Source of the DNA: a virus
DNA: 55,561 bases
Strand: one strand, 5' to 3'
Virus record (IMG/VR): IMGVR_UViG_3300031963_000186
Location: 1 to 55,561 of that record
The notes under the pieces were generated by a model. The model searched no databases and was not told the origin of the DNA. It saw only the letters and a list, made by a program, of their open reading frames with translations. The translations under genes were made by a program, and so were the position numbers. Positions 1 to 55,561 of the stretch are shown here, one piece after another. Each line of letters starts with the position of its first letter. The first letter of the stretch is position 1.

Positions 1-707
1 GACGTAAACGAGGAGTTGGCAGAGACGGTTATCGCCCCAGTAACCCCCAACGTCGTGCCGTTCCATGTTAGGTTTGCGGAATCAACTAAATTGCCCCCCG
101 TACCGGCGTAAGTAACGCGACCTGAAGTCAACGAAGAATCAGTAAAGTCGGCGACGGTCAGCGTTGTGCCATTAAAGGTCATGTTAGCAGAGTCAACCAG
201 CAGACCACCCGTGCTTGCATAAGGTACGCGGGTAGAGGTCAATGACCCCACAGTTAAGTTTGTGCCTAAGAAAAGGCTACGTGGACGAGTAGCCCCTGAC
301 GCACCGATGTCGTACGTGTTGTCGGTGAAGATCAGATTACTGGTGATCGTGCTGTTGACCGTAAGGGTATCTGCCGACGAGTCTCCAACAGTTACGTTGC
401 CGTCTAGCTGAAAACCTCCTGTGACCTGCAGTTTGCTAACAACGACGGATCCTGTACCATTTGGCGTAATGTTAATGTTGCCGTTGGTGTTAGTGCTGCT
501 GATCGTGTTGCCATCGACCTGAATGTTGTCGATGTTTAGGATTGTCGGGTTGGTGCCAATCTCAACGACGGTACCACTACCGTTCTTAGTATATAGGCGC
601 TTGTCAAATGTGTTGACGGCCAATTCTGCACCGCCAGCTGCATTAGTTAGGTCACCAGGAGCCGGTGCCCCAGTAGTGTCCTTCTTCTTGGTCAGAATGG
701 TTGTCAT
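1..707 (-). CDS. Tail fibre protein, N-terminal part (runs off left edge)
   Basis: About 235 codons of an open frame that starts at the ATG at 707 and continues past the window edge. The start follows a good ribosome site (GGAGGAACTTACGC) and overlaps the stop of the preceding gene as ATGA. The product is rich in Thr, Ser, Gly and Asn and is built from beta-type repeats: the pattern RVxYAxTGGxLVDSANxTxNGTTLxV occurs twice in succession near the left edge, as in phage fibres and appendages. It is the last gene seen in the leftward head/tail operon. The C-terminal tail-fibre fragment at the right edge (55086 to 55561) could be the other end of the same gene on a circular or permuted molecule, but joining the two edges directly is out of frame. 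Family assignment is by composition and context only. Confidence 0.8.
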   Translation of the reverse strand, partial: MTTILTKKKDTTGAPAPGDLTNAAGGAELAVNTFDKRLYTKNGSGTVVEIGTNPTILNIDNIQVDGNTISSTNTNGNINITPNGTGSVVVSKLQVTGGFQLDGNVTVGDSSADTLTVNSTITSNLIFTDNTYDIGASGATRPRSLFLGTNLTVGSLTSTRVPYASTGGLLVDSANMTFNGTTLTVADFTDSSLTSGRVTYAGTGGNLVDSANLTWNGTTLGVTGAITVSANSSFT

Positions 708-3310
708 GCGTAAGTTCCTCCAGGGATGGTGTCAGTCCAAGTGGGCGAACCTGTACCCCCTGAGATTAAAAAATAACCAGATGTTCCAGCTGCACTAAAG
801 TCATAAGCGGAACCTGTCCCGTAAGCCACGGCCCCCGCTGTTGGTGTTGCTGTAGCATTGGTGCCTCCATTAGCAATAGGTAATGTTCCACTTACGTGGG
901 TCGTCAAACCAATCTTACCATAACTTGGAGCCGCTCCAACACCACCGGAGATTAAAGCATTGCCAGTTGCCACATCAGACAACTTAGTCAGGCTAGTAGT
1001 TGTATCAGCTACTAAAAGATCCCCAATCGTGTAGCTAGATTGGCCTGTACCACCATAAAGGGCCGCAATAGTGCTAGCGTTCCATGTACCTGCTGTCAGT
1101 GTACCAACCCCGGTGATCCCAGTATATGAGCCGCTGATATAGGCCGATCCCACAACGCCCGAGGTGATCTGGTTGCCATCAATAGCAATCGACACCGTCG
1201 CGGCAGTCGTTAGCTGCCCTTGGGCGTTGACTGTAAAGGTGCCCACAGCCGACGACGAACCATAAGCCGCCGCAGTTACCCCAGTGTTGGTGATGCTGAA
1301 CTGACTACCAGTGAGGGTCAGCCCAGTGCCTGCCGTATAGGTTCCAGCCCCAGAGAACTGCTGCCAGACAATAGCATCGGTGCCGACAATCGTGACCGGG
1401 TTAGTCTGCACCCAGCCCGTATTCGCATACTGAGTGCCGTTAGACACAAACGTAAAGTCACCGCTGGCAATCTCAGTCGAGGTGTCAAAATCCGTCGCCC
1501 GAGTCAGTACCGTTCCACCAGTTGCCCAAGTGTAAATACCGTTGTTTGCTTGCGTGGCTTCGTTCTTGACCAAAATCCGGTTAGTCGGCTGCAGGGTGTA
1601 GCCATCAAGAATCGTCAGCGGGTTCGACAAAGTCAGCGTAGCGCCTACCCCTGCCGTGCCGTTGTTGTAGGTAACCGTACCGCCGGTAATCGACGCCAGG
1701 GTCCCTGTGGTCGCTGCCGCGCAAGACGCATGGACATGCAGACCTTCAGCTACGGCGTCCACATACTGCTTTGTGGCTAACTGCAAGGCCGAAGTCGGGT
1801 CTTGCGTAACGGCTACCGAAGTTAGTCCACCTAAAGTCGTTGTCGAGCCGCCTAGAGAGACGGCAGTCGTGCCGATCGTTATCGAAGAGTTATCAAGCGC
1901 AACATTCGGGATATTGGTTAATGTGTTGGTGGCGCCAGAGATCGACTTATTTGTCAGCGTCTGGGTGCCGTTCAAAGTCACGACGGTCGAATCAATTGCA
2001 ATCGTGACGGCTGTCGAGCCGTTAAAGCTGGTGCCCTGTAAACCGGTCCCTATTGTTAAGGCGGCAGTCGTACTAGCGGTGATTGTCCCAGAGGCCCCAA
2101 GAGCCACTGAAACACCATTAAACGTCGTAGACGAGTTGACCAGTGACGAATTTCCAATGTTCGTCAGCGTGTTGTCAGGACCATTGATAGTCTTACCAGT
2201 CAACGTCTGGATACCTGTCAACGTTGCGACCGTGCTGTCAATGCTGATGGTCTTGGCTGTTGATCCATCAAATGTCGACCCGGAATTCAGTTGGAGACCG
2301 GTTCCGGCGGTCAGTGCAGCTGTCGTACTAGCGGTGATCGTTCCAGATCCCCCCAGTGCAACATTGACCCCGTTATACGTGACAGAACTGTTGGTCAGGG
2401 AAGCATTACCAATGTCTGTAAAGGTATTTAACGCCCCTGAAAGAGTCTTGCCAGTCAACGTTGCAGGAATGTCGGCATTGACTAATAGTCTAAACGTGGT
2501 CGGTGCTGGAGAACCTGACGTGGGACCTGCATATACGTAGTTGGCCGGTTGATCTACAACAATTAAAGCAGATCCCCAAGTCGGCGCAGAAGATCCCCCA
2601 GACAAAAGAACTTGACTTGGAAGTCCTTGAGTAGTTTGTGCAAAACCGGTTCCGTCGTTATACCAAACGGCACCTTGGACATTATTTAATACTTGTTGAC
2701 CCGTACCGCCTTGTGTCAGCGGCAAGATACCTGTGACCTCAGTTGCATCTGCTAGGTCAACGGCTGGGTGAACGTGATCTCCACGGGCAGCTTCCGAAGC
2801 CACGCCAGACGTGGCAGACCCTACTGCAAGAGGTGTTGCATTAGAAAAATTGACACTCAGGGTCCTGTTAGCTTGAAGATTTCCGCCGCCAGTTAAGCCA
2901 GTGCCTGCAATGATCTGCCTAGTATCAGGAACATACCCAATGATGACTAGGGAGGCCTCAGTGACATTTGTGACCTGACCCTGGGCATTTACTGTCACCA
3001 CAGGAACCATGGTCCCGGAGCCATACGTACCAGCCGCAACGCCCGTTGGTGCAAGCTTGTCCGTCGTTACGCCTGCCGTAGCAATGCTCAAGGTACGGTC
3101 AGCAGACAAGTTACCGCCACCTTGCAGGCCGCCACCAGTGCTGATCAAGCGGCTTGCAGGAACTGAAATGGTCGACTGGAGGTCAATAAACTGAACCTGA
3201 TATGTGACCCCACCAATGACGCAAACCATTGTGGCCGTCGGCGTCGGGTTTGGCGCAACGGGAAGGTCTGTGATCTTTGTCGGGACCAGATTTGATGGTA
3301 CTGTCGTCAT
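704..3310 (-). CDS. Large repetitive tail fibre / appendage protein
   Basis: An 868-residue protein with almost no Cys or Trp, dominated by Thr, Gly, Ser, Ala and Val, typical of trimeric beta-helical phage fibres. The N-terminal 170 residues contain two GG-NL-x-A-x-RTLS fibre motifs (SAGGG.. and LTGGGNLQANRTLSV type). The middle holds three tandem units of roughly 80 to 95 residues, each carrying TLTGKT/TLTNK, NTxTxIxN, SSxTxNGVxVALG and GTITASTTAALTxGTGLQ. Further on is an ATKQYVDAVAEGLHVH segment, common in phage receptor-binding proteins, and the protein ends in PGGTYA, close to the NGGTY end of the protein at 49525. The start ATG at 3310 overlaps the upstream TAA (TAATG). Likely virion surface, host recognition; receptor unknown. 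Confidence 0.82.
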   Translation of the reverse strand: MTTVPSNLVPTKITDLPVAPNPTPTATMVCVIGGVTYQVQFIDLQSTISVPASRLISTGGGLQGGGNLSADRTLSIATAGVTTDKLAPTGVAAGTYGSGTMVPVVTVNAQGQVTNVTEASLVIIGYVPDTRQIIAGTGLTGGGNLQANRTLSVNFSNATPLAVGSATSGVASEAARGDHVHPAVDLADATEVTGILPLTQGGTGQQVLNNVQGAVWYNDGTGFAQTTQGLPSQVLLSGGSSAPTWGSALIVVDQPANYVYAGPTSGSPAPTTFRLLVNADIPATLTGKTLSGALNTFTDIGNASLTNSSVTYNGVNVALGGSGTITASTTAALTAGTGLQLNSGSTFDGSTAKTISIDSTVATLTGIQTLTGKTINGPDNTLTNIGNSSLVNSSTTFNGVSVALGASGTITASTTAALTIGTGLQGTSFNGSTAVTIAIDSTVVTLNGTQTLTNKSISGATNTLTNIPNVALDNSSITIGTTAVSLGGSTTTLGGLTSVAVTQDPTSALQLATKQYVDAVAEGLHVHASCAAATTGTLASITGGTVTYNNGTAGVGATLTLSNPLTILDGYTLQPTNRILVKNEATQANNGIYTWATGGTVLTRATDFDTSTEIASGDFTFVSNGTQYANTGWVQTNPVTIVGTDAIVWQQFSGAGTYTAGTGLTLTGSQFSITNTGVTAAAYGSSSAVGTFTVNAQGQLTTAATVSIAIDGNQITSGVVGSAYISGSYTGITGVGTLTAGTWNASTIAALYGGTGQSSYTIGDLLVADTTTSLTKLSDVATGNALISGGVGAAPSYGKIGLTTHVSGTLPIANGGTNATATPTAGAVAYGTGSAYDFSAAGTSGYFLISGGTGSPTWTDTIPGGTYA

Positions 3311-3618
3311 TACTCAGGTTCCGGAAAGAGATAGCCGTTATTTGAACTGATCAAGAAGTTGTTATCATCTTCTGTGACTAGTCCATCGGGATCGCTGTAC
3401 AACGGAGCATCTGGCCTGACAAAAGGCAAGACGATTTGATCGGGTTGGCGAGGCGGCAGACGATATGGATCGAGATTGTCAAGATCTTCTTTGCAGACTC
3501 GAAGCCCTGGTGAATTAGGGTCGGAGTACAAAGCATCAAGCGACATCTTCCGCCGGCAACGGTCACACACGCCGATGCCCAGCGTGCTATTGCCACGGGT
3601 GTCCAGCCAAATGCTCAT
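3310..3618 (-). CDS. Small Cys-motif protein between adaptor and fibre genes
   Basis: 102 residues. The N-terminal half has CDRC (about residue 18) and a third Cys in LRVCKEDLD about 23 residues later, suggesting a partial zinc-ribbon-like fold; the C-terminal half is acidic and Pro/Asp rich (RPDAPLYSDPDG). It overlaps the upstream adaptor gene by 4 bases and the downstream fibre gene by 1 base, so it is translated with the virion module. I do not recognise a characterised family; position suggests a minor virion or assembly protein. Confidence 0.72.
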   Translation of the reverse strand: MSIWLDTRGNSTLGIGVCDRCRRKMSLDALYSDPNSPGLRVCKEDLDNLDPYRLPPRQPDQIVLPFVRPDAPLYSDPDGLVTEDDNNFLISSNNGYLFPEPE

Positions 3619-4601
3619 CTTGTGTACACCGCAATGTTAGGCGTGAGATAGATCGGGCTATCGTCACGTTCTTCATTCTCTGCTTCGATGAGTGCTCGTT
3701 GTGCCTTTTGATCCAAGATTGAGATCATCTGCGGATCAACAGTCGGAATCTCTTCAGCAAGCTTAGCGGCTAGCTGATAGACCATGGCATCATACCAGCG
3801 CTGTGGTACCTCTATCTCTTGCGTCAAGTTACCGACGTCCATGATGTATCTCTTGATCCAGACGACGACTTGCGCAGTCACAAACTGGGCAGATGGCACA
3901 GGCCATAGATACAAGATTGGATTATTCAGCTGACGATTGACCCAGAACTGCAGGGGGCGACCTTGAAACTGTTTATTTGGCAAGTTCACATAATCATCAC
4001 GGTTTAGGCGAGCCATCGGGATCTCTGTAGGCGTGTTGCCTAAAAAGACATTGGCTGCATTCAAGTTGCCCGATGTCGACCTGACCCTAAAATAAAATGT
4101 GGCTAGCGCCCCTTCAATGTCGTACCAGGTGTAAGTCCCAGTTCCCGTACTTGGATTTGTTTCTGTAGCAACAGTTGTCCAAATAGCTCCATCGTCTGAG
4201 GTCTCAAAGGCAACGGACGTTGATAGACCAGACCACTCTATACCGATATTCGTGACCTGGGTCTGGGTCGCAAATTCGGTGGTAACAATGGTTGATGTTT
4301 GGGTCTCAGTGCCACTGACTTGCTGCAGGGTGCGTAGGTTAGTGTTGAGAATGTCGACGATGCCGTTTGGCATCTCGATCAGGCCCTGAGCCTCATAGAG
4401 AGGCATAAGGTACCGCTCAATGCACCAGAGCTGCAGGCCTCTGTTGGCCAGGGCACTGAGGATGAGATAAAGATTTTCGAGAGCAACTTGCAATTGCTCG
4501 GAACTGACGCCCTCAGGCGGTAGCCGGCAACGACGAAACGCGTGGTCTACGACCTTGCGAGTATTGAATACCGTCTGACTAACTGTGCCTGAAACTGCCA
4601 C
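3615..4601 (-). CDS. gp4-like head-tail adaptor with inserted beta domain
   Basis: 328 residues starting at a GTG (4601) placed 8 bases after AGGAG. The first 100 residues are helical and match the phage adaptor / P22 gp4-type layout (VVDHAFRRCRLPPEG, LYLILSALANRGLQLW, then YEAQGLIEMPNG). The end has YLWPVPSAQ, VVVWIKRYI, VPQRWYDAMVYQLAAKLAEEIP, also typical of these adaptors. Between them, about residues 100 to 190, is a Thr/Ser-rich beta segment with WSGLSTSVAFETSDDGAIWTTV resembling a discoidin-like carbohydrate-binding module (inference). A shorter relative without the insert lies at 50717 to 51370. Expected role: ring beneath the portal that closes the packaged head and joins the tail. 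Confidence 0.75.
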   Translation of the reverse strand: MAVSGTVSQTVFNTRKVVDHAFRRCRLPPEGVSSEQLQVALENLYLILSALANRGLQLWCIERYLMPLYEAQGLIEMPNGIVDILNTNLRTLQQVSGTETQTSTIVTTEFATQTQVTNIGIEWSGLSTSVAFETSDDGAIWTTVATETNPSTGTGTYTWYDIEGALATFYFRVRSTSGNLNAANVFLGNTPTEIPMARLNRDDYVNLPNKQFQGRPLQFWVNRQLNNPILYLWPVPSAQFVTAQVVVWIKRYIMDVGNLTQEIEVPQRWYDAMVYQLAAKLAEEIPTVDPQMISILDQKAQRALIEAENEERDDSPIYLTPNIAVYTR

Positions 4602-4667
4602 CGGATCTGCTCCTCGAGAAAATAAGTGGTTTGCCGATTCAGCAGACCCGGAATGGTTTATTAAATT

Positions 4668-5600
4668 TTACTTCATTCGTCCAACTTTGGGCATCTTAGA
4701 GAACGTGGGCACGCCACCTCGTTTGAGTCTGGCAGCAGCTCCTGGGCCATGGGCCTGGGAAGCCGGCATGTCGGCATGCTTTTTCAGCTTAGATTCAACC
4801 GAACCACCGCTTTTGTAGTTCTGGCGGTTGGTCATCCTGGCCCGTTCAGCCTCTGTTGGGGCAGCACCTGCACGATTTCTTATTTCCCGGTCGGCTTGCT
4901 GGGCTTTGCGGATCATCTCCATCTCCCGCATGCCTTGAGTAGACCTTGCTCGCTCGCCTTCGGTGACAGAAGAGCCATATTTGCGGCTTAATTCTGACAA
5001 AATGTCCTCATTTGCCTCTTCTCGTTGAGAATCGCGCGCTTTTGGCATAGAGATTTGGCCGCCATCGGCCTTTTTAGTGGCTTTTCGGCCTTCGGACAGG
5101 GCAATTGCAATGGCTTGCTTAGGATTTTTCACCACGGGGCCATTTTTTCCTGAATGCAAGGTCCCTTCCTTGAATTCGGACATGACCGTGCCTACTTTTT
5201 TCTGCATCTTGGTCTTACCGCCATCTTTCATGGCAGTTGGCTCAGTCATCTCGTGCTTAATCATCTCCATGGGCGCCTTGGCCTTACGGAGCATAGAAAC
5301 TTCGGCCTTTTTTGTAGCCGGAGTGTCCATCTCGCCCTTAACTTCACGCACTTCGTGCTTAATCAGGGCCTTTGGAGCACCTGCTTTTTTCAAAAGAGCA
5401 ACTTCTCGTTTAACGACGGCCTCTGGCTCGCGTTTTGCGGTCATCTTTTGATCATTTTTGGCCTGACCACCCTTTTTCATGCCGTGCGGCTGATCATAGG
5501 TTGCCTTAGATATGCCCTTAGTGGAGCGATATGAGCCTGTTGTGGGCCTAGTATTAGGCTGGGAGAATGAAAAGTCACCGTATTTCAAAGTTTTTCCCAT
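4668..5600 (-). CDS. Basic Lys/Met-rich protein with repeated GG motifs (DUF6496-like)
   Basis: 310 residues from the ATG at 5600, which follows AAAAAGGAAATGAC; an in-frame codon further upstream would run into the preceding gene. It is extremely rich in Lys, Ala, Met and Glu. Five short motifs share the form hydrophobic-x-basic/acidic-GG: MKKGGQ, MKDGGK, KADGGQ, YKSGGS, LKRGGV. A tandem element of about 30 residues, roughly VKREVALLKKAGAPKALIKHE, recurs as VSMLRKAKAPMEMIKHE. The segment EFKEGTLHSG..VKNPKQAIAIALSEG matches the DUF6496 type of small phage protein. Together with the next two upstream genes it forms a group of very basic proteins between the head and tail genes; DNA or RNA binding within the head is possible but not shown. 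Confidence 0.72.
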   Translation of the reverse strand: MGKTLKYGDFSFSQPNTRPTTGSYRSTKGISKATYDQPHGMKKGGQAKNDQKMTAKREPEAVVKREVALLKKAGAPKALIKHEVREVKGEMDTPATKKAEVSMLRKAKAPMEMIKHEMTEPTAMKDGGKTKMQKKVGTVMSEFKEGTLHSGKNGPVVKNPKQAIAIALSEGRKATKKADGGQISMPKARDSQREEANEDILSELSRKYGSSVTEGERARSTQGMREMEMIRKAQQADREIRNRAGAAPTEAERARMTNRQNYKSGGSVESKLKKHADMPASQAHGPGAAARLKRGGVPTFSKMPKVGRMK

Positions 5601-5601
5601 G

Positions 5602-5799
5602 TCATTTCCTTTTTGCGGCAGCCCGCATGTTATCAACAAGGTTGGGATATGGGCGTCCGGCTGCTTTTGCTGAAGCCTTGGCGCTAGCTTTTGCAGCCGG
5701 CGAGAGTTTTTTAGGTTTGGGCAGATCCTTTGGCCTTGGACTATCCCAAGGTGCTTTTACTTTGCCTCCACGTTTGAAGGCCATCTTTTGTCCGATCAT
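5602..5799 (-). CDS. Small very basic Ala/Lys/Pro protein
   Basis: 65 residues from the ATG at 5799, one base after the upstream stop (TGACATG, the same junction used by the next gene downstream). The sequence is basic and low complexity: MAFKRGGKVKAPW, PRPKDLPKPKKL, then AKASAKASAKAAG, ending in AAAKRK. It resembles a histone-like tail or a head-internal basic peptide. The FKRGGKV motif is one of the recurrent GG motifs in this genome. A start at the internal Met (5781) is also possible. Confidence 0.6.
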   Translation of the reverse strand: MIGQKMAFKRGGKVKAPWDSPRPKDLPKPKKLSPAAKASAKASAKAAGRPYPNLVDNMRAAAKRK

Positions 5800-5800
5800 G

Positions 5801-6118
5801 TCAGCAATCCCATTTGTTGAGTGCAAGAGCCTTCCTAGTAGGCCTACCCTTATCATCCTTCATAGGGCCTGGCATACCGGACATACGGGCACAAAAACTT
5901 TTACGTCGGCCTGCTGCTTTTGGGCTTTTTGCGGCTTGTTTTGAAGATACAGGAGGCTTCAAGTCGCCGCCGGTTTGTCGATTGTAAGCATCTCGACCCT
6001 TTTGATTCAACCCGCCCTTAGGATTTTGACCTTCTTTGCGAGCCCAAACTGCCCCGCCTTTTGCAACAAATACGGTCTCACCTTTTTTACCAAACTTAAA
6101 ATCGTTCACGGCCATCAT
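5801..6118 (-). CDS. DUF6321-like small basic protein
   Basis: 105 residues. Features: FGKKGETVFVAKGGAVWARKEG at the N-terminus, GGLNQKGRDAYNRQTGG in the middle, and at the C-terminus GRRKSFCARMSGMPGPMKDDKGRPTRKALALNKW. The RKSFCARMxGMPG and GRPTRKALALxKW segments are the hallmark of the DUF6321 family of aquatic phages and some bacteria; its function is unknown. The double Met start (6118 or 6115) overlaps the upstream stop. It is the first of three consecutive basic genes. Confidence 0.75.
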   Translation of the reverse strand: MMAVNDFKFGKKGETVFVAKGGAVWARKEGQNPKGGLNQKGRDAYNRQTGGDLKPPVSSKQAAKSPKAAGRRKSFCARMSGMPGPMKDDKGRPTRKALALNKWDC

Positions 6119-6714
6119 TGCACCTGTGAAGCGATGAAAATTGCGGACGGTATTGCTGGGGCAGCATACGGAGATACTTGAGCAGCATCGTAACGAAGAG
6201 ACACGGCTGTATTGTTCACTGCAAATATGTATTGCAGGTAATCTCCTGCCGTAGCATTAAAGAACGTATTCAGTTCAAAGATGGTAGTGCCACCATCGGC
6301 TGCTTTTGGCACTGAAATAATTGAACCTGAGGTGGCTATGTCGCTTCCATTCTTGCGCTGCCATATACGCAGCGTGTGATCGGCCGCATCAGAATTGTCT
6401 ACTTGCAAGTTAATACTAACCTCATAAAGGCCTGTATTTGCAAACGTGATCTGAGTCGGATTACCACTACCGTCATTGACAACACTTATGTCATTTGAAA
6501 CATCAGTGGTGCCTAGTCGCACGGCTGTTGGCGTATTAAGCGCTGCCGTTTGATCAACGAGACTGTATGCTTGAATGTAAGCGTTGTCGAGAACGTACTC
6601 TTTAATTTGGGTAGCTGTAATCTTGACTGACGAAGCGGTTTGCACCGCTTCGAACAGCTCTGTCCCGATCAGTGTTGTCCCAGAGGTTAGGTCTGTAATC
6701 TTGACGTTTGCCAT
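6115..6714 (-). CDS. Virion protein with C1q/TNF-like jelly-roll domain
   Basis: 199 residues. The first 40 (MANVKITDLTSGTTLIGTELFEAVQT) have the ITDLT..TxLxGTELFEAVQ pattern that often opens phage fibre or head-decoration proteins. The remainder reads as a beta sandwich: ITFANTGLYEVSINLQVDNSDAA, LRIWQRKNGSDI, AGDYLQYIFAVNN, like C1q/TNF-type domains in appendage proteins. It lies 2 bases downstream of the next structural gene. Probable head spike or tail-associated protein. Confidence 0.7.
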   Translation of the reverse strand: MANVKITDLTSGTTLIGTELFEAVQTASSVKITATQIKEYVLDNAYIQAYSLVDQTAALNTPTAVRLGTTDVSNDISVVNDGSGNPTQITFANTGLYEVSINLQVDNSDAADHTLRIWQRKNGSDIATSGSIISVPKAADGGTTIFELNTFFNATAGDYLQYIFAVNNTAVSLRYDAAQVSPYAAPAIPSAIFIASQVQ

Positions 6715-6716
6715 GA

Positions 6717-7337
6717 TTAAGCCGTAGACTGTTGGGTTACGGTAAATCGCAGCGTGCCATCACCTGAATTGATCACGTAACGGACTGCTCGCATCAGCAC
6801 AGTTGTTGAGGCTGTGTGGTCAACGGCGCAAGTCGTAAAGACCGAGTCGGGATGAGCAACGGCTTGATGCACAAAGCTATTATCAAACGGGTCCTCATTA
6901 GTGTACTCAACAGAGTAATCAACCGTCCCGTTGACTGAGGCTGAGATGGTCGTCACCTGATTAGGTGTATAGATGTCCAATGGCATCCATGCGCTATAGC
7001 CACCGTCAGCATTGCCTGCCTCAACGTCATCAGACGTTGCATCGTCTGCAGCGATTGACGTGATAGTTGCAAATGTTAACGTAGAAGTGACCGTACCAGC
7101 ATTGCCGCCGGCGATTGTCTCGCTTTGAGTTTGGCCAGATGGTCCTGTACCAGTGATCGTGAAGTTCACGCCCGTCTCATCTCCGACAGACGTGATGGTC
7201 ACATAGCAAGGAGGATCTAACGTTACTGTCGACGAGACCAGGGTGAGGTCACCCGCAAGAGCCAGTGTTTGGGCCAGGGCCACTGAATCGGTGACCGCAT
7301 TGCCAAAACTTGGCGTGATGATTTGAATTGGTCTCAT
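6717..7337 (-). CDS. Structural protein, beta-rich
   Basis: 206 residues, Thr/Val/Ser/Asp rich, with repeated short beta strands and a GDETGVNFTITGTGPSGQTQSETIAGG segment similar in style to phage Ig-like and decoration domains. Starts at ATG 7337 after an AGGAGAAAAGC ribosome site. A hairpin separates it from the gene upstream. No named family recognised; I place it with head completion or decoration proteins because of its position behind the capsid gene. Confidence 0.65.
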   Translation of the reverse strand: MRPIQIITPSFGNAVTDSVALAQTLALAGDLTLVSSTVTLDPPCYVTITSVGDETGVNFTITGTGPSGQTQSETIAGGNAGTVTSTLTFATITSIAADDATSDDVEAGNADGGYSAWMPLDIYTPNQVTTISASVNGTVDYSVEYTNEDPFDNSFVHQAVAHPDSVFTTCAVDHTASTTVLMRAVRYVINSGDGTLRFTVTQQSTA

Positions 7338-7359
7338 GCTTTTCTCCTGTGGTTAGAGA

Positions 7360-7378
7360 GCCGGGAACAAGTCCCGGC
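7360..7378 (-). terminator. Stem-loop between two structural genes
   Basis: A perfect 7-bp stem GCCGGGA/TCCCGGC with a 5-base loop lies in the 47-base gap between the genes at 7385 and 7337. The bases that follow on the minus strand (TCTCTAACC) are only weakly T-rich, so it may be a leaky terminator or an mRNA processing or stabilising hairpin. Confidence 0.45.
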
Positions 7379-7384
7379 GCTTCA

Positions 7385-8362
7385 TTAAGCCTGGGTTACG
7401 CCCAAGGCGCCCACACGAGTTGCATTAGGACCGACTGCAATACCAGGCAACAGGATACCCATGACTAGGCGCTTGATACCGTCGCAAGCACCAGAAGGCA
7501 AGTAGGTTCCACGAACGTCACCAGTAGTCGTCGTTGCAGTTGCTGTCGCAGCGGCTACAAAGGTACCAGCATCGCGAGCTAGGGTATTGTTGTAACCAAC
7601 AGAGGCTAGGTAACCGGCATCGGTGACTCGAACAGGCAAGCCGATGATGTCGGTGGTGCCCACAGCAATAGTGGCTCCACAGTCACCAGCAACTGCAACT
7701 TGACTGACCTGATAGAAAGCCTTCTTACCGTTGACGGTAGTCGACTGGGTGGTGCCTGTAGCGATCACTTCTGACATGGCTTGACCGTAATAGTCAAAAC
7801 CTGATACGGTCACATTGGTGTCTGCAATAGTACCTGCACCGATTGTGATTGCAACGGCACGGGGGCAGTCAAGCTGGATCACAGACGTACCGGCCACGGT
7901 AGTGGCTGCCTTAGTACCTGCTCCTGCAGCCAAGGTTGCATCACCAGCGACCGCATAGCTAGCAGCAGCAGAGATGTTGTTTGTCAACTTGGCTTGAGGA
8001 ATCACGTCGAAGACGTAGATACGACCAAGGGGACCGACACCGCGCTCCATTGGAGACGAGTCATCTAGCAAGGCATTGCCATTGGCGTACATGGTTGTTG
8101 AACCAGCACTTTGGCTATTGTTGACGGTATAGGTGCCAACGCCGCCTCCACCGGTGCCAAAAGCTGTGATGTAAGTGCCGTTGGTGACACCTGAACCATC
8201 GATGTACTGGCCCAAACGAATTGGATCACCTGACAGCATGGCTGTCACGGTCAAGGTAGTAGTTGTGATGGATCCTGTAAATGTCGATTGGGCAGGCTGT
8301 AGACCATTACCCATGGCGGTCTGTGCAGGACCTAAAAAGAGATCATCTGAAAACTGAGGCAT
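7385..8362 (-). CDS. Structural protein downstream of capsid gene
   Basis: 325 residues, Ala/Gly/Thr rich. Near the N-terminus is a LTVTAMLSGDPIRLGQYIDGSGVTNGTYI segment of the kind found in phage and prophage beta-structured domains, and later VSGFDYYGQAMSEVI followed by several short beta repeats. It begins after AAGGAGAAGACAAA and sits directly behind the terminator of the major capsid gene, so it needs read-through or its own promoter. Probably a head decoration or head-completion protein; function inferred from position only. Confidence 0.65.
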   Translation of the reverse strand: MPQFSDDLFLGPAQTAMGNGLQPAQSTFTGSITTTTLTVTAMLSGDPIRLGQYIDGSGVTNGTYITAFGTGGGGVGTYTVNNSQSAGSTTMYANGNALLDDSSPMERGVGPLGRIYVFDVIPQAKLTNNISAAASYAVAGDATLAAGAGTKAATTVAGTSVIQLDCPRAVAITIGAGTIADTNVTVSGFDYYGQAMSEVIATGTTQSTTVNGKKAFYQVSQVAVAGDCGATIAVGTTDIIGLPVRVTDAGYLASVGYNNTLARDAGTFVAAATATATTTTGDVRGTYLPSGACDGIKRLVMGILLPGIAVGPNATRVGALGVTQA

Positions 8363-8395
8363 TTTGTCTTCTCCTTGAAAAGCTTGACAAAAGTT

Positions 8396-8429
8396 AAAAA
8401 ATGGGGAACCGACTTATGTCAGCTCCCCA
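8396..8429 (-). terminator. Rho-independent terminator after the major capsid gene
   Basis: On the minus strand, 6 bases behind the capsid stop, TGGGGA pairs with TCCCCA; inside this CTGAC pairs with GTCGG around an ATAA loop. The stem is followed at once by TTTTTT (8401 to 8396). This is a textbook intrinsic terminator and would raise capsid mRNA relative to the genes further on. Confidence 0.85.
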
Positions 8430-8435
8430 CAAGGA

Positions 8436-9350
8436 TCAGATACCAGGAGTACCGTAGACGGTACGTGGATCTGTCCAGCCAGGGATATAACGCTCGGTCG
8501 CCTTGTAGCGCATAGAGTCGGTTTCGAAATCACCTTCCATGCTCTTCTCAAGCTTGCGACGCATCATCAGCTGCAGACCAACTTGCGCGTCAGTCTTCAC
8601 CCACCAAGCGGTATTTGAAGTCAAACGAGACAGGTTAGCTTGGCCACCACCCAACATGCCCATCGACTTGATTGGGTTGATGTCGTTGTTGCCAGTGCCT
8701 GCGCGCAAGACGGACTTGAGCAGCACTTCAGCCTGGAACACGTTAGCCGGGCTCACGACCAGCTTTTCAGGTGTCAGACGAATACGCTTGCCGTTGTTGT
8801 CTACAGCTTGACGAATCTGGATCAGGATCTGTTCCAGAGAAGTCTGCGACAGGTTAGCAGCTGTGGTCAGCTGGTTGCTGAACGTACCAGAAGCGATCGG
8901 ATGAGCTGTGTTAACCAGCGACACGCCGTCACCACCGGTGTACGAGCCGTTAAAGGCACGGTTCAGGATGTTGGCGCACAAAGTCTCCTTGGTCTCGATC
9001 AACGACTGTGCCAAGTGCTTGGCGTAGGTTTGACCGATGGCAATGTGATCGCCGTCTTCTACGAGGACCTTGGTCAAGGCAAATGCCAGACCGTAGACCT
9101 TATAGACGTAGCGAGCATTGAACAGGACACCACCAGATTGGTAAGTGACCGGCATGCCGTCAGGGAGTTCAGGAGCCGCACCAAAACCGTAGAGCACAGG
9201 CTCTTCATGGTAGTTACGGGGGATACCTTGGCGCTCGTTGAATACTTGCTTCCATTCATCGGCGCGTTGGTCGTACAAGCCGTCAAACTCTTCATTAAGT
9301 ATGGGCTCAACAATGGACCGAAAGTCCGTACTTCTCATTGGGACAGCCAT
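8436..9350 (-). CDS. Major capsid protein
   Basis: 304 residues. It has the layout of the Mu gpT / HK97-fold type coat proteins: an N-terminal FRSIVEPILNEEFDGLYDQRADEWKQVF helix region, then AKHLAQSLIETKETLCANILNRAFNG (spine-helix type), NTAHPIASGTFSNQL, LTPEKLVVSPANVFQAEVLL, WWVKTD and a C-terminal KATERYIPGWTDPRTVYGTPG. Length fits a small podovirus coat protein. The gene sits between a scaffold-like gene upstream and head proteins downstream and is followed by a strong terminator, as expected for the most abundant virion protein. Confidence 0.87.
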   Translation of the reverse strand: MAVPMRSTDFRSIVEPILNEEFDGLYDQRADEWKQVFNERQGIPRNYHEEPVLYGFGAAPELPDGMPVTYQSGGVLFNARYVYKVYGLAFALTKVLVEDGDHIAIGQTYAKHLAQSLIETKETLCANILNRAFNGSYTGGDGVSLVNTAHPIASGTFSNQLTTAANLSQTSLEQILIQIRQAVDNNGKRIRLTPEKLVVSPANVFQAEVLLKSVLRAGTGNNDINPIKSMGMLGGGQANLSRLTSNTAWWVKTDAQVGLQLMMRRKLEKSMEGDFETDSMRYKATERYIPGWTDPRTVYGTPGI

Positions 9351-9362
9351 GTTTTAGCCTCC

Positions 9363-9926
9363 TTAGTAAGCGTTGATGGTTGCCACGTTCTGGTGCTCAG
9401 AAATCTGCACTTGAACAATGGTATACGCATCGCCCCAATTGTTGTCGGGACCAGGAGTGATGCCGATAACGCGCATTTGGGCGGTGCTGCCAGATGTGAC
9501 GACCGAACCGGTGTCCAATACGGCTTGGCTAATACCAGTCACGGTGCTACCCGCGGTGATACTGCCGAAGTTGAACTGGTTACCGATGTTAGTCACGTTT
9601 ACACTGCCATTGGCCTGGATCTGGTAAACGATCGTGGGGTCAATGGTGATGTAAGCCGTGATGTCGGTCGCTGGCGTGTTTGCCAGAAACTTGTTGGAAA
9701 CACGACGGCGGCCATCGCCATCGGTGAATTCAACGCCTTGGAAAGTGCCGACGAACGGATCGCCAACAGTCGCTGGAACTACGACACCATCCGTGCTGAT
9801 CTTGACGGGCTGGTTGAGTAGCAGAGTGACTGCAGCGTTGTTCGCCAGCGTGAAGGCTGCTGGCCGGACGAAACCACTTGCGTGGTACACCGGCTGGAAG
9901 CCAAAAGGTGCACTGGTAGAAGACAT
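9363..9926 (-). CDS. Capsid-associated (decoration-like) protein
   Basis: 187 residues lying just upstream of the coat gene. The start reads STSAPFGFQPVYHASGFVRPAAFTLANN, a pattern seen in aquatic phage head proteins, followed by beta-rich stretches (VKISTDGVVVPATVGDPFVGTFQGVEFTDGDGRRRVSNKF). It has no Cys. Likely forms part of the capsid surface or stabilises it; this is inferred from position and composition. Confidence 0.68.
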   Translation of the reverse strand: MSSTSAPFGFQPVYHASGFVRPAAFTLANNAAVTLLLNQPVKISTDGVVVPATVGDPFVGTFQGVEFTDGDGRRRVSNKFLANTPATDITAYITIDPTIVYQIQANGSVNVTNIGNQFNFGSITAGSTVTGISQAVLDTGSVVTSGSTAQMRVIGITPGPDNNWGDAYTIVQVQISEHQNVATINAY

Positions 9927-9961
9927 TTGCTAGTTCCTCATAAAGGGAATTGACAATCCCA

Positions 9962-10495
9962 TCAGGATTCTTCAAAGACTCCATGACGGGGGTTGTTGCG
10001 CAAGTCCTGCATACCGTCACCCTCAATGATACGTCCACCAGCTGCTGCAGCGCTTTCCTTGATTCCATCTAGGACGGCTGTAAGCTTTTCATCTTCGCGA
10101 GCAGGCGCGTCATGATGGGCTTCAGCCATGTAGCGTTGATAAAGAGACATTGGCAACTTAAATGCCAGCATCTCGTTGACACCAATGAACCCTGTCCATT
10201 CGCCTGTCTTAATGGTAACGTATTCCCAGCCAGGCACGTCTTCGGGTTTAATAGGTTCATAGCCCAACCGGATTCGCATCTGAATGGAATCACGGGGGTT
10301 TGTGGTGGTCAACCAGCAAGTGTGGTATCCGGGCAACTTCGGTAAATCAGGAAGTGCGTCTTGGAAAAATTGAGATCTGAACATCTCAACGCGGTCGTCA
10401 TCGCTGATGGCGCGGTTCTCAGTCACTGGGCGATCAGCGGCTGCTCTAGACTGGCGCGAGACGTCAGCGGTTCGTTTCAATCTTTCATCGGTCAT
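9962..10495 (-). CDS. Conserved head-module protein of unknown function
   Basis: 177 residues, mixed charge. Recognisable stretches are ALPDLPKLPGYHTCWLTTTNPRDSIQMRIRLGYEPIKPEDVPGW and a C-terminal GGRIIEGDGMQDLRNNPRHG. It lies between the scaffold-like gene (14 bases away) and the decoration-like gene. Proteins of this type are common in this position in aquatic podoviruses, but I know of no defined role; a capsid assembly factor is plausible. Confidence 0.65.
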   Translation of the reverse strand: MTDERLKRTADVSRQSRAAADRPVTENRAISDDDRVEMFRSQFFQDALPDLPKLPGYHTCWLTTTNPRDSIQMRIRLGYEPIKPEDVPGWEYVTIKTGEWTGFIGVNEMLAFKLPMSLYQRYMAEAHHDAPAREDEKLTAVLDGIKESAAAAGGRIIEGDGMQDLRNNPRHGVFEES

Positions 10496-10509
10496 TTTCT
10501 CACTCCTTT

Positions 10510-11487
10510 TCAGCGAGTTGCGTTATTTGAATTCTCACGATCCCACTTCGCGTACTGTTTCAAGTAACGCTGACGAAGTACGGGATCTTCCCAGACGCCG
10601 GCATCAATCATGGCTTGTTTCCGTTCTGGGGAGATGTAGACTTGTTGGCGAGAAGACGGTGGCGCTTGGTCCCTGCTCGAACCAATCGGCGGGCCCTTGC
10701 GACCCCCACGAGAATAGCCATCGTCATTATCCCCGCCTCCTTTAACGTGCGGTAGGCGTTTGGCAACACGCTTATCTAGCTCTTGCCAATACTCCTCTGA
10801 TTTCGGATTATAGCCCTCTTCCACGAGGGTTTGATCAATTGCAAGAACGATTTTAGATTCTTCATTCCGTGCATTTGGGTCATACCATCGATTCTTGCTG
10901 ATCCAGTCTTTCGCGTAGTTCGCGACTTCAGGATCTGGGCCTTGCTGCTCTGGTGCCTGGGTATGCATCTCCTGGGCAACCTGAGTCTGCTTGTGCTTGA
11001 TCATCTGAAGCTGCTGCACTTGCTTCATGGCCTCGTCACGGATCCGGAGAGCCTTGGCTACGTCCTCACCATTACCGGCCTCAACGGCCTGGCCCATGAT
11101 TCTTTCTGCGGCACGAACTTCTGCGATCTTCTCGTTGAGCCGAACATCGATGTTGCTGATCGTGTTTTGGACAGCCGTCTTTTCGACAGCCATCATACGC
11201 TTCTCGAGGTCCTCGTTCCGCTGCCTCAGGAAGTCAAGCTCGCGCTTGTCTCTCTCGATGGCCTGCTTCCGGCGCTCTGCACGGATCTGCTTTTCTTCTC
11301 GCCGCTTACGGCGGATTTCCTCGCGATCTTCGTTGTCCTCCGACAAACGGGCATCTTCGCCTGAATCATCGTCTTGGTCGTCGTTGTCCTCAGCCTTTGA
11401 CTCGACGGGTACAAACTCGACTTCTTGAGGCTTTTTCTGATCCTCGTCATCCTCTATGAGGATGGTCTCGCCTTTGTTTTCTGCCAT
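10510..11487 (-). CDS. Scaffold-like coiled-coil protein
   Basis: 325 residues, very highly charged. The first 70 are acidic (ETILIEDDEDQKKPQEVEF, DNDDQDDDSGEDARLSEDNEDREE), then a long alternating Arg/Glu/Lys coiled coil from about 60 to 180, followed by a basic Gly/Arg/Ser linker (about 255 to 280) and a C-terminal helix (ISPERKQAMIDAGVWEDPVLRQRYLKQYAKWD). Composition and position two genes before the coat gene match phage internal scaffolding proteins, which guide procapsid assembly and then leave the head. Confidence 0.72.
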   Translation of the reverse strand: MAENKGETILIEDDEDQKKPQEVEFVPVESKAEDNDDQDDDSGEDARLSEDNEDREEIRRKRREEKQIRAERRKQAIERDKRELDFLRQRNEDLEKRMMAVEKTAVQNTISNIDVRLNEKIAEVRAAERIMGQAVEAGNGEDVAKALRIRDEAMKQVQQLQMIKHKQTQVAQEMHTQAPEQQGPDPEVANYAKDWISKNRWYDPNARNEESKIVLAIDQTLVEEGYNPKSEEYWQELDKRVAKRLPHVKGGGDNDDGYSRGGRKGPPIGSSRDQAPPSSRQQVYISPERKQAMIDAGVWEDPVLRQRYLKQYAKWDRENSNNATR

Positions 11488-11506
11488 TGCCTGCTCCTTT
11501 CAGCAG

Positions 11507-11926
11507 TTAGATAAATGCCCGAATTGTGGTCGGATCTGCTGTAACCTTGCCAATGATGTCTAGGTCGTTGAAGATCACGAACTCGATTTCCTCCTCATTA
11601 GACCTGACGGTCCAACGATCGCCGCCATACTTTGGGGTCCGGACAAAGTCCCCAAGCTGGCACCAATGGCCCTCTGGCCAAGATTCCATGGTGTTTCTAT
11701 TTTTGTAAGCCAGTGGTCCAATAGCTACCACTTTGGCAACTTGTGTATTGCTGGCCTCGGTCTTCCGTGCCTCTTCAGGGATGAAGATGCCGCTTTTGGT
11801 TTGGCTCTTGGCCCGACGAATCTGGACCATGACACGGCTGCCAAACGGGATGATCCCAGGATCAACGACCGGAAAGGCGTCGTCAAGGGAATCATAGGCC
11901 ATACTGATGGGGTTTTCAAGTAGCAT
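11507..11926 (-). CDS. GroES-like co-chaperonin (Cpn10)
   Basis: 139 residues. From about residue 25: PFGSRVMVQIRRAKSQTKSGIFIPEEARKTE (the Cpn10 start and mobile-loop region), then VAKVVAIGPLAY, GDFVRTPKYGGDRW and an end strand EIEFVIFNDLDIIGKV, matching the GroES beta barrel. About 40 residues longer than bacterial GroES, mainly from an N-terminal extension. Viral co-chaperonins such as T4 gp31 replace host GroES on GroEL so that the coat protein can fold in an adapted cage; the neighbouring coat and scaffold genes fit that role. Confidence 0.88.
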   Translation of the reverse strand: MLLENPISMAYDSLDDAFPVVDPGIIPFGSRVMVQIRRAKSQTKSGIFIPEEARKTEASNTQVAKVVAIGPLAYKNRNTMESWPEGHWCQLGDFVRTPKYGGDRWTVRSNEEEIEFVIFNDLDIIGKVTADPTTIRAFI

Positions 11927-11946
11927 TCGCTGTTCTCCGTATGCTG

Positions 11947-12147
11947 TTAAAGTTCTGAGTCTCGCTTGTCTTGATCTCGCAAAAGCTGTTCGATCAGCTG
12001 CTTGGCACGGTCTAGGCCTGCGTACACGCCTTGCTGTCTGCCGGTCTCATAGCTGATGTCCTTACCTTCGCCGAACTTCTGGGCCATTGCCTCATGGGCA
12101 ATACGGGCCTTTTCGGCTTCGATCTTTGCGAAGATCTTGTCAAACAC
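11947..12147 (-). CDS. Small helical protein
   Basis: 66 residues, almost entirely helix-forming and charged: FDKIFAKIEAEKARIAHEAMAQKFGEG, then YETGRQQGVYAGLDRAKQLIEQLLRDQD. The GRQQGxYAGLxRAxxLIEQLL segment is common in small phage proteins near portal and terminase genes. No known function. It abuts the next upstream gene with no gap. Confidence 0.68.
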   Translation of the reverse strand: MFDKIFAKIEAEKARIAHEAMAQKFGEGKDISYETGRQQGVYAGLDRAKQLIEQLLRDQDKRDSEL

Positions 12148-12312
12148 CTATTTGCCTTTGCCGTTAGTCTTGACGACTTGCATCTTAGGCATCTTCTTGT
12201 AATCAGCACTAGGCTGAGGTGGCGTTGGGGCCGGATCTTTACCGCTGCCCTGAAGGGACGTTGGGTAAGGCTTGCCCATGGCCATTTGCTTATGCAAGTT
12301 GATGGCTTCCAT
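12148..12312 (-). CDS. Small Pro/Lys-rich protein after portal gene
   Basis: 54 residues. The start at 12312 is chosen because it follows AAGGAGAGAATC directly; earlier codons in the frame lie inside the portal gene. Sequence: MEAINLHKQMAMGKPYP, then a Pro-rich linker (DPAPTPPQPSADY) and a basic tail ending TNGKGK. Overlaps the end of the portal gene by no bases and touches the next gene. Unknown function. Confidence 0.6.
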   Translation of the reverse strand: MEAINLHKQMAMGKPYPTSLQGSGKDPAPTPPQPSADYKKMPKMQVVKTNGKGK

Positions 12313-12322
12313 GATTCTCTCC

Positions 12323-14863
12323 TTATGGACGTGGATTGGGATTGATACCGGTGCCTGTTGAGACACCGACCTTGTCACCCGACGCTATCTCCAAGGCGGC
12401 CAATTGCTTAGCCGTCTGGTTGTCGGATTCGTTCATGGCCAGACGAGCATCGATCTCGGCCCTGGTGCGCTGGTCCTCGGCGGACTGACGCAACTGTTCA
12501 CGCTGCAACTCTGCTTGCAGTTTTTCGATCTGCTGCTGCAATGTCATCTGGCGTTCCTGACTGCGCAACTGCATCTCGGCTTGCTTGAGCTGAGCATCGG
12601 TCTGCGCCTTCTGCTGCTTGAACTGTGCATCAGCCTGATCTTTCTGCATCTGTGCCTCGATTTGCTGCTTCATGACCTCGACACGAGGATCTGCTGGCAT
12701 CTGAGGCGGCGGCTGCATCTGCTGGAGCATCTCGATAGTCTGCTGGATGATGGCAGGTATCTGGCTGAAGGTCTCCTGAGCCTGCTTGTTGACCAGTTGA
12801 CTGGTTGCTGCTAGCATCCGATCCAAGGCTTTCTTCTCCTCAGTCGATGCGTCTTTTTGCAGTTCGCCAATGTCGACCTGGGCAGCATCAGAAGCTTCCT
12901 CGAAGATCTGGTTGGCATACCACAAGACCATGTGCTCCTTGAGGTGATCTAGCAAGAACGGCACGGCTTGCATGCCAATGATCTTGTTGCCACCAAACAT
13001 GGGGTTTGTGATGAAGTCCAAGTGCACCTGCAGATGAGCCAAGTGATCTTGCTCAGGGAACGCGACAATTGGGCGCTTCATGGTGGCCGCAATGTTCTCG
13101 TTGACTGCGTTCAGTTCCAAGGGCTGCTGTTTCGGGAGCAGCAAGTCCTTGCCCTGAGGAATCCGAAGTCTCTGGAGGAACATCTCCTCGACCTTGCGCA
13201 AGTCATACAGCTGAGGCATCGCCTGGGCACGGGCCATGACGGCCTGCACCTGGGCAAAACGCTGGGCTTCACTGAAGATGTTGGGGTCAGAGACTGGCAC
13301 GACATTCATCGGGCCTTCAAAGTCACTGCGCTTAACTAGCAACTCGCCAGTCTCGTCAACGACCTCCGATTCTTCAAGGTAAGTCTTGTTCAGGCGGAAC
13401 AACAGGTTCAAGACCCTGGCCATCGCATCATGCATCCGAGCATGAATGGCAGAGAACACGACCATGCCTTGCTCAAGGCGGGCAAGGGTCGTGCCGACTG
13501 GGGTGTTGGCATTGCTGTCAGCCAGTTCCTCAAACGTGGTCCTGACGACCTGTTGGCTGGCATCGACTAAGAAGCCGAGCAACTGGAACAGGACTGGGCT
13601 TGGTGGGTTGTATGGCATTGGCATGAGCATCTTGCGAATGTCATCCTGACCAAACGAACCTTCAATCTCCTTGACTTCTGTCGGGTCAACACGGTCTGTC
13701 TGGCCACCGGTCCCTGACTTCAGCTTCAAGAGCCCTGGGAAGTTGTTGATGTGGGCCGAGTCAAGCAGTGCCCTCAAGGCGCCAGTGGCAGCAGCTGACA
13801 GGCCACCGATCATGTGGATCATGCCAATGGGGTAAGCACCGCGCCAAGGCACGAATGGGAACTCAACCATCCAGAACATCTCCTGTCTGGTCTGGTCATC
13901 TTCTTCCCAGTTGCGATAGATGCTGAGAACCCGCTGAGTGTTCTTGTCAATGCTGATGATGTACGGAGCCAAGCCGTCATCGTTGCCGATGTCCATGAGC
14001 ACATAGCACTCAAACACGGTCCTCAGACCATCGGTGTTATAGCCATCTGATGCCCGACCTTCGATCTTGTCGTTAGCTTTCTGGGCCTTGGACTCATCAG
14101 GCGGTGCTGGGTCCGCACGAAGGTCTGCATCAAGGTACATGCCGGTGTCAACTCGCTTCTGATACTCGATGCGAGTCAGATACTGGACGTGAGTCTTGCG
14201 CTCTGACGTGTAGTAATTGGTGGCTGCAAACGGCAAGTAGACGTCGTCAATCGGGACGAACATCGGGACTGGCCGCTTCTTGTTCGGATCCCATGTGATC
14301 TTGAGGTACTGGCCGCCACCCAATGGCAACTGGGTCATGAGCTGCTCAAGCTCAGCCCTGAACTCAGGCATCTGAGTCGTCATCTGCCAGTTCAAGTACC
14401 TGGTGATGCGCTGCGCTTTCTCAACCTTGTCAAGGGTGGGATCACCGACGATCTTCTCTTTTGCAGGACCATCAGACGGGAAGATCTCCTTCATGGCCCT
14501 GGCTGAGAAGTCCACACATGCTTGAGTCAGCATGGGGTGAACAACCTTTGATGCGCCTGTGAAGGAAGCACCACCTGGGGCGTCGTCACCTAGGCCAGTG
14601 CGCCTAAGGCCTTCTTCATACTGCTCGTCTCGACGCTTACGGGCTTCCTTGTCCTTCTCGATCAGTTCAGAGAGACTGGTGCCAAGGTTTGCCAGTTCCC
14701 AGCTAGGCATTGACTCAGCCAAGTTTGCATAGAACTCGGTCTGACCAGGCGGAGTCTTGTCATTGATGGTGATTAATGCGCCACCGTCCTCAGTGTCCTC
14801 AACATCGTTGTCTTCTTCCGGAAGCTCGATGTATTCGCCTTGGTCGTCGTCTCTTTCAGCCAT
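12323..14863 (-). CDS. Portal protein (P22-like)
   Basis: 846 residues. The N-terminus is acidic; the core contains GDDAPGGASFTGASKVVHPMLTQACVDFSARAMKEIFPSDGPAK, LNWQMTTQMPEFRAELEQLMTQLPLGGGQYLKI, VPIDDVYLPFAATNYYTSERKTHV and AARMHDAMARVLNLLFRLNKTYL-type segments characteristic of large podovirus portals. The last 170 residues form a long Gln/Lys coiled coil (EVMKQQIEAQMQKDQADAQF onward), like the C-terminal barrel that distinguishes P22-type portals. It forms the dodecameric ring at the head vertex through which DNA is packaged and ejected. Upstream neighbour is the terminase. Confidence 0.88.
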   Translation of the reverse strand: MAERDDDQGEYIELPEEDNDVEDTEDGGALITINDKTPPGQTEFYANLAESMPSWELANLGTSLSELIEKDKEARKRRDEQYEEGLRRTGLGDDAPGGASFTGASKVVHPMLTQACVDFSARAMKEIFPSDGPAKEKIVGDPTLDKVEKAQRITRYLNWQMTTQMPEFRAELEQLMTQLPLGGGQYLKITWDPNKKRPVPMFVPIDDVYLPFAATNYYTSERKTHVQYLTRIEYQKRVDTGMYLDADLRADPAPPDESKAQKANDKIEGRASDGYNTDGLRTVFECYVLMDIGNDDGLAPYIISIDKNTQRVLSIYRNWEEDDQTRQEMFWMVEFPFVPWRGAYPIGMIHMIGGLSAAATGALRALLDSAHINNFPGLLKLKSGTGGQTDRVDPTEVKEIEGSFGQDDIRKMLMPMPYNPPSPVLFQLLGFLVDASQQVVRTTFEELADSNANTPVGTTLARLEQGMVVFSAIHARMHDAMARVLNLLFRLNKTYLEESEVVDETGELLVKRSDFEGPMNVVPVSDPNIFSEAQRFAQVQAVMARAQAMPQLYDLRKVEEMFLQRLRIPQGKDLLLPKQQPLELNAVNENIAATMKRPIVAFPEQDHLAHLQVHLDFITNPMFGGNKIIGMQAVPFLLDHLKEHMVLWYANQIFEEASDAAQVDIGELQKDASTEEKKALDRMLAATSQLVNKQAQETFSQIPAIIQQTIEMLQQMQPPPQMPADPRVEVMKQQIEAQMQKDQADAQFKQQKAQTDAQLKQAEMQLRSQERQMTLQQQIEKLQAELQREQLRQSAEDQRTRAEIDARLAMNESDNQTAKQLAALEIASGDKVGVSTGTGINPNPRP

Positions 14864-14875
14864 TCAAGTCTCCGG

Positions 14876-16351
14876 TCATGCAGCGTATGGGTTCACCAGC
14901 CGCGGTTTGTGCTCTCGCTCAACGGCCTTTTGCACTGGTTTAGTGACTGAGAGCGTATTGCGGTCAGCCAAGAGCCGTAGCGCTTGAGTCGTACTGTCGA
15001 CAAAATCATCATGCTTGATGGATCTTTCTCCATGGAAGCTGCAGATTTGCGAGATAAGCGGGTCGGCCCAGGAACGTGGATTCCCAGGCCGTTTGTCGGA
15101 TTCTACAACCCAAACGAATCCATGTGCAAATAAATGCGAGACTGCGTGAAGTCTTTGAAGCTTGTCAGCATTGCCCGGGTTGTATGGATAAGCCAGGATG
15201 TCCTCACGGGACAGCATTTGGCGGAGGCTGATGCCTGAGCCCTTGTCCTCGATAATCAGCAAGTCTGGTGAACGGCCTGTGAGATAGGACTGCTTGGGCC
15301 CAACGAGAGGCTTGATGACTGGCTTCATGTCATCGTCGCCATACCTGACTACCATCTCTTTTTTGACCCGTTCAATCAGGTCTGGCATGCCGAGGCGGTC
15401 TTGCCAGCAGTCAAGCAGCAAGAAGGCTGGCTTCTTGTCCTGCCTGAATACGCCCCAGACCGAGCAGGCCGTGTAGTCAGGATCGTGGCTCTTGCGGTCC
15501 GTAGTCTTCTCGCTGAAGGCCGTGTCCAGGCTCATGACGATGTACTCGAAGGATGGCAGCGGCTTGTCCTTAGACCACAGCTTCAGCCAGCTGCGCTTGA
15601 TGATGCCTGACTCTTCAGGATCGATGACCTCGGCGTAGATTTCCTGGCGGCCTAACTGCGTGCCTTCATACTGGGTAATTTCCTCAAGGAACGTCTTAGC
15701 CAGGTTCTCGGCATTGTCGTAGGTCGAACCTCTGGTCACCAGAACCCTGGACTTGGGCTTCTCGGCATCCTTGATCAGCTTGCGGACCAGCTCAATGGGC
15801 CTTGGGGTTGTGGTCACTACGACCTGGGGATTGTCCCCGAGACGTAGGCCAAAGCGCATCATGTCCCAGGTCTCCTCGACGTATTGCCAAGCAGCTAACT
15901 CATCGCACCAAACTCGGTGGAACTGTGGACCACGAAGACGGCTAGGTTCCTCAGCAGAGAAGCCACTGATGATGGACCCATTTGTCATGGTCAGTTCAGC
16001 CAGGCTCTTGTTGTAGCTCTCAATCTGGCTCTGTGGCAAGATGGACAAGAGCCCAGATTCACCCTCGAAGCAGACCCGTCTCACGTCAGAGCTAGTCGGT
16101 GCAATGACCCCGCATCTGACTCCTTGGTTCGTGACTGCGTATTTTGCGATGTCCTCAGCGCCAGTCCTTGTCTTGCCGAAGCCGCGTCCTGCCAAGATCA
16201 GCCACGTTGACCAGTCACCTTTCGGGGTCAGTTGTTCAGGTCTTGCGGTGGCTTTCCATTTAAGTTTCCAAGCCAGCAACTCAAGGTCCGACACCTCCAG
16301 CTGCGCGAGGCTGGACTGGATGGTCGTGAGTTCTGTCTTCGACAGGATCAT
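14876..16351 (-). CDS. terL: Terminase large subunit
   Basis: 491 residues, normal length. ATPase domain: Walker A AGRGFGKTRTG at residues 54 to 64, and Walker B FHRVWCDELAAW with the catalytic Glu. Nuclease domain (RNase H fold): acidic residues in VMSLDTAFSEKTTDRKSHDPDY, LLIIEDKGSG and HDDFVDSTTQALRLL. It powers DNA translocation into the procapsid through the portal and cuts the concatemer. It overlaps the small-subunit gene by 4 bases, and the portal gene follows 12 bases later. Confidence 0.93.
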   Translation of the reverse strand: MILSKTELTTIQSSLAQLEVSDLELLAWKLKWKATARPEQLTPKGDWSTWLILAGRGFGKTRTGAEDIAKYAVTNQGVRCGVIAPTSSDVRRVCFEGESGLLSILPQSQIESYNKSLAELTMTNGSIISGFSAEEPSRLRGPQFHRVWCDELAAWQYVEETWDMMRFGLRLGDNPQVVVTTTPRPIELVRKLIKDAEKPKSRVLVTRGSTYDNAENLAKTFLEEITQYEGTQLGRQEIYAEVIDPEESGIIKRSWLKLWSKDKPLPSFEYIVMSLDTAFSEKTTDRKSHDPDYTACSVWGVFRQDKKPAFLLLDCWQDRLGMPDLIERVKKEMVVRYGDDDMKPVIKPLVGPKQSYLTGRSPDLLIIEDKGSGISLRQMLSREDILAYPYNPGNADKLQRLHAVSHLFAHGFVWVVESDKRPGNPRSWADPLISQICSFHGERSIKHDDFVDSTTQALRLLADRNTLSVTKPVQKAVEREHKPRLVNPYAA

Positions 16352-16668
16352 TTCGTGTTCAGTTTCTCGATGAGCCCGGTGATCTGCTCAATAAGCTCGA
16401 GCCGCATCTCAAGGGGACCGCCGTCGGGTCCGGTGATCTCGACGGACTTCTTCTTGGCGTAGCCGTACTGAACCAGCTCCTTCATACAATCCTTGCGGAC
16501 CAGGAGATCGTGAGTGGGTTCAAAAGCCATCTCGGCCAGGGCCTCGAGAGGGTCACCGTGCTTGTCGACGATGCGGTCAAAGGTCTCTTGCCTGAGGATG
16601 TTTCTCTTGTTCAGACTACCCTTTTTGCGCCCGGAGCCCTCTGGCTTCACTCCTTTTTGGAATGGCAT
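16348..16668 (-). CDS. terS: Small terminase subunit (putative)
   Basis: 106 residues from ATG 16668 after CAAGGAGTACAAGT. The N-terminus PFQKGVKPEGSGRKKGSLNKRN is basic and is typical of phage proteins immediately before terL (DUF5681-like), followed by helices DPLEALAEMAFEPTHDLLVRKDCMKELVQYGYAKKK. It probably recognises the packaging site and stimulates the large subunit. It is the first gene of the late leftward operon. Confidence 0.7.
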   Translation of the reverse strand: MPFQKGVKPEGSGRKKGSLNKRNILRQETFDRIVDKHGDPLEALAEMAFEPTHDLLVRKDCMKELVQYGYAKKKSVEITGPDGGPLEMRLELIEQITGLIEKLNTK

Positions 16669-16699
16669 ACTTGTACTCCTTGCATTCTATGCAACCTCT

Positions 16700-16729
16700 A
16701 TTTTAGTTCGAAGACTAAAAAAGTGTAAA
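16700..16729 (-). promoter_or_regulatory. Candidate late promoter before the terminase genes
   Basis: Minus strand: TTTACA (16729 to 16724), 18-base spacer, TAAAAT (16705 to 16700), with the ribosome site of the small terminase about 25 bases further. A 7-bp dyad TTTTAGT/ACTAAAA (16701 to 16720, loop 6) covers the spacer and the -10 box, so it may be an operator that controls this promoter. Prediction from sequence only. Confidence 0.5.
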
Positions 16730-16747
16730 CAAGGCAACTCAAAATCC

Positions 16748-16895
16748 CTATATAGCATATTTTTTAGCCAAAACAGAGTGTATCAATACAGAAAACTAAT
16801 TATTTTAGTATCGTTCGTTCGATTTCATAAGAGTCCGCGCACCGAAAACAGGCTGGATTAATACACTCTGTTTTGGCTCTAAAACTCCTATATAG
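16748..16895. repeat. Long inverted repeat with 18-bp perfect arms
   Basis: AGCCAAAACAGAGTGTAT (16766 to 16783) is matched exactly by its reverse complement at 16861 to 16878; the centre is 77 bases. Outside each arm, 9 to 10 bases away, is a CTATATAG palindrome (16748 to 16755 and 16888 to 16895), so the symmetry extends over about 148 bases. It is too widely spaced for a terminator and looks like paired protein-binding sites, divergent promoters, or a replication origin. The right arm is part of the direct repeat shared with 34797 to 34866. Confidence 0.85.
16809..16881 (+). repeat. Border repeat, copy A
   Basis: 73 bases beginning TATCGTTCGTTCG and ending in TTAATACACTCTGTTTTGGC plus TCTA. 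The final 24 bases are identical to those of copy B at 34797 to 34866, and the start (TATCGTTCG), the C/G-rich middle and the AGGCTG element also match. Both copies have the same orientation and flank the early region. Confidence 0.85.
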
Positions 16896-16933
16896 CGTTT
16901 TGACAGATGATTACATTGCTTGCATTTTTAATT

Positions 16934-16939
16934 TATAAT
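16934..16939 (+). promoter_or_regulatory. -10 box of the rightward regulator gene
   Basis: A perfect TATAAT 29 bases before the ATG at 16969, giving a leader of about 22 bases. No good -35 box is present (TTACAT at 17-base spacing is weak), and there is no clear ribosome site, so the gene may be activator-dependent and weakly translated. Confidence 0.5.
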
Positions 16940-16968
16940 TCGCTCACCAGAGCTCACGAAAGCAAAAC

Positions 16969-17412
16969 ATGTCCCGGCCTATTGAAGCAACCTCCTCGTT
17001 AGATCTAGACACCATTAAGGTACTCCTCTGGGCCAGCGAATATGGCACCGGTCAGCCCAACGTCAGTAGACTCTACGACCGCGAGTCAGTTGACGGTTTG
17101 ACATTGAGTCGGGGGACCTTTTTCAATGCCGTGAAGGGCCGGAAGGTCACCAATCATGTCATCGAAAAGATCGACGAACTCATCGCACTACGCGGTTGGA
17201 GGTCCAAGTGGCTCGATCACTGTCGTGAGGAGCATCGGCAGCGGGTTATCCGTGCTTTTGGTAGTCCTCAGGCCTTCTGTCAGGTCTGCGGCCATGCCTG
17301 TCCGAACTGCGGAAACCCTAAGACTCAGCGTCGTCGGGAGGCCGTCAAGGCTTACTTGAAGATCGATCCGGTTGATCTTGGCTGCAGGGTCATGTTAGAC
17401 CCCGAGGAGTAG
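16969..17412 (+). CDS. Putative DNA-binding regulator with Cys4 cluster
   Basis: 147 residues, one of only two rightward genes. Residues about 40 to 75 (GLTLSRGTFFNAVKGRKVTNHVIEKIDELI) resemble a helix-turn-helix of the XRE/Cro type. Near residue 105 is CQVCGHACPNCG, four Cys in two CxxC pairs separated by three residues, likely a zinc site. It is transcribed divergently from the terminase operon, with the inverted repeat and border repeat between them, so control of the late promoter is a sensible guess. The translation start lacks a clear Shine-Dalgarno. The family is not recognised. Confidence 0.7.
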   Translation: MSRPIEATSSLDLDTIKVLLWASEYGTGQPNVSRLYDRESVDGLTLSRGTFFNAVKGRKVTNHVIEKIDELIALRGWRSKWLDHCREEHRQRVIRAFGSPQAFCQVCGHACPNCGNPKTQRRREAVKAYLKIDPVDLGCRVMLDPEE

Positions 17413-17418
17413 GGGGAT

Positions 17419-17443
17419 AAAAAACCGGGCCTCAAGGGCCCGG
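17419..17443 (-). terminator. Rho-independent terminator of the small-protein operon
   Basis: On the minus strand CCGGGCCC pairs with GGCCCGG around a TTGA loop, followed by TTTTTT (17424 to 17419). It lies 60 bases behind the last early gene (17506) and 7 bases behind the stop of the convergent rightward gene. It ends leftward transcription before it can run into the regulator gene; in the rightward sense there is no T-tract. Confidence 0.85.
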
Positions 17444-17505
17444 AAATGCCGGAGTGGCAACTGCGGCAGGGGGAGACTATGGGTTAATCATACAGCCAAA
17501 ACTTC

Positions 17506-17691
17506 TTAGTAGATACCCATCCAGATGCAGATTTGTAGCATTAGGACAATGGCCACGATGACTAGGCCGGTCTTTCCCCTGTACAGCCATTCTTTTTCAA
17601 ACCATGTCTTGAGCCATGGGCCCAGGATCTTAGGCCTTGTGTAGTGGCAGTCTCTGCCTTGCCTGCAGTCTCCATGGCATTCAGGGCACAC
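17506..17691 (-). CDS. Small Cys-rich membrane protein
   Basis: 61 residues, GTG start at 17691 behind AAGAGGATAACT. The N-terminus has CPECHGDCRQGRDC (a possible metal knuckle), and the C-terminal 20 residues are hydrophobic (TGLVIVAIVLMLQICIWMGIY), so one membrane segment with the Cys cluster on one side. Last gene of the leftward small-protein unit. Function unknown. Confidence 0.65.
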   Translation of the reverse strand: MCPECHGDCRQGRDCHYTRPKILGPWLKTWFEKEWLYRGKTGLVIVAIVLMLQICIWMGIY

Positions 17692-17693
17692 AG

Positions 17694-17753
17694 TTATCCT
17701 CTTGTCAATATCACCACGATGGCTGCCAAGATCCCAAAGATCACGTCACTCAT
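17694..17753 (-). CDS. 19-residue membrane micro-ORF
   Basis: ATG at 17753 behind a very strong ribosome site (AGGAGGAAAGAAG), encoding MSDVIFGILAAIVVILTRG and a TAA. It is nearly all hydrophobic, hence one membrane span. The stop lies 2 bases before the GTG of the next membrane protein, so translation is likely coupled. The strong Shine-Dalgarno, sensible end and fit to gene spacing make it credible despite its size. Confidence 0.5.
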   Translation of the reverse strand: MSDVIFGILAAIVVILTRG

Positions 17754-17784
17754 CTTCTTTCCTCCTATCTTACTCTTTTTACGG

Positions 17785-18033
17785 TCAAAAATTCTCATTG
17801 AAGAACTTAGCCACGTGGTCTCGGAAAAGTTTGAAGTTAAATTCTCCACTTTCCCCTGACTCGTGGATGATCACAAGTTTCTGGTTTGACGGGTCGACCT
17901 TTATCGCGAAGTCTCCAAGGGTGATGGTATTCACCATCTGGAGGACTTGTTCTAGGCCCTTCTTGTTGACGACCACGAAGTCTTCTGAGGCCATCGGTTC
18001 TTGTAGCTTGTCTGCATCGATCTCAATTTCCAT
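17785..18033 (-). CDS. Small acidic protein of unknown function
   Basis: 82 residues after AAAGGAGAAAAACC. Opens MEIEIDADKLQEP, with FVVVNKKGLEQVLQMVNTITLGDFAIKVDP in the middle and a C-terminal helix with FKLFRDHVAKFFNENF. Soluble, no Cys. No known family. It overlaps the upstream gene by 11 bases. Confidence 0.65.
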   Translation of the reverse strand: MEIEIDADKLQEPMASEDFVVVNKKGLEQVLQMVNTITLGDFAIKVDPSNQKLVIIHESGESGEFNFKLFRDHVAKFFNENF

Positions 18034-18409
18034 GGTTTTTCTCCTTTAGTTTTGCTTCAATAGCGCGATAAGTTGCAAGCGGTTTTATAAAGCCATCCAA
18101 AGAACCGCTCTCACCCATTTGAATACACACTGCAATTTCCTCATCCGTCAACCCTTGCCATTCGCGCTGTGCTGCGTTATGCGCGATCCATTGCCCACGC
18201 GGCGTGCATGAGCGAAGACACTTGTCAAACTCTTGGCAGCAAACACCAACTTCCGGTTCAGGCTGCGCTAGTCGGGCGCGGAGTGCTTCGTTCTCTTTGT
18301 ATAAGAGCCTGATTGTGTGCGCTGCCATCGCTCGTGCAAGGCTGGATTCGGCACCTATAGCCTCTAACTCGTCTGCGCGTATCAATGCTTCTGGTTGTTT
18401 GTCAGTCAT
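18023..18409 (-). CDS. Small soluble phage protein
   Basis: 128 residues, starting at the ATG (18409) that overlaps the upstream stop as ATGA and follows AGAGGTGCGCC. Contains a helical segment LARAMAAHTIRLLYKENEALRARLAQ, a Cys-containing stretch (VGVCCQEFDKCLRSCTPRG) and WQGLTDEEIAVCIQMGESGSLDGFI, a 'LTDEEI' motif very common in short hypothetical phage proteins. Function unknown. Confidence 0.65.
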   Translation of the reverse strand: MTDKQPEALIRADELEAIGAESSLARAMAAHTIRLLYKENEALRARLAQPEPEVGVCCQEFDKCLRSCTPRGQWIAHNAAQREWQGLTDEEIAVCIQMGESGSLDGFIKPLATYRAIEAKLKEKNHGN

Positions 18410-18621
18410 GGCGCACCTCTCTTGCGGATAGCGAACGCGCAACTTACCCAAGACGCATCGACTCGTTCACCTTCAGCCTCACACACCTTCGCACACGCCT
18501 CGCGCTCCGCTGCTGCGACTAGGTTGGCAAAGCGTTCAAGAAATTCTGATATGCCTTCAGCTCTTTCAAGCCAACCGATGCCAGCCTCCCGCGCCATGCG
18601 GATAATGTCATCTCTGTTCAT
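18406..18621 (-). CDS. Short protein with R-x-AC-x3-CE / AIRKRG motif
   Basis: 71 residues beginning MNRDDIIRMAREAG. The C-terminal half has AEREACAKVCEAEG and CAFAIRKRG, a motif combination frequent in short phage proteins and present again in the gene at 19047. The start at 18621 lies within the end of the upstream zinc-ribbon gene. Role unknown; the paired Cys suggest metal binding or a disulphide. Confidence 0.62.
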   Translation of the reverse strand: MNRDDIIRMAREAGIGWLERAEGISEFLERFANLVAAAEREACAKVCEAEGERVDASWVSCAFAIRKRGAP

Positions 18622-18793
18622 TTTTCTTCCTCGCTTCAATAGCATCGGGCCGATAGCTCTTGTAGATGCTTTCCGACTTACGTTCTATACAGGCAAGGCA
18701 CACCCAGCGGGGGACACCGCGTGTTTTCCGACGTTCCCCACCCTGGATGGCCCGGGTCACTTGGCAGCTAGTGCAAAACCGTGTCTCAATCAT
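18608..18793 (-). CDS. Small zinc-ribbon protein
   Basis: 61 residues, two CxxC pairs: FCTSCQVTR near residue 7 and VCLACIERK near residue 32, spaced about 22 residues apart, a typical small zinc ribbon. The tail is basic (EARKKNEQR). It may bind nucleic acid. ATGA overlaps join it to the upstream gene. Confidence 0.68.
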   Translation of the reverse strand: MIETRFCTSCQVTRAIQGGERRKTRGVPRWVCLACIERKSESIYKSYRPDAIEARKKNEQR

Positions 18794-19050
18794 CTCTTCA
18801 CCCTGACGTAGAAGACCGTCCCCGTAGGGTACTGAGTCTTGCGGTCTGAAGGTTCGTAGTTCATGTAGCCTCCATACGTGCCAGAGGCCTTAGCTGCTTC
18901 AATCAACTCGGTGCCCGTTGATGCCCGCTTGGCAACTTCTTCAATGAGCTTCTTGATCCGCCGCATCATGTGAGGCGAATAGGTATTGGGGCCTTTCCAG
19001 TTCATGAACAGGCAAATCTCTGTCTCGTCCATGATGTCGTCTGAATTCAT
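18790..19050 (-). CDS. Small protein of unknown function
   Basis: 86 residues from the ATG at 19050, which overlaps the upstream stop (ATGA). Contains MDETEICLFMNWKGPNTYSP, a helix MMRRIKKLIEEVAKRAS, and an end strand YPTGTVFYVRVKR. Not recognised. Earlier in-frame Met codons lie inside the upstream gene and are less likely. Confidence 0.6.
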   Translation of the reverse strand: MNSDDIMDETEICLFMNWKGPNTYSPHMMRRIKKLIEEVAKRASTGTELIEAAKASGTYGGYMNYEPSDRKTQYPTGTVFYVRVKR

Positions 19051-19367
19051 TCCCATCCCCTTGCCCGAATGGCACTGATACACAGTTCCACACCGTCAGC
19101 ATCAACCATCTCGCAGGCCCTGATGCAGGCCATCCGTTCCTTCTGGATCGCCATCCTGACTGACGAGACCATCTGGTCTAAGGTCCCAGTCTCAGACTTC
19201 GTAGCTAAGTGTTCCCACTTGCTTCTCTCGTACTCCCTGACCCGGTCGACGAAGGCCTCAAGATCCTCAGTCGACTCGAAGGTCCACAGTTCTCGGAGTG
19301 ACGGCACAAGGACCTGGCAGAACCCGCCTGCTTCTGACACAAGGCTATCTAACTTCTCTCTATCCAC
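19047..19367 (-). CDS. Short protein with R-x-AC-x3-CE / AIRARG motif
   Basis: 106 residues starting at GTG 19367, five bases after AGGAGG; another GTG at 19373 is too close to that site. N-terminal DREKLDSLVSEAGGFCQVLVPSLRELW, a charged helix, then KERMACIRACEMVDADGVELCISAIRARG at the end. The last part is related to the gene at 18406. Unknown role. Confidence 0.63.
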   Translation of the reverse strand: MDREKLDSLVSEAGGFCQVLVPSLRELWTFESTEDLEAFVDRVREYERSKWEHLATKSETGTLDQMVSSVRMAIQKERMACIRACEMVDADGVELCISAIRARGWE

Positions 19368-19495
19368 TACCACCTCCTGTGTATGGGTTCACGGTACGGG
19401 AGCCGTGTCTCGTGGTCCTCTATCCATGAGAACAGTAGGCTGCACAAGCTTACGACTGCCACAACGGCATAAAACAAAAGGATCAGCCTGATCAT
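19367..19495 (-). CDS. 42-residue membrane protein
   Basis: Starts at ATG 19495, overlapping the upstream stop as ATGA, and ends in a TAG that overlaps the GTG of the next gene. The first 24 residues (MIRLILLFYAVVAVVSLCSL then LFSW) are a membrane segment; the rest is hydrophilic (EDHETRLPYREPIHRRW). Short but tightly fitted between neighbours, so probably real. Function unknown. Confidence 0.55.
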   Translation of the reverse strand: MIRLILLFYAVVAVVSLCSLLFSWIEDHETRLPYREPIHRRW

Positions 19496-19671
19496 TTCTT
19501 TGGGTGATTCATGAACAGACATTCATGGGAGTGACGGCGACCCTTGCTGTCGACGTAGGTCTCCCCGCAGCCCGCCATCCATTCCGCAAAGACAATGGCG
19601 AAGAAGATCAAGAAGGCCAAGGCCACCACTACGTGGACGATGACTGACAATACCTTACCAAACCATCTCAT
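19492..19671 (-). CDS. 59-residue membrane protein
   Basis: ATG at 19671 after GGAGGACCG. Residues 5 to 28 (GKVLSVIVHVVVALAFLIFF) span the membrane; the tail (WMAGCGETYVDSKGRRHSHE then CLFMNHPKK) has two Cys and three His and may bind metal. ATGA overlaps at both ends. Its placement next to two other tiny membrane proteins suggests a set acting at the envelope. Confidence 0.6.
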   Translation of the reverse strand: MRWFGKVLSVIVHVVVALAFLIFFAIVFAEWMAGCGETYVDSKGRRHSHECLFMNHPKK

Positions 19672-19751
19672 CGGTCCTCCCTATCAAGATACCATGCGAA
19701 CAAGACGAAGATCGATGCCCACCCTAAGAGTTCAAACATCTCGCCGCTCAT
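19668..19751 (-). CDS. 27-residue membrane micro-ORF
   Basis: ATG at 19751 right after GGAGGAAGT. Encodes MSGEMFELLGWASIFVLFAW followed by YLDREDR: one hydrophobic span and a charged tail. Both ends overlap neighbours as ATGA, the usual gene joint in this phage, which argues that it is translated. Confidence 0.55.
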   Translation of the reverse strand: MSGEMFELLGWASIFVLFAWYLDREDR

Positions 19752-19921
19752 ACTTCCTCCGGCTGCACCGTGATCTTGTAGCCAAGGGCCTTGATGCAAT
19801 TGATGGTCTCAGGCTTCAAGGTCTTGGTACCTGCAATCGTAGCAAAGATCTGCGCAGTTTCGCAAACCGGATAGACGGCCTTTTGGCCATAGTTCGTCGT
19901 GATGCGGACAGTGATTTCCAT
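19748..19921 (-). CDS. Small soluble protein (possible DNA-binding fold)
   Basis: 57 residues. ATG at 19921 is preferred because CGGAG lies seven bases upstream; another ATG at 19927 overlaps the upstream stop. Sequence runs MEITVRITTNYGQKAVYPVC, ETAQIFATIAGTKTLKPETI, NCIKALGYKITVQPEEV: a strand, a helix like ETAQIFATIAG, a 'LKPETINCIKALG' helix and a final strand. It could be a small MerR/KTR-like or ssDNA-binding element, but this is guesswork. Confidence 0.6.
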   Translation of the reverse strand: MEITVRITTNYGQKAVYPVCETAQIFATIAGTKTLKPETINCIKALGYKITVQPEEV

Positions 19922-19923
19922 GA

Positions 19924-20196
19924 TCATGCTCCGATCGCGGCGTAATAGCCGTTGGCAACAACGCGATACCTGTTTGGAGTTGCGGTCTCAAAAAACTCCG
20001 GTACCGAACCGGTGAAATGAATCACGGCTTGCGTGATCAATTGACGATCTTCTTGATCCTTGATGACCACAAGGCGCCAAATACGCTTCTTCCAATCCGA
20101 TTTGTTCTCAACACGCTTGAAGGCTGCCAGCAATTCCTCTTGAGTGTAAACACGATGCTCGACTTTGCGAGGCTTGAATTCGACGACGGTCAACAT
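19924..20196 (-). CDS. First gene of the second early operon, unknown function
   Basis: 90 residues from ATG 20196 behind AGAAAGGAGAAAGTT, the same leader as the DUF932 gene at 34551. Opens MLTVVEFKPRKVEHRVYTQEELLAAFKRVEN, then WKKRIWRLVVIKDQEDRQLITQAVIHFTGS and RYRVVANGYYAAIGA. Basic, soluble, no known family. Being first behind an early promoter it is likely made soon after infection. Confidence 0.68.
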   Translation of the reverse strand: MLTVVEFKPRKVEHRVYTQEELLAAFKRVENKSDWKKRIWRLVVIKDQEDRQLITQAVIHFTGSVPEFFETATPNRYRVVANGYYAAIGA

Positions 20197-20530
20197 AACT
20201 TTCTCCTTTCTAGGGTAGCACCAAGGGGATGGTGCATGGGTGCATTGTAGAGCGACTTCTACGCGACCGCGCACTTTTTTGCAAAAAATTTTTGCCTGGG
20301 ACTTTTCCTAGCCGGAGGCCAACCCCTAGGATGACCCGTAGGACCCCGTAGAACCATGGTCCATGTCTCCTTATCCACCGGCCACAAAGCCTCTCTAGGG
20401 TCCACGTCGTGAGTCCTGGCATGGTCTTGACAAAAAGGCCATCCCCGAAGGCCCAAAAAGCCATGATCTGTCACTATTTTACGCGCACTGACGCAGCACG
20501 TAGTAATATCTGGTTTGAAAGGAGATTGCC
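20197..20530. promoter_or_regulatory. Divergent control region between 19924 and 20531 genes
   Basis: A 334-base region with the leftward promoter P2 on its left side, a 150-base G/C-rich stretch with no gene I would defend, and upstream of the rightward gene a possible TTTACG..TAGTAA promoter (20472 to 20500) followed by AAAGGAGATTGCC. Confidence 0.6.
20244..20311 (-). promoter_or_regulatory. Early promoter P2 with palindromic operator
   Basis: Minus strand, in order: AAAAGTCCCAG (20306 to 20296), palindrome GCAAAAAATTTTTGC (20295 to 20281), GCGCGG (20272 to 20267), 17-base gap, TACAAT (20249 to 20244), then the leader of the 19924 gene. The same elements in the same order occur at 34593 to 34653. 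There is no consensus -35 box, so an activator or altered sigma use is likely. Confidence 0.65.
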
Positions 20531-20725
20531 ATGCGAGTAGTTATTGCCAAAAAGATAGCAACAGAAAACGGCATGTCTTTGGAATACAGCAACGACATGC
20601 GACTCTACGTCTTGAAGGATCAGGAGCAGGGTTGGCCTGACCAATACTTCCCAGGGTCTGCCTTGAGGACTATGGACGAATCGACATTCACCAAGTTCTT
20701 CTTGAGGATCAAGAGCACCGACTAA
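20531..20725 (+). CDS. Small rightward protein of unknown function
   Basis: 64 residues after GAAAGGAGATTGCC. Begins MRVVIAKKIATENGMSLEYS, continues MRLYVLKDQEQGWPDQYFPG and ends in STFTKFFLRIKSTD; looks like a small alpha/beta fold. One of two rightward genes, divergent from the second early operon and convergent with the SNF2 gene. No family recognised; a small anti-host or regulatory protein is possible. Confidence 0.62.
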   Translation: MRVVIAKKIATENGMSLEYSNDMRLYVLKDQEQGWPDQYFPGSALRTMDESTFTKFFLRIKSTD

Positions 20726-20748
20726 GGTCCCCTACAGGTGAAGTGGGA

Positions 20749-20829
20749 CAGAGGAGGTTGACCGGCTCGACCTCTGCACCAGGTGGGAGCCCTGGCCTCT
20801 AACTTAAAGTAAGCAGACCTCTAACTTAA
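20749..20829. repeat. Convergent-gene spacer with hairpins and a short direct repeat
   Basis: Between the convergent stops of 20531 and the SNF2 gene: a stem CAGAGG/CCTCTG (20749 to 20776), a stem CCAGG/CCTGG (20779 to 20795) and a 12-base direct repeat CCTCTAACTTAA (20796 and 20818), the second copy reading into the SNF2 stop. Neither stem has a T-tract, so termination here is uncertain. Confidence 0.4.
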
Positions 20830-22257
20830 CCAATCCTTCCATTCATCGCCCAAGACCTTGGCTGATAGCTGCCGCTTCTCGCGAAGGGCCTTGACGATCT
20901 TCTCATCCACAGTCTTCCGGCAGATCAGGTCGACGTAGTTCACTGTGTGCTTCTGCCCGATCCTGTGTGCCCGATCTTCTGATTGCAGCCTGTGTTCTAG
21001 GTTGTAGCTATTCGAGTAATAGACCACTGTCGTAGCTGCTGTCAAGGTAATACCAAAGCCCCCGGTCTGGGCGTTGCCGACGAAGTACCTGCATGACGGG
21101 TCCTCCTGAAAACGGCTGACGGCATCTTGCCTATCTTTCGTGGTGGTGTCCCCGTAGTAGGTCACGACAGACTTGGCTCCGTACTCCTCCTTCAAGGCCT
21201 CCTCAATGGCCTGGATGTCAGCCCGGTAATTCGCCCAGATGATCACCTTGCCACTGGTCTCCTCCAACACTTCCATGAGAGCCTTCATCCGGTTACTGTC
21301 GACAGGACTGACCTTGCCGTCATCAGTGGTCAAGTGGCCGCAGACTAATTGATGCAGCCTAAGTAACTTAGTCAGCACGATAGGAGCCGACACCAGCTTC
21401 CCCTCAAGTTCTGCCATGGCCTTCTCCTTGAGGCTCTTGTAGTGCTTCTTCTGGTCATCGGTCAACTCGACCTCGTAAAACTGGTAGATCTTCTCAGGCA
21501 AGTCGAGGCACTCGTCTTTTGTGCGGCGTGAACTCCAGGACTGAATCGACTTAGTCAGGTCATCTAGATTCTTGTACCCCTTGATCTTGGTGAAGGCACG
21601 ATTACCTGCCGTGATCTTGACCATCTCAGCGTACTTTGCCCGGAAGGTGTAATAGCTGCTGAAGCCCAGGAGATGCGGGTTTAGGAAGTTGGCTTGGCTG
21701 TAAAGGTCTAGTGGATTATTGGTCACTGGAGACCCAGTTAGGATCCTCCGGTAATTCGCCTTGCGGCCGATCTTCATGCAGGCCTTTGTTCGCTTCGCAT
21801 CCCGGTTCTTGATGGTTGTGGACTCGTCTACGATCATCAGGGTCTTATGGCAGTTGACAAAAGACTCGGCCACCTTGTAACTACGGTCAAAGGCCAACGC
21901 CTCGATGTTCATGACAAACACCTTCAACGGCTCCATGGGCAAGAATAATTGGGAGTAGCTCTTCTTCAGTTCGGTGTTTGCGGCACTATCCCAGTAAGTC
22001 CCCACCCACGTGACGTAATCAGGCATGTGTTCAGGCAGCTCCTTGGTCACCCAGTTGCGGTATGACCCCTTGTTGCCCAAGATGAACACGGCATCGATCT
22101 TGCCTGTCGCATACAGCCACGCAGCGGTATCAATCGTGGTCTTCGTCTTACCTAAGCCCATCTCCCAGAACAGGGCGAACTCGTCCATGTCCCGGCTACG
22201 CAAGAAGTCCTCATGCTGGTGCTCAAAGGGCTTTGTCTTGTACTTGTACTCGATCAT
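20821..22257 (-). CDS. SNF2-family DNA helicase / translocase
   Basis: 478 residues. Motifs in order: Q-like FEHQHEDFLRS, Walker A WEMGLGKTKTT (residues 31 to 41), motif II VDESTTIKN (DEST in place of DEAH), motif III GSPVTNN, then the C-terminal RecA lobe with VTYYGDTTTKDRQDAVSRF, motif V GGFGITLTAA and motif VI SEDRAHRIGQKHTVNYVDL. Compact phage-type SNF2 enzyme. Likely acts in replication fork remodelling or recombination. Last gene of the first early operon, joined by ATGA to the upstream gene. Confidence 0.92.
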   Translation of the reverse strand: MIEYKYKTKPFEHQHEDFLRSRDMDEFALFWEMGLGKTKTTIDTAAWLYATGKIDAVFILGNKGSYRNWVTKELPEHMPDYVTWVGTYWDSAANTELKKSYSQLFLPMEPLKVFVMNIEALAFDRSYKVAESFVNCHKTLMIVDESTTIKNRDAKRTKACMKIGRKANYRRILTGSPVTNNPLDLYSQANFLNPHLLGFSSYYTFRAKYAEMVKITAGNRAFTKIKGYKNLDDLTKSIQSWSSRRTKDECLDLPEKIYQFYEVELTDDQKKHYKSLKEKAMAELEGKLVSAPIVLTKLLRLHQLVCGHLTTDDGKVSPVDSNRMKALMEVLEETSGKVIIWANYRADIQAIEEALKEEYGAKSVVTYYGDTTTKDRQDAVSRFQEDPSCRYFVGNAQTGGFGITLTAATTVVYYSNSYNLEHRLQSEDRAHRIGQKHTVNYVDLICRKTVDEKIVKALREKRQLSAKVLGDEWKDWLS

Positions 22258-22889
22258 TTGTTCAACTCCTCAAAGCCGTAGAACCATTCATCCTTGGCGC
22301 TCCACTTGGCGTGGTTCTCGACGCTGTAGACTTGGGTGGGGATCTTGAAGTCGGGTGTCTTTAGGGTTGCTGGCACCAGTGACACGTCGTACCACAAGCA
22401 ACGGTTGTTGGGCTGGCAAGCGAACTGGCCGTTGTCAAGCTGGATGAAGTTGTAGCTCTTATGTTCTTGCACCCCTTCGCTGAAGCTGGTGTCAATCCGG
22501 TTCATGTCAGGGGCCGCAAAGTCGATCGTGAACAGGTAATTCCCAAAGTGAAACTGCTTGTCCTTGCCAAAGAATTTGACCTTGAGTCCACGCAGGTTTG
22601 ACTTCTCGATGACTGCCATGTCGTACGACAAGCAATCCCAGATCTGCAAGTGATCAAGGGGTAAGGGCTCATCAACCGGCTTCCATACGTAGGCGCTGAT
22701 GGGTAGCTTGTCATACAAGGCCCCGTAGTTCGTCAGCATGGACTCGATACGGAAAGCTTGGCCCTTGATGGCTTTAGCAGTCATCCATACGCAAGGCTCG
22801 AGTTCTCCATGACCTGACTCGTGGTTGTACAAGAATTCTCTCCGAACAAAACACTTGACCGGCGGAATGTTAGCAACTAGAAAGCTCAT
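22254..22889 (-). CDS. Conserved replication-module protein of unknown function
   Basis: 211 residues, alpha/beta composition with several Trp and Cys. Notable segments: FLVANIPPVKCFVRREFLYNHES (residues 3 to 25), EPCVWMTAKAIKGQAFRIESML, YGALYDKLPISAYVW and CLWYDVSLVPATLKTP. Sits between the UvrD-like and SNF2 helicases with 4-base overlaps on both sides, so probably works with DNA metabolism. I do not recognise its family. Confidence 0.7.
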   Translation of the reverse strand: MSFLVANIPPVKCFVRREFLYNHESGHGELEPCVWMTAKAIKGQAFRIESMLTNYGALYDKLPISAYVWKPVDEPLPLDHLQIWDCLSYDMAVIEKSNLRGLKVKFFGKDKQFHFGNYLFTIDFAAPDMNRIDTSFSEGVQEHKSYNFIQLDNGQFACQPNNRCLWYDVSLVPATLKTPDFKIPTQVYSVENHAKWSAKDEWFYGFEELNK

Positions 22890-24382
22890 AAGTCAAAGTA
22901 CCTTCCTGTCCGTGGCATGACAATGTGCAGATTCTGTTTGGCCCGGGTTGCTGCCACGTAAAACACCCTGGACTCGTCATCTTGATTTTCCTGATAACTC
23001 GTGTGAGTCTTTGGACTGATGTCGGTCAATAGCAAGACATTGTCCGCTTCCCCACCCTTACTGCCATGGATCGTGCTGATGTGGATCCTAGATTCGCCAG
23101 ACAAGGATTCCCCTTGCCTAAGAGCCGCTAGGAAGTACTCCTTCTCCTCGTCGCTGATCTTGTCCAAGGCCTGATGCCAGATGGCCCTGGTCTTCAGTCC
23201 GTACTTCTGGACTAGCGTCTCAAGGCTCACGACGTCTTCGGTCAGTTGTTTCAGTTCCTTGTAACCGTGTTCGATCATCCGCTTACTCATGTGACTGTAG
23301 ATGATCTTGGCCATGTCAGCCGTGACCGTCTCGCCTTTACGAAGTCGTTCCCAAGCCCTGATGGCAAACAATGCCTCAGACTTACGAGGAGATACCCCCT
23401 GGCATTCGTAGGAGTAGCCCTCACGATGACATAGGTCAATCAATTCTCTTAGCATGTAGACATTCCTAGCAAGCAAGAGCCATGAACCACTACCCATGTC
23501 GATGTGATCGATGTCATTGTGGTAGTTGATGGTGCCTTGATGGGCTGCCGGATTGAATTGCTTCTCACGCCGCTTACTGACCCGGCTAATGATGCCGCCA
23601 GAAAACTGGTGAACGACTGCCGGGATCCGGTACGACTGGTCAAGGATCCTGACCTTGGCATCAAGTCCAATGAAGTGATCGACGTCAGCCCCTGCCCACC
23701 TGAAGATGGCTTGGTCATCATCACCTGCAATGTAGACTTGCTCGGCGTGCTGCATCATCCGTTCTACCACCTTCCACTGCAGTTGGCTTAAGTCTTGCGC
23801 CTCATCAACTAGCAACGCCTTAAGCTTCGGACAAAAGCCAGAAGTCCGCATCTGGTCTAACATGTCAGTGTAGTCGATCAAGCCCATCTCATTCTTGTAT
23901 TCCATCAGGCTCCTTGCAAAGTGGTCTAGCTCATACCAGCCCACGTCGTCCTCAGAGGCCTCCTCCCACTGTTGCTTCAGGGGTATGCAACGAATCCTAG
24001 CTAACCCTTCGAGGAACTTCAGCTTGTCACCCTTTGCCATGCCTGTCATGGTGCCATCTTCCGCGCTGACCTTACCTGTCATCTCAACGCCGATTAAGTC
24101 TGCCAACTCCTGATAGTGGCTTGACTGCATCACCTGCTGCCGACTAAGTCCCAACTGCCTAAAAGCCAGGCTATGAATTGTCCTGAAGAACGGCATGTCA
24201 TCGATGGAAAAGCCAAACCGTTTCCTTGCCTTGTCACGAGCCTCTGCAGTTGCCTTCTTTGTGAAGCTGATGAAGCCGATCTGATCTGGCTTGACTCCCT
24301 TCTCTAACAAGGACTCCACAATGTTCATCAGCGTTGTCGTCTTGCCTGTACCTGGAGGGCCTAAGATTAATTCAGGCTTCAT
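22886..24382 (-). CDS. UvrD/Rep-like superfamily 1 helicase
   Basis: 498 residues with all SF1 motifs: Walker A GPPGTGKTTT (8 to 17), Ia FISFTKKATAEAR, II LLVDEAQDLSQLQW, III YIAGDDDQAIFRWAGAD, IV LDQSYRIP, V ISTIHGSKGGEADNVLL and VI VFYVAATRAKQNLHIV. Shorter than bacterial UvrD because the 1B/2B insert domains are reduced. Likely replicative or recombination helicase working next to the primase, whose gene overlaps it upstream by 4 bases. Confidence 0.93.
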   Translation of the reverse strand: MKPELILGPPGTGKTTTLMNIVESLLEKGVKPDQIGFISFTKKATAEARDKARKRFGFSIDDMPFFRTIHSLAFRQLGLSRQQVMQSSHYQELADLIGVEMTGKVSAEDGTMTGMAKGDKLKFLEGLARIRCIPLKQQWEEASEDDVGWYELDHFARSLMEYKNEMGLIDYTDMLDQMRTSGFCPKLKALLVDEAQDLSQLQWKVVERMMQHAEQVYIAGDDDQAIFRWAGADVDHFIGLDAKVRILDQSYRIPAVVHQFSGGIISRVSKRREKQFNPAAHQGTINYHNDIDHIDMGSGSWLLLARNVYMLRELIDLCHREGYSYECQGVSPRKSEALFAIRAWERLRKGETVTADMAKIIYSHMSKRMIEHGYKELKQLTEDVVSLETLVQKYGLKTRAIWHQALDKISDEEKEYFLAALRQGESLSGESRIHISTIHGSKGGEADNVLLLTDISPKTHTSYQENQDDESRVFYVAATRAKQNLHIVMPRTGRYFDL

Positions 24383-25902
24383 ATCAAGCTGCCCCCACCA
24401 AAGTCAGGAGTCTGATGACCCTTGTCTTGGAAGGCGAATGCCGGGATTGACCACACCGTGGCCCGCTTACCATTCAGGCGGTATGTATGCGTCTCTCCAC
24501 CGTAGTCTCTGATGGCACTACTGATCTGGTTCAGCTTGAACTCCTTGAACTTCTGCTTGTCAAGGAAGTTCATGAAGTCTGCCAACCTAAACAGATGGCG
24601 GTTCTCATCCTGGTCATGGAATGGTTTACCTAGCAAGATCTCGTCAAGATGCTTGGCTTGTGCCTTACCAGTACAGAACCGCTCTAGCAGCTCAATGAAC
24701 TGACCCTTCGGTGTCGAGTCTTCAGGTGCCTCGATGATGACTACGTCTTGCAGCAAGGCCTGAATCATCTGACTCCACTGTGTCAGGTTCATCTTCTGTG
24801 GCATGTAGTTCATGGTCTCCATGCATCTCTTCTGGAAGCCCGATTGATTTTGCAGGTCTTCGGTAGACAAGGAAAGCCGCATGCCATTGTCCATGTCAAG
24901 AAACCAGATGGGAGGATCCGTGTTGTACTTGCTAAGACTTGAAAGCCTTGGAGCCCCTTGCTGGATACCGACCCCGTACTTTCTCATGCGGCACATACCA
25001 GCGTTGCAGTGCTGGCGGATTGGAGGCCTACTGCACGTGTACTGATAGTCACTGGTCTGCATAGAGTTCATGACCCCCATCACCTCAGACTCTGGCAGCG
25101 GCGGATCCATGACGTCGATGTTCATCTGCATGACCAAGGGCTGCCAATCGTCTGGCCGCATCTTCTTTGCAAGGACACATAGATTGAACAAGCCGTTGTT
25201 GCGGGTACCTTCTGGAAAGCCGGTCTGCGACAGCTTCTCAAGGCATGGGGGAGCATCCTTAAATTGCTTACGTCTAGTCTTTGATTCATTAAACTTCAGC
25301 TTAATGAACTGAGCCCTTGTCATCTTCAAGGGTTCTGCAAAATCTAAAAACTGCTCGGGAGTCATTGGAGCCCCTGACTCGGCAACGCCATACCGGCTTG
25401 TGGACGTGCCTTCAAAGTACGGCATGTTGATCCAGTTACCAACATCTCCTCGTTCTGTCAAGACGGTGTCTTGCTTCGGGAAGATCTCACTGGTTGCATG
25501 CCCCAAGACCGATGCCAACTCGGCTAGCTTACGCTTGACGTCGGCAGCTGGCACGGGTTCTGAGAAGAACATATAGATGTGGGCACCGCCCGACTTGCTG
25601 CGGCAGACGACTACCGGAGCCTTGGCTTTCTTACAGGCTTCAACGGCTTCTTTCAAGTCGTAGTTCTTGTATTCGTCAATGTCAATCGCACCAAAGAGGC
25701 ATGTGTTGTCCTCCCTGATGGGCACAATACCGATTCCCTTGGCTCCTGAGAGATGAGATTCCCACAGTTCCTCGGTGACAGGGGCACGTTTGGTGACGGC
25801 TGTTCCCTGAACCTTTAGACCGGTATTCTTGCCATCAATGTCATAAGTACCATAGGCTCCAGAGTGCCCAGCAAACAAGGCCATGAATCGTTGTGCAAGC
25901 AT
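24379..25902 (-). CDS. TOTE-type archaeo-eukaryotic primase (primase-polymerase)
   Basis: 507 residues from ATG 25902. Catalytic core: GAIDIDEY (Asp74 and Asp76 as DxD), then RSKSGGAHIYMFF with the SGGxH motif (about 104 to 108), and EIFPKQD; together these define the AEP fold of the TOTE conflict-system primase group. A Cys cluster follows (CSRPPIRQHCNAGMC), likely a zinc site, and a C-terminal helical domain. It would make primers for the phage polymerase and may have polymerase activity itself. A longer frame from a TTG at 25956 would include a terminator-like hairpin in its coding part, so the internal ATG is preferred. Confidence 0.85.
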   Translation of the reverse strand: MLAQRFMALFAGHSGAYGTYDIDGKNTGLKVQGTAVTKRAPVTEELWESHLSGAKGIGIVPIREDNTCLFGAIDIDEYKNYDLKEAVEACKKAKAPVVVCRSKSGGAHIYMFFSEPVPAADVKRKLAELASVLGHATSEIFPKQDTVLTERGDVGNWINMPYFEGTSTSRYGVAESGAPMTPEQFLDFAEPLKMTRAQFIKLKFNESKTRRKQFKDAPPCLEKLSQTGFPEGTRNNGLFNLCVLAKKMRPDDWQPLVMQMNIDVMDPPLPESEVMGVMNSMQTSDYQYTCSRPPIRQHCNAGMCRMRKYGVGIQQGAPRLSSLSKYNTDPPIWFLDMDNGMRLSLSTEDLQNQSGFQKRCMETMNYMPQKMNLTQWSQMIQALLQDVVIIEAPEDSTPKGQFIELLERFCTGKAQAKHLDEILLGKPFHDQDENRHLFRLADFMNFLDKQKFKEFKLNQISSAIRDYGGETHTYRLNGKRATVWSIPAFAFQDKGHQTPDFGGGSLI

Positions 25903-25919
25903 AGCTTTCTTTCTTGTAG

Positions 25920-25946
25920 TAGAAAACCGGGGGCCGGAACCCCCGG
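25920..25946 (-). terminator. Hairpin with T-tract ahead of the primase start
   Basis: Minus strand CCGGGGG..CCCCCGG stem of 7 bp with a 6-base loop, followed by TTTTC. It lies directly after the stop of the 25953 gene and before the primase ATG (25902). It looks like an intrinsic terminator or attenuator that lowers expression of the primase and helicases relative to the ssDNA-binding-type protein upstream. Confidence 0.62.
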
Positions 25947-25952
25947 AGGTCG

Positions 25953-26183
25953 TCAACTGCCTCTTGTGGCTGCCTTCAAAGGTTTATTTGTGACGTTATC
26001 AGTCTGAGACTGACCTACCTTTGTGGCAACCTTCTTCACGTACCGCTTAGGACCCTTGCGTTTGATCTTCTTGTGTCCATGAGCAGCCTTCCTCCCAGGG
26101 CCTTTTTTAGTGGCACTGGGACTCTTGCCGTCTGAAGTAGAAGCGCCAGCTCCTAATGTAGGAAACAATTGCCTGATGTCCAT
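25953..26183 (-). CDS. Small basic protein before primase
   Basis: 76 residues behind CTAGGAAACAGT. N-terminal MDIRQLFPTLGAG, then a lysine-rich part (KKGPGRKAAHGHKKIKRKGP followed by KRYVKKVATKV) and a polar end. Looks like a disordered nucleic-acid-binding protein. Unknown family. Confidence 0.62.
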   Translation of the reverse strand: MDIRQLFPTLGAGASTSDGKSPSATKKGPGRKAAHGHKKIKRKGPKRYVKKVATKVGQSQTDNVTNKPLKAATRGS

Positions 26184-26191
26184 ACTGTTTC

Positions 26192-26962
26192 CTAGTAGGG
26201 TACTTCAGCAGAGTCTGATGCAACACCATCAACCGGTGGCTCCGAGACCTTGACTAGACCAGCGGAGACATCTTGGCCAAACTTCTTAGCCGTCTCGTAC
26301 AGACCCTTGTCGTTGATCATCGTCGGATCGTTAATGATCCAGCCAAACCAGCTGTTTGTGTCCTTTGTCTCCATGCCTGTGCCCACATGGTAGCTATGGC
26401 TAAACGGCGGAGGCGTAAACGACTTGTCGCCAATCTTGACTTGCAGACTCATCATCTGGCCCAACCAGCGACGGCTCTTCTTCAGTTGGGTTGAGCTCAT
26501 GGCCATGACAGCCCGCTCATAACCGCCTTCGGTCAAGACAAGCACGTAGTGATACGACGTCGTGACGATCAGGTTGCCGTTAGAAAGAACGTCTTGATTG
26601 CGTTCGTTCTTCTTAGTCTTCTCAAGGATCTTCTCGTCCATGTGTTCCTTGACGAGGCCGCCACCGGCTTCCCGAGGAGTCCACTCAACGTAGCTCTTCT
26701 TGAAGGCACAAGGAATGACACGGAACTCCTTCATCAGCTGCTGCGTCACGGTGTTGATAATCAGGCCTTCCTCAGCGCCCGGTACCTTAGTGGTGCCACG
26801 GAGTTCAGGGGACAGCGCCTGAAGGATCTTCAGGTACGGAATGGCGACGTCATTTGCCGTGACGTTTTCAAAGCCCATACCTGCGTCAGCCATCATGTCG
26901 TCTGCGAAGGCAACTACTGGCAGGTCAGACTGTTTCACAGCCACCTCATTTTTCTTGCTCAT
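26192..26962 (-). CDS. Probable single-stranded DNA-binding / replication protein
   Basis: 256 residues. The N-terminal half carries FENVTANDVAIPYLKILQALSPEL and EEGLIINTVTQQLMKEFRVIPCAFKKSYVEW, a signature of a widespread phage protein next to exonuclease, polymerase or recombination genes. The C-terminus is acidic (SEPPVDGVASDSAEVPY), like many SSBs. Role as an ssDNA-binding or annealing protein is inferred from position and acidic tail. Possibly abundant, since the hairpin at 25920 lies just after the next gene. Confidence 0.68.
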   Translation of the reverse strand: MSKKNEVAVKQSDLPVVAFADDMMADAGMGFENVTANDVAIPYLKILQALSPELRGTTKVPGAEEGLIINTVTQQLMKEFRVIPCAFKKSYVEWTPREAGGGLVKEHMDEKILEKTKKNERNQDVLSNGNLIVTTSYHYVLVLTEGGYERAVMAMSSTQLKKSRRWLGQMMSLQVKIGDKSFTPPPFSHSYHVGTGMETKDTNSWFGWIINDPTMINDKGLYETAKKFGQDVSAGLVKVSEPPVDGVASDSAEVPY

Positions 26963-27525
26963 GCTTTGCTCCTTTTAACTTTAGCGATTTGGCCGATGTA
27001 CACGTTGAAAAGCTCTAGTGGAAATTCGGCACCACTCTCCACTTGCTCCCTGACAAATGCTGTCAAAGTCTGCGGATGCACTCCCATCTTGCCAGAATAA
27101 TCAATGCCCTGCTGTTCTAGCTTGGCCTTAAACTGTTCGGCTTTCTGGTGTTCACCGCGGTTAAATGTGATCGACACCTCGTCTTTTATCAGCGCTACAT
27201 GACCGTGGTCTTCCAACCACCCAAAGCACTCTTCTCGCTTGTCATCACCTATCTTAGCTGAGTAATACGGCTTGACCGTAATTTCACTGCCATCGGTCAA
27301 CGTAAACTTAGCCATTCCAACTTCGGCCATTGCATCTGGCAGTTGCTTTTCTGCAATGTCTCTAAGTTGCTCCTTTAAGATCTTCAGTCGCGTTTCCGCT
27401 TCCTTAATCTCCTCTTCCTTCTCAATCAAGGCTTCGGCTAAACGACTGATCTTTTTAAGACCGTCATTGCTTAGCGTTGATTGACTGTCGGCCAACATGT
27501 CTTCAAGCATTTGCTCTGACTCCAT
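26959..27525 (-). CDS. Coiled-coil protein of the replication module
   Basis: 188 residues. Residues about 20 to 65 form a heptad coil (LKKISRLAEALIEKEEEIKE, then AETRLKILKEQLRDIAEKQL). The rest is alpha/beta: GMAKFTLTDGSEITVKPYYSAKI, LEDHGHVALIKDEVSITF, QGIDYSGKMGVHPQTLTAFVREQVESG, FNVYIGQIAKVKR. This two-part layout recurs in phages beside the ssDNA-binding-type protein, with which it overlaps by 4 bases. Function unknown; a partner of that protein is plausible. Confidence 0.68.
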   Translation of the reverse strand: MESEQMLEDMLADSQSTLSNDGLKKISRLAEALIEKEEEIKEAETRLKILKEQLRDIAEKQLPDAMAEVGMAKFTLTDGSEITVKPYYSAKIGDDKREECFGWLEDHGHVALIKDEVSITFNRGEHQKAEQFKAKLEQQGIDYSGKMGVHPQTLTAFVREQVESGAEFPLELFNVYIGQIAKVKRSKA

Positions 27526-27823
27526 TCAAATCCGCCTCAATGGCGTAGTAACGATGCTCTTGGCGATCCCACTTAAGCATCTTGATCTTGCCGCCGTTAA
27601 AATTGGCAGCAACCGCTACGGACAATCCGATGGCTATTGGATCTCCAATAGCTAACAGAAAATCGCTGTCCGAAAATGAGCGTAGCTTGTCACGCAACGC
27701 CCGAATTGTTGGAGCCGTGGACAGGGTTACCTGGCCAGGCGGTAATAGAGTCCTCAAGTCACCGTACTCAGCAGCAGGCAAGATGTTGAACTTAGGACTT
27801 TCCTGAACGACATAGACAGTCAT
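27503..27823 (-). CDS. Small conserved phage protein
   Basis: 106 residues from ATG 27823, which overlaps the upstream stop as ATGA and follows GGGGAGGTGCA. Opens MTVYVVQESPKFNILPAAEY, followed by GDLRTLLPPG, then SFSDSDFLLAIGDPIAIGLSVAVAANFNGGKIKMLKWDRQ, a Rossmann-like beta-alpha-beta. This 'MTVYVVQE..K.NI..A..YG' type is common in podoviruses; activity unknown. Its end overlaps the following gene by 23 bases. Confidence 0.68.
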   Translation of the reverse strand: MTVYVVQESPKFNILPAAEYGDLRTLLPPGQVTLSTAPTIRALRDKLRSFSDSDFLLAIGDPIAIGLSVAVAANFNGGKIKMLKWDRQEHRYYAIEADLNGVRANA

Positions 27824-28221
27824 TGCACCTCCCCACGATAAATAACTTGCAACTCTGTACAAAACGGTGGCACTGTAAAGATCAGTTGGTTCATGCTGTT
27901 CCACTCAAAAGGCTTCGTGCATTGCCAGATCTCAAACATCTCCATGTTACGTTGGACCTGATACAGCTTCAACACGTTGTCGTTCCTTGCCAACACAAAG
28001 ACACGGCCACCGTTTTCTTGGCGCCTCCGATGCCACAAGGTTTGTTCAGGCCTCAATTCACAACGGCCCTTGTCATCAAGCACCTTCAGCTCAAGCCAGT
28101 ACTCATTAGACTCAAAGCAGCCGTTGACATCAGGGGTTCCTCGTGTCAAGGCGTTCTCAACACGTTCGACATCTCCAAGCAGCTTGTCCTTGACGAGCGC
28201 CCAAAACTGACTCTCTTTCAT
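27820..28221 (-). CDS. PD-(D/E)XK endonuclease (VRR-NUC / resolvase-like)
   Basis: 133 residues from ATG 28221 (ATGA overlap, AGGTGCAACT before it). Catalytic pattern: ENALTRGTPDVNGCFE gives Gly-x-Pro-Asp, and NEYWLELKVL gives Glu-x-Lys about 14 residues on, followed by RPEQTLWHRRRQENGG with the Gln/Arg helix. This is the VRR-NUC or phage Holliday-junction resolvase layout. Likely resolves branched replication products before packaging. It lies directly behind the DNA polymerase gene. Confidence 0.78.
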   Translation of the reverse strand: MKESQFWALVKDKLLGDVERVENALTRGTPDVNGCFESNEYWLELKVLDDKGRCELRPEQTLWHRRRQENGGRVFVLARNDNVLKLYQVQRNMEMFEIWQCTKPFEWNSMNQLIFTVPPFCTELQVIYRGEVQ

Positions 28222-30080
28222 AGTTGCACCTCGACGGCTGTCCCCCAGTTGGCTCCAAGTTCGCAGTCTACTTTCAATGGCACTTCTAAGTCCACGCATG
28301 TCAACATCTCCTGCCGTATCATCCTTGCATGATCAAGGTCCCTAATGCTGAAATCCAATTCATCATGGATGGTCAGATGAGGAACTTCTCCCTTTTTATA
28401 TAAGTTCACCATGGCCCGCTTGATCATGTCTGCTGATGACCCTTGGATCACGGCATTCATGGCCTTATGAACAAAGTACCGCTTCAATGGCAAGCCATAC
28501 TTATCTTCAGCCTGATCTTTCTTTAGCGGTATCAAACCGGCACTGTACTTAGGGGGTCCAAATAACTGGAACCTCCTCCGCCTCCCCAATAACGTCTTGA
28601 CGTAGCCGCGGTTTGTAGCAATTCGCATACACTCCTCACCTAACGCCTTGATGAAGGGCACGTTCTCATGGTACTGCTCGTAGACCTTCTTTGCTTCGGC
28701 AGGTGCCAGTCCAAGTTGGCTTGCTGCCTTAGCTGCCCCCATACCGTAGGCAAGGCCAAGATTTAACGTCTTAGCGTTCTTACGACTGATACCTGCCATG
28801 TCAGCTACCAACTGATGGTAGTCGGTATCTGGGTTGTCGATATACCTGCTTCTTGCAGTATCTGCCCCAGGAAACCCTCGTAGATACGCGTAGTGCACCG
28901 TGACCCGAGGTTCTTGCTGCGAGTAGTCAAAGACACCCCACTGATGGCCATCTTCAGGGATGAAGATTGACCGAATCATTGGAGCCAAGACCGGGTCTCT
29001 AGCAGGGACTTGCTGCATGTTTGGGTTTGCTGACGCAAAACGGCCTGACTTAGTACCCCCACGGTCCCCACGGACTTGCCGCCATTCCGGGTAAATCCGC
29101 CCACCACTTTCCATCTGAATGATCTTGCTGTCGATAAATACTCCACCGGCCCGGTCAAGCTTCCTGGCCTTCGAAATTAAGGAGAAAAATTCATGATCAG
29201 CACTTTCAAGAAACTCAGCCGCAAAACTTGCATTCCCCTTTTCAGTCTTTGGGTAATCCAGCTTCAAAGCATCACAGGCTGCTTGTATATCATCACCAGA
29301 CCAGATGTCTATGGTCCTGTCTGCAACCTTCTTCAGCTTATCCATCAGCTGCTCTTGCTCGTCAAGTAGTTGAGCCTTGATCCTGTGGGCAAGGTCGACA
29401 TCGACCCTCACGCCCTTCTGGCGCATGGCAACTAAGACATCGATGATCTCGCTTTCTAGCATGAACAGGTCCCATAGCTTCTCGTCGTGAAGCAAGACCT
29501 CTTGCTGGGCGAAGATCCGGATCGGCAGATCTGCATCCTTACGGCCGTAAGTTGCAACTTCGCCGGCATGCAGTCGCCAAAGACTTCCCTTGATGTCTGA
29601 TGGCTTGATGCCACGACGGACACCAGCCTCGATCATCTGACTCTCGTCTTTGTGTTCACCAAGATACGACTCGGCTAAGGCGTCTAACTTATAGGTCACA
29701 CGATCTTCATCAAGCAACGGCTCAGCAACCTGAATGTCGTACTTAGGCCCATTTAAGACGACTCCTTCTGTCAGCAGCCATTCCATGTCGTATGGCATGT
29801 TGGCCCCTAGTTTTGGGATGTCGGTCTTCATCTGGTCTTTTAGCCATGCAAAGACATTCTCAGGATTCAAGTTACCGCCGGCCTCATGGCGCACCGGGTA
29901 ATACTCAGCAAAGCCATCGTCAGTGGCCACGGAAACGCCAACGATGTAACCGTCTTTGCGAACACCGCCAGGACCCTTTGTCATCAGGTTGGGATCCCTA
30001 GTCTCGCAATCGACGGCGATCCTCTTGGCCCGACTAAGATCTGGAAAATGTTGCGGGGGCTTGTAGGAGTTCTCGTCCAT
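28218..30080 (-). CDS. DNA polymerase, family A with 3'-5' exonuclease
   Basis: 620 residues from ATG 30080. Exonuclease: AVDCETRDP (DxE), LGANMPYDMEWL, YGRKDAD. Polymerase: motif A GVFDYSQQEPRVTVHYA, motif B RKNAKTLNLGLAYGMG, motif C LTIHDELDFS. A longer frame starts at a TTG (30125) but has no ribosome site, and the exonuclease motif then lies at an unusual depth. The gene overlaps the dCMP deaminase by about 47 bases. The replicative polymerase of the phage; no separate RNA polymerase is seen. Confidence 0.93.
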   Translation of the reverse strand: MDENSYKPPQHFPDLSRAKRIAVDCETRDPNLMTKGPGGVRKDGYIVGVSVATDDGFAEYYPVRHEAGGNLNPENVFAWLKDQMKTDIPKLGANMPYDMEWLLTEGVVLNGPKYDIQVAEPLLDEDRVTYKLDALAESYLGEHKDESQMIEAGVRRGIKPSDIKGSLWRLHAGEVATYGRKDADLPIRIFAQQEVLLHDEKLWDLFMLESEIIDVLVAMRQKGVRVDVDLAHRIKAQLLDEQEQLMDKLKKVADRTIDIWSGDDIQAACDALKLDYPKTEKGNASFAAEFLESADHEFFSLISKARKLDRAGGVFIDSKIIQMESGGRIYPEWRQVRGDRGGTKSGRFASANPNMQQVPARDPVLAPMIRSIFIPEDGHQWGVFDYSQQEPRVTVHYAYLRGFPGADTARSRYIDNPDTDYHQLVADMAGISRKNAKTLNLGLAYGMGAAKAASQLGLAPAEAKKVYEQYHENVPFIKALGEECMRIATNRGYVKTLLGRRRRFQLFGPPKYSAGLIPLKKDQAEDKYGLPLKRYFVHKAMNAVIQGSSADMIKRAMVNLYKKGEVPHLTIHDELDFSIRDLDHARMIRQEMLTCVDLEVPLKVDCELGANWGTAVEVQL

Positions 30081-30483
30081 TTCGTATCCAAAGATCTTTA
30101 GCTTCAGCATGCGGATAGTCTTCAATGTAGATGATCCGCTTGCAGCTAGTGTTAAGTAAGAGTTTTATGCACGTCATGCAAGGCATGGCAGTTACATAGG
30201 CGGTTTCGATTTCGAAGACGTTTCGACATTGGAGTAAGGCATTCTGTTCTGCATGTACCGCTTCGCATCTCTCGAGTCCAGTGCCTGACGGATAAGATGC
30301 GCCGGGGCAAGGAGAATCGATGCAATGATCACTGCCGCTAGGAGTGCCGTTATAGCCAGTAGCGAGCACATGCCCACGACTAGATACAAGTACGCAGCCA
30401 ACAGACCGCCTCGCGCACGTAGCCCGTCGACTGACGAGTTGACCCATTTTCGTAAAATATTCATCTTTGCTCATCCTTTCCAT
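30034..30483 (-). CDS. dCMP deaminase
   Basis: 149 residues. Zinc and catalytic motifs: HAEQNALLQ (His and catalytic Glu) and PCMTCIKLLL (PCxxC). Substrate-side segment SVGCVLVSSRGHVLATGYNGTPSG is typical of dCMP deaminases. Start: ATG 30483 lies eight bases after GAGGAG; an alternative ATG at 30474 overlaps the upstream stop. It converts dCMP to dUMP, feeding thymidylate synthesis or lowering dCTP. Neighbour of a thymidylate-synthase-like enzyme and a dNMP kinase. Confidence 0.9.
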   Translation of the reverse strand: MERMSKDEYFTKMGQLVSRRATCARRSVGCVLVSSRGHVLATGYNGTPSGSDHCIDSPCPGASYPSGTGLERCEAVHAEQNALLQCRNVFEIETAYVTAMPCMTCIKLLLNTSCKRIIYIEDYPHAEAKDLWIRNGRELLQAPATFSRS

Positions 30484-31271
30484 GTTTGCAGCTCCTCTAA
30501 GAAGCCTGTTACCTGCTTGTCGTTTGCCACTGCCCATAGATGCAACACAAGATCGTCATAGCCCACAAACTGATCAAGGTCCACTGGCTTGACGTTTCCT
30601 AAGATCTCGCCTTCAGTACAGTGATAGGCTTGCTCAAAATTTTGCTCGTACAAGTGTTGGCTGGCTGCATAAAAATGTAAGAGTCCGGGCCTCACATTGA
30701 TGCCCTTGTCTCTTAGCAACAGGCACACGCCGTAGGACAACATGCTGAAATTAAACCAGTCGTACGGAACACCTAACCAGGCATCAGAAGATCTCATGTT
30801 CATGAAGCAATACAGCAAGTCATTGCGAATCATGAACTGGCAGCTTATTGTGCAAGGTATATCTTTTGATTGGCGTGGGTTAGGGCGCCAGATAGTGATG
30901 ACTGCTTGACGTGAGTCTCTATCGTCGCATAACGCCTTGACCACATGGCCCAGTTGATCACGTATCGGGGGTCCATAAGCCCCAAAGAATAAGATGCCGT
31001 CATCACTGAAGTTGCTGATGGCCTTGCTGTAAGGCGAGATCGTATTGACACGGTTATCTCCTGACATGATCCAAGCTGCCTCTGCTGCCATGAACCTATA
31101 GCCTAACTTTCGTTCCTTGATGGTGATGACAGGCTGAGTCATGTCAATCAAAGATTTGATGCCAAGCAGTTCCTTTGTCTTCTTACCCCTTGGGCTTGAC
31201 TCCACGCCGACATTCATGACCATGTCGAGCAAGCTGATCCATGCTAGGTTAGTTGAGTTTGAGCGCTGCAT
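30471..31271 (-). CDS. Thymidylate synthase-family enzyme, predicted dCMP (hydroxy)methylase
   Basis: 266 residues from ATG 31271 (AAGGAGCCGTCA before it). The TS fold is clear: active-site Cys in DIPCTISCQF (about residue 140), Arg in DRDSRQAVITIW, AEAAWIMSGDN, FFGAYGPP and SQHLYEQN with the conserved His-x-Tyr. In RSSDAWLGVPYD the last residue aligns with Asn177 of E. coli TS (RSCDVFLGLPFN). Asp there is the known mark of dCMP-specific members such as T4 gp42 dCMP hydroxymethylase. I therefore predict dCMP rather than dUMP as substrate; an ordinary dTMP synthase cannot be excluded without assay. Confidence 0.8.
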   Translation of the reverse strand: MQRSNSTNLAWISLLDMVMNVGVESSPRGKKTKELLGIKSLIDMTQPVITIKERKLGYRFMAAEAAWIMSGDNRVNTISPYSKAISNFSDDGILFFGAYGPPIRDQLGHVVKALCDDRDSRQAVITIWRPNPRQSKDIPCTISCQFMIRNDLLYCFMNMRSSDAWLGVPYDWFNFSMLSYGVCLLLRDKGINVRPGLLHFYAASQHLYEQNFEQAYHCTEGEILGNVKPVDLDQFVGYDDLVLHLWAVANDKQVTGFLEELQTWKG

Positions 31272-32259
31272 TGACGGCTCCTTTGAGTTGGGATTGAAAC
31301 TCATCTCGCTTGTTAAACCTCTTTGCATACGACGGATGCATGATCGTCTGGTGCTTCACAAGGCAATAATGAGTCAATGTCTTGCAAGCAGCTTCACCTA
31401 AAGCAATGACCTTTAAGAACGGTTGAGCACGTAATGAATCATTGATGTACAACCCACCAGAAGGACTATTGGCATTGACATAGATGGCTTGTTGTTCATC
31501 AAACAGCATCTCATGTAAACAAGACGCAAAGAACTCGCTACTGTTGCCGAAGTCATACCAAGGCCAATTGATAGCACGAAGCTTGCTGTTCGTCTGGTCA
31601 CCGACAAAGATGATCTTGGCCTCAGCAAGATAGCCTGCAAAGTTTTCATGCTTCATTGACAAGGCTTCTGGCAGTTGACGCATCTGGCGCTGGGCAAGGA
31701 CAGAAGCTGCCATGTCGCAAAACAAATTCATGTCACGACCTTCTACGTCATAGCGATAAGCCAAGACGTCGTTTCTGTACTTCATGCCATGAACAGAGAG
31801 TTGCTGGGCATAGTCACGATCGTGGCCCTCGTAGCCACCTTGAAACAGCTGATCAAATTTTTGCCTGACCTGCTTGACGTTGTCATACATCTCATTGCGA
31901 CTCTTTTTTAATTCCTCAAACTTCTCGTCATGACCTTCTGGCGATTGCGTGATGATGTACAAACCACAAAAACGGCGAATGATACGGTCCATGGTCCGTC
32001 CCATGTGAGGCCAAGGGCTACCGCCACGGTACACGTCGGCGTAGATAGCCTCACTCATCCACAAACGATCGACGACTACAAGCCTTTCACGAGATAGCTT
32101 AAGTGCCCGGTGAAGTGATGCCGTGTGGTACAAGGGCATCTTCTTAGGCCAGCGATACGTGTTGTGCATGTAGATGCCATCAAAACGGTTGCAGATGGCT
32201 TCAGCAAGAGTCGTCTTGCCAGTCCCATCACAGCCATCAATGACGATCAAACCTTTCAT
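31249..32259 (-). CDS. dNMP kinase fused to a uracil-DNA-glycosylase-like domain
   Basis: 336 residues behind CAGAAAGGAGAAAGC. Residues 1 to about 200 are a P-loop thymidylate-kinase-like domain: IDGCDGTGKTTLAE (8 to 20), DRLWMSEAIY (DRx with the base-binding region), and an Arg-rich lid. Residues about 210 to 336 are a second domain: AKIIFVGDQTNSK, SSEFFASCLHEM, AIYVNANSPSGG, FLKVIALGEAA, MHPSYAKRF. This order matches the UDG superfamily fold (VGD, LNAN, VIALG, HPSxxxR), though the catalytic Asp/His of active UDGs is not obvious. Likely phosphorylates dNMPs, maybe a modified one, with the second domain reading the base. Confidence 0.75.
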   Translation of the reverse strand: MKGLIVIDGCDGTGKTTLAEAICNRFDGIYMHNTYRWPKKMPLYHTASLHRALKLSRERLVVVDRLWMSEAIYADVYRGGSPWPHMGRTMDRIIRRFCGLYIITQSPEGHDEKFEELKKSRNEMYDNVKQVRQKFDQLFQGGYEGHDRDYAQQLSVHGMKYRNDVLAYRYDVEGRDMNLFCDMAASVLAQRQMRQLPEALSMKHENFAGYLAEAKIIFVGDQTNSKLRAINWPWYDFGNSSEFFASCLHEMLFDEQQAIYVNANSPSGGLYINDSLRAQPFLKVIALGEAACKTLTHYCLVKHQTIMHPSYAKRFNKRDEFQSQLKGAVNAALKLN

Positions 32260-32651
32260 GCTTTCTCCTTTCTGACCAGGTCTGCAAGCTCAGGAGCAGT
32301 CCAACCTGGAGGCTTCACTATATCATAGGTCGATCCGCGTTTGCTATCCATGGCAGATAAAGCGCGAACTTTTTTCATGTTGGCTTCATGTACCCTGCGA
32401 AAGCCTTCGTCAAACGGCAAGCCAGAAAGATAGGCAGCTCCCAAAGCCACGTAGACTAGATCGATCAAGCCGTCAAAGTATTCCTCTAGGTCCCCGTTGA
32501 TGGCTGATGCCCTGATCTCGTCTAGCTCTTCTTGCATGTGCCGATTCTTGAGTTGCCAGATCTCATCAACCGGAAAACTAGGCTTTTCGGTAGGAGCCAG
32601 TTCGAACTTTTGATGAAACTCGGCCACCATGTTGAACAGGTCGTTTCTCAT
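32256..32651 (-). CDS. MazG-like nucleotide pyrophosphohydrolase
   Basis: 131 residues from ATG 32651 (TGATG overlap). All-alpha NTP pyrophosphatase pattern: FHQKFELAPTEKPSFP, HMQEELDEIRASAINGDLEEYFDGLIDLVYVALGAAYLSG, where EELDE and DxxxD are metal ligands, then FRRVHEANMKKVRA. The C-terminal KRGSTYDIVKPPGWTAPEL is also typical. These enzymes split dNTPs to dNMPs; in phages that replace a base they remove the normal dCTP or dTTP. It sits directly before the kinase gene. Confidence 0.82.
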   Translation of the reverse strand: MRNDLFNMVAEFHQKFELAPTEKPSFPVDEIWQLKNRHMQEELDEIRASAINGDLEEYFDGLIDLVYVALGAAYLSGLPFDEGFRRVHEANMKKVRALSAMDSKRGSTYDIVKPPGWTAPELADLVRKEKA

Positions 32652-33508
32652 CAGGCTTCTCCGAGGTAGTCGAACAAGGGCTGCCACTGGTCACTGCTGG
32701 AAAGTGGCTGGCTGCAGTCACTAAGTCTTTGAGCCTCGAACATCTGGTTTGTCCTGGGCAACTTGACTCGCCACAGCACGTTGCGAGCGCGGTGTGGATA
32801 GAGGGGGGCAAAGATAGTCGCCAAGTAATTGCTGTCGTAGTAATCACGTAGGCGATTGAACACTGCGTCCAAATCATCTCTTTCAATCATCTCCTTGTAA
32901 TCTTTGATGCTGGCAAAAGTGCCATAGTGGGCGTCAACTTCAAGACCTGCCTTGTGCAGCAAGACTTGCATGACCTGGTAAGTCATCTCATTGACGTGGT
33001 TGTCTGCAGCCCCTACCTTGGGGTCATAGACCGGAGTGCTGATAAAGGCCATGCCATCTTCAGCCAAGCGGTCACGGATCCCCTCGATCATCTTGTAGGC
33101 GTGCAGCGGCTCGACGTGTTCTAACACCTCAAAGCACGTGATGACGTCAAACTTCTCAATGGGCAGTTCGACATCGGGAAAGGCAACATTGCCAATTAAG
33201 GTAGGCTTGAACTTCGTGTTCTCAAAGGCCTTAGGCATCTCTAGCTTGTTGTAGTCGATGCCGATATAGACTAACCCATCAGATGCCATGCGGCTAGTCA
33301 TCAGCATCTTGGCCAGTGGTACGTCCTTGCCGCAACCGATGTCAAGTAGCTTGCAGTCTCGGCGGTTATCTGGTTTTCCCATCCACTTAGCTACGTGGGT
33401 CCACCGAAGGCAGTGGGCAATGTAGTCTCGGTGGATGAAGCCGCGTTCTTCGGCTTGATCAATACTCAGGTGAGTGTTGTCAATATGTTTACCTCTGGCA
33501 TTTGCCAT
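32651..33508 (-). CDS. Class I SAM-dependent methyltransferase
   Basis: 285 residues from ATG 33508 after AGGAGAAGACT. SAM site: LLDIGCGKDVPLAKML (motif I), VYIGIDYNKLEM (post-I acidic residue) and FDVITCFEVLEHVEP (motif IV region). The N-terminus (KHIDNTHLSIDQAEERGFIHRDYIAHCLRWTHVAKWM) is a lead-in seen in phage members. I see no DPPY/NPPF-type DNA-methylase motif, so the substrate is open: a small molecule, protein, nucleotide or sugar. It heads the nucleotide cluster. Confidence 0.78.
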   Translation of the reverse strand: MANARGKHIDNTHLSIDQAEERGFIHRDYIAHCLRWTHVAKWMGKPDNRRDCKLLDIGCGKDVPLAKMLMTSRMASDGLVYIGIDYNKLEMPKAFENTKFKPTLIGNVAFPDVELPIEKFDVITCFEVLEHVEPLHAYKMIEGIRDRLAEDGMAFISTPVYDPKVGAADNHVNEMTYQVMQVLLHKAGLEVDAHYGTFASIKDYKEMIERDDLDAVFNRLRDYYDSNYLATIFAPLYPHRARNVLWRVKLPRTNQMFEAQRLSDCSQPLSSSDQWQPLFDYLGEA

Positions 33509-33530
33509 AGTCTTCTCCTGTCTACAAAGG

Positions 33531-33560
33531 GAATGAAGAAGCCCCCGGAGGGGCCCCTCC
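33531..33560 (-). terminator. Hairpin after the DUF932 gene
   Basis: Minus strand GCCCC TCCG GGGGC (33554 to 33541), followed by TTCTTCATTC; a partly overlapping GGAGGGGCCCCTCC palindrome can pair as well. It sits between the DUF932 stop (33565) and the methyltransferase start (33508), so DUF932 may be expressed more than the genes behind it. Confidence 0.5.
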
Positions 33561-33564
33561 AGAA

Positions 33565-34551
33565 TTACGCAGCTTCGGCGAACTCGACAGCTAGGTCGAG
33601 GGCTTGACGCTTGCGAGTGGCAGCAGAACCAAACCAAGCAGACGTGAGCCGCTTGTCTTGATCTGTACCTGCGACGTGATCGTAGTAGTACGTCACGGCA
33701 TTGAAGGCACCCCACCAAGTACCTTGGGATGTCTTGAGGTCGGCACCAGGTTGGGTGGCAACTAAGTCAAACAGGCGATTGACCGTACGGCCAAGATCTG
33801 CACGGCTGACGGTACCGTCTTCGCTCAAGTCTTGAGCTGCCTTGTACAGGTCAGGATTGACTAGTTTGCTGAAGAACTCCAAGACTTGCTGATCCTTGGC
33901 GCGCTTTTTGGCCAAGAATTCTGCCTTGTCCTTGAAGACGTCAAGGGCCTTCATAGCAAGACCCACTTTTTCTGCAGCTTGCTGCTTGATCTCGTCGTCA
34001 AAGGCGCGATCATGCGACATTCTGAAGGTGTTCTCTTGGTTCGTGTTATTCCGAAGGGCTGCGGTCAGGGTATTGTTGCAGACTACTCGGATTGGCGTGA
34101 ACAAGATCTGCAGACTACGGCCCCAGATGTGCGGGTTGTCTAGCAAGATGTAACCTTCGACTTCGTCCTTGCCGCCCAGCATAAAGCCGCCGTTGATCTT
34201 GGCCAGACCCCAGACACGCTTGCCACCTGAAAGTGAGCCAGCAGTCTCCATCTTCATGTCACCGGCCTTGCAGAACTTGTCAAAGAAGTCAAAGACTTCC
34301 GCGTTTTGCGTAGGCTGATAGTCTTGGCCGCAGATACCAAGGACCTTGTCGTCCAAATCCCGGACCAGAGCGAAGTGACTGCCTACTGGATTCTCATGGC
34401 CATCAATCCACAAAGCCTTTCGGTCGACTTTCCAATCCAGGCCAGCTGCCCCTAACATCTCGGCAGGCGTCAAGTTATCAGAAACCTGGACACCCAGACC
34501 ATGCCAAGGCACTTCATTGGCGTACGCCATTGTCTCAACATTGTGCGACAT
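33565..34551 (-). CDS. DUF932 (phage/plasmid-like) protein
   Basis: 328 residues from ATG 34551 with leader AGAAAGGAGAAAGTT. N-terminal VETMAYANEVPWHGLGVQVSDNLTPAEMLGAAGLDW, then LGICGQDYQPTQNAEVFDFFD, LSGGKRVWGLAKI, GYILLDNPHIWGRSLQILFTPIRVVCNNTL: this is the DUF932 / TIGR03299 family found in phages and plasmids, function unknown. As the first gene behind the stronger early promoter (TATAAT) and ahead of a hairpin it should be highly expressed early. Confidence 0.88.
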   Translation of the reverse strand: MSHNVETMAYANEVPWHGLGVQVSDNLTPAEMLGAAGLDWKVDRKALWIDGHENPVGSHFALVRDLDDKVLGICGQDYQPTQNAEVFDFFDKFCKAGDMKMETAGSLSGGKRVWGLAKINGGFMLGGKDEVEGYILLDNPHIWGRSLQILFTPIRVVCNNTLTAALRNNTNQENTFRMSHDRAFDDEIKQQAAEKVGLAMKALDVFKDKAEFLAKKRAKDQQVLEFFSKLVNPDLYKAAQDLSEDGTVSRADLGRTVNRLFDLVATQPGADLKTSQGTWWGAFNAVTYYYDHVAGTDQDKRLTSAWFGSAATRKRQALDLAVEFAEAA

Positions 34552-34592
34552 AACTTTCTCCTTTCTGAACCGCACCAGTCGTGCGTGGGCCA

Positions 34593-34657
34593 ATTATAGG
34601 CCAAAATCACGTACCGCGCGACTTATTACTAAAAATTTTTAGCTGGGACTTTTACTA
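34593..34657 (-). promoter_or_regulatory. Early promoter P1 with palindromic operator
   Basis: Minus strand, in order: AAAAGTCCCAG (34653 to 34643), palindrome CTAAAAATTTTTAG (34642 to 34629), GCGCGG (34619 to 34614), 15-base gap, TATAAT (34598 to 34593), then the DUF932 leader. Same element order as P2 at 20244 to 20306; only the palindrome's outer pair (CT..AG against GC..GC) differs. It drives the DNA-metabolism operon. Confidence 0.7.
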
Positions 34658-34796
34658 GATAATTTTCATTATGACATTTTTATGGCAATCTGGGGTCATT
34701 TTATTGCCTTTTTCATATCAGATATCTCCAAAAAAGCTATAGAGTAATTCTAGAGCCATAACTGGTTGGATCAGTGTGTGCAATTAACTTTTCTTC

Positions 34797-34866
34797 TATC
34801 GTTCGCTCGTCTCTAGACTGCGCGTGCTCAAAAAAGGCTGTCTTAATACACTCTGTTTTGGCTCTA
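34797..34866 (+). repeat. Border repeat, copy B
   Basis: 70 bases beginning TATCGTTCGCTCG and ending with the same 24 bases as copy A (16858 to 16881). It lies between the end of the late operon and promoter P1 of the early operon, in the same orientation as copy A. A weaker inverted partner lies upstream (GAGCCATAAC), suggesting it too was once or still is part of a dyad. Confidence 0.82.
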
Positions 34867-34889
34867 GAAATCTCTTATAGGGATTTTGG

Positions 34890-37800
34890 CTAATTTTGAG
34901 CCAATCCCCCGCGCTTCTTAAGCTTTGTTACCGACTTAACATCTTCTGGCCGCAATTCCCTGGCCTGAGTGATGATTGGTTCCTCACTGGCCTTGGTCAT
35001 GACAGAGTGGCCATACTTTCCACGGCCAAACGGATCGACCATCAACATCTCGATGTGAGGGTCGGATTGCATTTGCTGGGCACGACGGTTAGCGTAGACT
35101 TCGGCAGCCCTTCTTTGCGGGCTGGCATAAATCAGACCAGACGCCTCAGACGCCTTGGCTGTGTCGTAGTCTCCGGCGTAACCCCGGTAGACGCCCTGCA
35201 GCATTTTTTGCTCTTGGGCTCCCCTGAGGGCCTCAGAGAACTTTTCAGCAGCTTTCCTAACCATCCCTACTTTCCCACCATCCTGAAAGCCCTGGGGACC
35301 TCCTAGGGGTTCCTGGGATGGTTCAGGGGCAATGGATCCCTTAGGCACAGAGAAGTACCTATTTCCTCGCTTGATGATCTCCGCACCGCGTTCTTTTTCG
35401 GCCTCTTCTGCCAGGTTCCAGGTCTCATGTTGCCGACCTTTTAACAGCATGTAGCTGTCCTCTGGCAAGCCGTACTTCTGGCGGTCTTCTGGCCTTGTCT
35501 GGGTTACGGATCCCCAATGGCCTTGGTTCTCACCAGACTCCTCAGGGGCCATGCCAGCAGACTTTGCGGTCTCGTAGTCGTAGTCAGATCCTTCTGGGTC
35601 AAAGGCCGGTTGTTCCGTTTGTGCAACTCCCAGTCCTACGACAGGGGCCGCGGCAAAGAGCCGTTGGCCTTCTGCCTGGATCCGCTCTCTCATCTTTGGG
35701 GTCACGTCAACCGTGAAGGCGCGCAGTGTCTTGCCTTCTTGTTTCTTCAAACGTCCTTCGGCAGCTTCTCGTAGACCTATTTCATTGATGCGGTCTACCG
35801 TAGAAAAAGGCAAATTGTTGTACGTATCGTTGTACATGCTGTCATAGTTTGGATCGGCATCAGTGATGCCTCTCCTTGACAAGACGTTCTCAACTTCCTC
35901 ATTCATGTGGTAGCCTATTGTCCGACTGACATCTTCGTCGTCAAGACTTAGGGTATCGATCATGTCCTCTATCTCTTGCCAGGTTGGAGCCCCTTGTCTT
36001 CCTCCGGTCATGACGATGTCTTCATACCCGGTCTTAGCGTCAAACTCCTTACCGGCGTAGCTTCTCACGAAGTCGGGAACCCGCTTGTCATAGAACGACT
36101 TCATGCCTTCACCACCAACGGCTAAGTCTTCGCCAGTGATGGTTCTCATCTGACCAGAAGGGGTTTCAGGCCCTAACGTTTGGGTACTAAGCCATTGATT
36201 ATAGGAATTTGTCAATTCGTCTATTTTTTCAACGTCATCCGAATTTACATTTTTTTCCCAGTCTTTAATAAACTGGTTTAACCAAGAACGTTGCTCTCTT
36301 GTCATCTGATCACCGTGAGTGGCCAAAAGCTCGTCAGCTGACATCCCAGGCATGGGTATAGCTTGGGCACTAGAAATATTTTCAGAAGGTTCTTCAATTT
36401 GCTTTGCGATGTTTGACCCAAAGACTTCCGATACTGTCTTGCCTTTGGCAGGACCCGTAGTAAAGATGCCTTCAGCAGCTTCTCCCATAAATACGGTGTT
36501 ACCATCTTTTAAGGCAGAGACGATTATTCTTCCGTCGTTATAAGGATTGACCTTGATCTCATCAATGGCCTTACGCATCTCATTGCTGTACCGCTTGATT
36601 TGTTCAATGCCTGGGCTAAAGGCAACCTTGTCATAGCCTTCTTTGGCAGCTATGTCAAAGATCTCCTTAACGGCCAGCTCATGCCAGGTATCTTTGAAAG
36701 GGGCATCTGGTTTCTTAATATCAAAAGAGTCTATTTTTGCAGCTAAATCAAACATAATTTCACGATGAGGAGACGTAGAGTGCTGCCTTTCCATAGCCCC
36801 ACGAATAGGCTTTCCAGCTACAGGATCAAAAGAAATCACGTTGACGGACCAATCGTACTTTGAAGCTTCAAGGGCCTTGTTCCTAGCGTACTGCTTAGCC
36901 GTTTCTTCGTCAACATTGCCGATGCTCAAGGCCCTCTCTAAAGCCCTGTCGTATTCCCGTTGATATGCAGGCGAGTTTTCTCCGGTGTTAAATGACAAGA
37001 CTTTTTCATATCCCATGTCACTCTTGACTACCGATCCGGGCTTGTAGTGTTCCGCAATCTCGTCTATGGTCAATCCATCTCTACGAATACGACTTAACTC
37101 TTCTTTAAGACCCGATAGAATTTTTTCATCTCCAGGTTTACGATAACCAAAGTCTTTAGGCAGTTCTTTTTCAAGTTCTGCCATACGTTCCCTTGTCAAA
37201 CGATTTTTGATTTTTATAAGTTCACGTTCATTTTCAGGAGTAACATCAAGTTTTCCAGAAGCTCTAAGTTGTTCTATTGTCTTCTGATGTATAGCATCCC
37301 GCTCTTTATTGATGACGGTCTGAATATACTTTTTACGAGCATCCCGGGCCTTTTGATGCCAGTCAGATTGGATCTCGTCGACATATAAGACTTTCTCGTC
37401 ATTAGGGCCAACACGGTCACTGATCCTGAAGTGCGTCAAGATATTAGGCGTGTCGTAATGTCCGGCTACAAATTCTTCTGCAGGAACCATCAAGTCATCC
37501 ATTAAGGTCATGGCCTCGAATCTAGACTCAGGATCTAGCTCATACACGTTCTTGCCGCCTAATAACTCTGCTAAACGGTTTCGCTTTGTGCTAAGGCCTG
37601 CAGATGCAGATTCAGGCAAGTGAACCATGACTTCCCTGTAGTTCTCACCACCTGGTTGGCTCCATTGTTTGTACTTGGTCTCGTACTTATCAAGATCTAT
37701 TTGGAAACGTTTGTTGGCAGCCCTAAAAGCTACCATCAAGTCTTGATAATCTTGAGGAGACCTAACATCAATATCTTCTGGTCCCATCCTTAAGATGGTC

Positions 37801-38804
37801 TCAGGATCAATGACGTCACCCGTTCTTTCATCAAAAAACCCCATGTTCGTCCTGTCTTCAGGATTGACAATGGGTTCAATTTCATATTTCTGCAAGATGT
37901 TTTTATTTTTATCGGTCAGCTTAAACTCATAGTCCTCAGGAACCCCGGCTCCCAAGATGGTCCGTTGGGGAATGGGGGCCTTGTTACGCTGAGCAGCTTG
38001 CCGTAGCTCTTCCTGAGTGATCTTAGGTGCAGTCTGCAGCTTTTGACGGATACCACGGGTCTCAAGTTCTTCTTTCTTGACACCGGGAGTCGTCTCAAGT
38101 TGCTTAAGGATCTGTTCGCCGGTACCCTTCTTTTGTTTCAGGGTCTCGATGGCCTTGTCAATGGCTGAAAAGAATCGGCCGACCTTGCCACCCTTTTCAT
38201 ACTTCTGAATCAGGCCACCCAGTTCTTTCTTTACTGGGTCCTCAAGGGCTTCGCCAATGACGCCGATGGTCCCACCAAAACCGGTTCCAATCCCGTAATT
38301 GATGGCCTTAGGATCCACAATAGGAGACAGGTATTCCACAGGAGCCGCTGCTACCTTACCTGCTACGCCTGCCTTCTTGACGGTACCAAGGGCCTTGTTT
38401 AATAAGGCTCCTGGCACAGGTATCTGGCCTAACATCTCGCCACCGGCATAAGCAAAGTGTTGAAGAGCCCCTCTAGGCTCGTCAATTCCCATCTGCTTAC
38501 GCACGCCCTCCTTGATTCGCCCTGCTTGCTTATCAGCCTCAACAGAGAATTCGGGGGCGTACTTTTCATCTACCAAACCAAGCAGCGATGGGATGGCAGC
38601 CGTGTTGTAGTAGATGCCAGGGGTTCCTTTGCCAACCCCAACTTCACCCTTCTCATTGATGCCGGCCCACTGGCTTCTGAAGCCAGCAATGGCCTGGTCT
38701 AAGGCAGAAGATGCTTTTTTCTTTTCTTCCTTTAAGGAAGCCGTCAGGTTCTTGATCTTCTCGGCCTTACCGCCATCCTCATATTTGCGCTTGAGATCAT
38801 CCAT
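34890..38804 (-). CDS. Very large virion/ejection protein with GG motifs
   Basis: 1304 residues from ATG 38804 (TGATG overlap; a GTG start one codon earlier is possible). Largely hydrophilic and helical, with charged repeats. Recognisable parts: KYEDGGKAEK at the start, YEKGGKVGRFF near 210, then HFRISDRVGPNDEKVLYVDEIQSDWHQ near residue 470, a segment typical of giant aquatic-phage virion proteins, and at the C-terminus GVYRGYAGDYDTAKASEASG with IYASPQRRAAEVYANRRAQ. This last part resembles an ADP-ribosyltransferase-like fold (YRG..D; S-P..A..YA). Four GG motifs occur, including the final KKRGGLAQN. Last gene of the late operon; I infer an internal virion or ejected protein. Confidence 0.75.
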   Translation of the reverse strand: MDDLKRKYEDGGKAEKIKNLTASLKEEKKKASSALDQAIAGFRSQWAGINEKGEVGVGKGTPGIYYNTAAIPSLLGLVDEKYAPEFSVEADKQAGRIKEGVRKQMGIDEPRGALQHFAYAGGEMLGQIPVPGALLNKALGTVKKAGVAGKVAAAPVEYLSPIVDPKAINYGIGTGFGGTIGVIGEALEDPVKKELGGLIQKYEKGGKVGRFFSAIDKAIETLKQKKGTGEQILKQLETTPGVKKEELETRGIRQKLQTAPKITQEELRQAAQRNKAPIPQRTILGAGVPEDYEFKLTDKNKNILQKYEIEPIVNPEDRTNMGFFDERTGDVIDPETILRMGPEDIDVRSPQDYQDLMVAFRAANKRFQIDLDKYETKYKQWSQPGGENYREVMVHLPESASAGLSTKRNRLAELLGGKNVYELDPESRFEAMTLMDDLMVPAEEFVAGHYDTPNILTHFRISDRVGPNDEKVLYVDEIQSDWHQKARDARKKYIQTVINKERDAIHQKTIEQLRASGKLDVTPENERELIKIKNRLTRERMAELEKELPKDFGYRKPGDEKILSGLKEELSRIRRDGLTIDEIAEHYKPGSVVKSDMGYEKVLSFNTGENSPAYQREYDRALERALSIGNVDEETAKQYARNKALEASKYDWSVNVISFDPVAGKPIRGAMERQHSTSPHREIMFDLAAKIDSFDIKKPDAPFKDTWHELAVKEIFDIAAKEGYDKVAFSPGIEQIKRYSNEMRKAIDEIKVNPYNDGRIIVSALKDGNTVFMGEAAEGIFTTGPAKGKTVSEVFGSNIAKQIEEPSENISSAQAIPMPGMSADELLATHGDQMTREQRSWLNQFIKDWEKNVNSDDVEKIDELTNSYNQWLSTQTLGPETPSGQMRTITGEDLAVGGEGMKSFYDKRVPDFVRSYAGKEFDAKTGYEDIVMTGGRQGAPTWQEIEDMIDTLSLDDEDVSRTIGYHMNEEVENVLSRRGITDADPNYDSMYNDTYNNLPFSTVDRINEIGLREAAEGRLKKQEGKTLRAFTVDVTPKMRERIQAEGQRLFAAAPVVGLGVAQTEQPAFDPEGSDYDYETAKSAGMAPEESGENQGHWGSVTQTRPEDRQKYGLPEDSYMLLKGRQHETWNLAEEAEKERGAEIIKRGNRYFSVPKGSIAPEPSQEPLGGPQGFQDGGKVGMVRKAAEKFSEALRGAQEQKMLQGVYRGYAGDYDTAKASEASGLIYASPQRRAAEVYANRRAQQMQSDPHIEMLMVDPFGRGKYGHSVMTKASEEPIITQARELRPEDVKSVTKLKKRGGLAQN

Positions 38805-41800
38805 CACTGATTCTCCCGGAGAATTCGTTGAATTGTGGCTTCATCGTCTTCCTCGGTAGCGGGTTCAGGAACGGTTGCAGGCTTGACAGGGGTGCCTTCA
38901 GGGTACGCTGTTCCTACAGCCCCTGAGATGGCCTTCATGCGGTTAGCTGCTCTCTCTTGCTGCTTTGTAAATTCGCCAGCACTCTTCTCAAGACGGCTCA
39001 AGACACTATCAACTTCAGGCAAGTTGCTCGACTTCAGCATCGTTGCTACTTCACCTGCTGTCTGCTCATCTAATGTCGACCTCGCCTGCAGATACTTAAG
39101 AACACGACCCACCACGGTACCAGGGGATCCTGTGGCTACATTGACGGCTTCTCCTGCCACGTCTAGGACATTAGCAGATCTCTTCAAGTCTTCAATGGCT
39201 TCCTTCTTGTTAGCCGTCCTACTATTTCGAATGACCTCTTGGGCGTTCCTAAACAGTTCGGCTTCACGCTGGAGAGCTGCCTCAAATACCTTGTATTCGG
39301 CTGGGTTGTCAAACAAGGCCTCAAGACGCTTACGAGTAGCAGGGGCACCAATGACACGCTGGGCAGCATTGATCTGCTGGGGAGCATCCATGATCTTAGT
39401 CAAGATCGACTGGGCGGCTCCAATTCTCAATGCATCTTTCTCGGCATCAGACATCCCACTAACCAGCTTGCGGGCTTGCTCAGGCAGCATCTTAGGTGTC
39501 AGGTAGTCATCTTTGCCAAGACGAAGGGCATCGAGAACCTCCATGTCACCGGCATACTTGGCACGGGCAGCGGCGTACTCAGGCACGTTCTCGTCAATGA
39601 CTCCGATGTACGCCTTGCGAAGATCCTTAAGTGCGTTGGCTTCTGCCTTTGCCATGCCCTTACCTTGATAGCCTTTGTCAATCAGGGCATCAATGCCTCG
39701 CTTGATGTAGTCAAGGGTCCGGACATCTGGAATCTTGCCAACTGAGACCATGTTACCATCGGCATCTAGGTTATAGATGTCATTCAAGACGTACTTGCTT
39801 GGATCCTCGCCACGGAGTTCGGCAGCCCTTGCTTCCTTATTAGCGATTCTCTGGGCCTCTCTAAATGCATCCTTGAAGGTCTCATCTTCCAAGACTTTCA
39901 GAAGTCGGGTATCGTCAACCGACCCATGGGCATAGGCGCGGTCATACATGTTGTTGGCATTAGCACGCAAGCGTCCTACTAACGAATCTTCGGTTGCCGT
40001 AAAGTCTTGGCCCTTGGCCAGGGTCCGGCTAGTTCTTTCGCCAACCAAATCACGACCTTGTTCTAGCCGTTCCTCTAGTGGGGTTCCCAGGGTCTTCCTG
40101 CCTTTACCTGGTAACGTGACAACGGCTTCACCTAGTGTCTTGGTGGAAGGGGTCACGTCCATCAACATGGGTTTGACTCCCATCTTCTGGTCGGCAATCA
40201 TCTTAGCTCTCACATCTGCCGGAGTCATCTCATCACGACTCATGGCCTCCAAAACTTTCATGGTGGCACGGTCTTCAACACTCTGGGTCGATGGTGACAC
40301 GACATTCTTTAGTGCCTTAGCGCCACGGACCCCAAGGTCAACTCCCTTAGCAACGACAGGGCCTGCTACGGCACCTGTTGCACCGCCAGTCACGGCACCC
40401 ATGCCACGTTCACCCTCTGTCGCAGTACCTGCCCCTGAGATGGCCCCAGTACCTGCCCCAACGGCAGTTGCCTTACCCATCTGGCCTGTCATGAATCTAG
40501 GCAAGACTTGGCCTAGCTTTTGGGCAGCTTGTGCCATACGGGCTCCACCAACAGCAGAAGCCACTTGGGTACCCGGCACAAACATGGCAGCCACTGTAGG
40601 GACGGCACCAGAGACCAGTTCGGTACCGATAGCAGTAATTGGGTATCTCTCAGCAAACTTTTGATAAGACTCACGCTCCTCACGAAGCACATCTTCATAA
40701 GGACGGCCTTCCATCTTGGCACGGACCCTGGCAACGGCTTCGTCACCAAAGCCAAAACCAAGTCCCTGGCCTACTGCCCGACCAATGTTTGCAGCGCTAA
40801 GTTCACCACCCTTTTGCATCTTGACGGGACCGCCATCAGCCATACCTTCAGGGGTGTCTGATGCTCTCCTTGCAGAGGCGCCACTGACCAAGTCTTGCAG
40901 CCGCTTCTGGTTGTCAGTAAGGCGACGAGTAGCTGCTGCCTGGGCATTTTTCCAGATGGTCTCACGAGTCTTAGCGGGCTTGTTGATTGAGCCTTGTAAG
41001 TCAACCAAGATCTTGCGTTCACCTTCAGTTGGGGCTGCTCCAAAGATCACCTTCAGTTGGCTCAACGCATTGCTGAGAATCAGGTTCTCCAGCTCTGCAG
41101 TGGCCGTCTGGGCTTCACTGCTACGGACCAAAGGCACCAGGCGTCCGGCAACTTCACGGGCACCTGCCGTTGATCCTTCATAGGCCACCTCATTTAGCTT
41201 CAGGGCCTTTTCAAGTGTCAAGATGACTTCTTTACCGGCAGTAACGCGATCCTTTAACTCGTCTTGCATCTTGAGTTCTGTAGGATTTAGCTTATCTTGA
41301 CCTTGACGGACTAGATCTTTTACCCGACTGTTGTAGTCCGTGGTACCTGGAACAAAGCCCTCATCTGCGGCAATCTTCCCTTGCGGTGATTGCGGCTTAG
41401 TCGATACACCCTCAGCACCGCTTGGAGGTATGTGAACCAGCTTGTCATACCGACGCTTGTACATGCGCTTGGCTTCAGGAGGCGTATTTGGATCATTGAT
41501 CTTAGCAATCAGCTGATCTATCTCAGTACCCTTTTGGGCTCCTCCCCTTGTGGTCAGATAGTCAATCCGGGCTTTTGCTGTCTTTTTAGCTTCAGCTGTT
41601 GCATTGGGATCATCAATGATCTCTTGCATAGCCATGACTTCAGGCACCCTTTCCTTTGGTACTGACCTAGCAAGGGTAGACAGGGCACTGATCTTGGTCT
41701 TCATACCTTCAGACTTGGTATCTAAACCAGCCATCCGATATTTCAGGTCAAGGTCTTCTAGTTCTTGTTGAGACTTGCGGCGCTCGCCTAAGATCCCTGC

Positions 41801-42133
41801 GGTAGCCTCTGAGACGTTAGCAAGGCCCTCAGAAAAGTGGCCTGTCCTAGTTGGCTTACCTAAGGCGGCAGCAATCCTAAAAGCGACCTCAGAGTCGCTA
41901 GGACCCAAAGATCTTTTTAAGATTCGATCACGTGCCTCGTCAAGAAGGCGTTCTTTTTCTGTTGCTTGACGATCTGTCTGCTGAAGGTATTTTTTCAACA
42001 GGTCATTGAGATCCTTGGTGTAAGGATTTTGGGCAGAACGAGAGATGTAGCCTGCGGTGTCAGCAACGGCGCTGGGTCCATCAGACACGCCACCGGTGTC
42101 GAGATCATCGTCTTGTTCATTCATCAGCGCCAT
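38804..42133 (-). CDS. Large internal virion protein (ejection type)
   Basis: 1109 residues. N-terminal 400 residues are charged helices and coiled coil; MADGGPVKMQKGGELSAANIG (two GG motifs) near 430; a hydrophobic, Ala/Gly/Val-rich stretch about residues 500 to 610 (ITAIGTELVSGAVPTVAAMF, VGAGTGAISGAGTATEGERG, MGAVTGGATGAVAGPVVAKG) that could insert into membrane; then long helices with VSPSTQSVEDRATMKVLEAM and a C-terminal coil. Size, order and composition fit podovirus ejection proteins that form the channel for DNA through the cell envelope. It overlaps its downstream neighbour by 1 base. Confidence 0.72.
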   Translation of the reverse strand: MALMNEQDDDLDTGGVSDGPSAVADTAGYISRSAQNPYTKDLNDLLKKYLQQTDRQATEKERLLDEARDRILKRSLGPSDSEVAFRIAAALGKPTRTGHFSEGLANVSEATAGILGERRKSQQELEDLDLKYRMAGLDTKSEGMKTKISALSTLARSVPKERVPEVMAMQEIIDDPNATAEAKKTAKARIDYLTTRGGAQKGTEIDQLIAKINDPNTPPEAKRMYKRRYDKLVHIPPSGAEGVSTKPQSPQGKIAADEGFVPGTTDYNSRVKDLVRQGQDKLNPTELKMQDELKDRVTAGKEVILTLEKALKLNEVAYEGSTAGAREVAGRLVPLVRSSEAQTATAELENLILSNALSQLKVIFGAAPTEGERKILVDLQGSINKPAKTRETIWKNAQAAATRRLTDNQKRLQDLVSGASARRASDTPEGMADGGPVKMQKGGELSAANIGRAVGQGLGFGFGDEAVARVRAKMEGRPYEDVLREERESYQKFAERYPITAIGTELVSGAVPTVAAMFVPGTQVASAVGGARMAQAAQKLGQVLPRFMTGQMGKATAVGAGTGAISGAGTATEGERGMGAVTGGATGAVAGPVVAKGVDLGVRGAKALKNVVSPSTQSVEDRATMKVLEAMSRDEMTPADVRAKMIADQKMGVKPMLMDVTPSTKTLGEAVVTLPGKGRKTLGTPLEERLEQGRDLVGERTSRTLAKGQDFTATEDSLVGRLRANANNMYDRAYAHGSVDDTRLLKVLEDETFKDAFREAQRIANKEARAAELRGEDPSKYVLNDIYNLDADGNMVSVGKIPDVRTLDYIKRGIDALIDKGYQGKGMAKAEANALKDLRKAYIGVIDENVPEYAAARAKYAGDMEVLDALRLGKDDYLTPKMLPEQARKLVSGMSDAEKDALRIGAAQSILTKIMDAPQQINAAQRVIGAPATRKRLEALFDNPAEYKVFEAALQREAELFRNAQEVIRNSRTANKKEAIEDLKRSANVLDVAGEAVNVATGSPGTVVGRVLKYLQARSTLDEQTAGEVATMLKSSNLPEVDSVLSRLEKSAGEFTKQQERAANRMKAISGAVGTAYPEGTPVKPATVPEPATEEDDEATIQRILRENQ

Positions 42134-42146
42134 GTGCTACCCCTCA

Positions 42147-43706
42147 TCACTTAAACATGTTCTTAAAGCCGTAGTACGTCGCAGCACCTTGAGCCAGCTG
42201 AGACAGCGGCGAAGGTTGATACACGCTGCCAGGACCTGTAGAAGTCGTTGACGTACTGGTCGGAATCTCAAGACCACGAATTGCTGCATTAAGGAACGCA
42301 ATGTTGTTGCGGTCGTAGTCACGCTGAGACAAGAAGTCGGCGTAGGCTTGATCAAGATTGCGCTGCTGTTGCTGCTGTTGCATTTGACCTGCTGCCTCAA
42401 GGGCTCCGATGTTCTGTAGGCCCATGGCTTGTTGCATCTGGCCCAAGGTCCCAAGTTGTTGGGCAGCTTGCAGTTGACGGGTGTAGTCTTGACCTGCGAA
42501 TGTGCCGGCTTGCTGACCAAGGTTAGCTAGCTGCTGGGCTGTGGCTCCTGCCATGTTTCCATAGACTTGGCCAAGGGCCCCTAGTTGGGCGCCTGCCTGA
42601 CCGTATCTTGCTAGGTCTGCCCCTGCTAAACCTGAAGCTGCCTGACCCATTGCTGCTTGCTGTTGGGCACCAGCTAACATACGCTGATAATCTGCAGAAG
42701 TCAAACCTGCCATTGATTGGCCGATAGCCGCTTGCTGACCTGCTGCTGACAGAAGCCGCTGGTAATCGGCAGAAGACAGTTGAGCAGCTTGCTGACCAAA
42801 CTGGGCTTGTTGTTGAGCAGCCTGCAATTGACGGGCCCGATCTTCTGCTTGCCTTTGCGCAGCTTGACCATAGCCCTGTTGCAAAGCCTGTGATTGGGCA
42901 GCCAGGGTAGATTCCTGAATGTCTCGCATAGCACGGCCCATAGCTTCGCCTTGGCGGCTGCCACCAAATTGGCCTGCTGCTATTGCCCTATCTTGGATCT
43001 CTGGAAGCAAATTTTCACGAAGATTTCGTTGACCTAGCTTACCGATCCGCTCAATGACTTGTTCTTGATACGGGTTTAAGTATTCCTCAATGCCACCAAC
43101 CCCGGTTTCGGCACCACGGTTAGCTAATTGACTAGCTTGCTGCATATATGGATTGGCAAGACCTGCAGTGTCTGCAGCGCCAGAAATTGCAGTACCTAGA
43201 CTAGCTTGCTGCATGTATGGGCTGGCAAGAGCCGCGGTCCCTTGGGTTCCGATACCTGTCAAGGCAGAAGCCTGATTAAAGTAGGGCTGCGCAAGACCTG
43301 CAGTATTGCCGACTTGCTGGCGCAATAGGTTACTGGCTTCACCCAATACAGGGGCTGATGCGGCATATGGGTTGTAGCCCTGGGCTTGCTGAAGATACGG
43401 CAATGCTTGATTTAAGGCACTACCCTGGCCACCTTGGGTTGCAGAAGAGATGGCCGAAGTCATTGTGGGGGCGTAGGTCCCCTCAAGATCAAAGGTCTTG
43501 TTATAAGCTGCTGTCTGCCCAGGATCCAAGCTAGCGATCCTTTGATCACCGTAGGCACGATAAGGCTCTGCTGCAATCGCGTTGGCGCGGCTGATCAGGC
43601 CTTGTGTGTAGTCACTGTACCAGGCAGGAAGATCGGTTGTCGTCTCGCCATACGTCGTAACGGATGGAGGAGGACTTCCTTGGAACAGGAAATCAAGGAC
43701 TCCCAT
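42147..43706 (-). CDS. Gln/Ala-rich virion (DNA-transfer) protein
   Basis: 519 residues. N-terminus MGVLDFLFQGSPPPSVTTYG, with YSDYTQGLISRANAIAAEPY and IASLDPGQTAAY in the first 80 residues, a pattern widespread in aquatic phage virion proteins. From 100 to 470 it is a low-complexity Gln/Ala/Gly helix with repeated units such as LANPYMQQAS, LSSADYQRLLSAAGQQAAIGQ, LTSADYQRMLAGAQQQAAMGQ. C-terminal part: NIAFLNAAIRGLEIP and YYGFKNMF. Probably ejected into the cell with the genome. Confidence 0.73.
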   Translation of the reverse strand: MGVLDFLFQGSPPPSVTTYGETTTDLPAWYSDYTQGLISRANAIAAEPYRAYGDQRIASLDPGQTAAYNKTFDLEGTYAPTMTSAISSATQGGQGSALNQALPYLQQAQGYNPYAASAPVLGEASNLLRQQVGNTAGLAQPYFNQASALTGIGTQGTAALASPYMQQASLGTAISGAADTAGLANPYMQQASQLANRGAETGVGGIEEYLNPYQEQVIERIGKLGQRNLRENLLPEIQDRAIAAGQFGGSRQGEAMGRAMRDIQESTLAAQSQALQQGYGQAAQRQAEDRARQLQAAQQQAQFGQQAAQLSSADYQRLLSAAGQQAAIGQSMAGLTSADYQRMLAGAQQQAAMGQAASGLAGADLARYGQAGAQLGALGQVYGNMAGATAQQLANLGQQAGTFAGQDYTRQLQAAQQLGTLGQMQQAMGLQNIGALEAAGQMQQQQQQRNLDQAYADFLSQRDYDRNNIAFLNAAIRGLEIPTSTSTTSTGPGSVYQPSPLSQLAQGAATYYGFKNMFK

Positions 43707-43707
43707 A

Positions 43708-45789
43708 TCAAGCTCCCTTCAGATAAGCCAACGGGCTTTTTGCGTCGGGACTAATCTTGCCTTGTGACAAGTTTTTTCCCTTATGTTTGCGGATGCTAGA
43801 TCTCATCTGATCTAGGCGGCTAGCACCTGCCTCAGATGATCCATTACCAAGCATGGCGACTGTCTCGGCATCGATCACGTATTCGCCGTCACTGAGTAAG
43901 GCGTCAACGTCATCAGACCTACCATCAGCACCGCCACCAACATTCATGCTCCTGACCATGTTCAGACCACCTGCTGCCATACCAGGAGGGGTCCCGTATT
44001 GGTAGTAGGCCGTCTTAGGATTTCGATTGATCGGACCCTGACGAGCAGGTTGTGGCTGTTGAGGCATCATTCCAGACATGCCTTGGGGAGCTGCCATTGG
44101 CATGCCACCTTGCATCTGGGCTAAGGCACCCTGACGCTTGGCCATGGCAGCCCGCTGTTGCATGGCAGCCATTACGGCTTCTCTTTGGCTCATAGCGTTT
44201 TGTGGAGTCTGTGGCATACCGATTTGTGGGCCAGCTATGCCACCATCGGCATAACGCTGCTTGTATTGAATCAGGCCACCTGTCTTAGACTGGACAGGAA
44301 CCGGCTCAAACCTCGTGTTTAAGAAGAACCTGTGCTCACCTGGGCGTTCACCGTAAGAAGTCAAGTCACCGCCATAAGCTTGCTGGTCACGAAGGTAATT
44401 GTAGTAGTCTAGAGGACGATCAAAGTTTTCATCTCTCGTACCACCTGGAGATGGGGCTCCACCACCCGGAGGTTGATCGCCACCTGACAAGGCGCCACCG
44501 GCAAGGGCTACAGCGGCTAAGGTAGTCAGCGGATTCTCGACAGCATAATTCATTGCTGCCTTACCGATGTCAGACATATTGATATCGCTGAACTCAAAAT
44601 TCTTCAGCTTATCACCTAGGCTCTTGCCTGCTCCCTCAGTAGCTGCTGTCATTGATGGCGCAACAGGTGGGACATTTGGAGCAAATCCCGAAGCCGACAC
44701 GGTACCCTCAGGTGTCCCCATACCATAGGTCTTACCACCTGTACCCGTCCAGACGTCCGGTGTGCCATCAGCATAAGCAAAGTCGTCTAGGGCACCGACT
44801 CCTACCTTCATGCCGGCCTGACCGACACCAGGCTGGATACCAACGGATGTGTTAGGGATCCCGGCAAGTAAGTCATAGTCAACTTGGTTAGGTGCTAAAC
44901 CGTAAGCGCTGCTTGTCCCGCCCTTATAGCTGAGTGGAGTATCTTTTGTAATTGTCGGAATCTTCAAGCCTTCGCTAGGAAGATTAACTCCTTCTAGCAA
45001 ATAATTTTGAGGAACTTCCGGTTTTAGCGGAGAAGGTTGATTCAGGTTAGTCGCAGCAGATCCTGAACCTGGCCGGTTTTTAAGAAAAGCTTCGCCTGCC
45101 TCATCTGTTAAAGAAGGATCTCTAACAAATAGATTATCTATTTCACCACTTATATCAGGACTAGATAAACTAGGATCTCTAGTAAAAAATGCATCATCAG
45201 GAGTCGCTGCATTTCTAATGATGTTTTCAATGGGGTCATCAACAAGGGATGAAGCCCCTGGTGTTGGATAATAAGTTTCCGGCATCAACGTATTAGCCGG
45301 CTGACTAGAAAGCTTTGGTGAAGTGTAGTATGTATCAGGGGTAGCTGCAGAAGCTAACAAGGCCTCATCAGGAGTGGCCGCTGCAGCGGCGGGCGAGAAC
45401 GCGCCACCACCTGTTAAATAATCAAAGCCTGCTGCTCCAGCACCAGACGTGATACCGGCCATCACGCCGCCTTTGATAGCCTCATCAAAATCTTCACCTT
45501 GAGCAAGGCCTGCTGCCGTGTTACCGGCAGCTGCTCCTGCCCCAGTTGCTACATAGGTTCCTGCCGTTCCCAAAGCTCCCAGTGAGGGAGCAATCATGGG
45601 TCCTAAGATAGCAGCCCCTGCCATCGTAGCTATGGCAGTCAGTGGATCATCTAAGATAGGTTGAATGACGTATTTGTCGACGGCTTGACCCACGTCCTTG
45701 ACAACGTCAACAACCCCCTCAACGACGCTACCGACGGCTTCAACAGCCCCGCCAATAACGTCCCCAACAAATTCGACGACGGCTGTCAT
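43708..45789 (-). CDS. Virion protein with SDGEYVIDAETV signature
   Basis: 693 residues. Residues 1 to 130 are hydrophobic and amphipathic (VVEFVGDVIGGAVEAVGSVV, PLTAIATMAGAAILGPMIAP). The middle is Pro/Ser/Thr-rich and probably disordered. The C-terminus carries KTGGLIQYKQRYADGGIAGP, MAAGGLNMVRSMNVGGGADG and DDVDALLSDGEYVIDAETVA followed by MLGNGSSEAGA; the LSDGEYVIxAxxVxxLGNGSxxAGA block is a common signature of pelagic and freshwater podovirus proteins encoded near tail or ejection genes. Function not established. Four GG motifs. Confidence 0.73.
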   Translation of the reverse strand: MTAVVEFVGDVIGGAVEAVGSVVEGVVDVVKDVGQAVDKYVIQPILDDPLTAIATMAGAAILGPMIAPSLGALGTAGTYVATGAGAAAGNTAAGLAQGEDFDEAIKGGVMAGITSGAGAAGFDYLTGGGAFSPAAAAATPDEALLASAATPDTYYTSPKLSSQPANTLMPETYYPTPGASSLVDDPIENIIRNAATPDDAFFTRDPSLSSPDISGEIDNLFVRDPSLTDEAGEAFLKNRPGSGSAATNLNQPSPLKPEVPQNYLLEGVNLPSEGLKIPTITKDTPLSYKGGTSSAYGLAPNQVDYDLLAGIPNTSVGIQPGVGQAGMKVGVGALDDFAYADGTPDVWTGTGGKTYGMGTPEGTVSASGFAPNVPPVAPSMTAATEGAGKSLGDKLKNFEFSDINMSDIGKAAMNYAVENPLTTLAAVALAGGALSGGDQPPGGGAPSPGGTRDENFDRPLDYYNYLRDQQAYGGDLTSYGERPGEHRFFLNTRFEPVPVQSKTGGLIQYKQRYADGGIAGPQIGMPQTPQNAMSQREAVMAAMQQRAAMAKRQGALAQMQGGMPMAAPQGMSGMMPQQPQPARQGPINRNPKTAYYQYGTPPGMAAGGLNMVRSMNVGGGADGRSDDVDALLSDGEYVIDAETVAMLGNGSSEAGASRLDQMRSSIRKHKGKNLSQGKISPDAKSPLAYLKGA

Positions 45790-46244
45790 TGTTCAGCTCC
45801 TCCACGAGGGGTTCCTAGCTGCAAAGCAACCTGATAGTCGCCGTTGTCCATCATCTGGACGTTGTATCCCATACCAGGGTTTGGCGGGTTCTTTGCAACA
45901 TTTCGGAAGATATTGATCAGACTCTGATCTTTGAATTGAGTGACCAGGGTGTCAAAGCCAGCCTTGTAAGCATCAATAACAAACTGGAAACCGGAGGCCA
46001 TGAAGTTCTGGGCGGTGTCAGCATTCAATGCCCTGAACATCCCCTTGCGAGGTTCTTTTTCAGAAGCATGAATCACATAGATGGTGTTGCCGTAGCGAAA
46101 AAACTTGCTCCCTGGCATCTGGACTTCTTTGACGAAGGTCGCGTAGACGAACTCTACGGCGTACTCGCTTTGGGTATTTTCTGCGGCAATCCTCAGAACG
46201 TCCCCAACGGGCAGCATCTCTTGTTTGCTATCGACAACAGGCAT
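45786..46244 (-). CDS. Internal virion-type protein, GNAT-like
   Basis: 152 residues. FFRYGNTIYVIHASEKEPRK then GMFRALNADTAQNFMASGFQ and FDTLVTQFKDQSLINIFRNV form an alpha/beta layout like the GNAT-type proteins (T7 gp13 position) that precede ejection proteins in podoviruses. The acetyl-CoA loop is not obvious, so enzymatic activity is doubtful. It follows the ketoacyl synthase by 2 bases and overlaps the next gene as ATGA. Confidence 0.62.
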   Translation of the reverse strand: MPVVDSKQEMLPVGDVLRIAAENTQSEYAVEFVYATFVKEVQMPGSKFFRYGNTIYVIHASEKEPRKGMFRALNADTAQNFMASGFQFVIDAYKAGFDTLVTQFKDQSLINIFRNVAKNPPNPGMGYNVQMMDNGDYQVALQLGTPRGGAEQ

Positions 46245-46246
46245 GA

Positions 46247-47368
46247 TCAGATCCTCACGTTAAACAGTGCGGCGCTGAAGACGTTCCCCATGCCAGCACT
46301 CAAACTGAGCACCATGCCGTCAGGAGCCTCAACTGGATGTGAGAGGTATCGATCGTCCCTCTCTGTTCGGTTGAGGATCTCAGGCACAATGCCCTTCTCC
46401 AAATCTTTGAACAGCAAGAGGGTCTCTAAGAGTCCGCTCGCTCCCATCGTATGGCCGATTCGCTGCTTATACGATGTCGCTACAAACCCACTCAAGGTGG
46501 AATCTAGGGCCGTTTTTTCGGCCGCATTATTAGACTTGGTCCCAGTTCCATGAGTCTTCACGATTTTAATTTGTTCTGGGTTAATTTGACAAAATTCAAG
46601 TGTTCCTTTAATGGCCCTGACAAACCCCTGACCGTCTTCTCGTTGGCCGATCGTGTTCGTCAAGACTTCCGTAGCCGTGTAAGCCGAGACCAGTTCAGCC
46701 GTGATCTCTAAGCCAGAACGGCGTACGGCTTCCTCAGACTCGAAAACTGCTAAGGCAGCTCCTTGCCCTATATAGAACCCGAAGTTCTTCTCATCAAAGG
46801 CGCTAGGAACGACTTGATGGGTCTTGGCCATGCTTTCTGTCAGGGTAGCCTTAGCTTCCCCAAAGAACTGAAGGGTCATATTGTTGACCTGATCTTCAAC
46901 AGCTAGGACAATGACCCGGTCAAACCCGTAAAACTTGATCAAGGTCTGTACATCCATCAAGACCTTCAGGCCAGAGGTACAAGCCGTGGCGTCAGTTGCC
47001 GTGTGATCAATCTCCCCGCACTGCGCAGCAACCCGGCCTGCGTAGATCTGGGTCAGGGACAACGGGAGGATCTTATAGTTGTAGCTCATCTGGTTGTCGA
47101 TCTTCATCTTGTGACCCTCGGCAGCAAAGTTGCTGTTACCAGAGGCTAGGATGAAGGCCGTCTTACCCGGCTGGGTTTGTTTCAACAATGAAAACAAATC
47201 AGGGGTCAATATCTTTTCGGCAACTGCATGGGGCGGGCAGACAAGGCCTGTCTTGACCCTGGAATAGGTATCAGGAAACCAGTGCAGCTTTTGCGGAAAA
47301 GGATGGTCTTCAAAGAGTTGAGCATCTTCCGTACACACGGTGCGCTCTAGGGTCAGAAAGATTCTCAT
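46247..47368 (-). CDS. 3-ketoacyl-ACP synthase (KAS I/II-like)
   Basis: 373 residues with the intact thiolase-fold active site: Cys130 in DATACTSGLK, His273 in KTHGTGTKSN, Lys301 and His306 in KQRIGHTMGASG. The C-terminal LSLSAGMGNVFSAAL matches the Gly-rich FGFGG-like loop. About 40 residues shorter than E. coli FabF, mostly at the N-terminus. It would condense malonyl-ACP with an acyl group. Its ATG overlaps the stop of the ACP gene, so the two are co-translated. It lies among tail and ejection genes rather than metabolic genes, which is very unusual; virion lipidation or host lipid change are open options. Confidence 0.88.
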   Translation of the reverse strand: MRIFLTLERTVCTEDAQLFEDHPFPQKLHWFPDTYSRVKTGLVCPPHAVAEKILTPDLFSLLKQTQPGKTAFILASGNSNFAAEGHKMKIDNQMSYNYKILPLSLTQIYAGRVAAQCGEIDHTATDATACTSGLKVLMDVQTLIKFYGFDRVIVLAVEDQVNNMTLQFFGEAKATLTESMAKTHQVVPSAFDEKNFGFYIGQGAALAVFESEEAVRRSGLEITAELVSAYTATEVLTNTIGQREDGQGFVRAIKGTLEFCQINPEQIKIVKTHGTGTKSNNAAEKTALDSTLSGFVATSYKQRIGHTMGASGLLETLLLFKDLEKGIVPEILNRTERDDRYLSHPVEAPDGMVLSLSAGMGNVFSAALFNVRI

Positions 47369-47655
47369 CGGAACATCCTGACTGCTTCTTCAAAGCTTTG
47401 AGGTTGTCTACGACCCCACTGTTTCAAAAAATCCATGCATTCGCGAGGAGTCTTGACTTGCATCTCCTGGCTTTTTTCGTCTTCTATGTCAAAGACCTCA
47501 CATAGATAAACGGTGCACATGAGCATGTCTAGGCTATCAAGGCCTGTCTCAGAAAGATCTTGATCAAGATCTTCGATGGGAGATAGTTCGTCGTGAAACG
47601 GTTTTGCTTTTTTAGCTACTTCTTTCAGTAGCATGAGAAAATCTTGGTCTGTCAT
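47365..47655 (-). CDS. Acyl carrier protein
   Basis: 96 residues from ATG 47655 (ATGA overlap). Acidic, with the ACP core DLDQDLSETGLDSLDMLM: Ser41 in LDSLDM is the expected phosphopantetheine attachment site. Helix 3-4 part EVFDIEDEKSQEMQVKTPRE CMDFLKQW is as in ACPs. A basic C-terminal tail (QSFEEAVRMFR) is extra. A holo-ACP synthase is not seen, so the host enzyme would have to load it. Partner of the ketoacyl synthase that follows by a 4-base overlap. Confidence 0.87.
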   Translation of the reverse strand: MTDQDFLMLLKEVAKKAKPFHDELSPIEDLDQDLSETGLDSLDMLMCTVYLCEVFDIEDEKSQEMQVKTPRECMDFLKQWGRRQPQSFEEAVRMFR

Positions 47656-47879
47656 GAAACCACCTGTACGAAACGCTCCGCCCATGTTCGCCAGTCGGTG
47701 AAATCATAAGGGTTAGGTGGATTCTTTTGACTCAGCCCCGAGATTACGCAGAACTGCAGGCCCCACTCTTGCCATTGTGTTTCATCGTCTAGCCTCCTAA
47801 GGGGACTGTAATTGTCCAAGTCCAATATCACCTGGTCTGCCCAATCCCTGAGGCCGATTATAACGGGCTGCGTAATCAC
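47652..47879 (-). CDS. Small tail-module protein
   Basis: 75 residues, Trp and Asp rich: VIIGLRDWADQVILDLDNYS, WQEWGLQFCVISGL, PNPYDFTDWRTWAERF. The DWRTWAERF type ending is common in small aquatic phage proteins next to tail-hub genes. It overlaps the tail-hub gene upstream and the ACP gene downstream by 4 bases each. Function unknown; it could be an adaptor or a small assembly factor. Confidence 0.68.
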   Translation of the reverse strand: MITQPVIIGLRDWADQVILDLDNYSPLRRLDDETQWQEWGLQFCVISGLSQKNPPNPYDFTDWRTWAERFVQVVS

Positions 47880-49525
47880 GTGGAACCACTTTCATCATTA
47901 ACTGCCCCCAAAACATTACCATCTGCAGGTGCTACGTGGGCAATGATCTGGCCCATCTGATAGTCACCATTCAGCGTGTTTGAGGTAAACTTAAACCGCA
48001 GTTCACGACGTTCTTCTTTGAACCAGACAACTTGCTCATACGGGGTTGACGGATTGGCATAGACGATCCGCTCAGGTCCGGGGACCTCTTTGGCCTTGGC
48101 ATTTGCCCGTCCGGTCAACTGAACTGTCATATTTTCTGACTGCACAAAGTCGGGTTCAATCATCTCGACCCGGATCCACTTGTTTTGTGGATTACCACCA
48201 ACAAGCATGCTCATGTCAGCCGTCTCAAACCAGGACGGGATTGCCGTGATAAATTGGCCATCAACTTCATCTCGGCCCCTATCGTGCTGCCAGACCAGAT
48301 AACCTTCTTCTGCCTCAATAATCCTTTGATCCCCTTCTTGAGTGATCCGCAAGTCGTCGTTTTCGGTGATCCGGTTATTAGGTCTAAAGCTAGACTGGCT
48401 AACTCCCGTTAGCAAAGGCGCCGCGTACACCGGTGAAAATTCGCCTGCAGAACGGCCTCCATTAGGAAGTTCTGTGTCATACCAGGTATTTTCCTTGATG
48501 TTAAAGATGACGGCATGTGTGCATTCAGTAGCATCCCCTCTTGGATAACACCACCAGATCTCACCAAAGCGAGGTACCTTGAATGAGAAGACTTTTTGAG
48601 TAGCTTGCCTATTTAGACCATCAAAGAAGTAGTTGATGTTTAAGTTGTTGGGGACCTCTCGGACCACGCCGTTAAACATCAAAAATCGATCTGTGCCGCA
48701 CCAAAAATACTGGCCGTCATACTCAATGACCGAGTTAGGACTCAAGATACTGGAATTGCTGCTAATTGTGTCAAACTGGAAGACAGAAGTACCACCCACA
48801 AAAGAACAACGAATGACGGCATCAGCAGACCAGTAAAGGCCGGCCGGCGCATTACCAGGACCCCCACGTAAGGGGAGACCACGAACGATCTTTTGGGCAG
48901 CAATACGAGCATTTCCTGAACCGATGCCTGTCAAGTTTGTCGGTTCCCCAGCAACTGACCATCCAAGGAAGCCGTCAGATCCAAAGTAGGTCAAGTAAGG
49001 ATGCAAGACGCAAACGCCGCCGTTAACATTAGCCCCTGCCGGAAAGATAGTCACTTCTTGAAGAGCTGCGGTACCTGTGAGTCCCCCAACGAACAACTGA
49101 CCGCCGACATTGTTGCAGATGCAGTTACCGTTAGGAGCTACCTGGGCAACTAACATATTGACAGGCGGAAGACCTGTGCTGTCATACATCACGTCAAACT
49201 GCCACTTATTGGCATCATTGACAGCCAGGGTAAGCGGTGTACGGTTAATGATTAGGCTAGTAGCCCCTTGGGAATCGATGACAAACCGCTCAATAAATCC
49301 TGCAGAGCCCGAATGGAAGTACGTACCCCCATTCTCCGTGTAGGTCTTGATGCCTCGGCTGATCTCAGACAAGTAGCGGTTGATGGCAGTATAGCCGCCG
49401 ATCTTACGAGGCAAGCCCCGTTGAAATCGGACCCACTGTCCGTCAACATAAAAATCTCCCTCATACTTGGTACCGTCTCGCTTGATACCCGGTAATGACT
49501 TAAGAATGACCGGGGTAGCTTCCAT
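47876..49525 (-). CDS. Tail hub / DNA stabilisation protein (P22 gp10-like)
   Basis: 549 residues, beta-rich with Trp-containing propeller-like repeats: PGIKRDGTKYEGDFYVDGQW, VRFQRGLPRKIGGY, FHSGSAGFIERFVID, VLHPYLTYFGSDGFLGWSVA, YFWCGTDRFLMFNGVVREVP, FGEIWWCYPRGDATECTHAV and NTWYDTELPNGGRSAG. The 'GxPRKIGGY' opening and the repeated strand-Trp pattern match the P22 gp10 / packaged DNA stabilisation family. It would bind under the adaptor ring and hold the needle or fibres. Confidence 0.82.
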   Translation of the reverse strand: MEATPVILKSLPGIKRDGTKYEGDFYVDGQWVRFQRGLPRKIGGYTAINRYLSEISRGIKTYTENGGTYFHSGSAGFIERFVIDSQGATSLIINRTPLTLAVNDANKWQFDVMYDSTGLPPVNMLVAQVAPNGNCICNNVGGQLFVGGLTGTAALQEVTIFPAGANVNGGVCVLHPYLTYFGSDGFLGWSVAGEPTNLTGIGSGNARIAAQKIVRGLPLRGGPGNAPAGLYWSADAVIRCSFVGGTSVFQFDTISSNSSILSPNSVIEYDGQYFWCGTDRFLMFNGVVREVPNNLNINYFFDGLNRQATQKVFSFKVPRFGEIWWCYPRGDATECTHAVIFNIKENTWYDTELPNGGRSAGEFSPVYAAPLLTGVSQSSFRPNNRITENDDLRITQEGDQRIIEAEEGYLVWQHDRGRDEVDGQFITAIPSWFETADMSMLVGGNPQNKWIRVEMIEPDFVQSENMTVQLTGRANAKAKEVPGPERIVYANPSTPYEQVVWFKEERRELRFKFTSNTLNGDYQMGQIIAHVAPADGNVLGAVNDESGST

Positions 49526-50715
49526 CAGTATGTTCCACCATTGATAGGATCAAGGCCAATGGCCACTTGGGCAGCAGCTTGAGAAGCTGCAGTAAAGATA
49601 CCAATACCTGTTGCTGTGCCTCCTAAATTGATTAAGGCGTTGCCGGCAGTCGTGGCCCCTGTTCCACCTTGACTAATGGCAATTGGAACGGAGATCCCTC
49701 CTGTATCTGCAATGACAACATTCGTGCCATCACAATACATGATGGTTCTAGATCCCTGGTTAACTGTAGAACCAGTGGCTGCTGCCGTCTTGATGGTCAG
49801 GGTATAAGGGCCGGTAGTATTGTTGGCCACCCAGTATTGCTGAACCGTTGGAGGCACAATGACGCTGCGATTACCTGTCAAGGCACCTGTAAAGTTGTAT
49901 GAGATCCGGTTAAGTTCAGAGCCTGTCAATGTATAGGCACCCGAACCCGCGATATTGATCGACGTATAGTCAAATGCAAAGACAGGTGCTTGCCCGTAAC
50001 CGATCGTGTAGAACGCAACACCGTCGGTAAAGATGGTTGCAGAATCCCCCGGCTGGAACGTCAAGCCAGATGATCCATTGATCTGTTGTGATCCTGCAGG
50101 ATCCACAATTAGGGCACCAGTTCCCTCATTTCTTAAATTGATAAACCAGTTGTCTCCAACGGTTCCTGCATTAGTCAGGTTTAAGACACCGGCTCCCCCA
50201 ACCCAAATAAAGGTCTTTGCTCTGTCAGCAACCCCTGCGGTATACGTGGAACTAAATGAGGTGACTGGCATGGCAAGAGACAGCAATGAGCCTATTGCCA
50301 CAAGACCGGTTCCTGCTAAGGTCGCCGCATTTGCCGTAGACACTTGGGCGCCATATAAAAACGCCTCCCAAGTACCACCAGTTGTGGTGTTATCGGTCAG
50401 GTAGATTTGCCAAACCGATCCGCTAACCGGGGCGATGACTTGGTTTCCCTGATAGTCCTGGACTATAAAGGTTTCTGAACCCACGTTATTGATCAAGACC
50501 GTTTGGCCATTTGATGCCTCAGTGGCATCTGGAAGCGTCATGATCAGATTAGGAGTCGTCGCCGTAACGTCCATGATGATGGCCATCAAGTTAGACGATG
50601 GGGCCGTCTCTAGTGGCCAATCAAATGACGTATTTGCATTTAACGTTACGGCCGAATAACTTACAGTCGACGGACTGATATTAGATCCGCCAAAGATGTT
50701 GGTGTAGACAGTCAT
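49525..50715 (-). CDS. Tail fibre-like structural protein
   Basis: 396 residues, Thr/Gly/Ala/Asn-rich. TTPNLIMTLPDATEASNGQT and VLINNVGSETFIVQDYQGNQVIAP form beta repeats that recur later (FTPGD.. type), and the end has the classical fibre motif AISQGGTGATTAGNALINLGG with a terminal DPINGGTY, close to the PGGTYA end of the 704 gene. Located between adaptor and tail hub genes; probably an appendage. Confidence 0.75.
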   Translation of the reverse strand: MTVYTNIFGGSNISPSTVSYSAVTLNANTSFDWPLETAPSSNLMAIIMDVTATTPNLIMTLPDATEASNGQTVLINNVGSETFIVQDYQGNQVIAPVSGSVWQIYLTDNTTTGGTWEAFLYGAQVSTANAATLAGTGLVAIGSLLSLAMPVTSFSSTYTAGVADRAKTFIWVGGAGVLNLTNAGTVGDNWFINLRNEGTGALIVDPAGSQQINGSSGLTFQPGDSATIFTDGVAFYTIGYGQAPVFAFDYTSINIAGSGAYTLTGSELNRISYNFTGALTGNRSVIVPPTVQQYWVANNTTGPYTLTIKTAAATGSTVNQGSRTIMYCDGTNVVIADTGGISVPIAISQGGTGATTAGNALINLGGTATGIGIFTAASQAAAQVAIGLDPINGGTY

Positions 50716-50716
50716 A

Positions 50717-51370
50717 TCAGGCCTCGTTTCTTATGGCGCCACGGTCTAAGATCTTCTTCAGGTCTTCACCATTCAAAGCTTGTGCTGCCATGGCATACAT
50801 GTTTTGCCAGATCGGAATCCGCTCATCATTCTTCAAGAATGGGGTCGCCTCAAGAAGAGTTGCATACAACAGCAAGTTCGGGGCGTATTCGGTGAGCCAG
50901 TTCATCTGGTTGTTGTCATCAAGTAGTGCAGGCAGCTCATAATACAAGATCTCGATGGGATAGTTCTCATCAGGAGTCGGCACGAGCAGCCAGTTTGTAT
51001 AGTTGTAGTCAGCATAAAATTCCGGGGTCCCAACCTCTGTTTGGTCAGGCCAATACATCCGGCAGTACTCATAAGCCCGTGGATACACTTGGCTTCTGGT
51101 ATTATTTTGGTTACCAGTCCCCACGTTCATGCTGATGGTCTCACGCCAGCGATCTGGTTTTGCTAAGACAGCTACACCACTTTGCAAAGTAGTGACGACG
51201 ACCGTCTGAAAACCCTGGATCTTCAGATCGCGACTGATCCTGCGCTCTGCTAACGTGATTAAATTTGGAATCTGCGCATAGACCAGAGGATCTGTCGAGG
51301 CAGAACCTCCACGTTCTAGATAGCTTCGAACATCGTTCTTCAGCGTTGTGAAGGTCATTGCTGCTGGCAT
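50717..51370 (-). CDS. gp4-like head-tail adaptor
   Basis: 217 residues: FTTLKNDVRSYLERGG, TDPLVYAQIPNLITLAERRI, SRDLKIQGFQTV, KPDRWRETISMNV, VGTPEFYADYNYTNWLLVPTP, YPIEILYYELPALLDDNN and NWLTEYAPNLLLYATLLEATPFLK. This is the phage adaptor (gp4 / tail accessory) family and matches the outer parts of the protein at 3615, which has an extra beta domain. Two such adaptors could stack in the neck. Confidence 0.8.
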   Translation of the reverse strand: MPAAMTFTTLKNDVRSYLERGGSASTDPLVYAQIPNLITLAERRISRDLKIQGFQTVVVTTLQSGVAVLAKPDRWRETISMNVGTGNQNNTRSQVYPRAYEYCRMYWPDQTEVGTPEFYADYNYTNWLLVPTPDENYPIEILYYELPALLDDNNQMNWLTEYAPNLLLYATLLEATPFLKNDERIPIWQNMYAMAAQALNGEDLKKILDRGAIRNEA

Positions 51371-51395
51371 TACGCATTCCTCTCAAAATAAAGCG

Positions 51396-51710
51396 TCACC
51401 GACCACTAGGGGTTGTTATGCCAAGCTTAGCGGTGATGCCGATGATTGTCAGGCCGCAGATAATGATCAGCAATCCCCAAACGCCTTTTTTAGCTATGTC
51501 AAGGCGGAGTTCTCTCCAGAATTCTGTTTGTGCTTTGGCGGCTTGAATCATCTCGTCATGACATCTTTTATGCCCCTCAAAGTCAACGCTGCCGTCATCA
51601 TTGCGAGGGAATGCACCATTGAGCTTGCGGAGCTCCGCAAGGATCTCATCAAAACGTCTATCAATATGCGCATTGTCGCTTTTTGCGAGATGCACTCCCT
51701 CTTCAGTCAT
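51396..51710 (-). CDS. Holin-like / XhlA-type membrane protein
   Basis: 104 residues. Residues 1 to 70 form a charged amphipathic helix (VHLAKSDNAHIDRRFDEILAELRKLNG, FEGHKRCHDEMIQAAKAQ), then one membrane segment (GVWGLLIIICGLTIIGITAKLG) near the C-terminus. This coil plus single-span layout is seen in phage lysis-associated proteins. It lies in the lysis region near the endolysin. It starts 2 bases after the 51713 gene. Confidence 0.65.
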   Translation of the reverse strand: MTEEGVHLAKSDNAHIDRRFDEILAELRKLNGAFPRNDDGSVDFEGHKRCHDEMIQAAKAQTEFWRELRLDIAKKGVWGLLIIICGLTIIGITAKLGITTPSGR

Positions 51711-51712
51711 TC

Positions 51713-51868
51713 TTACTCTTCCTTATTTTCCGGTTTTGGTAGCTGTTCTTCTGCTTGGGCTTTAATCTTCATCACTAAGGGATACACTCCCGCTTTAGTG
51801 GGAAGGTCTCCAATGATTTGCAATACAACGTTGATTTCTTCAACTGTCAGTTTAAGTGTCAGTTCCAT
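51713..51868 (-). CDS. Small conserved protein (IGxLPTxxGxxPL family)
   Basis: 51 residues from ATG 51868 after GGAGAAAAC: MELTLKLTVEEINVVLQIIG, then DLPTKAGVYPLVMKIKAQAE and EQLPKPENKEE. Short proteins of this kind are common in tailed phages; function unknown. A decayed relative lies at 52539 to 52676. Its end touches the holin-like gene. Confidence 0.65.
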   Translation of the reverse strand: MELTLKLTVEEINVVLQIIGDLPTKAGVYPLVMKIKAQAEEQLPKPENKEE

Positions 51869-51919
51869 GTTTTCTCCAAAATTTGTCTCTCATCAAGGGC
51901 TGAGAGACTTTGCCCTTAA

Positions 51920-52339
51920 TTAAACAATCTTAGATCCTTGCTGCAATTGTGCCAGGGTTAGACCCCCGGTGTACTGAAAGTGCGGAAATTCACGAAACCT
52001 TTTCCAATCTCCTGCCCACTCTAGTCCGGCTGCTTTGCCGAGCCTGCCAACAGCTTGCCATACGGGGTCTTTGGAGTCCCAGACCGGCTTCCCGTTACGC
52101 ACAGGAACCACATCCACAGCACACCTATAATTATGAAAAGACTGACCGGCTTTGGCATTAGTGACAATCCTCCCAGGCGCAGTCCTGCCTTGGGCATACA
52201 AAGCGTCCTGACTCGCATTGTCTCGATAAGTGCTAGTCACTAACAAGTCAATGCCTTCGTCATCTGCTGCTTTGATAAACGCCTCAACACGACTTTTGAC
52301 TTGTGGTAGTAAGTCTTCTAGCTTACGGCTATTGATCAT
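51920..52339 (-). CDS. Endolysin, M15-type L-alanyl-D-glutamate peptidase
   Basis: 139 residues. Zinc-peptidase signature: Arg39 in STYRDN, His69 and Asp76 in GQSFHNYRCAVDVVPV, and His120 in FPHFQY; WDSKDPVWQAVGRLGKAAGLEWAGDW matches M15C peptidases such as the T5 and Listeria phage endolysins. No signal peptide or separate cell-wall-binding domain. It cuts peptidoglycan peptides at lysis. The upstream small membrane protein overlaps it as ATGA. Confidence 0.9.
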   Translation of the reverse strand: MINSRKLEDLLPQVKSRVEAFIKAADDEGIDLLVTSTYRDNASQDALYAQGRTAPGRIVTNAKAGQSFHNYRCAVDVVPVRNGKPVWDSKDPVWQAVGRLGKAAGLEWAGDWKRFREFPHFQYTGGLTLAQLQQGSKIV

Positions 52340-52500
52340 CCCTTAGTTGCCATCCCAACAATGCCTGCTAGGCCAAGGCCGACGGTCACTATATTATTTG
52401 CTAATTCTGGAGCCACCGGTACCCCGACAGCCGTCAAGAACAGCAAAATCCCACGCCATGTCGAGGGTTCTTTTGCACGATCAAGAATATATTGTTTCAT
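52336..52500 (-). CDS. Small holin candidate
   Basis: 54 residues from ATG 52500 (a second ATG at 52503 lies closer to the AAGGAGAG site). KQYILDRAKEPSTWRGILLF then LTAVGVPVAPELANNIVTVG and LGLAGIVGMATKG: two hydrophobic segments separated by Pro/Glu. The 'KEPSTWRG..LTAxG..xxPE' pattern occurs in short phage holin-type proteins. Directly upstream of the endolysin with ATGA overlap, the usual holin position. Confidence 0.68.
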   Translation of the reverse strand: MKQYILDRAKEPSTWRGILLFLTAVGVPVAPELANNIVTVGLGLAGIVGMATKG

Positions 52501-52538
52501 CATTCTCTCCTTTTGAAGTGTTTAAGATAAGGAAGGAC

Positions 52539-52676
52539 TTAAACAGGCTTGGGTACTTGCTCGTTAAACTGTGCTACCAGCTTCTGCCACAGAGGATGCG
52601 CTCCTGACTGCGTTGGCAGGTTGCCGATTACCTGTACGATAAACTGCGCTTCGTTTTGGTCTAGTTAGAATTTCAT
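52539..52676 (-). pseudogene. Decayed paralogue of the 51713 gene, stop at codon 4
   Basis: Read from the ATG at 52676 (ATGA overlap with the upstream S74 fibre gene), the frame is Met-Lys-Phe-stop (TAA, 52667 to 52665), then runs open as LDQNEAQFIVQVIGNLPTQS, GAHPLWQKLVAQFNEQVPKPV to a TAA at 52539. This matches the 51713 protein over IGxLPTxxGxxPLxxKxxAQxxEQxPKP. No other start codon precedes the conserved part. Either a young nonsense mutation, a sequencing or assembly error, or readthrough. Confidence 0.6.
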
Positions 52677-53980
52677 GCGTTGCCTTTCAATGCTGCGATT
52701 TCTGCTTTCATCTCGTCAATCATGGCTTGCTGTTCTTGGATGGCTTTCAGCAGCATTATCGGTAACACGGAGAACTTGATTGACTTGCTGTATTCGCCTG
52801 TGCCAACTTTCTCTGTGTATTCCTCTGTTCTTGCTGGCTCAACTTCATTACCCTCTTCATCAAGCACCGCAGGTACTTCACGGGTATTTACCTCATCCCT
52901 CGTTTGCTCGTCAGTAATCACAAGACCGGGGAATACTTGCTCGACTTCTTGAGCAATTAAACCAAGCTCTTTAGGCGTTCCATCGTCGTGGTTGTACCAG
53001 TTGTATTTGACTACGCGCAGCTTTGCCAAATCTTCAGCATAGCCATCACGGGCTGTTTCAATGTTTTTTTTCCACTTGGCATCTGAACGTGCTGTGACTG
53101 TGCCATTCGACCAAATTTTGTAGATGTTTACGCCTGTATTTTGCTCGGCTGCAAAAACATACGATGTAGTGTTATTTGGGTCAGCAGCGGTATATTTAAC
53201 AAATATCCCGTAAGGAGTTGCATTACTATTGAAGAAACGAACAATGTCATTGGAAGCACTATTGTTAATAGTATGAGCCGTACCTGCGTAGCTGTACGTT
53301 CCATTGTCTGCAAAACGAGAATACCCATCGCTGGTGATACGAGCGCGTTCGGTATCAGAATTAGAACCTGATGGGCAAGTTCTAAAACTTATGTAGCCAC
53401 CTTTTGCGCCTGTAGCTGCTTGTTCAATTCCTATCGAACCAAGAAGACCTTGGCTTGAGCCACCGTTAAGTCTTCCCCCTGCTGTTGTAACATCTAATAG
53501 TTGGTATGAGTTTACAAAACCATTACCATCAATAGCGCAGTAACCACCACTAGAATAGGTTACAAACTTTCCATAAGTGCTAGGCGAAGTCGTACCAATC
53601 CCCACGTTGCCATTATCTTGGAGATACAAACCGGTAGCTCCGTTGGCATAAATGCCGAGAACATCAGTACTCCCTGTTGTGTTTGTAGAGTCAATAATCC
53701 AGTTTTCACCGCCAGTCGCAGTAAGATCGAAGAACGCTCCTGTGCGGGCAGAAGTTGCAATCTTCATTTTTGCACTAGCTGCTGGAGCGCTTGTTGTGTT
53801 TAGCAACAAACTCTGCGAGCTATTCACCCGCAACGCTTCCGTACCACCTGTACCAATAGCTACCGTATCCGCAGCAGGGAAGAATATGCCTGTGTTGCTG
53901 TCTGTGCCTTCATAGGACGGGTTGGACGCAGTACCATCTACGCCGCTGACTCCGTTTGTGCCGTCTAATACGAGTGGCAT
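52673..53980 (-). CDS. Tail fibre/spike with S74 intramolecular chaperone
   Basis: 435 residues. N-terminal MPLVLDGTNGVSGVDGTASN and TGIFFPAADTVAIGTGGTEA, common in phage fibres; beta-rich middle; then the S74 domain from about residue 300: SDAKWKKNIETARDGYAEDLAKL with the Ser-Asp cleavage site and Lys-Asn, VKYNWYN, ELGLIAQEVEQVFPGLV, and FSVLPIMLLKAIQEQQAMID with a final coiled coil. S74 chaperones fold a trimeric fibre and then cut themselves off. Likely receptor-binding. The end overlaps the 52539 remnant. Confidence 0.87.
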   Translation of the reverse strand: MPLVLDGTNGVSGVDGTASNPSYEGTDSNTGIFFPAADTVAIGTGGTEALRVNSSQSLLLNTTSAPAASAKMKIATSARTGAFFDLTATGGENWIIDSTNTTGSTDVLGIYANGATGLYLQDNGNVGIGTTSPSTYGKFVTYSSGGYCAIDGNGFVNSYQLLDVTTAGGRLNGGSSQGLLGSIGIEQAATGAKGGYISFRTCPSGSNSDTERARITSDGYSRFADNGTYSYAGTAHTINNSASNDIVRFFNSNATPYGIFVKYTAADPNNTTSYVFAAEQNTGVNIYKIWSNGTVTARSDAKWKKNIETARDGYAEDLAKLRVVKYNWYNHDDGTPKELGLIAQEVEQVFPGLVITDEQTRDEVNTREVPAVLDEEGNEVEPARTEEYTEKVGTGEYSKSIKFSVLPIMLLKAIQEQQAMIDEMKAEIAALKGNA

Positions 53981-53982
53981 GG

Positions 53983-54204
53983 TTATGCTCCTTGTTCCGG
54001 TCTTTGTGGCAGTACATAGCCTACCAACTGATTATTCTCATCAAACGATGGTGTTGAATTCGCTGGCAAATCTCTTAACGCCTGACGATATGTAGCCCAT
54101 GCTTGCTTTTGCTCTGCCGTTAGCGGTGAATCTGCAAACTGTGTCCAATCACATTCACGCAAGTGAGCATTACGGATTCTTCTTAGTTCCCATTCTGGTG
54201 TCAT
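53983..54204 (-). CDS. Tail fibre assembly chaperone-like protein
   Basis: 73 residues from ATG 54204: MTPEWELRRIRNAHLRECDW, TQFADSPLTAEQKQAWATYR and QALRDLPAN. The 'R..LL..CDWTQ..D.PL....W..YRQALRDLP' pattern is the small tail assembly chaperone-like family (Phage_TAC type) found next to fibre genes. It sits between two fibre genes, consistent with a fibre-specific chaperone. Confidence 0.75.
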   Translation of the reverse strand: MTPEWELRRIRNAHLRECDWTQFADSPLTAEQKQAWATYRQALRDLPANSTPSFDENNQLVGYVLPQRPEQGA

Positions 54205-54205
54205 G

Positions 54206-54925
54206 TTAGCCTCCGCAATACTGGATAGTTGCGTTGCAATACGCTGTATGTTGGCTGGCAGTTCCACCGCCAGCAGAAACCCTGTATCGTGGCTGAATCG
54301 TAAGCGTTTGACTGGCTGTAGCACTCACATAAAAAGATGTTGTTATAGACATATTCCCGTCATTCGTGCCGTCTCCCCAGTTATTCGGGTCGTCCCTACC
54401 AATTCTTCGCGTTGCAGTACCACCTAAGTTGGTATAAAAAGTATCGTAGATATAAGCATTGGCGTGAAACGCGATACCATTAATGCAGACCAAATATGTT
54501 CCAGCAACATCAAAAGTAACCGTCAATGTGCCGGATGAATTCGACATTGTGACGTAGTTGCTATCGTCAGTCGTTCCTGTAGATGGGGCAGTAGTTGTCG
54601 TTCCAATTATGTCGGAGGGATTCCATGCAGTCCATTGATAAGAGGCTAACGTAGAAGCACGGTATGTCCATGTGCCATTAGCGTCAATTCTCGCAGACTC
54701 AACACCACCCTCGGTAAATGCAATCGTATCTGCTGCCGGGAAGAAAATACCTGTGTTGGTATCACCTGATGTCGTAATACTCGGAGCCGCTGCTGTTCCT
54801 GCTTGTACCGTCGTAGGGCTAGTCACAAACGTCGCAGCACCACCTGATGTCAGCGTAATAACGTCTGTGCCGCCTACCTGAATAGCTGCGCTGCCGTCAA
54901 CATTGGCTTTGATCGAGGCTGTCAA
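54206..54925 (-). CDS. Tail fibre/appendage protein with jelly-roll end
   Basis: 239 residues with a TTG start at 54925, seven bases after AGGAG and overlapping the upstream stop. N-terminal GSAAIQVGGTDVITLTSGGA and TNTGIFFPAADTIAFTEGGV, the second block shared with the 52673 fibre (TGIFFPAADT). C-terminal half is a C1q-like beta sandwich: TFDVAGTYLVCINGIAFHAN, TSFYVSATASQTLTIQPRYR. Probable receptor-binding protein. Confidence 0.76.
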   Translation of the reverse strand: MTASIKANVDGSAAIQVGGTDVITLTSGGAATFVTSPTTVQAGTAAAPSITTSGDTNTGIFFPAADTIAFTEGGVESARIDANGTWTYRASTLASYQWTAWNPSDIIGTTTTAPSTGTTDDSNYVTMSNSSGTLTVTFDVAGTYLVCINGIAFHANAYIYDTFYTNLGGTATRRIGRDDPNNWGDGTNDGNMSITTSFYVSATASQTLTIQPRYRVSAGGGTASQHTAYCNATIQYCGG

Positions 54926-55089
54926 TTGGATTCTCCTTCATCTGCTGGCAATGGTTCGTTGCCAGATTCCATCCAAGCCTTAAACTCTGGATAGTCTGCG
55001 GTACAAGTCAAACGGCATAGTCCGTCATCGTCAATACGAGCGTAGATTGTTTGTCCGTCTCTATCGGTTGTCAGTATTTTGAAGATCAT
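54922..55089 (-). CDS. Small fibre-associated protein
   Basis: 55 residues, ATG 55089 overlapping the stop of the upstream fibre gene. MIFKILTTDRDGQTIYARID, DDGLCRLTCTADYPEFKAWM, ESGNEPLPADEGESN: a short beta hairpin followed by an acidic helix. Similar 'RIDDDGxxRLTxTxDxPEFxxWxxxGNxPLPAD' proteins lie between fibre genes in many phages and may help fibre assembly. Confidence 0.68.
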   Translation of the reverse strand: MIFKILTTDRDGQTIYARIDDDGLCRLTCTADYPEFKAWMESGNEPLPADEGESN

Positions 55090-55561
55090 AGTTCAGCACT
55101 CCATCCGAGATAGGCAGAAGCATTGTTGCTATACATATTTGTCATATATCCAGCAACACCACCAGAAGCGGTAGTAAAGTTTGTTACCGCTAAATATTCT
55201 CGTGTGTCGCCACCATAAGTTGGTACGGCAGAACAAGCAATACCTCCACCAACACTAGAAACCATTGCATAATGGTTTGCAGTTCCAGATTGTTCTAGCG
55301 CTGTAGGTCTTGTTCGCATCGTGACTGGGAATGTCGTAATTACACCGCCAGCCGTTGAGCTGTACCATTGCCCACTAGACGACAAAAAGCCACTCGTAGT
55401 TCCAGTTGAAACCCGATAGTAGTATCTCTGGCATAACTGCAACTCCGTACCATACGGTCTGTAATCAAAGCTCGTCGCTGTGCTGCCTTTTTCTAGTTGT
55501 ACGCCGGTGATGTAGAAGGTTGCGCCGTTGGTTCCGACTACGCTGACTGCGCCTGTGGCTG
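55086..55561 (-). CDS. Tail fibre protein, C-terminal part (runs off right edge)
   Basis: About 158 codons with no start in the window. Ends with a fibre tip module: VTGVQLEKGSTATSFDYRPY then GTELQLCQRYYYRVSTG, MRTRPTALEQSG, and a beta-rich end. The 'QLEKGSTATxFDYRxYGTELxLCQRYY' block is the classic C-terminal domain of many phage fibre and receptor-binding proteins. It continues past the right edge and may be the other end of the gene at 1 to 707; they do not fuse in frame directly. Confidence 0.83.
   Translation of the reverse strand, partial: ATGAVSVVGTNGATFYITGVQLEKGSTATSFDYRPYGTELQLCQRYYYRVSTGTTSGFLSSSGQWYSSTAGGVITTFPVTMRTRPTALEQSGTANHYAMVSSVGGGIACSAVPTYGGDTREYLAVTNFTTASGGVAGYMTNMYSNNASAYLGWSAEL

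Follow-up and report, generated by a model that had tools for sequence, protein, structure and literature searches.

The 148-bp dyad located between the terminase genes and a rightward regulator gene in the window (the whole stretch of 55,561 nucleotides of viral DNA analysed here) is one of two copies of a mirror-image module, present also in dozens of related uncultured phages. The reading favoured here, with moderate confidence and on comparative sequence data, is that of a duplicated operator, through whose two-armed modules the regulator would control itself and both long operons of the phage. In this model, the HTH/Cys4 protein encoded at 16969-17412 would bind module A, adjacent to the gene that encodes it, at the two inverted arms and at the weaker half-sites inside them, and would do likewise at module B, approximately 18 kb away. 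On the arms it would form a nucleoprotein complex over approximately 150 bp, which would control transcription of the regulator gene, the packaging/late operon, and the replication operon.

Architecture of the duplicated module

Viewed as a circle, the genome comprises two long leftward operons and one rightward regulator gene, and a module heads each operon. Module A heads the packaging/late (terminase) operon, and module B the replication operon, which begins with a DUF932 gene and also encodes DNA polymerase A, primase, and helicases. The features involved are the following:

14876-16351, minus: terminase large subunit (terL)
16348-16668, minus: terminase small subunit (terS), assigned by position and conservation beside terL; first gene of the packaging/late operon
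16700-16729, minus: sigma70-like promoter of terS, TTTACA-18-TAAAAT, outside module A
16748-16895, unstranded: module A, box to box, 148 bp
16738-16788, minus: half-site toward terS (arm, A-tract, TATAG box, and TTTTG); model R1, 50.4 bits, E 9e-15
16748-16755, minus: CTATATAG box, terS side
16766-16783, minus: putative operator arm of 18 bp, terS side; outward reading ATACACTCTGTTTTGGCT
16810-16841, minus: asymmetric core (GCGCGGACTCTTATGAAATCGAACGAACGAT), oriented relative to the operon as in module B
16845-16874, unstranded: inner weak half-site forming with the outer arm a local palindrome (AAAACAGGCTGGATT/AATACACTCTGTTTT), clearer in relatives
16857-16901, plus: half-site toward the regulator; model R1, 48.4 bits, E 4e-14
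16861-16878, plus: putative operator arm of 18 bp, regulator side
16888-16895, plus: CTATATAG box, regulator side
16934-16939, plus: -10 element TATAAT of the regulator gene, outside module A
16969-17412, plus: regulator, 147 aa, with a putative lambda-repressor-like HTH (approximately residues 10-76), a long helix, and CxxC...CxxC
33565-34551, minus: DUF932 gene, heading the replication operon; ATG probably at 34551, preceded by AGGAG
34593-34598, minus: -10 element TATAAT of the DUF932/replication operon; TAGAAT at the equivalent place in relatives
34727-34775, minus: module B half-site toward DUF932; 42.8 bits
34737-34880, unstranded: module B, the whole second copy, box to box, 144 bp
34843-34889, plus: module B half-site toward the late-operon end, holding the third 18-mer; 45.2 bits

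The preliminary description had reported the perfect arms of module A, flanking boxes at 9 to 10 bases, and the lack of a gene crossing them, all of which hold. Relocated by sequence search, the 18-mer AGCCAAAACAGAGTGTAT occupies 16766-16783 and its exact reverse complement 16861-16878, with gaps to the boxes of 10 and 9 bases. No credible gene runs across the module, terS starting at 16668 (minus) and the regulator at 16969 (plus); the only overlap is that of a 115-aa GTG ORF (plus, 16514-16861) antisense to terS. The dyad is far above chance, as three occurrences of the 18-mer with up to three mismatches were found against 0.06 expected from shuffled windows, and three of the CTATATAG box against 0.20 expected. 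The third box, at 46768, has no adjoining arm. A tRNA search of the window returned none.

A third exact copy of the 18-mer (34846-34863, minus) had been missed, and with it the second whole module. Module B can be aligned over its full length with module A in reverse complement, core (GCG..GAACGATA) and outward TATAG boxes included, and a scan of the window with model R1, a half-site model built from relatives, detected exactly four strong half-sites, two per module. The outer arm of module B faces the 3' end of a late gene, with no divergent gene there, and this late gene can terminate within the box (as in relatives G002 and G004). The mean score of this arm (approximately 44 bits, hand-averaged over DUF932 loci) equals that of the DUF932-facing arm. 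Such conservation of an arm with no gene to face argues for a self-contained two-armed unit rather than simply two outward promoters. The last gene of the late operon, which adjoins module B (34890-38807, 1305 aa), is among the least conserved large genes (approximately 40-45% to relatives), and its C-terminal part varies between phages.

The sigma70-like promoters flank the modules from outside. On the terS side, TTTACG-17/18-TANAAT is kept in 36 of 38 distinct loci (0.05% of shuffles), with 13-44 bp, mostly 18, between the box and the -35 element. On the regulator and DUF932 sides, the distance from the box to the first TANAAT (TATAAT/TAGAAT) outside it is 21-94 bp. For DUF932, the ORF list extends the gene to a TTG at 34593, whereas homologues and the AGGAG indicate the ATG at 34551. 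The distances between boxes and promoters show no helical phasing. The inner geometry of the module is tight, and the outer geometry loose. Directly after the regulator gene, a strong hairpin terminator (CCGGGCCCTTGAGGCCCGG-TTTTTT, 17425-17443) lies between convergent transcription units.

Conservation among relatives

A set of 80 IMG/VR loci was fetched on the basis of a related terL. Wherever this region is present in the close relatives, a module lies upstream of terS, with a box-to-box span of 143-156 bp. Paired half-sites were found upstream in all 48 IMG/VR regulator loci (96 half-sites, two each) and in all 21 DUF932 loci (42 half-sites, two each). In relatives with near-complete genomes there are exactly two modules, one before terS and one before DUF932, collinear with the window. 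These are 16-21 kb apart along the contig in most of them, and approximately 17 kb apart around the circle in the permuted G002. The same module locations across all relatives led to the rejection of a transposable element or MITE.

Read outward, the half-sites follow the pattern TGATACACTCTGTTWTGGCT-N12/13-TATAG-SG-TTTTG, with the consensus TATTGATACACTCTGTTWTGGCTAAAAAATNNNCTATAGCGTTTTTGG, and all 103 distinct half-sites contain TATAG without variation. Collection with a fixed pattern yielded 13 stretches, all from contigs of the window's phage family. An inner inverted half-site (CCAAAACAGAG...CTCTGTTTTGG) is often present at one arm of the module, and an AT-rich segment adjoins the core. 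The core is inverted at module A in 10 of the 48 loci (nine with the type-2 regulator described below, plus the distant L162), with breakpoints within the arms; at module B all cores share one orientation (20 by score, and L178, tied by score, forward by eye). Reading the half-sites as sigma54 (-24/-12) promoters was rejected, as spacing and GC are missing on the regulator side.

The module is absent from the group with terL at approximately 74% (L061 and its kin), and Caulobacter phage RW, which among isolates is the nearest (terL 57%), yielded no half-site. The record of the latter (L201) carries a terL fragment and terS at both ends (1-1020 and 59250-60442), which points to long terminal repeats. 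The location of a "ferredoxin" gene (phrog_3704, 22254-22889 in the window) shifts among relatives: in G002 the gene separates module A from the regulator, in G003 it lies within the early operon, and in others it is unmatched; in L044 and L053, the sequence upstream of the regulator suggests a gene of this kind there.

The regulator and its putative operators

The regulator alignment has 24 invariant columns, the four cysteines among them. Its AlphaFold2 model (pLDDT 84.7, and 93-96 over residues 31-90) predicts a helical domain at the N-terminus, one long helix, and a Cys4 region modelled with low confidence. The structural matches obtained with VIA-align are modest (Z 4.9 over 59 residues at 2.3 A for the DNA-binding domain of HNF-1A, and Z 3.3-4.5 for VanUg and EspR) and would fit a resemblance to HTH domains of the lambda-repressor/POU type. 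The protein has no match at E <= 0.001 in Pfam or PHROGs, or in the PDB by Foldseek, and none among sequenced phage isolates; in a viral library, Foldseek retrieved solely a 76% identical uncultured phage protein. It is also absent from a bacterial collection of one genome per species, which suggests that these phages may be strictly lytic. Scans of the main ORFs against PHROGs and Pfam revealed no integrase or partition gene, many small ORFs being left without assignment.

The arms were compared with their neighbours by partial Mantel tests of arm divergence against regulator, terS, and DUF932 divergence. The regulator-side arm follows the regulator (r 0.61, or 0.67 with its HTH part; partial r 0.63 given terS), and so does the terS-side arm (r 0.54; partial r 0.49 given terS). 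Once the regulator is accounted for, partial correlations with terS are -0.27 for the regulator side and -0.03 for the terS side. At module B, where 11 genomes were used and one of the 11 pairs joins two contigs matching A and B of the window, the arms also follow the regulator (partial r 0.58, p 0.006), encoded approximately 18 kb away, and the arms of module A (0.66), against 0.17 for the adjacent DUF932.

Type-2 regulators, marked by MGRPI..GRGTFFGA with GRGTFFGA as the recognition region, coincide with CTCTYTGTAT arms at module A and, where seen, at module B, and also with the inverted core at module A. On the terL tree, the distribution of this type needs at least five changes, which indicates that regulator and module move jointly, as a cassette. 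The regulators of L060 and L058 are only 33% and 28% identical; boxes (TATATAG/TATAAG, with TTTTG) and the CGTTCGTTCG core are kept there, whereas the arms are different sequences.

Because the arms change with the regulator and not with terS or DUF932, and because replacement of the arms leaves boxes and core in place, the regulator most likely binds at the arms. The persistence of boxes and CGAACGAACGA core suggests that they are probably read by a conserved second factor. The earlier proposals of two sites for one protein in opposite orientation, and of the neighbouring regulator as their ligand, thus gain good support from the comparative data. Comparison across relatives shows, at the sequence level, a module that is tight in its inner geometry, present in duplicate, placed at operon heads, and variable in its arms in concert with the regulator; we infer direct binding by the regulator, the sign of regulation, any bridging between arms, and the roles of the TATAG/TTTTG boxes and the core. 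The true arm binder could also be the product of another early gene co-inherited with the regulator.

The flanking sigma70-like promoters favour an operator. However, no overlap between operator and promoter was found, the conserved promoters lying 13-94 bp beyond the box, and operators that are clear of their promoters and loosely spaced are odd for a classical repressor or activator, which is the main weakness of the operator reading. Against it also counts the module B arm that is equally conserved with no promoter or gene to control. The earlier idea of divergent transcription control is thus only partly supported, as module A lies between divergent genes with conserved promoters outside, but that arm faces no divergent gene.

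Several known systems share part of this organization. In phage lambda, the multi-site operators OL and OR, one of them beside the repressor gene, serve several promoters under CI, and in heteroimmunity operators and repressor change specificity together. The phages described here likewise hold two multi-site operator regions (putative), one by the regulator gene, a putative lambda-repressor-like HTH, and a joint change of specificity. Unlike OL/OR, however, their modules are clear of promoters, carry TATAG boxes, are mirror-symmetric around a conserved core, and stand in front of late as well as replication operons; no integrase was seen among the main ORFs scanned and no regulator match in the bacterial collection, and the regulator has a Cys4 tail. 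The stoperators of mycobacteriophages, repressor-binding sites repeated in the genome with matching repressor specificity, are comparable in this respect, but they are many, short, and single, in contrast to exactly two compound modules. In plasmid pLS20, a single regulator, RcoLS20, binds two clusters of operators that surround the divergent promoters of regulator and operon, with a DNA loop (PMC4207663). The arrangement proposed here resembles it in organization; the plasmid has a single switch site with overlapping promoters, whereas here the whole module occurs twice, approximately 18 kb apart.

Alternative readings and significance

A possible, though less probable, explanation is that the modules are twin replication origins, with the regulator-like protein or a partner as the initiator on the arms and the AT-rich flank by the CGAACGAACGA core as the unwinding element; A and B would then be primary and late origin. 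This would account for the two copies, the tight inner and loose outer geometry, the symmetric unit kept even where one side has no gene, the core found in either orientation at module A, and the AT-rich segment beside it. There is a precedent in phage SPP1, whose oriL and oriR, approximately 13 kb apart, share an organization of direct repeats and an AT-rich unwinding element and are bound by gp38 (PMC6316719, PMC3485210). As in SPP1, two distant copies of one organization lie in a circularised genome with an AT-rich element and a putative single phage ligand. However, the modules have inverted arms in place of direct repeats and are placed at operon heads beside a regulator, and no initiator or loader gene was identified.

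The sister phage G010 (L199/L200; contig of L061) also bears on this reading. Its TATTAGYA iterons, spaced every ~10 bp with flanking CACGTG, form an array duplicated, like the modules, before terS and at the head of the early operon (15784-15856 and 35726-35798). Unlike the modules, these arrays consist of direct repeats, are unrelated in sequence, and lack a homologous divergent regulator. That unrelated arrays occupy the two equivalent places suggests that a two-site logic is selected, whichever its function. A perfect TTATCCACA (DnaA box) occurs once in the early array and is missing from the paired late array.

Replication origin had been offered as an option in the preliminary description, and the two copies with an SPP1-like AT-rich flank speak for it, but 24 sampled modules contain no DnaA box save one loose match. 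The GC skew suggested there as a check at ~16.8 kb does not change sign at either module (fourfold sites), as would also be the case under unidirectional or concatemeric replication. Both results are weak counter-evidence. Furthermore, the protein that probably binds the arms, at 147 aa and with an HTH, carries no recognised signature of an initiator or loader, and the two operon heads and the adjacent regulator are better explained by transcription. A combined function, in which the duplicated mirror-image module would be both twin origin and operator for both operons, served by one small zinc-HTH protein, with a specificity cassette and an invertible core, appears unlikely.

More doubtful still is that each half-site is an outward phage-specific promoter, TATAG being the start, either T7-like or dependent on an activator, and the arm the site for its activator. 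The outward polarity, the invariant TATAG, the A-tract a few bases upstream, and the TTTTG downstream resemble a promoter core, and T7-type promoters end in CACTATAGGG. Nevertheless, no single-subunit RNA polymerase was found among the predicted proteins scanned: the DxDGD motif is absent from ORFs of more than 120 aa, and a PF00940 search gave no match, its positive controls being equally silent. TATAGS is a misfit for a sigma70 -10 element, separate conserved sigma70-like promoters lie downstream, and transcription from one of the module B half-sites would run antisense into the late operon, even though this half-site is equally conserved.

It is highly improbable that the module is an invertible switch, in which recombination between the inverted arms flips the core and changes expression. 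The inverted cores with breakpoints inside the arms would fit, but orientation follows the regulator type and does not vary among near-identical phages, module B cores are all oriented alike, and family scans detected no recombinase. Finally, a hairpin kept for base pairing in RNA or DNA, or a chance palindrome, has next to no probability despite the perfect complementarity of the arms in the window, as the arms of relatives average only 77% identity within a module and 68% between modules, so that they behave as protein sites rather than as a paired hairpin, an Rfam scan of the window gave no matches, and the module is conserved in dozens of relatives.

Co-variation of regulator and operator, as well as paired operator regions, are of known kinds. 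The duplicated mirror-image module, with its invariant TATAG boxes, invertible core, and cassette exchange, was not found in Rfam, PHROGs, Pfam, phage isolates, or the literature searched. Defined from sequence alone, it is probably the master switch in a widespread group of uncultured phages; for the regulator itself, Pfam, PHROGs, sequenced phage isolates, and the collection of bacterial genomes offered no counterpart. As arm types and regulators occur naturally in matched combinations, binding specificity can be put to a direct test, and the presence of two copies raises the sharp question of whether the module is a transcription switch, a twin origin, or both.
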